From a virus: a stretch of DNA of 25,014 bases. Position numbers and translations under genes: made by a program. Location: the IMG/VR virus record IMGVR_UViG_3300020034_000067, positions 1 through 25,014 of that record; one strand, 5' to 3'. This document shows positions 1-25,014 of this stretch, one piece after another. The number at the start of each line of letters is the position of its first letter. Position 1 is the first letter of the stretch. Under the pieces are notes generated by a model. It was not told where the DNA came from and did no database searches. It was given only the letters and a program-made list of their open reading frames with translations.

Positions 1-2
1 CC

Positions 3-698
3 GTACTCATTGGCAATGAGGTGACACGGTTGATCAATCTCATGCACACCAAGTATGCAAGCCAGACCAGCGAGACCATTGATAGTTACACAACAAACCT
101 TAAATTTTACAACCCGACGCTGAACGGAGCGGAGTATGACAAACTGATAGGCGAGGCCACACCACTAAGCGCTGAATTGTTCAGTAAACTGTCTACCAAC
201 TACACCGACCGGCTAACCGAAGAGCGCAACCGCGTACTTGACCTGCTACCATCAAGGAAAGCAGAACTCATCAGGATAGCCGGTGATGCAAAAGCACAAC
301 AGGAAGCTAATGACCGCATCGCCGCAGAACAGAAAGAGCGGGATGAAAAACTGCAACAGGAACAACTCGCCCAGGAGCAATCCATCGCCAACAACGCAGC
401 TGCCGCAGAGATGGACGCCACTTTCGACATCGCCAGCCAAGCAACGCCATCACTGGGTATCAGCAAGGGAACGGTGGTAAAACAGAAGTATGAGCCTGCT
501 AACCATACCCAGTACATCCAGATTCTGCATTGGTATGTCAAGAACCAACTGGCCACGCTTACCCTCGATGAACTGAATAAGAAACTCGGCTTCATGAAGA
601 CCGCCGCTGATAAAGCACTCAGCGCAGGTGAACGAATCGAAGGAGTGAAGGTTGTCGAGGATTTTTCAACAAGATCAGCAAGCAGAAAACAAGCGTAA
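3..698 (+). CDS. Phage protein of the recombination module, 5' end outside window
   Basis: The reading frame is open to the left edge. A GTG at 21 could be a start, but the codons before it (V-L-I-G-N-E) read as ordinary coding sequence, so the gene most likely begins upstream. The visible 230 or so residues are soluble, with a charged Gln/Glu/Ala-rich helical stretch around the middle that looks like a coiled coil, and a more conserved-looking C-terminus with LGFMKTAADKALSAGE followed by GVKVVEDFSTR. I recall this C-terminal pattern in Bacteroidota phage proteins encoded just before RecB-like nucleases, but I cannot name the family. Its stop overlaps the next start (TAATG at 696-700), indicating translational coupling with the nuclease. 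A role in recombination or nucleoid handling is inferred from position only. Confidence 0.75.
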   Translation, partial: VLIGNEVTRLINLMHTKYASQTSETIDSYTTNLKFYNPTLNGAEYDKLIGEATPLSAELFSKLSTNYTDRLTEERNRVLDLLPSRKAELIRIAGDAKAQQEANDRIAAEQKERDEKLQQEQLAQEQSIANNAAAAEMDATFDIASQATPSLGISKGTVVKQKYEPANHTQYIQILHWYVKNQLATLTLDELNKKLGFMKTAADKALSAGERIEGVKVVEDFSTRSASRKQA

Positions 699-784
699 TG
701 AACTACTACGAGCACCAGTACACGTCCAACTCGGACCTGACATCGCTTTGGCTGACACTACAGCCACAGCGATGTCAGGGATAG
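698..784 (+). pseudogene. N-terminal fragment of RecB-like PD-(D/E)XK exonuclease
   Basis: An ATG overlapping the upstream stop opens a 28-codon frame that ends with TAG at 782-784. It starts M-N-Y-Y-E-H-Q-Y followed by SNSDL, the N-terminal signature I recognise from phage RecB-like exonucleases of Bacteroidota, which are usually over 200 residues. The following piece of the same protein (frame of 795-1175) lies only a few bases downstream in another frame, and the segment that normally links them, including the FGTLxDAM-type region, is absent. The fragment is therefore read as the 5' remnant of a gene with an internal deletion. The break coincides with a long hairpin at 736-779. A sequencing or assembly error is the alternative. 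Confidence 0.7.
736..779. repeat. 19-bp hairpin at the nuclease deletion junction
   Basis: The left arm CCTGACATCGCTTTGGCTG (736-754) and the right arm CAGCCACAGCGATGTCAGG (761-779) are reverse complements with one mismatch, separated by the 6-nt loop ACACTA. The hairpin sits where the N-terminal and C-terminal parts of the nuclease are wrongly joined. There is no T-run after it, so it does not look like a terminator. Confidence 0.9.
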
Positions 785-794
785 GTTCTGTACG

Positions 795-1175
795 ATGCTG
801 TTACAGCGCTGTGACAAGGAAAAAGAACTGTTCAAAAAGAGTGCACCCTTCCTCCACGATGGCCATGCCTTCCAGTTAGACATGCGCTGCAAGTATGACC
901 TGTGGGATCCTACGGTGACCTGGGGTGGTGATTTTAAGAGTACTGCCGCAAAGACTCAGGAAGCGTTCACACGCTCGGTTATAAATTACGATTACCCACG
1001 CGGCAGGTTGTTCTATAGCAAGATCACCGGTGCAAAGAGAGATGTGATCATAGGTGTGAGTAAACATTATCCGCATAAGATATTCCCTGTATACCTGAGA
1101 GAAGGCTGCCCATTGTGGGAAGCAGGAGAGCAGAGACTAAATGAATTGGCTTATCAATACTGGTCATTAAGATAA
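795..1175 (+). CDS. C-terminal catalytic part of RecB-like PD-(D/E)XK exonuclease, truncated
   Basis: The frame encodes 126 residues carrying the nuclease core of phage exonucleases that work with single-strand annealing proteins. QLDMRCKYDLW (about residues 27-37) supplies acidic metal ligands, and GGDFKST (44-50) gives the D46-x-K48 catalytic pair. The later GVSKHYPHKIFPV and LNELAYQYW segments match the usual C-terminus. Homology seems to extend upstream of the ATG: the codons from 780 read D-R-F-C-T-M-L-L-Q-R-C, as expected in the middle of the intact protein. The N-terminal third lies in a different frame (698-784) and about 70 codons are missing. Whether the ATG at 795 is used is unknown; AGGGATAGG just upstream is weakly Shine-Dalgarno-like. 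The product may be inactive or a minimal nuclease. Confidence 0.75.
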   Translation: MLLQRCDKEKELFKKSAPFLHDGHAFQLDMRCKYDLWDPTVTWGGDFKSTAAKTQEAFTRSVINYDYPRGRLFYSKITGAKRDVIIGVSKHYPHKIFPVYLREGCPLWEAGEQRLNELAYQYWSLR

Positions 1176-1179
1176 CCTT

Positions 1180-1665
1180 ATGGAAAACTGGAAAACGATT
1201 TACTACAAGGCGCACGAAGAGGATTTCAAAGTGAAGTATCCTCAGACTTTTAAGGATGGGCATTACTCACTGCCAAAGCTACCTGATGTTAGAAAGACCA
1301 ACGGCCTTACCATGGTCGTTGTCAACTTCCTTACTTGGTCTGGATTTTACGCCAACAGAATTAATGTAGGGGGCAGAATGATTGGCAAGATCAATAGAAC
1401 CGAATCTGGTAACAGGTTTGATGATCGTAAGTGGATTACCTCTTCCACAAAGAAAGGCACATCCGATCTCATGTGTTCTATAGATGGCAGGATGGTTTGC
1501 ATTGAGATTAAAAACGAAGCAACTAAGGATCGGTTAAGTGATCATCAGAAAAAAGAGAAGGCGAGAGTAGAAAGATCAGGAGCCGTCTATGTGGTAATTG
1601 GAACGGTTGAACAGTTTTTCGAATGGTATCAAAGTTTTAAGACGAAACAACTTTCATTATTATAA
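1180..1665 (+). CDS. VRR-NUC-like PD-(D/E)XK nuclease
   Basis: This 161-residue protein is a small nuclease of the VRR-NUC / Holliday-junction-resolvase-like group. GTSD at residues 93-96 supplies D96, and I-E-I-K at 108-111 supplies E109 and K111, the complete D...ExK catalytic set. They are followed by the family-typical Q-K-K-E-K-A-R helix and GAVYVVIGTVEQF, a strand-helix ending. Proteins of this type in phages cut branched or flap DNA during replication and packaging, or act in recombination. The gene starts 4 nt after the truncated exonuclease and precedes ssb, consistent with a DNA-processing operon. The exact substrate cannot be told from sequence. Confidence 0.85.
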   Translation: MENWKTIYYKAHEEDFKVKYPQTFKDGHYSLPKLPDVRKTNGLTMVVVNFLTWSGFYANRINVGGRMIGKINRTESGNRFDDRKWITSSTKKGTSDLMCSIDGRMVCIEIKNEATKDRLSDHQKKEKARVERSGAVYVVIGTVEQFFEWYQSFKTKQLSLL

Positions 1666-1705
1666 ATAAATCGAAACAAATCCTTTAATAATTCAAACAC
1701 TTTTT

Positions 1706-2137
1706 ATGATCAAAGCAATGCTCACAGGCAGGTTAGGTAAACCTGCAGAAGTTAAAACACTTGATGGTGGCCGTTCAGTAATTAATTTCTCTATCGCCAC
1801 CGACCAGGGGTATGGAGACAACAAGAAAACATTATGGGTCGAATGTGCGTATTGGACTGACAAGTTAGGCGTGGTTCCGTATCTCACCAAAGGCGCATCT
1901 GTGGCCGTTTTCGGTGAACCATCACTTCGTGTTTGGGATGGAAATGGTAAGTCAGGCGCGTCATTCACACTTAATGTTAATCAGATCGAACTAACTGGCG
2001 GAAAGTCAGATGCTGAACACAATGGGTCACCTGCACCTGTGTCAACCGCAACACCTGCACCGCAACGCGCAGTCGTTATGCCGGCAGATGAACCGCAGCT
2101 GTTTAATAACGGTGACCCAGATGGATTACCCTTTTAA
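1706..2137 (+). CDS. ssb: Single-stranded DNA-binding protein
   Basis: The 143-residue product has the OB-fold of bacterial SSB: M-I-K-A-M-L-T-G-R-L-G at the N-terminus, SVINFSIATD, then LWVECAYW and FTLNVNQIEL, covering about residues 1-105. A Pro/Ala-rich disordered linker follows, ending in the acidic tip DPDGLPF, the tail through which SSB recruits partner proteins. It coats and protects single strands during phage replication and recombination and fits between the nuclease genes and the primase-helicase gene. The 40 bp before the start are AT-rich and could hold a promoter, but I see no clear consensus. Confidence 0.96.
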   Translation: MIKAMLTGRLGKPAEVKTLDGGRSVINFSIATDQGYGDNKKTLWVECAYWTDKLGVVPYLTKGASVAVFGEPSLRVWDGNGKSGASFTLNVNQIELTGGKSDAEHNGSPAPVSTATPAPQRAVVMPADEPQLFNNGDPDGLPF

Positions 2138-2154
2138 ACCCCAAAGCCATAACG

Positions 2155-2679
2155 ATGAAAATATGTTTTAAGTGTAATCAGGAAAAATCCTTGTCAGAGT
2201 TTTATGTTCATAAACAGATGGGGGATGGGCATCTTAACAAATGCAAAGAATGTACAAAGGTTGATGTAAACCTCCGCGAAAATCATCTTCGCAAAACAGA
2301 CAAATCATTTGTTTCCCAGGAAAGAATACGTGGTAGAGAAAAATATGCCAGGTTAAATTATCGTGAGGCTTATGGGAAAACGAAAGAAGTCAAGGAAAAG
2401 ATAATCGGAGACTATTTCAGCAAATTTCCTGAAAAAGAAGCGGCACATAAGGCGGCAAGTAAAATAAAGTGTCCCTCGCAACATCATAAACATCACTGGA
2501 GCTACAACACCGAACACTTAAAAGATGTTGTAATGCTTCCATACCAATTACACTATAAAACTCATCGTTATATGACTTACTCGCAGAAAGAGAAAATGTA
2601 CAGGACACTCGAAGGAACGCTGCTTGATACGCGAGAGCGGCATGAGGCATACATCAAACTCGTTTCGGAATTGTTCTAA
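2155..2679 (+). CDS. HNH-type protein with N-terminal zinc knuckles
   Basis: The N-terminus carries two CxxC pairs (C4/C7 and C30/C33) with the pattern C-F-K-C-N-Q-E-K-x-L-S-E-F-Y, typical of phage HNH-like proteins. After a Lys/Arg-rich helical middle, the C-terminal region contains HHKHHWSYN (110-118) and LPYQLHYKTH (128-137), which resembles the beta-beta-alpha-metal core of HNH nucleases. A nicking or double-strand endonuclease role is likely from these motifs; whether it is a homing enzyme or a resident phage function is open. It starts 17 nt after ssb. Confidence 0.8.
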   Translation: MKICFKCNQEKSLSEFYVHKQMGDGHLNKCKECTKVDVNLRENHLRKTDKSFVSQERIRGREKYARLNYREAYGKTKEVKEKIIGDYFSKFPEKEAAHKAASKIKCPSQHHKHHWSYNTEHLKDVVMLPYQLHYKTHRYMTYSQKEKMYRTLEGTLLDTRERHEAYIKLVSELF

Positions 2680-2734
2680 AATAATACCCATTAATCCGGC
2701 ACCCTCCTTTTTCTAACCCATGACCGAAATACAT

Positions 2735-2742
2735 AAGGAGAG
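2735..2742 (+). promoter_or_regulatory. Strong Shine-Dalgarno for the primase-helicase gene
   Basis: AAGGAGAG lies just before the ATG at 2746. It is noteworthy because most starts in this window lack a clear Shine-Dalgarno, as is common in Bacteroidota, and it supports the chosen start. Confidence 0.7.
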
Positions 2743-2745
2743 TCA

Positions 2746-5025
2746 ATGCCTACTTTAACAACGTTCCAAGATTTCTATAATCAGGGGCTTCACGCCATCC
2801 CTGTAGTTTTCAATATCACGACCAAAGAAGTAACCGATTACCCCAGGCATAAGGAAGATTCCACTGGCCTGGCCGGGGTGCCTACCATGGAAGATGTCCA
2901 ACGGTGGATGAAGGTTATGAAGGGCCAGAATGGGTATGCCCTAAAGCTCTTCCCTCCATTTGGTTCCATTGACATAGATATTAAGAACACGTCAAATAAA
3001 AACGTATATGCCGACTGGTTGAGAATTGTGGAGGCGAATAATTCCGATGTTCTTAGGAAGGTCTGCATCGAAACTACCAGGAATAAAGGATACCATATTT
3101 ATATTAAGTATCCGAAACTCACTGAGAAGATTCCAGTGGCTAAATCCGGTGGCAAGGAAGTGATCAGCGTTTACACGGGCGGGCTGTTAAGTTTCTGTAC
3201 TCCATCACCTGGGTATCAGCTTATCCATAATGATTTCTCGGACATCCAGGAACTAACCGATGAAGAGTTTGATCTATTACTTACTACAGCTGCACTGTTT
3301 AACGAAGACGCCGATTTCAAGCCTGGTGAACACCAGCACCTATTAATCGAATACCCGGTTGAATACGAAAGTGTGTTGCTTCAGTTCGACTCGAAGATCA
3401 CAGACGAAGCCTTTGATACCCTGCTTAATTCGATTGACCTGTATGAAGTAGAGTCTAAGTTTAAAAAGAATTACCTCCCGTACCTGCGCAAAGGATCCAT
3501 GGCCAACTATTCGGCCAAGGTGTATTTCAAGTCCAAGCGCGTTCTGATATTCTCTGCATCCGTTCAGGGTTTTCCATCATGGCATGACAGCGCTGGTGAG
3601 GGTGATAACCGTTGGGTGCTCACACCCTCAAAGATTGTTTATTATAAGAATAAACAATCATGGCCGGACACCATGGATGAGATCCGGATGATTGCAGACA
3701 GTGCAGGCCTAGAGATAATTGAAGGCCCGCCGGTTACTAAACAACCCTTGGTTTCCGAAGACCGGCTAAGGTTCCCCTACGATGTATTCCCGGTATCGAT
3801 ACAGACCTATCTGTTCAACCAGGTAATACAGCATGAATACTTGGCCGGGGCCATCCTGGTAGCACTGGCAACAGCAATAGGCAACTCCGCAGTGCTCGAA
3901 GCAATGGATGGATATTTTGTCAAACCGATTCTGTACATGGCCATCGTTGCTCCACCAGGCGCCAGTAAGTCACCGGCACTAAAGAAAGCCTTTGCACCGA
4001 TGGAAGAATATGACGGCGGTCTGTACAAGGCGTACCAGGCCGAGGTTGAGGTGTTCAAGAAATCCCTGGCAGCGTTCGAACGGGACAAGAAAAAAGGAGA
4101 GAAGCCGGAGAAACCAGCGTTCCCGCAAACGTTGATCAAGGATTCAACTATTGAAATGGTGGTGAAGATTCTGTCCACGAATCCCGGAGGATGTTGTGTC
4201 CTCGCTGATGAACTCAGTGGGTTCCTTGCCCGAATGAATCAGTACAAGACCGGCGATGAAGTGCAGAAGTGGCTGGAGATGTGGAGCGGTGCGCCGATAC
4301 TTCTGCAGCGTATTACCCGGGATGAGAACAAGGTACAGGAACCATTCTGCAGCGTAGTCGGCGGGATTCAACCAGGCGTTCTGGAGTCGTTGAGTAAGGA
4401 AGAAAATGAGCATAACGGATTCTATCACCGATTCCTGTTTGTCTACCCAGAACCGAAACCTAAAGAGAAATGGCTGCGGATTAGTGTATCGGAGGCGGTT
4501 AAGTCGGCATTCGTTCAGGTGTTCAATGATATCCTTCGCCAGCGACTGGGTAAATATAAATACCGCCTCGAAGAAAAGGCCAACGCGCTGTACGAAGAGT
4601 GGTTCAATAACAAGAACACGAAGTACAACCGGGCGACCAGTGACCACGTGAAAGGCATCATCTCCAAGTACCAGGATTACTGCCTAAGGTTCGCCTTGCT
4701 CCTGCAGGTTATCCATGACGGTGCACATCGGACAGGGGTTGTTACCGAGGCCTCGATGGACCGGGCGATCCGGTTGGTTGAGTATTTCCTGGGGAACATG
4801 CATAAGGCTACGAAGATCCTGGCGCCGGAAACTCCGGTTGATAAGTTGAGTGGTACGCATAAAAAAGTATATGATGAACTCCCGGCGGCATTTAGTCAGA
4901 AGCAGGCGATACAAATAGGAAACCTTAACGGATTGAAAGAGAGCGCGGTAAAGATGTTTTTAATACGAGGCATCAAGACATTATTCACGGTTATCGAAAG
5001 AGGAAAATATGAGAAGAACTATTAA
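2746..5025 (+). CDS. Primase (PrimPol-like) fused to DUF3987 helicase-like ATPase
   Basis: This 759-residue protein combines replication primase and helicase-like parts. The N-terminal region has the archaeo-eukaryotic primase motifs: SIDIDIK with D76 and D78, and GYHIY with H117, as in bifunctional primase-polymerases. The C-terminal half matches DUF3987 ATPases: a degenerate Walker A, APPGASKSP (402-410, K408/S409), and a Walker B, VLADE, with D488/E489. The last 60 residues look like a winged helix. It should synthesise primers and probably unwind or load at the phage origin. The gene ends at the edge of the iteron-rich region and is followed by a DnaA-like gene, completing a replication module. 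The Walker A lacks the usual Gly before Lys, which also occurs in other DUF3987 proteins as I recall them. Confidence 0.88.
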   Translation: MPTLTTFQDFYNQGLHAIPVVFNITTKEVTDYPRHKEDSTGLAGVPTMEDVQRWMKVMKGQNGYALKLFPPFGSIDIDIKNTSNKNVYADWLRIVEANNSDVLRKVCIETTRNKGYHIYIKYPKLTEKIPVAKSGGKEVISVYTGGLLSFCTPSPGYQLIHNDFSDIQELTDEEFDLLLTTAALFNEDADFKPGEHQHLLIEYPVEYESVLLQFDSKITDEAFDTLLNSIDLYEVESKFKKNYLPYLRKGSMANYSAKVYFKSKRVLIFSASVQGFPSWHDSAGEGDNRWVLTPSKIVYYKNKQSWPDTMDEIRMIADSAGLEIIEGPPVTKQPLVSEDRLRFPYDVFPVSIQTYLFNQVIQHEYLAGAILVALATAIGNSAVLEAMDGYFVKPILYMAIVAPPGASKSPALKKAFAPMEEYDGGLYKAYQAEVEVFKKSLAAFERDKKKGEKPEKPAFPQTLIKDSTIEMVVKILSTNPGGCCVLADELSGFLARMNQYKTGDEVQKWLEMWSGAPILLQRITRDENKVQEPFCSVVGGIQPGVLESLSKEENEHNGFYHRFLFVYPEPKPKEKWLRISVSEAVKSAFVQVFNDILRQRLGKYKYRLEEKANALYEEWFNNKNTKYNRATSDHVKGIISKYQDYCLRFALLLQVIHDGAHRTGVVTEASMDRAIRLVEYFLGNMHKATKILAPETPVDKLSGTHKKVYDELPAAFSQKQAIQIGNLNGLKESAVKMFLIRGIKTLFTVIERGKYEKNY

Positions 5026-5066
5026 TTGTCACATTCGTCACTGGTTTGTCACATGGGTACGTGACT

Positions 5067-5245
5067 TTGAAACCCTTACTGGTATTGACTATAAGGTCAA
5101 TGTCACCAATGTCACATACTTATATAGAAATATAAGATCTTATATTATATTATATATTAATATGTATGGGGTATATAGAGATTCGGGGATTGACATGTCA
5201 AAAACGTGTGACTTTGGTGACTTTGCCTTGAAACCCTTACTGGTA
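5067..5245 (+). repeat. 18-bp direct repeat pair in the putative origin
   Basis: TTGAAACCCTTACTGGTA occurs identically at 5067-5084 and 5228-5245, once on each side of the AT-rich centre. Each copy sits after a GTGACTTTG core and before a GTCAC core; the right copy has an extra CCTTG between core and repeat. The pair suggests duplication of a binding module. Confidence 0.85.
5117..5178. other. AT-rich segment with 18-bp palindrome (possible unwinding element)
   Basis: The segment is almost entirely A and T and contains the perfect palindrome AATATAAGATCTTATATT at 5129-5146. It lies in the middle of the GTCAC core array, as a duplex unwinding element would in an iteron-type origin. A promoter for the downstream gene could overlap it. 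Confidence 0.6.
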
Positions 5246-5328
5246 CTACATTTCGTTCGTCACAACCCATGTGACTTTGGATGTATCAATGTGACAAAAC
5301 AATCACTTGTGACAAAAACCCCCATCTC

Positions 5329-5724
5329 ATGACCCACCTATCCCCCTACATCATCCCGGGGCTCGTCCCGCTCGTCATCACCCCTATGGACGTGATCAAG
5401 ACGGTATGCGAGCACCACAACATCAAAAGCCAGGAGCTGTTCAGCAAATACCGTGGCAGAGCAGTAGTCATCGCCCGGATGCACGCCATGTGGTTGATGC
5501 GAACCAGGTTAAAATTGAAAGTGAAGGTAATCGGGAGTTTCTTCCAGCTACACTACAGCAGCGTCATTCATGCTGTCAAAACCATCGACGACCTGCAGAC
5601 GACATATCCGGAGCACAAAGAGACGATTGATCGCCTGGCCAGATCGCTAAACAGGAAAGGACCGGCAGGCAGAGAACTCGTCAACCAGCTCGTCCGAGGG
5701 TTGGGAAGGAGGGAGGCGGTATGA
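5329..5724 (+). CDS. DnaA domain IV-like DNA-binding protein
   Basis: The 131-residue product resembles the C-terminal DNA-binding domain of DnaA without its ATPase. RAVVIARMHAMWLMR (about 44-58) aligns with the R-x-x-A-M-Y-L helix. KVIGSFFQLHYSSVIHAVKTI (67-87) aligns with the helix-turn-helix and signature loop that read a DnaA box, with H-Y-S-S-V-I-H-A where DnaA has D-H-T-T-V-x-H-A. It probably binds the neighbouring origin-like repeats and recruits the replication machinery, although it could instead act on host DnaA boxes. An in-frame ATG at 5281 exists, but it would translate part of the repeat array; 5329 is preferred. The next small gene overlaps its stop by ATGA. Confidence 0.8.
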   Translation: MTHLSPYIIPGLVPLVITPMDVIKTVCEHHNIKSQELFSKYRGRAVVIARMHAMWLMRTRLKLKVKVIGSFFQLHYSSVIHAVKTIDDLQTTYPEHKETIDRLARSLNRKGPAGRELVNQLVRGLGRREAV

Positions 5725-5852
5725 GACAGCCTGGTAGCCTCACCGCCCGCCACCTCGCCCGCCTGTCCTACGACCGTTACCGATCCTCCGATGAAAGCTG
5801 GGGATGCGGGCCGTGGGTAATTGTGGTGATAATGATAATACTAAACTTATGA
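5721..5852 (+). CDS. Small protein with C-terminal hydrophobic segment (43 aa)
   Basis: An ATGA overlap with the DnaA-like gene opens a 43-codon frame. The product has an Arg-rich N-terminal half (RHLARLSYDRYR) and ends in a hydrophobic stretch W-V-I-V-V-I-M-I-I-L, long enough to insert into a membrane. Function is unknown. Support is the overlap, the GC-rich start resembling neighbouring genes and the otherwise empty gap; chance cannot be excluded. Confidence 0.45.
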   Translation: MRQPGSLTARHLARLSYDRYRSSDESWGCGPWVIVVIMIILNL

Positions 5853-5889
5853 GATCACGTTTAAACCAAACAGCGTAAAAACTTAAAAC

Positions 5890-6399
5890 ATGGATATGAA
5901 ATTTAACCCCTCAGCATCAAAAGCGCTACAAGAGCGCTCCTTCGAATTGTTTCAACACGAAGGCCTATGGTGCTGTGTGCAAAGGATGAACATACAAAAC
6001 CTGAACGGGTATGTCAGCGTTCCCGAATCCCATCCTTTCTACGGTAAGAACTATTCTGATAACGTGGTTGTGGAAAACGTAAACGAACTGGAGTTTAACG
6101 GGAATTACATCGGACTCCTGTGCCGGTCCGGGTCGGATTTGCCTGATAACGTCATTGGGATTGATCTGGCTATTAACGTACATGGAGGCATCACATACGC
6201 CAACGACCATCTATGCGGAATCTCTGAAGGTTTGTTTGGTAAAGTATGGTGGTTCGGTTTCGATACTTCCCACGCCGGAGATGCCCGGGTAATCGAGTAC
6301 TTCAATCCAATTGAGGAAGATGTTTACCGCGACTTTGCCTATGTAAAAGGTGAGACGATCAAAATGGCCGAACAACTTGCTCAATACGGTAAGCCATGA
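5890..6399 (+). CDS. Conserved phage protein (WWFGFD...HAGD family)
   Basis: The 169-residue protein belongs to a family I recognise from many phages and phage-like regions but cannot assign a function. Hallmarks are GYVSVPESHPFYGK (about 40-53), NVHGGITYAN (about 96-105), VWWFGFDTSHAGD (about 119-131) and a C-terminal YVKGETIKMAEQL helix. It has no signal peptide or membrane segment and is presumably cytoplasmic. It starts after a 37-bp gap, and its stop overlaps the next possible start by ATGA. Confidence 0.8.
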   Translation: MDMKFNPSASKALQERSFELFQHEGLWCCVQRMNIQNLNGYVSVPESHPFYGKNYSDNVVVENVNELEFNGNYIGLLCRSGSDLPDNVIGIDLAINVHGGITYANDHLCGISEGLFGKVWWFGFDTSHAGDARVIEYFNPIEEDVYRDFAYVKGETIKMAEQLAQYGKP

Positions 6400-6608
6400 C
6401 CCGCGAACAGATCCTAGCCAAGCACCTCTCGACCGACCACGCGTTAGAAAGTGGGCTATTTGGATTTTTTGACTTCCCATTTTTTCAGGATCGGGGCAAT
6501 CAGTTTTTTGAAGTCGGCTTTCTTGGATTTGGGTACGCGCACCGGGACAAGTTCAGTGGGCTCTCCGTATTTCAAAGGTCGTTTTGCATTTTCACGGAAT
6601 CCGCCTGA
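6396..6608 (+). CDS. Doubtful frame, possibly truncated small gene
   Basis: An ATGA overlap with the previous gene opens a 70-codon frame. Its first 19 residues (M-T-R-E-Q-I-L-A-K-H and on) look like a normal phage protein start. From about 6456 onward the frame is simply the antisense of a more convincing minus-strand gene and becomes rich in Phe and Gly. It may be the stub of a gene interrupted when the ribbon-helix-helix/HNH cassette entered. Confidence 0.25.
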   Translation: MTREQILAKHLSTDHALESGLFGFFDFPFFQDRGNQFFEVGFLGFGYAHRDKFSGLSVFQRSFCIFTESA

Positions 6609-6635
6609 AGTCATTTTTGGAGTCAAGGTGAACAT
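6456..6635 (-). CDS. Ribbon-helix-helix-like small DNA-binding protein (59 aa)
   Basis: The product is basic and contains PLKYGEPTELVPVRVPKSK, then a helix DFKKLIAPILKKWE. This matches small regulators of the form KYGEPT-x-x-x-x-V-R-V-P, where the V-x-V-R-V-P strand would pair into a ribbon. An upstream in-frame ATG at 6728 would add 31 hydrophobic residues translated from the AT-rich intergenic region, so the ATG at 6635 is preferred. It is the only minus-strand gene in the left 20 kb and faces away from an HNH gene across a region with twin palindromes, suggesting a repressor of itself or of that gene. Confidence 0.65.
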   Translation of the reverse strand: MFTLTPKMTSGGFRENAKRPLKYGEPTELVPVRVPKSKKADFKKLIAPILKKWEVKKSK

Positions 6636-6667
6636 TTTAAAGGAAAGGTAGAAATAAATTTCGATAA

Positions 6668-6709
6668 TGTATATACATAAACAAAGAGTAAGTATATTTG
6701 TATATACGT
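6668..6709. promoter_or_regulatory. Twin palindromic operator-like sites
   Basis: TGTATATACAT (6668-6678) and TGTATATACGT (6699-6709) share the palindrome GTATATAC and lie 31 bp apart, close to three helical turns. They occupy the divergent intergenic region between the minus-strand ribbon-helix-helix-like gene and the HNH gene. The second overlaps the putative promoter element. Operator role is inferred. Confidence 0.5.
6693..6700 (+). promoter_or_regulatory. Bacteroidota-type -7 promoter element
   Basis: TATATTTG matches the Bacteroidota -7 consensus TAnnTTTG and lies 26 bp before the HNH start at 6727. No matching -33 TTTG is seen at the usual spacing, so the call is tentative. Confidence 0.4.
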
Positions 6710-6726
6710 AATCAAATTTAAAGCGC

Positions 6727-7209
6727 ATGGAAAACGAACTGGAAATTTTTGAATCAATGGGATATGTTGTTTACCCTGACGGATCAATCAAAGGTTTAAA
6801 AGTCAGCTTTTTGAAGATAACATTAGACGCATACGGTTATCCAAAAGTAACAACGCCGTTGAATGGAAAATACGTAAACCTCAAAGTGCATCGCTTAGTT
6901 GCCGCCAAGTTTATACCTAATCCGAAAAATCTACCGTATGTCAATCACCTAAATGGTATCAAAACCGATAACCGGGTTGAAAACCTCGAATGGTGTACAC
7001 ATCTCGAAAACTCTCGCCATGCAGTCTTAATAGGAAGTTATGCAAATAAGCCTATTGGTGAGTATAGAGGCGAAACCCTCCTTAGAACTTTTAAGGGAGT
7101 AAAGGAAGCCATAAGGGAATTGGGATCAAGTTCTTTTTTAACCTCTCTCTACGGAAAGCGTAAAAAGGAAAAAGAATTGACTTATAAGCATTTAAATCAA
7201 AACAAATGA
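6727..7209 (+). CDS. HNH homing-type endonuclease
   Basis: The 160-residue product has the HNH_3 core of free-standing phage homing endonucleases: VHRLVAAKFIPNP (54-66), YVNHLNGIKTDNR (71-83, with H74, N76 and D81) and NLEWCTHLENSRHA (86-99). The C-terminal part (about 116-157) contains RTFKGVKEAIREL, resembling the NUMOD/IENR-type DNA-recognition segment often attached to such nucleases. These enzymes cut a specific site and promote their own copying into related genomes. It has its own AT-rich upstream region with a promoter-like element and sits beside a divergent regulator gene. Its stop overlaps the next start by ATGA, so the following gene may be co-expressed with it. Confidence 0.88.
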   Translation: MENELEIFESMGYVVYPDGSIKGLKVSFLKITLDAYGYPKVTTPLNGKYVNLKVHRLVAAKFIPNPKNLPYVNHLNGIKTDNRVENLEWCTHLENSRHAVLIGSYANKPIGEYRGETLLRTFKGVKEAIRELGSSSFLTSLYGKRKKEKELTYKHLNQNK

Positions 7210-7454
7210 ATAGCACAGAACAGAACCAGCCGGAGGTACAGCTTAGATACGGGGCAATGTCAGATACTATATCCAAGCAGCTTACAGTTCAGGGATTCAA
7301 GTTTGATAAGAAGCTGTGCGAACACTGGCAAAAAGATGCAGATGCCATAACCAGGATACGTATTCGCGGGATACTTACGGCAAACCAAACAGAAAAAGCA
7401 AGGATAAAACTGCTGAACATAATCGCAAAAACCTTAAACCCAAAAACAAAATGA
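7206..7454 (+). CDS. Hypothetical protein, 82 aa
   Basis: This small, soluble, Lys/Thr/Ile-rich protein is of no family I recognise. It begins M-N-S-T-E-Q-N-Q-P-E-V, almost the same as the start of the next gene (M-S-N-S-E-Q-N-Q-R-Q-P-E-V), so the two 5' ends appear to share a duplicated segment. Helical residues 20-80 carry no membrane segment or cysteine cluster beyond one Cys. It overlaps both neighbours by ATGA, which fixes its start and implies coupled translation. Confidence 0.65.
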   Translation: MNSTEQNQPEVQLRYGAMSDTISKQLTVQGFKFDKKLCEHWQKDADAITRIRIRGILTANQTEKARIKLLNIIAKTLNPKTK

Positions 7455-8362
7455 GCAATTCAGAACAGAACCAGAGACAGCCGGAAGTACCGCAGGAATT
7501 GATTGATAAGTGGAAGACGGAAAGAATAATGTCTTGCGCCAGTTTTTTAACTCACAGAAGCGAGATAGAGTTTGATATTGAAAGTTACCATGATGGCTAC
7601 TTCGAAGGCCGCAAAGCCGCCTATCTGGAATCAAGGAACACCGCAGGGGGGTGGTACGATCTGGAAGTAGTGCAACCAGCATACAGGCAGCTAATTGTTT
7701 GGTACGTTTCCGATAATAGCAACGGGACTATGGTTTATGACCGGCACACTTTTCCAGATATGCAAAAGAGATTCGGAATTAAAACTTTTATATGGACTCC
7801 GTTAGCCTCCCACCCAGCGCAGCCTGATCCACAGGAAGGGGGAAAGCTGCAATCACACAAAGTTTGGAATACCTTAAATGCACTGCAAAGAACTTGGATA
7901 TTAGAAGCACTTTCAGAACCAGGGAAGCCGGAACCTGAAGCTGTTTGCCCGACTTGTAAAGGAATGCAGAAAGTAAATGTTGGTACAGACAATCCACCAC
8001 AGGCATATTTACCATGTCCAACCTGTACGGGGCAACCAGAAGGGCAAGGCTGGGGCGAACTAATAGGCTTGATACAGGGAGGCCACAGTATAACGCTGCC
8101 AAAAGGGTTCAGGGGAACAGTAGAAGTGACAGATACAGGGATAACTGCAATGCGTGCCGGGACAGACAACGGATGGGTGAGCTTCGAGGATGCCTACCCT
8201 GAACATCCGGGGGAATACCTAATACATTTCAAGATGCCGCTGGCCTCGTATATCGAAGTATGTTATTACGAGAACCAAATGGACATCGATCAGTATTCAA
8301 CCCATTGGCATCCAATCCCGGCGTTTCCCGCCCCTGTCGATCACGAAACAAATAAAAAGTAA
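7451..8362 (+). CDS. Hypothetical protein with zinc-ribbon and DUF551-like C-terminus
   Basis: The start is set by ATGA overlap with the previous stop; an ATG at 7316 would overlap that gene almost entirely. The 303-residue product seems modular. The N-terminal part contains DIESYHDGYFEGRKAAY. The middle has two CPTC motifs (CPTCKG and CPTCTG, about residues 157-197), arranged like a DnaJ-type zinc ribbon. The C-terminus has the DUF551-like pattern GWVSFEDAYPEHPGEYLIHF ending in THWHPIPAFP. DUF551-type modules are frequent in phage accessory proteins and have no known biochemical role. The earlier WYVSDNSNGTMVYDR...FIWTPLASHP may be a related repeat of the same fold. Confidence 0.7.
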   Translation: MSNSEQNQRQPEVPQELIDKWKTERIMSCASFLTHRSEIEFDIESYHDGYFEGRKAAYLESRNTAGGWYDLEVVQPAYRQLIVWYVSDNSNGTMVYDRHTFPDMQKRFGIKTFIWTPLASHPAQPDPQEGGKLQSHKVWNTLNALQRTWILEALSEPGKPEPEAVCPTCKGMQKVNVGTDNPPQAYLPCPTCTGQPEGQGWGELIGLIQGGHSITLPKGFRGTVEVTDTGITAMRAGTDNGWVSFEDAYPEHPGEYLIHFKMPLASYIEVCYYENQMDIDQYSTHWHPIPAFPAPVDHETNKK

Positions 8363-8366
8363 CGAT

Positions 8367-8714
8367 ATGAGTAAGCTAATTGAAAAAACAGACGAATTTT
8401 TATTATTTGAAGGAGGTATTAAACTTTACTCCGAACACGAATCAGATTGCTGTGAGCATCACTGGTTAAGTTTTGACGATTTAACCCTAGAAGATTTTAA
8501 GGGTCTGGATTTTGATTTTACGAACGACAACTTTTTTAAGAAGATTGAAGATTACGGGATTGAGCTATTTCCTGTTGTCGGTCATTCGGTTAAGATCCCC
8601 GGATATGGCTCTAATAACGGGTACTATTCCTCCAATCTTACGCTCTTGGTTGAGGATGAAAATGGCACAAGAAAAGAGTATGATATTTCAGAATGTCAAG
8701 AAATAAGCGATTAA
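8367..8714 (+). CDS. Conserved Bacteroidota phage protein (DCCEHH family)
   Basis: The 115-residue acidic protein contains SDCCEHHWLSFDDLTLEDF (about 27-45) and PGYGSNNGYYSSNLTLLV (about 77-94), two blocks I recognise from conserved hypothetical proteins of Bacteroidota phages and mobile elements (probably DUF7448-like). The CC-HH cluster could bind a metal. It begins 4 nt after the previous stop and ends 2 nt before the next start, so it belongs to the same transcription unit. Function is unknown. Confidence 0.75.
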   Translation: MSKLIEKTDEFLLFEGGIKLYSEHESDCCEHHWLSFDDLTLEDFKGLDFDFTNDNFFKKIEDYGIELFPVVGHSVKIPGYGSNNGYYSSNLTLLVEDENGTRKEYDISECQEISD

Positions 8715-8716
8715 CC

Positions 8717-9139
8717 ATGAACACCCCACTATTAGTCATCCTTCTGCTTGCTGGATGCGGTGCGAAGGCGCAGGACACAATTGGACACTACCCAATTGCG
8801 CAAGATAGTCCGAACACCTCCGCGTTTCGTAAAGCCAAACTCCTTCTTAGCCCGCCAACTATTTGGGCGGACAGTAGCAATCTTGCCGTCAAGTCCAACA
8901 ATGCAAAGTTTGACACAGTTAAATGCTGGATGCTGGTGAGTGATGTGAACGGAGTGGAGTACAACAAGTGGCCGACACAGCAGAAGGCATGGCAGGTGAG
9001 GGAATGGCGACACAATGGCGGAGACGATTGGATTTCTGCACGCGCATCTTGGATTCCAACCGGAGAATACCTACTTCCCTTCAGCAAAATAGCCTTCACC
9101 TCAAACGTCATTTGGCAAATCAAACAAGTAAACTGGTAA
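8717..9139 (+). CDS. Putative lipoprotein, 140 aa
   Basis: The start at 8717 gives MNTPLLVILLLAGCGAKAQ, a short signal peptide with a lipobox L-A-G-C (cysteine at about residue 14). The upstream ATG at 8693 lies inside the previous gene and would bury the signal. The mature part is rich in Trp and polar residues (WMLVSDVNGVEY, WQVREWRHNGG, WISARASWIP), suggesting a beta-structured periplasmic or surface protein. It is followed 1 nt later by a membrane-anchored protein gene, and the two may form an envelope pair, for instance superinfection exclusion or lysis accessory; that role is inferred from location only. Confidence 0.65.
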   Translation: MNTPLLVILLLAGCGAKAQDTIGHYPIAQDSPNTSAFRKAKLLLSPPTIWADSSNLAVKSNNAKFDTVKCWMLVSDVNGVEYNKWPTQQKAWQVREWRHNGGDDWISARASWIPTGEYLLPFSKIAFTSNVIWQIKQVNW

Positions 9140-9140
9140 C

Positions 9141-9575
9141 ATGAAACACTTTAGGAACTATATAACAGCAGTCTTTCTGATTACATTTTTTATTGGATTC
9201 AAATCCGGATACCATTGGAGGAAGCATGAACCAGTCCCAAAACGCGTAGGGCTATCGGTGCCCAAAAATGGATTGTATTATTTACCGGCAGGATCGTTCG
9301 ACTCGGCACGATTCAAACACGATTCTATAGAGTTGTTTAAACCCGATGGTTCGACAATCACTATTACTCCAGACTTTAATTCTCATCCAGAAAATCCACC
9401 TTTTGAGATAAAAGCAGGGTCTCTATGGGATATGGAAAATATTGAGTCGGTGGAGACAACTGACGACTCGACATTTTGGCATAGTAAGCATGGTAAACGC
9501 CGGAGGATTACTAAAAAACAATCGGACAGCATCATTTTGAGTTGGGAACTCATCAAACTAAAACGCGCTATATGA
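9141..9575 (+). CDS. Membrane-anchored hypothetical protein, 144 aa
   Basis: Residues about 7-22 (YITAVFLITFFIGFKS) form one hydrophobic segment followed by a basic stretch (YHWRKHEPVPKR). This fits a single N-terminal anchor or an uncleaved signal, with the polar remainder on one side of the inner membrane. The soluble part, with IELFKPDGSTITITPDF and WDMENIESVETTDDS, is unassigned. It follows the lipoprotein gene by 1 nt and overlaps the next gene by ATGA. Confidence 0.6.
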   Translation: MKHFRNYITAVFLITFFIGFKSGYHWRKHEPVPKRVGLSVPKNGLYYLPAGSFDSARFKHDSIELFKPDGSTITITPDFNSHPENPPFEIKAGSLWDMENIESVETTDDSTFWHSKHGKRRRITKKQSDSIILSWELIKLKRAI

Positions 9576-9781
9576 CCGCCACCCACCACCTCTCCGACAG
9601 GATGATCACCCGCCTTGTCCAGCTAACCCGCGTCCGCAAGATCACCAATGAAACCGCGTACATCACGCCGTTTATCAATCGTGACATGCTCTACTGGACT
9701 GGTGAGCGGTACCGGTGGACACAGAAGGGGAGAAGCATATTGAAACAACTTAAAAACACAAATCATGATAAATTCAACTGA
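9572..9781 (+). CDS. Small hypothetical protein, 69 aa, winged-helix-like
   Basis: The start is chosen by ATGA overlap with the upstream stop; an ATG 10 codons earlier is less likely. The basic protein begins MTATHHLSDRMITRLVQLTRV and continues YWTGERYRWTQKGRSILKQL. The last part resembles the wing and final helix of winged-helix proteins (Y-R-W-T-x-K-G-x-x-x-L). DNA binding is a guess from this pattern. Its 3' end overlaps the next gene by 17 nt. Confidence 0.5.
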   Translation: MTATHHLSDRMITRLVQLTRVRKITNETAYITPFINRDMLYWTGERYRWTQKGRSILKQLKNTNHDKFN

Positions 9782-10226
9782 ACTCAGACTCGGAAACCTT
9801 TTGAGCATAAAGGATGAAATCTTACCGGTCTGCGCTATTAATTCCGATCAAACGATTCGTTTCCTGAAAGACGGCGACGAGGTCGGTTGCTTTTCTCTTA
9901 AAAATCCAGAAGTGCAGGCGGTTCCAATCTCACCGGATTTCCTACTTGCAAACGGATTCCAGAAAAGAGACTCAGTGCCGATCTGGCCTGAGGAAGTTTC
10001 AGAGCCCGATGGTGAATTGATCCTGAACATCGATGTCAGCGGCACAGATGTCTTTTTCCTGTATGTATGTAAGTTTCCTCAACTGGTTTGCTTAACAGGC
10101 ATCAGGACAAAATACGACAGGGTTCGAACACAAATCACCTCCGTCCATGAGTTTCAGAATCTGTATTTCGCGGCTACAAAGCAGGAGATCATCATACGTG
10201 CTAGTTTAACAAAACAAGACTCATGA
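9765..10226 (+). CDS. ELRLGN-family Bacteroidota phage protein, 153 aa
   Basis: The protein begins with STELRLGNLL and ends with VHEFQNLYFAATKQE. It shares this architecture with the minus-strand gene at 21137-21547 (AELRIGNWV ... VHQLQNLFFALTGTE). The family is very common in Bacteroidota phages and mobile elements, usually 100-200 residues, with no established function. Between the conserved ends lie FLLANGFQKRD and two acidic strands. No membrane segment is seen. It overlaps the next gene by ATGA. Confidence 0.75.
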   Translation: MINSTELRLGNLLSIKDEILPVCAINSDQTIRFLKDGDEVGCFSLKNPEVQAVPISPDFLLANGFQKRDSVPIWPEEVSEPDGELILNIDVSGTDVFFLYVCKFPQLVCLTGIRTKYDRVRTQITSVHEFQNLYFAATKQEIIIRASLTKQDS

Positions 10227-10423
10227 AAGAATTCTTAATGGTTGCAGCCGGTGGCATGCTGATCTCAGTCTGTATTCTACTATCCGCATTAATTTATGAC
10301 CGACGCGGTAGTTTTCTACAAGTGCTCAAATGGTGGGGGATTCTCATTGTTGGATCATTTGCGGGAACCGCTATCGCTTTCGGAATAGGCTTCGGCATCA
10401 GCATGCTAATCGGTAGACCATGA
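10223..10423 (+). CDS. Small membrane protein with two transmembrane segments
   Basis: The 66-residue product has hydrophobic segments at about 4-24 (FLMVAAGGMLISVCILLSALI) broken by YDRRGS, and at about 37-62 (WWGILIVGSFAGTAIAFGIG and on), with Gly-rich packing faces. Size and two helices are compatible with a holin, but no endolysin gene is nearby, so this is only a possibility. It overlaps both neighbours by ATGA. Confidence 0.6.
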   Translation: MKEFLMVAAGGMLISVCILLSALIYDRRGSFLQVLKWWGILIVGSFAGTAIAFGIGFGISMLIGRP

Positions 10424-10665
10424 CCAAGTTCTCCGAAAACCTCGTCGCCATCCGCGAAGCCAAAGGCCTCACCCAGGAGAAGATGGTCCTGTGGCTGGCA
10501 GAGAGGGGGCTGCGAATCACACGCACCAGGCTGAAGTCATGGGAGCTGGGAGAGCGCATGCCGGGAGCATACGTGCTCATTCGACTATGCGATGTACTGG
10601 ACATCGTTGACATAAGATCATTCGTCAATCATCATATTGTCACATTGAGTGACAATCAGTCTTAG
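10420..10665 (+). CDS. Cro/CI-type helix-turn-helix regulator
   Basis: The 81-residue protein has the XRE-family fold: LVAIREAKGLTQEKMVLWLAERG is helix 1 through the recognition region, followed by TRTRLKSWELGERMPGAYVLIRLCDVLDI. The S-W-E-x-G-x-R-x-P segment is diagnostic. It probably represses phage transcription by binding operator DNA as a dimer. Its gene lies inside the plus-strand accessory run, not at a divergent switch, so it is unlikely to be the main lysogeny repressor. An inverted repeat built on the same core as the origin iterons lies in its last codons. Confidence 0.8.
   Translation: MTKFSENLVAIREAKGLTQEKMVLWLAERGLRITRTRLKSWELGERMPGAYVLIRLCDVLDIVDIRSFVNHHIVTLSDNQS
10636..10656. 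repeat. Perfect inverted repeat containing the origin core sequence
   Basis: ATTGTCAC (10636-10643) and GTGACAAT (10649-10656) are exact reverse complements with 5 nt between them. The TGTCAC core is that of the putative origin at 5026-5328. It overlaps the end of the regulator gene and has no T-tract, so a protein-binding site is preferred over a terminator. Confidence 0.6.
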
Positions 10666-10694
10666 TGATTATTTTACATCAACCCAACTTCCCC

Positions 10695-10982
10695 ATGACT
10701 AAAGAAGCGCTTGACAAGCTGAATTACCTGCATACTAAAGTGAAGAAACTCAAACAGGAGTTAGATACACTCGACATGATTCCATTCGGTGATCGTGGTT
10801 TTAGTTCTGCTCACCTAATAGAAGACGAAGCGGCGGCGAAGTTGATTGATGATCAGATAGTCTCCCTTTTGAGAAAGGAATATGAAGAGGCTGCGAGGCT
10901 GTTTCAAAGTTATGAAGGAACGTACAATGATAAGCCAACCTATTCTGTGGTTGGCGGCTTTTCAACTCACGCGCGACCATAA
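10695..10982 (+). CDS. Hypothetical coiled-coil protein, 95 aa
   Basis: The ATG at 10695 is preferred over a GTG at 10665 that overlaps the previous stop, because the intervening codons look like an untranslated leader ending ACTTCCCC. The protein starts MTKEALDKLNYLHTKVKKLKQELDTLD, a clear heptad-like helix, and a second helix with many Glu and Ala (KEYEEAARLFQSYEG). It is probably a small helical cytoplasmic protein. No family is recognised. Confidence 0.55.
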   Translation: MTKEALDKLNYLHTKVKKLKQELDTLDMIPFGDRGFSSAHLIEDEAAAKLIDDQIVSLLRKEYEEAARLFQSYEGTYNDKPTYSVVGGFSTHARP

Positions 10983-10992
10983 CCCAACCCCC

Positions 10993-11130
10993 ATGAGCGC
11001 ACACATCTTCTACCTACTCAAAGCACGCGAGGAACCGGTAACGACTCGCCACTTCGATTATACCAAAGGCGTCCTTCTCGGGATTGCACCGATGTTGATT
11101 ATCTGGGCGTCAATAAAACTGGCGGTGTAA
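10993..11130 (+). CDS. Small membrane protein, 45 aa
   Basis: Starting at the ATG 10 nt after the previous stop, the product reads MSAHIFYLLKAREEP and ends with one hydrophobic segment, GVLLGIAPMLIIWASIKLAV. Its stop is 1 nt before the small terminase start, so it is carried in the same transcript. The function is unknown. Confidence 0.5.
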   Translation: MSAHIFYLLKAREEPVTTRHFDYTKGVLLGIAPMLIIWASIKLAV

Positions 11131-11131
11131 G

Positions 11132-11611
11132 ATGAGCCTCACCCCCAAACAAGAGCAGTTTTGTCGTGAATATCTCATTGATTTCAATGCGACACAGGCT
11201 GCAATAAGGGCGGGGTATTCTAAAAAGACGGCAGGACAGATAGGCGAACAGAACTTGAAGAAACTTGAAATTTCCGCATACGTGAGGGAATTGAAGGAAA
11301 AACAGATCGAAAGAACTGAGATTACCGCCGATTTTGTGCTTACCGGACTCAAAGAGGTTGCGCAGCGGTGCCTTCAGAAAATACCAGTGATGGAATGGGA
11401 TTACGAAAACAAGATGCTCGTTCCATCCAGAGATGAAGACGGAAATGCAATCTGGGAATTCGACAGTGGGGGGGCAAACAAGTCTTTTGAGTTATTGGGT
11501 AAACACTTAGGACTGTTCGAGAAGGACAACAAGCGTGATCTCAGCATAACAACCCCGATGAGTCCCGACCAGGTATCTGAGATCCTCAGCAAAATAAATC
11601 AACATGGCTGA
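11132..11611 (+). CDS. terS: Terminase small subunit
   Basis: The N-terminus SLTPKQEQFCREYLIDFNATQ and AAIRAGYSKKTAGQIGEQNL is the helix-turn-helix of the Terminase_2 (SPP1 G1P/P27-like) family, which recognises the packaging start on phage DNA. A middle helix (KEKQIERTEITADFVLTGLKEVAQ) probably drives ring assembly. At 159 residues the length is normal. It overlaps the large subunit by 8 nt, the classical arrangement. Confidence 0.93.
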   Translation: MSLTPKQEQFCREYLIDFNATQAAIRAGYSKKTAGQIGEQNLKKLEISAYVRELKEKQIERTEITADFVLTGLKEVAQRCLQKIPVMEWDYENKMLVPSRDEDGNAIWEFDSGGANKSFELLGKHLGLFEKDNKRDLSITTPMSPDQVSEILSKINQHG

Positions 11612-13052
11612 GTTACTCCTTCAGCCTGTAAAGGCCAGCGGATTCCGCAAGGTGCCTGGAGATATTCAGGAGGTGCTGATACAATCAGGAGCAGTGCCGG
11701 TGAATGATGTGTTCTTTCCACTGTGGTCGAATAAGAATAAGATCAATCTGCTCTATGGCAGCTATGGATCAGGTAAGAGCGTCTTCATTGTCGACGTACT
11801 GATCAATCACGCTGTTCACGATGAATACTTCCGTTGCTATTTCGGGCGAAAGATTCTGGAGGATGTGCGTGGAACCGTTTTTAAGACCATTACAGACAGG
11901 ATAAAAGAACTGAAGAAAGAACACCTTTTCTCCTTCAGTGACGCACCCAATGGTACCATGATCATCGTGTGCAAGAAAAACCGCAATGAGTTCAACCCAT
12001 TTGGAGCCAATAACCCGGCATCTCTCAAATCCATCAAAGATCCGACTCACTTCTTTTGTGAAGAGTTTGATCAGTTCACGTTTGAGGATTTTGGGTTTAT
12101 CTACTCTCGTTTAAGGACGGAGAAAGCAGTTACGCAGTTCTACGGGGCCTTCAATACCGAGCGAATCTATCAAAGTCATTGGTTGAGGAAGATATTCTTT
12201 GATGGCGAACGCTCGAACGATGCTTTTAAGTTAAAGGCAAACTATTACGACAATTACTTCATCGATCAGGATGATTACTATAAAAAATTACAATTCATTG
12301 CCAACGGGAATGCCGCGGTACTCAATGCGATCGCTAATGGTGAATGGGGCGTTGTGCGGACCGGTGGAGAATTCTTCAAAGAATTTGACGAAACCAAGCA
12401 TGTGGGTTCACTGGCTTACGCGCCTGGCGTTGTGTATGTTTCCCTGGATGAGAATGTCAACCCTTATGTCACCGCCACAATCTGGCAAGTGCGAGGATCA
12501 TCACTCAATCAGATTCATGAGATTCTTTCCAAATCACCAGCCAATAATGCACCCAAGGCAGCAGCCAAATTTGCTGATTACCTGGATTCCATAAATCATA
12601 AAGACATGGTATTTGTCTGCGGTGATCCAAGCGCAAGTAAGCGGTCGACAGTAGATGAAAACTCATCCAGTTTTTACACAAAATACATTGAGATTCTGCA
12701 AAAACGAGGATACAAAGTCACCAATAAGGTGATGAAATCCGCTCCTGAGGTGGCCCTGTCTGGTGCGTTCATCAATGCCATCTTTGAGAACAACCTGAAT
12801 GGGTGGTCGATCAAGATCAGCGATATGTGTTTTACCTCCATTGAGGATTATATGATGGTAAAGGAAGACGCAGAGGGCAAGATGATGAAAGAGAAGGAGA
12901 AAGACCCGGATACCGGCATCACCTACGAGCCACGAGGCCATTGTGCAGACACACTCAGGTACCAATGTTTAACCATACTCTCCACCCAGTTCGAGGCCTT
13001 CAAGGGGCGCAGGAAATCCAATTTCTATAACCGTACAGCATATCTCGGCTAA
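11604..13052 (+). CDS. terL: Terminase large subunit (packaging ATPase-nuclease)
   Basis: The 482-residue protein has both halves of a packaging motor. Walker A is GSYGSGKS at 52-59 and Walker B is HFFCEE at about 149-154, which together power DNA translocation. The C-terminal nuclease that cuts the concatemer contains YVSLDENVNPY (about 279-289), VFVCGDPSASKRS (about 336-348) and HCADTLRY (about 446-453), supplying the acidic metal ligands of the RNase H-like fold. It docks on the portal encoded 2 nt downstream. Length is typical of PBSX/SPP1-type large terminases. Confidence 0.95.
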   Translation: MAELLLQPVKASGFRKVPGDIQEVLIQSGAVPVNDVFFPLWSNKNKINLLYGSYGSGKSVFIVDVLINHAVHDEYFRCYFGRKILEDVRGTVFKTITDRIKELKKEHLFSFSDAPNGTMIIVCKKNRNEFNPFGANNPASLKSIKDPTHFFCEEFDQFTFEDFGFIYSRLRTEKAVTQFYGAFNTERIYQSHWLRKIFFDGERSNDAFKLKANYYDNYFIDQDDYYKKLQFIANGNAAVLNAIANGEWGVVRTGGEFFKEFDETKHVGSLAYAPGVVYVSLDENVNPYVTATIWQVRGSSLNQIHEILSKSPANNAPKAAAKFADYLDSINHKDMVFVCGDPSASKRSTVDENSSSFYTKYIEILQKRGYKVTNKVMKSAPEVALSGAFINAIFENNLNGWSIKISDMCFTSIEDYMMVKEDAEGKMMKEKEKDPDTGITYEPRGHCADTLRYQCLTILSTQFEAFKGRRKSNFYNRTAYLG

Positions 13053-13054
13053 CC

Positions 13055-14557
13055 ATGAACATCAAAAAAGCATTAGAACTTATACAAACTGGCGATGTGG
13101 CGACATTCGTCTCCCTGGCTGAGACACGCCTGCTGGTCACAAAGATTAGTGACGCCGTTGATCAGTTCAATCCCGCCAAGCATGTCATCAATGATGATGT
13201 TAAGCGCCGGGATAAGTTTATCTACGATGACGGACCTGCTGACAGCGAGGGCAACCCAACCCGTGGCCAGGTAAAGGAGATCATCAAAGTGGCCAGGCTA
13301 TCATTGTCTATTCAAAAGAAGATCGTTACCACTGCTGCGGCATTTGTGGGCACTCCGGAATTGGATAGCCAGCCGAAAGAAGGACCGGAGGCCAATTTTC
13401 TGAAAGTCGTCAACAAGGTATGGGAGGACAACAAACTGGATTACAAGAGTGATGACATTTTCACCCGCACCATGAGCGAAAGGCATTGCGCCGAACTGTG
13501 GTACGTCAGGGATGCTGAAGAAGGATATTGGGATGGATTAACAATAACATCAAAGTTCAAACTCGGCATGCGGGTGATCTCACCCAGCTCCGGAGATGAG
13601 TTATTTCCTCTCTTTGACGACTTTGGTGACATGATAATGTTCATCCGAAAGTACAAAGGATGGGACGACGACGCCAAGCAGATCGATTACGTGGAGATAT
13701 ACACCGCTGACATTATCGCCTATGCCCGCCAAAGTGCTACCGGTTGGGAATGGGCAAAAGATAAAGACACCTATCAGGCTGAATTCGTCAGCCAGGTGAA
13801 TATCTTGAAGAAGATTCCGATCATCTACTACTACAAACAACTTACAGAATGGGAAGACGTTCAACCATTGATTGAGCGCCTGGAAACCAAGATGAGTAAC
13901 CATGCCGACACCAATGACTATTTCGCTTCACCGGTTGCTGTGGCCCGTAACGCCAAGGTGATCACCATGCCCAATAAAGGCGAGCAGGGCAAGATGGTGG
14001 AGATTGAAGGTGACGGCGACCTTGGCTATCTGACCTGGGATCAGATGCCAGAGAGTATGAAGCTCGAATATGATCTACTTGAGAAGTACATCTTCAACCT
14101 TACCCATACACCGAAGATCGATTTTGAATCCATGAAATCACTCGGTGCATTCTCCGGAGTGGCACTCGATACATTCTTTTTGGATCCGGAAATCAAAGCA
14201 ATAAAGAACCGTGGCATATTTGGAGAGAGCCTGCAAAGAAGGGTGAATCTTATGCGCGTCAGCCTGGTTGTATTCGATCCATCGCTGAAACCCAGCCTGC
14301 TGCTAAAGATAGCCATCAGGTTTAGGTCATTCCTGCCGAAAAACGTAGGGGAGTTGGTAGACTTGTTGATCAAGCTGACAGGTGGAGGGTTGATGAGTAA
14401 GGACACGGCCGTCCGACAGAACCCATTGGTTAAGGATGCAAATGCTGAACTTATTGCTCTCGAAAAACAAAAAGAAGACGCCTTGGCAGAGCAGGTCGTT
14501 CTCGGTCCTCCCATAGGTCAAAATCCACCTAAAAATCAGCCACAGCCAACGAAATGA
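13055..14557 (+). CDS. Portal protein (SPP1 gp6-like)
   Basis: This 500-residue protein follows the large terminase and has features of the SPP1 gp6-type portal family: an N-terminal part with RDKFIYDDG and ARLSLSIQKKIVTTAAAFVGTPE, a central WEDVQPLIERLETKMSNHADTNDYF region (about 268-292) and KIDFESMKSLGAFSGVAL (about 353-370). The C-terminus ends in a charged helix and a Pro/Gln-rich tail. Portals form the twelve-subunit ring at one capsid vertex through which DNA enters and to which the tail attaches. Its stop overlaps the next start by ATGA. No head protease or capsid gene follows. Confidence 0.9.
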   Translation: MNIKKALELIQTGDVATFVSLAETRLLVTKISDAVDQFNPAKHVINDDVKRRDKFIYDDGPADSEGNPTRGQVKEIIKVARLSLSIQKKIVTTAAAFVGTPELDSQPKEGPEANFLKVVNKVWEDNKLDYKSDDIFTRTMSERHCAELWYVRDAEEGYWDGLTITSKFKLGMRVISPSSGDELFPLFDDFGDMIMFIRKYKGWDDDAKQIDYVEIYTADIIAYARQSATGWEWAKDKDTYQAEFVSQVNILKKIPIIYYYKQLTEWEDVQPLIERLETKMSNHADTNDYFASPVAVARNAKVITMPNKGEQGKMVEIEGDGDLGYLTWDQMPESMKLEYDLLEKYIFNLTHTPKIDFESMKSLGAFSGVALDTFFLDPEIKAIKNRGIFGESLQRRVNLMRVSLVVFDPSLKPSLLLKIAIRFRSFLPKNVGELVDLLIKLTGGGLMSKDTAVRQNPLVKDANAELIALEKQKEDALAEQVVLGPPIGQNPPKNQPQPTK

Positions 14558-15231
14558 CGTACCTTGACAGGACAAATACAACCCCCTTCATGACTGCCTC
14601 AAACCCGCATGCCCAGTGGCATAAGACCATTGATACGCTCCCTCTCCATGCATTTATTTCTGTAGTAGTAGATGGACATTTGCAACCGCTGATAATCTCT
14701 GGCTTGCCGACTGATCAGGAGCTTGCCAATACCTGGCAGGAGATCAAAACAGAGTACTCTGACGCCATGGGTGACAGTGAAACAGAGATGCACCTGCAGC
14801 TGTTAAAAGACGTCACCTGTCTCGAGATCAAAATGACGCTCCTGGATACCGCCCTCGATGTGCTGGGTAAGTTTCCGTATGAACCGATGTTGAAGGAACT
14901 GAACGAATTACTCGGCACCGCATACGCGTTCCCAGCGTTCAACTCTCCTGAGTATATAGCCATGTTGAAAAATGCACGTAACCGAGGTAAATCGTTCAAA
15001 ATCGATCGCGATATGAAGAAGATGGAGCTTGAGGCGTATGGCAATAAAAAGTCTGAGGATGATGCGCCCGTGGTTGAACATTCAAGAAAGTATTTCCATC
15101 AGGTGCTGATCACCCTTTCCGATCATGCTAAATATCCCATCACTGATTTGATAACCACTTTTGAATTTTGTGAGCGCGTAAAACGATGGACTGAACACGT
15201 AGAACACCTAAAGAATTTGCCTAATGGCTGA
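14554..15231 (+). CDS. Unassigned morphogenesis protein between portal and tape measure
   Basis: The 225-residue protein is soluble and helical, with LQLLKDVTCLEIKMTLLDTALDVL (about 84-107), SPEYIAMLKNARNRGKSF (about 129-146), a Lys-rich stretch and a C-terminal FEFCERVKRWTEHVEHL helix. The start overlaps the portal stop by ATGA; a second ATG at 14590 is possible. Its place just before the tape-measure gene is where tail-assembly chaperones are commonly encoded, and its length would fit. No slippery sequence or frameshifted extension is seen, so that role is an inference. It overlaps the tape-measure start by 8 nt. Confidence 0.75.
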   Translation: MTYLDRTNTTPFMTASNPHAQWHKTIDTLPLHAFISVVVDGHLQPLIISGLPTDQELANTWQEIKTEYSDAMGDSETEMHLQLLKDVTCLEIKMTLLDTALDVLGKFPYEPMLKELNELLGTAYAFPAFNSPEYIAMLKNARNRGKSFKIDRDMKKMELEAYGNKKSEDDAPVVEHSRKYFHQVLITLSDHAKYPITDLITTFEFCERVKRWTEHVEHLKNLPNG

Positions 15232-18200
15232 GCAGATTGATCTGATATCCGAATTCATTGATGAGTCAAAAATACAGGCTCAGAAAGAGTTTTTCATTAA
15301 GACCCTCAAGGATCTGCAAGCCCAATATGATCAGCTGAAAGCGTCATTGTCTTCTGTAGAGAAAGGCGTCGGTGTAGGTGGATTCAAAAAAGCAAGTCAA
15401 GAGGCAAAGGCAGCTGCTGACAACCTGGTGAAGTCCAAGAAAGCGCTCATGGATGTTGAAGTGAGAGCAGCTAAGGTAGCCACCGAAGAAGCCAAGGCAA
15501 GAAAGTTGAATGCTGATGCCGCACTCAAAGAAGCGGCGGCGCTGGAGAAGCAAGCCAGGGCGAAGAAGGCCGCGCAAGGTCCGGGAGGCGGTGCAGGAAC
15601 GGCTATCATATCCACGGATAATCTCGCTTCTTTAGCTGCCGAAGCTGATGCCGCAAAGGCTACAGGGCAGGCGATTAACGAAATGGATCAGGCAGAGGTG
15701 GCCGCCATTATATCCGCTCAGGAATGGGCGGCGGCACAAAAACAATCTACGGCAGCAACTAAGGCAACGCAGAAGTCAGCGTCCGATCTGGCCAGGGAAC
15801 GCGAAAGAAATCAGAAGATAGAAGTCGAAGATAAATTACTGGCCACGCAGCGAAGTGCGGTGTTAAAGAACCAGGTGCGTGAAGAGAATGCAGTGAAGGG
15901 GAGTTTGGAGCAAAGGAGGGCGGCGCTTATCCGGCTCAATGCAGTATATGACAATTTGGGACCACAGGAACGCGCAACAGGTGCAGGCCAACGTCTTCAG
16001 CGCGTCATTGGAGGGCTCAGCACTCAGGTAAAAGCTTTGGAGGCAGATACAGGTCGGGCCCAAAGGAATGTAGGTAATTATGCCAATTCGTTCACCAAGG
16101 CATTCAGCCAAATTCGCCTACTCGCTCAAATCCTTCCCGGTATTGGCATTGCTGGTTTGTTTGGATTGGCGTTTGAGGGAATACAGAAACTACTCTCCGC
16201 ATTGAATCTCTTCGGAGCGAAAGCGGGATCGTTCAAGGACGCACAGAATAAAATCATTGAATCACTGAAAGGTGGTAGTTCGGAATATGTCCAAGCATCC
16301 GCTCTTGTATCTGAGCTTAAAGACAACATCAGTTCGGCAAAGGATGGTTTCCTGGACAAAGATGCGGTGGTCAAGAAGTACAACGAAACAATCGGAAAAA
16401 CAACGGGTTTTGTCAAAGACCTGGATGAGGCTGAAATTGAACTAACGAAGAATGCAGAGGCCTTTGTTCAGATGACACTGTTTAAGGCGGCAGCTCAACA
16501 GGCTGCTACAAAGGCCGGGGAAGAGGCGCTTGCCGCTGCTATTGAACTAAGAGAAGACGAGGCAAGGATTGCCAAGATCAAAGTAGAAGGACCGGGTGAA
16601 GATGATGGTCTGGGTGAATTTATTAAAAGGGGTGAGCAAAATATTACCGATGCCGCTCAGAGAGCAAAAGCGAAGTCAGTAAAGACCCTTACAGACATTG
16701 CCACGGATTTTAGGAAGAAGGCTGATGCCATTTCAAAACAGTTTCACTTTGATCCATTCGGGGGTGATGGGAAGGTGACAGCGATCAAGCCAATCAGTCA
16801 AAAATTCTTCTCAGATCAGTTAAAAGAACAGGCCGATTTCAATAAAAAGATGTCTGAGATCGATGACCTCGAATTAACTACCAGGGTCAAAGCCCGGCAG
16901 ACCGCGTTTAATCTGGAAAAACAAATCATCCAGGGTGAAAGAGGTGTGCAGGTTCAGAATGAAAAAGACAAACTGGCGGCAGTTAAAGCACAGAAAGATG
17001 TTACCGCCGGCGAGCTGATCAATGCGCAGCGTGAGTATAATCAATCTATCCTTGAAATAAACCGAGGCGCTAATTCGGCACAGCGGAAGCTGGATGTGGA
17101 ATTAAGCAACGACCTGATTGATATTAAACAATCCTCCATCGCCCGGCAGAAACAGATAGATCTGCAGCTGAAAGATTTAACGCTCAAAGGTCTGGATGAT
17201 ATTAACAAGAAGAAGGAAGAGGCCGAGGGTAGGGCGTTCAAAAAAAGAGTCGCTTTTCTGGAATCCGGACTGAGTAGCGAACTAATCGGCGTTGAAAGAC
17301 GTGCCCGCGAAGAGCTGGCTATCCTCAACAAACAGCGAAAAGCCGGCACTATCACAGAGGCAGAATACCAAGCCAAGAGGCGGGCGAGTCAGCAGGCGGC
17401 TGAACAGGATAGACTCAGGATTACTACTTCCTACCAATCGGACATTCTTAAAGCAGAGATCGATTTCTCCCAAAAGATGATTGACCTGGCTAAATCCCGT
17501 GGTGAAGATGTAACGGCCGCTCAAGCTGTCATTGACAAAACCAGATTGGAGCAGCAAAAGGCCGAGCATGAAGCGTTGACAAAACAAGAAGAGATTTTCA
17601 ATGATGCTGAATCGGCTATCCTCGAGCAAAGGAAGCAATTGTATCAGAAACTGGGCGCTGACACGGTAGATGCGCTTCAGACGGTGATCTCCAATTCATT
17701 TGAGAGAAGAAAAGTCGAACTTGACGAAGAGATTTCACTACTTGAGAAGAGAAAACAGGCTGAAATCGATGCGGCAAATTCTACCATCACAAACGAGCAA
17801 GATAAAGCTGCTCGACTGACGGCTATTGACATAACATTCCAGGCAAAAAGGGAACAACTCGAACAGCGTCAGAAACAAATTGAAGCACAGAAAGCCCGTT
17901 TTGAGAAAGTAGCAGCAATATTCCGGATAGCTATCGATACGGCGCAGAAGGTGTTCGCCATAAAAGCGCAGGCGAGCGTGCTGGCATCGAATCCGATTAC
18001 AGCAGCATTGGCCGGATTAGCATTGGCGCAGATTCCAATAGTAATCGCCTCCGGTGTGATTGCAGCTGCTGCTGTAGCATCACAACCCATTCCAAAGTAC
18101 AAGGCGGGTACGAAGGACCACAAAGGCGGGCTCGCTGTATTAGGGGACGGTGGTATGGCCGAATATGTTCAGTTGCCAAGTGGCGAAAGTTTCGTATCAC

Positions 18201-18499
18201 CAAAAAAAGATACACTTTTCGACCTCCCCAAGGGCACACATGTCTTCCCAGATGCTGAAAGGCATCTTGAGTTGATCAATAAGTCATCGCTGAACAGAAA
18301 TGTGTATGCGCGAGTGTCTGAAAGAAACAACATGAAGGAACTGGCTGATAATATCTCAAAAGAGATGAGGCTTACCAGGCAGGCGATAAAAGGCAAGAAG
18401 GAACTGCATATTTCCGGATCCTACGCCGGTGTTCAGGTAGTTCACAAAATGGGCACAAGCGAATTAAGATTCATAGACGAGCAGGTAAGATTCAAATAA
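15224..18499 (+). CDS. Tail tape-measure protein
   Basis: At 1091 residues this is the largest gene. The N-terminal 280 residues are an Ala/Lys/Glu-rich coiled coil. Hydrophobic segments lie at about 295-325 (LLAQILPGIGIAGLFGLAF) and 915-955 (ITAALAGLALAQIPIVIASG), flanking a long Gln/Lys/Glu-rich coiled-coil rod. The C-terminal block from about 957, with AGTKDHKGGLAVLGDGG, SGESFVSP, DLPKGTHVFP, is the ending I know from other tape-measure proteins. The protein sets tail length and, after attachment, helps pass DNA through the membrane, so the phage should have a long tail. It shares 1 nt with the following tail gene. Confidence 0.93.
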   Translation: MAEQIDLISEFIDESKIQAQKEFFIKTLKDLQAQYDQLKASLSSVEKGVGVGGFKKASQEAKAAADNLVKSKKALMDVEVRAAKVATEEAKARKLNADAALKEAAALEKQARAKKAAQGPGGGAGTAIISTDNLASLAAEADAAKATGQAINEMDQAEVAAIISAQEWAAAQKQSTAATKATQKSASDLARERERNQKIEVEDKLLATQRSAVLKNQVREENAVKGSLEQRRAALIRLNAVYDNLGPQERATGAGQRLQRVIGGLSTQVKALEADTGRAQRNVGNYANSFTKAFSQIRLLAQILPGIGIAGLFGLAFEGIQKLLSALNLFGAKAGSFKDAQNKIIESLKGGSSEYVQASALVSELKDNISSAKDGFLDKDAVVKKYNETIGKTTGFVKDLDEAEIELTKNAEAFVQMTLFKAAAQQAATKAGEEALAAAIELREDEARIAKIKVEGPGEDDGLGEFIKRGEQNITDAAQRAKAKSVKTLTDIATDFRKKADAISKQFHFDPFGGDGKVTAIKPISQKFFSDQLKEQADFNKKMSEIDDLELTTRVKARQTAFNLEKQIIQGERGVQVQNEKDKLAAVKAQKDVTAGELINAQREYNQSILEINRGANSAQRKLDVELSNDLIDIKQSSIARQKQIDLQLKDLTLKGLDDINKKKEEAEGRAFKKRVAFLESGLSSELIGVERRAREELAILNKQRKAGTITEAEYQAKRRASQQAAEQDRLRITTSYQSDILKAEIDFSQKMIDLAKSRGEDVTAAQAVIDKTRLEQQKAEHEALTKQEEIFNDAESAILEQRKQLYQKLGADTVDALQTVISNSFERRKVELDEEISLLEKRKQAEIDAANSTITNEQDKAARLTAIDITFQAKREQLEQRQKQIEAQKARFEKVAAIFRIAIDTAQKVFAIKAQASVLASNPITAALAGLALAQIPIVIASGVIAAAAVASQPIPKYKAGTKDHKGGLAVLGDGGMAEYVQLPSGESFVSPKKDTLFDLPKGTHVFPDAERHLELINKSSLNRNVYARVSERNNMKELADNISKEMRLTRQAIKGKKELHISGSYAGVQVVHKMGTSELRFIDEQVRFK

Positions 18500-20670
18500 T
18501 GGGCAAGGATTTCTTATACTTTTTGATGACCGCGGACGACCGTTTTTACTATGAAGACAATGGCGTCCTTATGATCTCCGGAACACCCAAACCTGTGCAA
18601 TCTACTCCTGATGGATGGTTAGACCTCGAGATCACCAAGATGTTGAGTGATAAATATTACGGAATCGATCGCACTTTTTCTATCCCGTTGGATTTCGTCA
18701 ATGACGGCGGATTCATCATCAAATCACTTTACTATCAATACGGTGTCGAGGCCAAAGTGTTGCTGGTTATTACCCAACGCCTGATCAGTTTCTCCGATGA
18801 CATTGGTGTTCCACTACTACTCGAAGATGGCACACGATTTCAATTGGAAGATGATGGCGGAGCATTGCTAACCGAAGACGTGCCGGAATATGGCGTGTAT
18901 TATTCTCTACTGGTCAAGGCCGCGGTAAACTTCACAGAATTTAGTCACGAAGGTCCAAGGGTAACAACCAGATTACTCGAGGCAGGTGTGAGTCAGATAT
19001 TAAAATCAGATGAGAATACGAAAGTTGAAATATTCCTTGGTGATGACGCAGAGTTGATTCGGTTTGACGGCGTGGTCCTGCAGGGTGGTGGAACGTTTCA
19101 GACGGTGTCTATGGAGGTTGATATTTTGTCAGAAAGTACGATCCTTCCTATAAATCTTGTTGGCGATGAAACCCGGACAGCAACGGCCAGGGCTCAAAGC
19201 CAATATTATCAGGCGAGCTCTACACAGCCCGGTGGCAATGAATTCAAAGTTGAGTTTCAAACTACAGCATCCGGGTTCGACGACCTGGGCGGAGAGATAT
19301 TATCAACCGACACAGCCAATACTTTTCACTTCGATGGACGGATTGAATTTGATTACCCGTATGGACCCGGTAATACGCAGGCTACTCGTTTTTATGTAGT
19401 GACTAGTACAAATCGACTGTTGTTGTTTCAGCTTGTGGACATCCACGGCTTTGATCTTAATCACGATTTTACCCTTGAGGCAGGCGAGAGACTATTTTTC
19501 GGTGCAAACTCAAGTCCTCTGGTTGGTGGATCGCCTTACGGAGTCCGGTTGAAACAAAATGACCTGACGCTTCGATATAAATCACGAAAGGGCACAACTT
19601 ATATCAAGGCATACCGCGGGGATGTATTTTTCAAGAAGCTGGCCGCAAAGAACGGCATCCCCAATGCAAAGAGTGATGCGCTGAGTAAGAAGTTCACGAA
19701 GATATTTATCACTTGTGGTGATGCGGTCCGGGGCCTGCCTGGCGTGTCAGTGAAGACCTCGATGAGTGATTTCTTCACTTCTCTGAACGTACCCTGTTGC
19801 CTGGGAATGACAATAAGTAAAGAAGTGTTGATCCTGGAAGAGAAATCTACGATGTATGATTTTACTAAGCCGCTTGATCTGGGACAGAGTAAAAACGCTC
19901 GAATTACTCCGTCAAAAGAGCACCTAATCAGCGGGTTGAAGATCGGCTATCCGGAACAGGATTATACAGATGTGAACGGGCGGCAGGAATTCAACAATAC
20001 CCTGGAGTTCACAACGCCGGTGAAGTCTGTGAGTAAGGTGCTTGAACTGGTGAGCATCTACAGGACGGACTGCTTCGGCATGGAATTTCTTCGGGCCAAC
20101 TTCGATGGTCGCACTACAACTGATTCATCCAGCGATAATGACGTGTTCATGGTTTACTGTGAGGACGAGCGCACAGTAGTAGATGGCGTCTCTGCATATA
20201 ATTTGAATCGGGACCTGAATGCAACGGTTACCAATGGTTTGCTTGAACCGGATTCAGTTTTTAATTTATGGTTCTCCCCCAAGTCATGTGTCTACCGGCA
20301 GGGGCCATATATCCGGTCTTTCTTTTATAAAATGGATGACGGCGATCTGATATTTACGACAGCACCCAAGAACAAAGATCTTGTATTCAATACGCTGACT
20401 GAAGGCGCTGATGTTCATTTGTCAACTCTGGGTGTACGGTTGTTTACACCAAACATTATAGAATTTGAAACAATAGTCGCGCCCGAACTACGATACCTGT
20501 TCCGCTCCAATGTGGGAGCGACCTTCATGACCTGGATAAATGACATACCATTTGTGGGATTGCCTATCAAGTCAGTGATGAAGCCAGCAACGAACGCCTC
20601 TCAGACGTTTACGATGTTGAGTGCCCCACAGAATGATATGTTAGCGGGATTACGCGACTACTGGGGTTAG
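18499..20670 (+). CDS. Large tail protein (distal tail / tail-tip type)
   Basis: This 723-residue, beta-rich acidic protein follows the tape-measure gene directly (TAATG junction). It has short recurring acidic strands near residues 105-130 (PLLLEDGTRF, QLEDDGGALLTEDV), a central part with FHFDGRIEFDYPYGPG, and a C-terminal half with DGDLIFTTAPKN and SNVGATFMTWINDIPFVGLP. Position and composition fit a distal tail or baseplate-hub protein linking the tail tube to host-binding parts. I recognise it as resembling Bacteroidota phage tail proteins without a precise name. Its stop overlaps that of the convergent minus-strand gene within the same TTAG. Confidence 0.75.
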   Translation: MGKDFLYFLMTADDRFYYEDNGVLMISGTPKPVQSTPDGWLDLEITKMLSDKYYGIDRTFSIPLDFVNDGGFIIKSLYYQYGVEAKVLLVITQRLISFSDDIGVPLLLEDGTRFQLEDDGGALLTEDVPEYGVYYSLLVKAAVNFTEFSHEGPRVTTRLLEAGVSQILKSDENTKVEIFLGDDAELIRFDGVVLQGGGTFQTVSMEVDILSESTILPINLVGDETRTATARAQSQYYQASSTQPGGNEFKVEFQTTASGFDDLGGEILSTDTANTFHFDGRIEFDYPYGPGNTQATRFYVVTSTNRLLLFQLVDIHGFDLNHDFTLEAGERLFFGANSSPLVGGSPYGVRLKQNDLTLRYKSRKGTTYIKAYRGDVFFKKLAAKNGIPNAKSDALSKKFTKIFITCGDAVRGLPGVSVKTSMSDFFTSLNVPCCLGMTISKEVLILEEKSTMYDFTKPLDLGQSKNARITPSKEHLISGLKIGYPEQDYTDVNGRQEFNNTLEFTTPVKSVSKVLELVSIYRTDCFGMEFLRANFDGRTTTDSSSDNDVFMVYCEDERTVVDGVSAYNLNRDLNATVTNGLLEPDSVFNLWFSPKSCVYRQGPYIRSFFYKMDDGDLIFTTAPKNKDLVFNTLTEGADVHLSTLGVRLFTPNIIEFETIVAPELRYLFRSNVGATFMTWINDIPFVGLPIKSVMKPATNASQTFTMLSAPQNDMLAGLRDYWG

Positions 20671-21092
20671 ATGTGTTTCTTCAAGCCGAAGAGATAGTCC
20701 AAGCCATTCTTATGAATGTTAATCCAGGCATTTCCTTTTCCGAGTCTCACGTATTTAAGCCCGACCAATTTTCCAGACACAAAACTTACCGGCACACCAC
20801 CATAATTTCGCTCATCGGTATAGCCGACCTCATGCCTCATTCCGTTCTTCAGCACCTTATAAAGATCGTTTATCTGAGTATTGCCACCGGGAATGTACAA
20901 CGTGTCGTATGTGACCTCCTGAAGGGTTGTAAAGTCATCGAAGCGTAAGAAATAGCTACTGTCTGTTGCGGTGTGATTGGAGTATAATTCAGCCTGAATA
21001 AATGGGCCTTCCTGTATTCGGCCTATTAAAGTTTGAGCATTGACTGTGGCGGTCAGCATAACCATCACCGTCAGGGGAAGCAAACGTTTCAT
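20667..21092 (-). CDS. Exported hypothetical protein, 141 aa
   Basis: The N-terminus MKRLLPLTVMVMLTATVNAQT is a classical signal peptide with a probable cleavage after NAQ. The mature part is beta-rich (AELYSNHTATDSSYFLRF, YDTLYIPGG) and ends KNGLDYLFGLKKHI. It probably sits in the periplasm or at the cell surface. Phage genes of this type outside the structural block often alter the host envelope, but no specific role can be read. It is the last gene of the minus-strand cassette, preceded by a terminator-like hairpin, so it may have its own promoter. Confidence 0.65.
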   Translation of the reverse strand: MKRLLPLTVMVMLTATVNAQTLIGRIQEGPFIQAELYSNHTATDSSYFLRFDDFTTLQEVTYDTLYIPGGNTQINDLYKVLKNGMRHEVGYTDERNYGGVPVSFVSGKLVGLKYVRLGKGNAWINIHKNGLDYLFGLKKHI

Positions 21093-21120
21093 TTGTGTGG
21101 TTTGGGGTAGGGTAAGATAG

Positions 21121-21147
21121 GAAAAAGAGGCGTATTTTACCCCTCTT
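21121..21147 (-). terminator. Terminator-like hairpin after the ELRIGN-family gene
   Basis: Read on the minus strand, AAGAGG and CCTCTT form a stem (with GT/AC inside it across a G-G mismatch) around an AAAAT loop, followed directly by more T residues. It overlaps the stop of the gene at 21137-21547. The stem is short, so termination may be partial. Confidence 0.5.
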
Positions 21148-21547
21148 GCAACGGTATATTATCGAGTTCTAAGGGTAATTCGGTACCTGTGAGAGCGAAG
21201 AATAGGTTTTGAAGTTGATGAACGTAAAGAATCGAGACTGGGTTCAACGAAGCAGGTACTCTTCGATGTCCCAGCCATACGGTTCCGTTATTCGGGTTGA
21301 TATGAATCTGCCCGATATTTTGACCCAAATCAATTTCAAAAAATGGAACTCCCGGCAACAGCACGCCGCCACAGGCCTCCAGTATTTCCTCCGTCACCGG
21401 CACTGGCCAGTACACCTCATCGATCTCAGCACCGGTCTTTAGCCGATACGCGAGTTCAGCTGTTTCGAGTTTCGTCACCCAGTTGCCGATTCTGAGTTCA
21501 GCGGGTTGGATGGGAGAGAGTTGGGGGTTCATGGATTGATTAGTCAT
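21137..21547 (-). CDS. ELRIGN-family Bacteroidota phage protein, 136 aa
   Basis: The protein contains AELRIGNWV (about 16-24) and VHQLQNLFFALTGTELPL near the end, the same framework as the plus-strand gene at 9765-10226. The middle carries VPVTEEILEACGGVLLPG and a short Gly-rich IHINPNNGTVWLG strand pair. Family function is unknown despite its abundance in Bacteroidota phages and mobile elements. The first ATG overlaps the upstream stop by 8 nt; a second ATG five codons later is also possible. Confidence 0.75.
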   Translation of the reverse strand: MTNQSMNPQLSPIQPAELRIGNWVTKLETAELAYRLKTGAEIDEVYWPVPVTEEILEACGGVLLPGVPFFEIDLGQNIGQIHINPNNGTVWLGHRRVPASLNPVSILYVHQLQNLFFALTGTELPLELDNIPLQEG

Positions 21548-21902
21548 TTTTAACAGTTCCTCCGCTCACTGATTCTAGCTCTTTTATAAAATCCTGATAT
21601 TTGTTTGCCACAGATTGAAATTTGGATATATCGAATTCTACTTCTCTTTTTTCCGAAAGTCCAAAATCTTTCACCAATTCAAGAACTTGTTCAAAAACCG
21701 CTACCAAAAATTTGAGATAATTTTCGTGCCATACAATCGCACCTTGCAAATCACGCACATAATTGCTTCTAGGTTCTTTGCCAAGTGAGATAGCCTTTTC
21801 AATATATTCTTTATTGTTTTGTATTTTAGTCCGAGAGTTTCGTAGGGCACTATAAAGATGAGATAATTCTAATCGGACTGTTCTATGATCGTAAGATGAC
21901 AT
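21540..21902 (-). CDS. Hypothetical helical protein, 120 aa
   Basis: The product is strongly helical: RLELSHLYSALRNSRTKIQ, then NYLKFLVAVFEQVLELVKDFG and a charged SKFQSVANKYQDFIKELES helix. It contains no cysteine, signal or membrane segment. It looks like a small coiled-coil cytoplasmic protein, of no family I recognise. A 40-bp AT-rich gap precedes it. Confidence 0.6.
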   Translation of the reverse strand: MSSYDHRTVRLELSHLYSALRNSRTKIQNNKEYIEKAISLGKEPRSNYVRDLQGAIVWHENYLKFLVAVFEQVLELVKDFGLSEKREVEFDISKFQSVANKYQDFIKELESVSGGTVKND

Positions 21903-21942
21903 AATAAAAATTTTAATAAAAAAGAGGTGGGTTTTGGCAAGT

Positions 21943-22302
21943 CTATTTATTTGATGCCCAAAGATGTACTTCTTTCTTGCCGTAGTCGAATATTCGGTCG
22001 GTAATAGTCATAAAGCCATAGTTAACCAATAAATTCCAAATCAACTCTGTTGACGCCTGATCGTCATCCATTACTCCCTTTATGTCGTCTTGATCAGGAT
22101 CTGTCATTCTCAAGGAATACGACTGGATACCTGTTGTGCTGATTTCCGAATCGTCCATTTCGTCAATAGCGTCTCCAACGTTTGGAATATGCTCTTGCAT
22201 CCCAAAGTGAAAAGTGATACTGCTTATGTGCAGCCCATACCGCTTAGAGAATTCTTCTTTTGCCTGGGGAGGCATGTCGTAAACCACACGTAGTTTTATC
22301 AT
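21943..22302 (-). CDS. Hypothetical protein, 119 aa, possible paralogue of the gene at 22307
   Basis: The acidic protein begins M-I-K-L-R-V-V-Y-D-M and contains IPNVGDAIDEMDDSE, IWNLLVNYGFMTITDRIF and the ending KKEVHLWASNK. The gene upstream has the similar LFNIGDTIAGL and an ending IVYIHFKGIPN, so the two are probably an old tandem duplication. No function is recognised. It is cytoplasmic by composition. Confidence 0.6.
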   Translation of the reverse strand: MIKLRVVYDMPPQAKEEFSKRYGLHISSITFHFGMQEHIPNVGDAIDEMDDSEISTTGIQSYSLRMTDPDQDDIKGVMDDDQASTELIWNLLVNYGFMTITDRIFDYGKKEVHLWASNK

Positions 22303-22306
22303 TATG

Positions 22307-22639
22307 TTAATTTGGTATTCCTTTAAAGTGGATGTAAACTATATCTGGATCGAAAAAGAAACCCCTGCTGTCTACCACACATTCTTGATTATAAAAAAAT
22401 TCGTAAATGTAGATTGACCATTCTTCGCTCTGGGTGCCGACCGCCCCGGTGTCTTTGATTTCCTTATCGCCCCCAACTGGTGTATAGCTGATCGTATAAG
22501 TCCACGTATTCTTTAATCCTGCAATTGTGTCCCCAATATTGAATAAACCAGGGAAATCAACAGTCTCAACTTCAACTACAGCACCATACTCACTAAAGAA
22601 TTCTGGGTCTATCATTCGGAAACAGAGTATTTGTTTCAT
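22307..22639 (-). CDS. Hypothetical protein, 110 aa
   Basis: The protein starts MKQILCFRMIDPEFFSEYG and has FPGLFNIGDTIAGLKNTWTYT in the middle, then WSIYIYEFFYNQECVVDSRGF. It is acidic, with aromatic beta strands and no signal peptide. It lies 4 nt before its probable paralogue and 12 nt after the DUF551-like gene in the same operon. No domain is known to me. Confidence 0.6.
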   Translation of the reverse strand: MKQILCFRMIDPEFFSEYGAVVEVETVDFPGLFNIGDTIAGLKNTWTYTISYTPVGGDKEIKDTGAVGTQSEEWSIYIYEFFYNQECVVDSRGFFFDPDIVYIHFKGIPN

Positions 22640-22651
22640 ATTTTTCTCAAT

Positions 22652-22969
22652 TTAAATCGGCCGCTTGCAATGCTTACACAAAATGGCCGGTGGCCGGCCG
22701 TCCAACCATCGTATTATCGCCCACGGAGGCTCGGGCACGAATTCTCCGTGTTCTCTTACTCCGAATCGGCCTCTATCAAAAGCAACAACACCAATACTTC
22801 CATTACGTCTCTGAACCGGGTAGGCATCGTTAATCTTCGGAAGCCGATCATTGCAATCAATCCATTGTGTTTTCCTATCCCTTGCAATTTGTTCATCCTT
22901 CGCTTTTGCTTCGGCCTCTTCAAATTCTTTAACGCAGTTCGGATGCAAATTGTATTCTATGTTCTCCAT
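22652..22969 (-). CDS. DUF551-like protein with C-terminal CxxC, 105 aa
   Basis: A helical charged N-terminus (CVKEFEEAEAKAKDEQIARD) is followed by TQWIDCNDRLPKINDAYPV, the opening pattern of DUF551-like modules (W-I-x-x-x-x-R-L-P), and then FDRGRFG and WAIIRWLDGRPP. The tail ILCKHCKRPI gives one CxxC pair, which could hold metal only with a partner. The module is widespread in phage accessory regions and its function is unknown. Confidence 0.6.
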   Translation of the reverse strand: MENIEYNLHPNCVKEFEEAEAKAKDEQIARDRKTQWIDCNDRLPKINDAYPVQRRNGSIGVVAFDRGRFGVREHGEFVPEPPWAIIRWLDGRPPAILCKHCKRPI

Positions 22970-22979
22970 CGTTAAATAA

Positions 22980-23546
22980 TTATACTACTTCGTGTTCAAA
23001 CATTGGGGTTTCTTCTTGGTGAGCCTCTCCATTTTCAAGTAATGGCTCCGGCTCCCTCACCAAATCCACAAACCCACTTCCCAGAAGTTCGCCGCCATTG
23101 GTGACTTTCAAAAAGTCGATCTCGACCTTTGCAGAGTTGATAATTACTTGGCCAGCATTGGCAATAGCCTGGCCTTCCTGAACGGATATGGATTTATCCT
23201 TCAGACCTTCAATTACCTCGAACATACTTTCTCTTAAGTCAGTCATATTGTGTTTGGCAGCCATGGTGATTATTTTATCTAGTTTTTTAAGAAGCCTGAT
23301 TATTTTGAGTCTGTTTGTGTCGCTTATATAATTGTCCTCGCACCGTACACACAATTTTGAATAGGTATTTGGTTTGATGCCGTGGCCGTGTTTCCTGATT
23401 CTAAAAAAGTCAAAATCAAAAGACCTGTTACAATTAAAACACGGCTTTCTCATTTCAAGAATCGTCTTACACGCAGCACAATGAATTCCCTGAGAGCGAT
23501 GTTCTTTTTTGCAGACGATACATCTATATCCAAAGTAGTGTCCCAT
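22980..23546 (-). CDS. Zinc-ribbon protein fused to a conserved phage regulatory-type domain
   Basis: The N-terminal 70 residues contain four CxxC pairs (C-I-V-C, C-A-A-C, C-F-N-C, C-V-R-C), enough for two zinc ribbons. The C-terminal part from about residue 100 reads LRESMFEVIEGLKDKSISVQ, then EGQAIANAGQVIINSAKVEIDF, a helical domain I recognise from short Bacteroidota phage proteins usually found alone; it ends near GSGFV. DNA or RNA binding by the ribbons is likely; partner and target are unknown. It shares 1 nt with the upstream gene (TAATG). Confidence 0.7.
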   Translation of the reverse strand: MGHYFGYRCIVCKKEHRSQGIHCAACKTILEMRKPCFNCNRSFDFDFFRIRKHGHGIKPNTYSKLCVRCEDNYISDTNRLKIIRLLKKLDKIITMAAKHNMTDLRESMFEVIEGLKDKSISVQEGQAIANAGQVIINSAKVEIDFLKVTNGGELLGSGFVDLVREPEPLLENGEAHQEETPMFEHEVV

Positions 23547-23857
23547 TAATAATTTCTCAACATCTTATTCATCTTATCCCTCTTATCCCTCTTATCCCTC
23601 TTATCCCTCTTCTCCCACACATCAATCACTTTCTGCCGGACGTAGTGCGGCTTCGGCGCTGACTCAATGGGCACGACTGGCGCCACTGCTACAGCAGTGG
23701 ATTCATCCAGCCACATGAGTTCATCATCGTTGTACAACTTCTCCAATCGACCAGCAAATTCATGGTATGTGTAAATGTCAGGGCGACTGTTGACACGAAC
23801 GAAGTATTGACCATACTTTTCGGGGATTCGATTTCGGGCGTTTATCCAGGTTGGCAT
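23546..23857 (-). CDS. DUF551-like protein with Lys-Arg-Asp repeat tail, 103 aa
   Basis: MPTWINARNRIPEKYGQYFVR at the start follows the DUF551-like pattern (W-I-N-A-x-x-R-I-P-x-x-x-G-x-Y), then LEKLYNDDELMWLDES. After an Ala/Val/Pro-rich linker the C-terminus is a run of K-R-D triplets encoded by a 9-bp tandem repeat, giving a mixed-charge helical tail. Tail length could vary between relatives by repeat slippage. Function is unknown. Confidence 0.6.
   Translation of the reverse strand: MPTWINARNRIPEKYGQYFVRVNSRPDIYTYHEFAGRLEKLYNDDELMWLDESTAVAVAPVVPIESAPKPHYVRQKVIDVWEKRDKRDKRDKRDKMNKMLRNY
23563..23616 (-). repeat. 9-bp tandem repeat array
   Basis: TCTTATCCC on the plus strand occurs four times without change at 23572-23607, with one diverged unit on each side (TCTTATTCA and TCTTCTCCC). 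The unit is three codons, so copy-number change keeps the frame and adds or removes K-R-D in the encoded protein. Confidence 0.9.
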
Positions 23858-23879
23858 TATTGGGTGGTTGGGTTAGTTT

Positions 23880-24254
23880 TTATTCATCTCGTAGCCTTAC
23901 CATTGATGAAAAAATAGACAGGTCATTCACTGGCCGATATTCATTACCACTTCTTGGAAAGAATATCAAAGCCTCTGTAGTGTCCATCATTGCTATTTCC
24001 TCAGTATTCAAAAATGATGCAAACATAGAAACGTATTCATTGACGGCTTCCTCAGAGAACTCACAGGGCCTGAAGAACCTGAATTTTGATGATCCCGCAT
24101 AAACAACGCAGTCTGCTCGCTTATTTAAATGAAAATAGATAGCCATACGCGGCACCTTATTGCCGTCGAGAAGGTCAAGGTTATAATCTGTGGTTTTAAA
24201 CCCGCCAATAGTTTCAGCGTCCCTTTCTTCTACTTCTATTCCAAGAATTGTCAC
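23880..24254 (-). CDS. Hypothetical protein, 124 aa
   Basis: The protein begins M-T-I-L-G-I-E-V-E-E-R-D and contains VPRMAIYFHLNKRADCVVYAG, FFRPCEFSEEAVNEYVSMF and ALIFFPRSGNEYRPV. It appears to be a mixed alpha/beta cytoplasmic protein; no family is recognised. It starts directly after the stop of the ribbon-helix-helix-like gene, so they are very likely co-transcribed. Confidence 0.6.
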   Translation of the reverse strand: MTILGIEVEERDAETIGGFKTTDYNLDLLDGNKVPRMAIYFHLNKRADCVVYAGSSKFRFFRPCEFSEEAVNEYVSMFASFLNTEEIAMMDTTEALIFFPRSGNEYRPVNDLSIFSSMVRLRDE

Positions 24255-24446
24255 TTAAGCAGTCTTTTTTATCTGAAGAGAACGATACTTCTTACTGAGA
24301 TGTTCACGTAGTATTTTCTTGATAACCCAGTGAATAGAATGATCTGCTTCTGCCGCCTCCATCATGAGGGGTCGCTTAAGATCGCAAAGCCGCACTGGGT
24401 AGGGTTTGCCGTCGCTATCGGTATAGGACTTTTTAAGTTTTTCCAT
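24255..24446 (-). CDS. Ribbon-helix-helix-like regulator at the head of the minus-strand cassette
   Basis: Using the ATG at 24446 the product is 63 residues; an ATG at 24470 would add eight residues and reach into the operator-like repeats. It contains KPYPVRLCDLKRPLMMEAA and a second helix HSIHWVIKKILREHL. That is the strand-helix-helix pattern of Arc/CopG-type repressors (V-R-L-x-D-L ... S-x-H-W-x-I-x-x-x-L-R). As the first gene after the divergent intergenic region, it probably controls its own operon and perhaps the head genes opposite. Confidence 0.65.
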   Translation of the reverse strand: MEKLKKSYTDSDGKPYPVRLCDLKRPLMMEAAEADHSIHWVIKKILREHLSKKYRSLQIKKTA

Positions 24447-24466
24447 GGTTCCTAAAGATACAAAAA

Positions 24467-24499
24467 ACAATGTATAGAACGTGTCTACAACGTATAGAA
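24467..24499. promoter_or_regulatory. Tandem operator-like repeat in the divergent intergenic region
   Basis: ACAATGTATAGAA (24467-24479) and ACAACGTATAGAA (24487-24499) differ at one base and start 20 bp apart, about two helical turns. That spacing suits side-by-side binding by ribbon-helix-helix dimers on one DNA face. They lie just upstream of the minus-strand regulator and about 70 bp before the scaffold start. Confidence 0.55.
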
Positions 24500-24568
24500 A
24501 ATTAAGTAACAGATGTTAGTATCGTTATCATTACGCTCATTATAGTATTATAAACAGCTCTTCGACAA

Positions 24569-25014
24569 ATGAAGCCAACTATTTTAGCCCGATTCAAGGT
24601 TAAATATCCGGCTGTAAATCTCTCCAACAAAAGGCTAGACGCTATCGCGGCTAAACTTGAAGCAAAAGGAGTAACAGACGAAACCTCAATCGACGCAGCA
24701 CTTGACGCTCTTAACGAAGCACACTCATTCCAGGAAATCGCCACCGATGACGATAAACTGAGAAACGCAGAAGCGAAACTTAAGAAAGCGGCTCCCCCAG
24801 AAAAAAAGACAGAAGAACCTCCAGCAGGTGAACCGCTAGGTACGCCACCGCCTCCAGCAGATGACACCCCGGCATGGGCGAAAGCCTTGATGCAGGAAGT
24901 GCAAACGCTCAAAGCGGAAAAGACGCAGAACACCATCCGAGAGAAGGCAACGGGCCTCCTAAAAGATAAAGTGCCTGTATCGTACTGGGAAGAGTTTGCG
25001 ATTCCAGACAAAGA
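24569..25014 (+). CDS. Phage scaffolding-type protein, 3' end outside window
   Basis: The frame opens with MKPTILARFKVKYPAVNLSN and stays open to the right edge (148 codons). The N-terminal domain includes KRLDAIAAKLEAKGVTDET and ALDALNEAHSFQEIA. A Pro/Glu-rich linker (APPEKKTEEPPAG and on) follows, then a helix PAWAKALMQEVQTLKAEK and LLKDKVPVSYWEEF. I recognise this order from putative scaffolding proteins encoded just before the major capsid gene in Bacteroidota phages. It would act inside the forming procapsid. It probably marks the start of the head gene block, transcribed divergently from the minus-strand cassette. Confidence 0.75.
   Translation, partial: MKPTILARFKVKYPAVNLSNKRLDAIAAKLEAKGVTDETSIDAALDALNEAHSFQEIATDDDKLRNAEAKLKKAAPPEKKTEEPPAGEPLGTPPPPADDTPAWAKALMQEVQTLKAEKTQNTIREKATGLLKDKVPVSYWEEFAIPDK

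Follow-up and report, generated by a model that had tools for sequence, protein, structure and literature searches.

In the Rep system of the staphylococcal pathogenicity islands (SaPIs) and the related Cch2 system of SCCmec the origin lies directly downstream of the gene, and its iterons are read by the C-terminal domain of the encoded protein (PMC7581432). The Cch2 iterons are 5 nt in length (AAGTG), and binding as two hexamers has been proposed; SV40 T antigen and papillomavirus E1 have been named alongside these initiators (PMC7581432). ORF904 of the archaeal plasmid pRN1 combines an AEP primase, a helicase, and a winged helix, and an essential origin element is located 3' of its gene (PMC4234260). 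For the DUF3987 proteins of mobile elements (PrimQH and All3500 families) Kazlauskas et al. predicted a helicase function, and for this class of proteins they put forward origin recognition by C-terminal winged helices (PMC5862659). No description of a DUF3987 origin, iteron, or specificity was found in the open-access literature searched. The alpha protein of phage P4 carries a primase, a helicase, and a C-terminal winged helix in one protein, and its binding sites are short repeats that occur in both orientations. In P4 ori and crr are two separate sites, with crr beside the origin, and to our knowledge no mirrored 12-core layout has been described for this phage. The origins of SV40 T antigen and E1 contain four inverted short pentamers.

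The window, which is the whole stretch of viral DNA that was analyzed, is 25,014 nucleotides in length. It contains a primase-helicase gene followed by an array of short cores. This array is very probably a phage replication origin which has the preceding primase-helicase as its own initiator. The features of the locus are as follows.

2746..5025, plus strand: primase-helicase gene, 759 aa, with the array directly behind it (Pfam PF13148, E 3e-62)
4843..5022, plus strand: codons of the C-terminal winged helix, proposed reader of the cores (AF2 model of the domain alone, pLDDT 85)
4939..4968, plus strand: codons of the predicted recognition helix, residues 732-741 (secondary structure of the models)
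4954-4956 and 4966-4968, plus strand: codons of M737 and R741, respectively, which co-vary with core bases 4 and 5
5026..5313, no strand: mirror-symmetric core array, proposed replication origin (core positions and conservation in relatives)
5028..5115, no strand: left arm of the array, six cores (5028+, 5037+, 5048+, 5061-, 5102+, 5111+)
5067..5084, plus strand: linker element TTGAAACCCTTACTGGTA, an 18-bp direct repeat, left copy, between slots 4 and 5
5116..5182, no strand: AT-rich center with an 18-bp palindrome, probable unwinding element
5129-5146: the 18-bp palindrome, AATATAAGATCTTATATT
5208..5313, no strand: right arm of the array, six cores (5208-, 5217-, 5259+, 5271-, 5291-, 5309-)
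5228..5245, plus strand: linker element TTGAAACCCTTACTGGTA, right copy of the 18-bp direct repeat
5329..5724, plus strand: DnaA domain IV-like gene, not a conserved part of the module (Bac_DnaA_C, Pfam PF08299, E 3e-16)

An AlphaFold2 model of the 759-aa protein, built from an alignment of 21 relatives, had a pLDDT of 80 and showed three parts. These were an N-terminal AEP primase domain (approximately residues 1-330), a DUF3987 MCM-like AAA+ helicase domain (residues 346-693), and a C-terminal winged helix (residues 700-759). The N-terminal domain matched the pRN1 primase (3m1m/1rni) in Foldseek with an E value of 6e-6 and a probability of 1.0. The acidic and histidine motifs of AEP primases (D76, D78, and H117) were invariant in the alignment of relatives, and on its modeled fold and these motifs the domain is predicted to be a primase. 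The DUF3987 match scored 211 bits against a gathering cut-off of 27. This was the only Pfam domain found, with no MCM, DUF927, or D5/Primase_Cterm domain, and a comparison with the PDB by sequence gave no meaningful match. Residues 346-690 matched the MCM fold (VIA-align Z approximately 16), and the helicase domain is predicted to be MCM-like, an assignment taken from the fold match and not from a sequence match. When folded alone with AF2 (pLDDT 85) the C-terminal domain showed the order helix-strand-helix-helix-strand-strand of a winged helix. In structure comparison the archaeal MCM C-terminal winged helix and the MecI/BlaI repressors came out on top, within one Z unit of each other (Z 7-7.7), which may reflect a common fold only.

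The locus is similar to the SaPI Rep/Cch2 systems in that the proposed origin is just 3' of the initiator helicase gene, the iterons are short, and the predicted reader is C-terminal. It differs in the helicase family: SaPIbov1 Rep/Cch is a DUF927 protein and SaPI5 Rep/Cch2 a D5/Primase_Cterm protein, whereas the protein here carries neither of the two domains that mark kinship to SaPI Rep, only the MCM-like DUF3987. It also differs in having 12 cores which are mirrored as >>><>>, each arm containing one flipped core, and which are recoded between close relatives. The N-terminal domain resembles that of pRN1 ORF904 in fold, but pRN1 needs a stem-loop of approximately 100 nt while the recurring feature here is the core array, and the pRN1 helicase is classed as SF3. 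P4 alpha is likewise a single protein with primase, helicase, and C-terminal winged helix and with repeats in both orientations, although its primase and helicase belong to other families. A self-loading hexameric helicase, inverted short sites, and two rings moving in two directions, as proposed here, are also known from T antigen and E1. Those are proteins of animal viruses with no sequence link, with the DNA-binding domain N-terminal to the helicase and with four cores. The PrimQH and All3500 families share the DUF3987 domain itself.

Twelve exact GTCAC/GTGAC cores are present at 5028-5313 in the order >>><>>|<<><<< around the AT-rich center. The sequence-only reading had reported these 12 cores with an identical inward series from both ends (three forward, one reverse, two forward), as well as the AT-rich center, the 18-bp palindrome, and the 18-bp direct repeat found once on each side. 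All of these were present as claimed. GTCAC occurs 40 times in the whole window against 39.4 expected, which is the chance frequency, so the signal is the clustering (12 in the array against 0.5 expected, P approximately 3e-13). Given 12 cores, 1 in 64 random series of orientations would be mirrored, so the symmetry by itself was weak evidence until relatives gave the same series. Spacing in the window is imperfectly mirrored, with 9, 11, 13, 41, and 9 on the left and 18, 20, 12, 42, and 9 from the outer end on the right. No counterpart of the palindrome was seen by eye in relatives, where AT-richness alone recurs. It was rejected as a functional element and is probably a by-product of the AT-richness. 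In L004 and L017, whose cores differ, an element similar by eye to the linker element of slots 4-5 (AAACCCTTAC..GTATTGA) occupies the corresponding position. A second protein or a DNA bend may be associated with this element.

The gene at 5329..5724 adjoins the array and has a significant Bac_DnaA_C match. Its DnaA domain IV-like product might bind the cores, in which case the array would be a DnaA-type origin. However, the array contains no DnaA box even when one mismatch is allowed, so the DnaA/oriC arrangement of boxes read by an adjacent DnaA homologue is absent. No relatives of the product were found in viral contigs. The only other locus with a detectable homologue is L004, where it is encoded at L004:59-739, approximately 2.7 kb upstream of the primase gene and away from the array; no array-bearing relative has an adjacent homologue. 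The core bases also track residues of the primase-helicase. A DnaA-driven origin was rejected as the main reading, and binding of the cores by this product is very improbable. The DnaA-like protein may act in another role in these phages. The proposal of the sequence-only reading that the array is a replication origin is retained as a conserved, origin-like mirrored array beside a DUF3987 gene. Of the two gene partners it had named, the DUF3987 primase-helicase is beside the array in almost all relatives and the DnaA-like gene, seen again in L004 alone and not adjacent there, was dropped.

The preferred reading, an origin served by the primase-helicase, was examined in relatives. The first set consisted of ten relatives of the protein (50-58% identical) and more were added later. 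Relatives were mostly viral metagenome contigs, and near-duplicates among them were thinned. Close relatives in genome contigs were limited to a Pedobacter cryotolerans element (L044) and one distant MAG match. In nine of the first ten relatives an obvious array of short cores around an AT-rich center was found behind the gene, with cores differing from those of the window; the array of the tenth, L002, was doubtful. As a position control, the densest two-way hexamer cluster was sought blind over the whole locus. In 31 of 34 close loci it was located no more than 450 nt past the stop codon, where place alone would give 1.8, and in 15 of 16 distant loci it was no more than 1 kb past it, against an expectation of 2.2. 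An iteron array immediately 3' of the helicase gene, as in the SaPI systems, is thus found in 31/34 close loci, and the SaPI-type pair of iteron sets around an AT-rich region is found in the window and in relatives.

The order >>><>> recurs on the left in relatives, and << with ><<< on the right. Slot spacings are about 8-9, 11, 11-13, 41-54, and 8-9. Both arms of L004 have spacings of 9, 11, 12, 42, and 8, and both arms of the distant L136 (protein approximately 30% identical) have 9, 11, 15, 40, and 9, so that each is mirrored to the base pair. The cores of relatives include GTAACA, GTTACA, GTTTCA, ATAACA, ATTACA, TATGCA, TGTGCA, GTTGCA, GTTACG, GTAAGG, GTAAAA, and GTCAAA. The general form is NTNNCA and that of the window is GTCACA. 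A search for the same cores beside DUF3987 genes had been put forward as a check on the array; it is the layout and the place that are kept in relatives, and not the letters of the core, which vary along with the protein proposed to read them. The refuting condition set in the sequence-only reading, cores not conserved in relatives, therefore applies to the letters but not to the layout. In two loci the array is displaced and still present (L113 by +645 nt, L165 by +934 nt), and in the distant L148 the hexamer cluster starts just before the stop codon.

Variation in the array was also observed. No clear array was found in L002 (helicase 58% identical; region L002:7473-7900), and it may be degenerate or relocated. 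The flipped fourth core is absent in L003, L028, L032, and L063. L032:6296-6740 holds an enlarged array in which numerous TTGTTACA cores span more than 400 nt and the flipped fourth core is missing. Mixed cores are present at L003:8290-8530 (GTTACA and GTAACA) and L126:5287-5590 (GATTCA and GTTTCA). L003 was missed by the exact hexamer count because of this mixture. Such arrays may be recoding intermediates.

Distant DUF3987 helicases without a fused primase (L070, L073, L075, L077, L080-L083), which come from Bacteroidota genomes and human-gut phage scaffolds, have smaller two-way arrays just after the stop codon. Their cores are TTGGCA, TGGCGGAA, TGGCGAA, TTGTCG, and TTTGCAG. Twelve CCGCCA cores were seen at L072:259-560 in a Bacteroidota genome, approximately 900 nt upstream and not downstream of the DUF3987 helicase gene. 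No arrays were seen in the most distant DUF3987 loci (L034, L045, L068, L071, and L078).

The array is intergenic and contains inverted repeats, features that would also suit a transcription or RNA control element (operator or terminator) acting on downstream genes with no role in replication. However, the array stays behind the primase-helicase gene although the downstream genes differ among relatives, and the next gene may even be on the other strand (L004). A natural chimera also bears on this point. The DNA of L106 is 85-87% identical to that of L063/L064 up to the primase/helicase border, shows no similarity through the helicase, winged helix, and array, and is 73-78% identical again just after the array. 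Over L106:3001-5634 the identity to L063 is 80% in the primase half, and the helicase, C-terminal HTH, and array have been replaced as one block. The core is GTAAAC in L106 and GTTGCA in L063. The array is therefore linked to the helicase and C-terminal domain, and neither the primase nor the downstream gene moves with it. As the protein that covaries with the cores is also the helicase, a control element without a replication role is a highly unlikely explanation.

Support for the primase-helicase as the reader of the cores also came from a finer exchange, in L121 and L122. These proteins are 96.8% identical before residue 726, and the DNA is 89% identical over 3.3 kb. After residue 726, 9 of 33 residues differ, including 737, 740, and 741. 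When L121:4588-4960 was compared with L122:5254-5630, all 13 cores compared were changed (AGTTACA against AGTAAAA-type) at the same offsets, with the spacers largely alike. Change was seen in 32% of core columns and 20% of spacer columns (Fisher p 0.03), an excess that is modest because the core changes at only 2 of its 7 letters.

The relationship between core letters and protein residues was followed across loci. The cores were placed in register using the CA end that they share and the AAA flank; for L118, whose frame is the least sure, this was done by eye on the AAA flank. When the first 19 loci were scanned, the top column of 636 for core base 4 was residue 737; this rank is not blind since the residue had been spotted by eye beforehand. 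The base-4 rule (Ser with G, Thr with T, and Met, Val, or Ala with A) was fixed before new loci were read. It held in every testable new locus, including those with Thr/T4 (L126, L127, and L130) and Ser/G4 (L118). The base-5 rule, in which Arg at 741 goes with C and Asn, Gly, or Ser with A or G, was formulated only once these loci had been read. After thinning, the combined set comprised 24 loci and 651 columns; here base 4 had residue 737 as its top-ranked column and base 5 had residue 741, and each residue determined its core base completely. The chance of both top columns falling in one ten-residue helix is approximately (10/651)^2 = 2e-4. In the full set of 30 loci, near-duplicates included, residue 737 was second by z for base 4 and the base was still completely determined.

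On a tree built without the C-terminus, base 4 changes five times and residue 737 changes in all five cases. Sign tests on independent pairs gave 5/5 (p 0.0625) and 3/3 (p 0.25), with too few pairs to reach 0.05. No residue in the recognition helix explained core bases 1, 2, 3, or 6. K736 was among the better columns for base 1, with exceptions. In the distant subfamily, L144 and L154 have four differences in the last 48 residues, including Asn/Asp at the position aligned to 737, and their cores differ only at base 4 (TTCTCA and TTCGCA, respectively). There the code reads Asp with G4, Asn with T4, and Ser with A4, with L148 and the Ser group as misfits. Carrying the base-4 code over to this subfamily was rejected as it fails in detail; the residue-to-base code is a different one, so the code is not universal. 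Taken together, the covariation and the natural module exchange suggest that the C-terminal DNA-binding domain sets the core specificity, as in the SaPI systems.

By analogy with SaPI Rep/Cch2 and pRN1, a scheme for DNA binding, loading of two rings, melting, and the start of replication can be proposed. The C-terminal winged helix would bind the short cores and each mirrored arm would collect subunits into one helicase ring. The AT-rich center would then melt and the two rings would move away from each other, with primers made by the N-terminal primase domain. An alternative is that the primase-helicase binds the array as a site of copy control, loading, or segregation, similar to crr of P4, and that replication starts elsewhere. 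The covariation and module exchange indicate at most a bound site. The array is also not marked by GC skew: in eight contigs the skew is one-way, follows gene direction, and has no inflection at the array. The cumulative GC skew check advised in the sequence-only reading thus lent no support, and a skew minimum was rejected as origin evidence, the skew being monotonic. Against a start elsewhere, no second core cluster was found in eight fully read contigs, where the densest other 460-nt window held 1-4 matches; in one fully read phage contig 11 of 12 copies of AGTTTCA were at the array. The AT-rich center between mirrored arms suits melting, and related initiators have their origin at the very same place (PMC7581432, PMC4234260). 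A bound site that is not the start is therefore considered unlikely. The best reading, by comparison with these initiators, is that the array would work like the SaPI origins with another helicase family, as the origin of a self-loading initiator.

What appears to be new here, from the comparison of loci, is that the core and the recognition helix of the initiator are recoded jointly within a conserved layout. The chances seem evenly balanced that this phage-origin family re-spells approximately a dozen sites together with two recognition-helix residues while the mirror spacing is kept exact to the base pair, making near-identical phages mutually incompatible replicons. If true, this would be a natural and readable protein-DNA code for an MCM-like initiator. 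In PLE satellites origins are exchanged and restructured under attack by an origin-directed nuclease (PMC8263062). The recoding may have a comparable, testable cause, perhaps pressure from origin-targeting parasites or nucleases.

With these results DUF3987, a widespread domain of unknown function, gains a predicted specific role and target site. The origins of many uncultured phages would be predictable from their sequence alone. Joint changes of specificity in an initiator and its multi-site origin can be followed in a natural data set formed by the near-isogenic pair L121/L122, the possible intermediates L003 and L126, and the domain-swap chimera L106. As a mirror-symmetric origin of a bacterial virus would here be tied to an MCM-like ring helicase, the loading of two facing rings becomes testable in one small protein.
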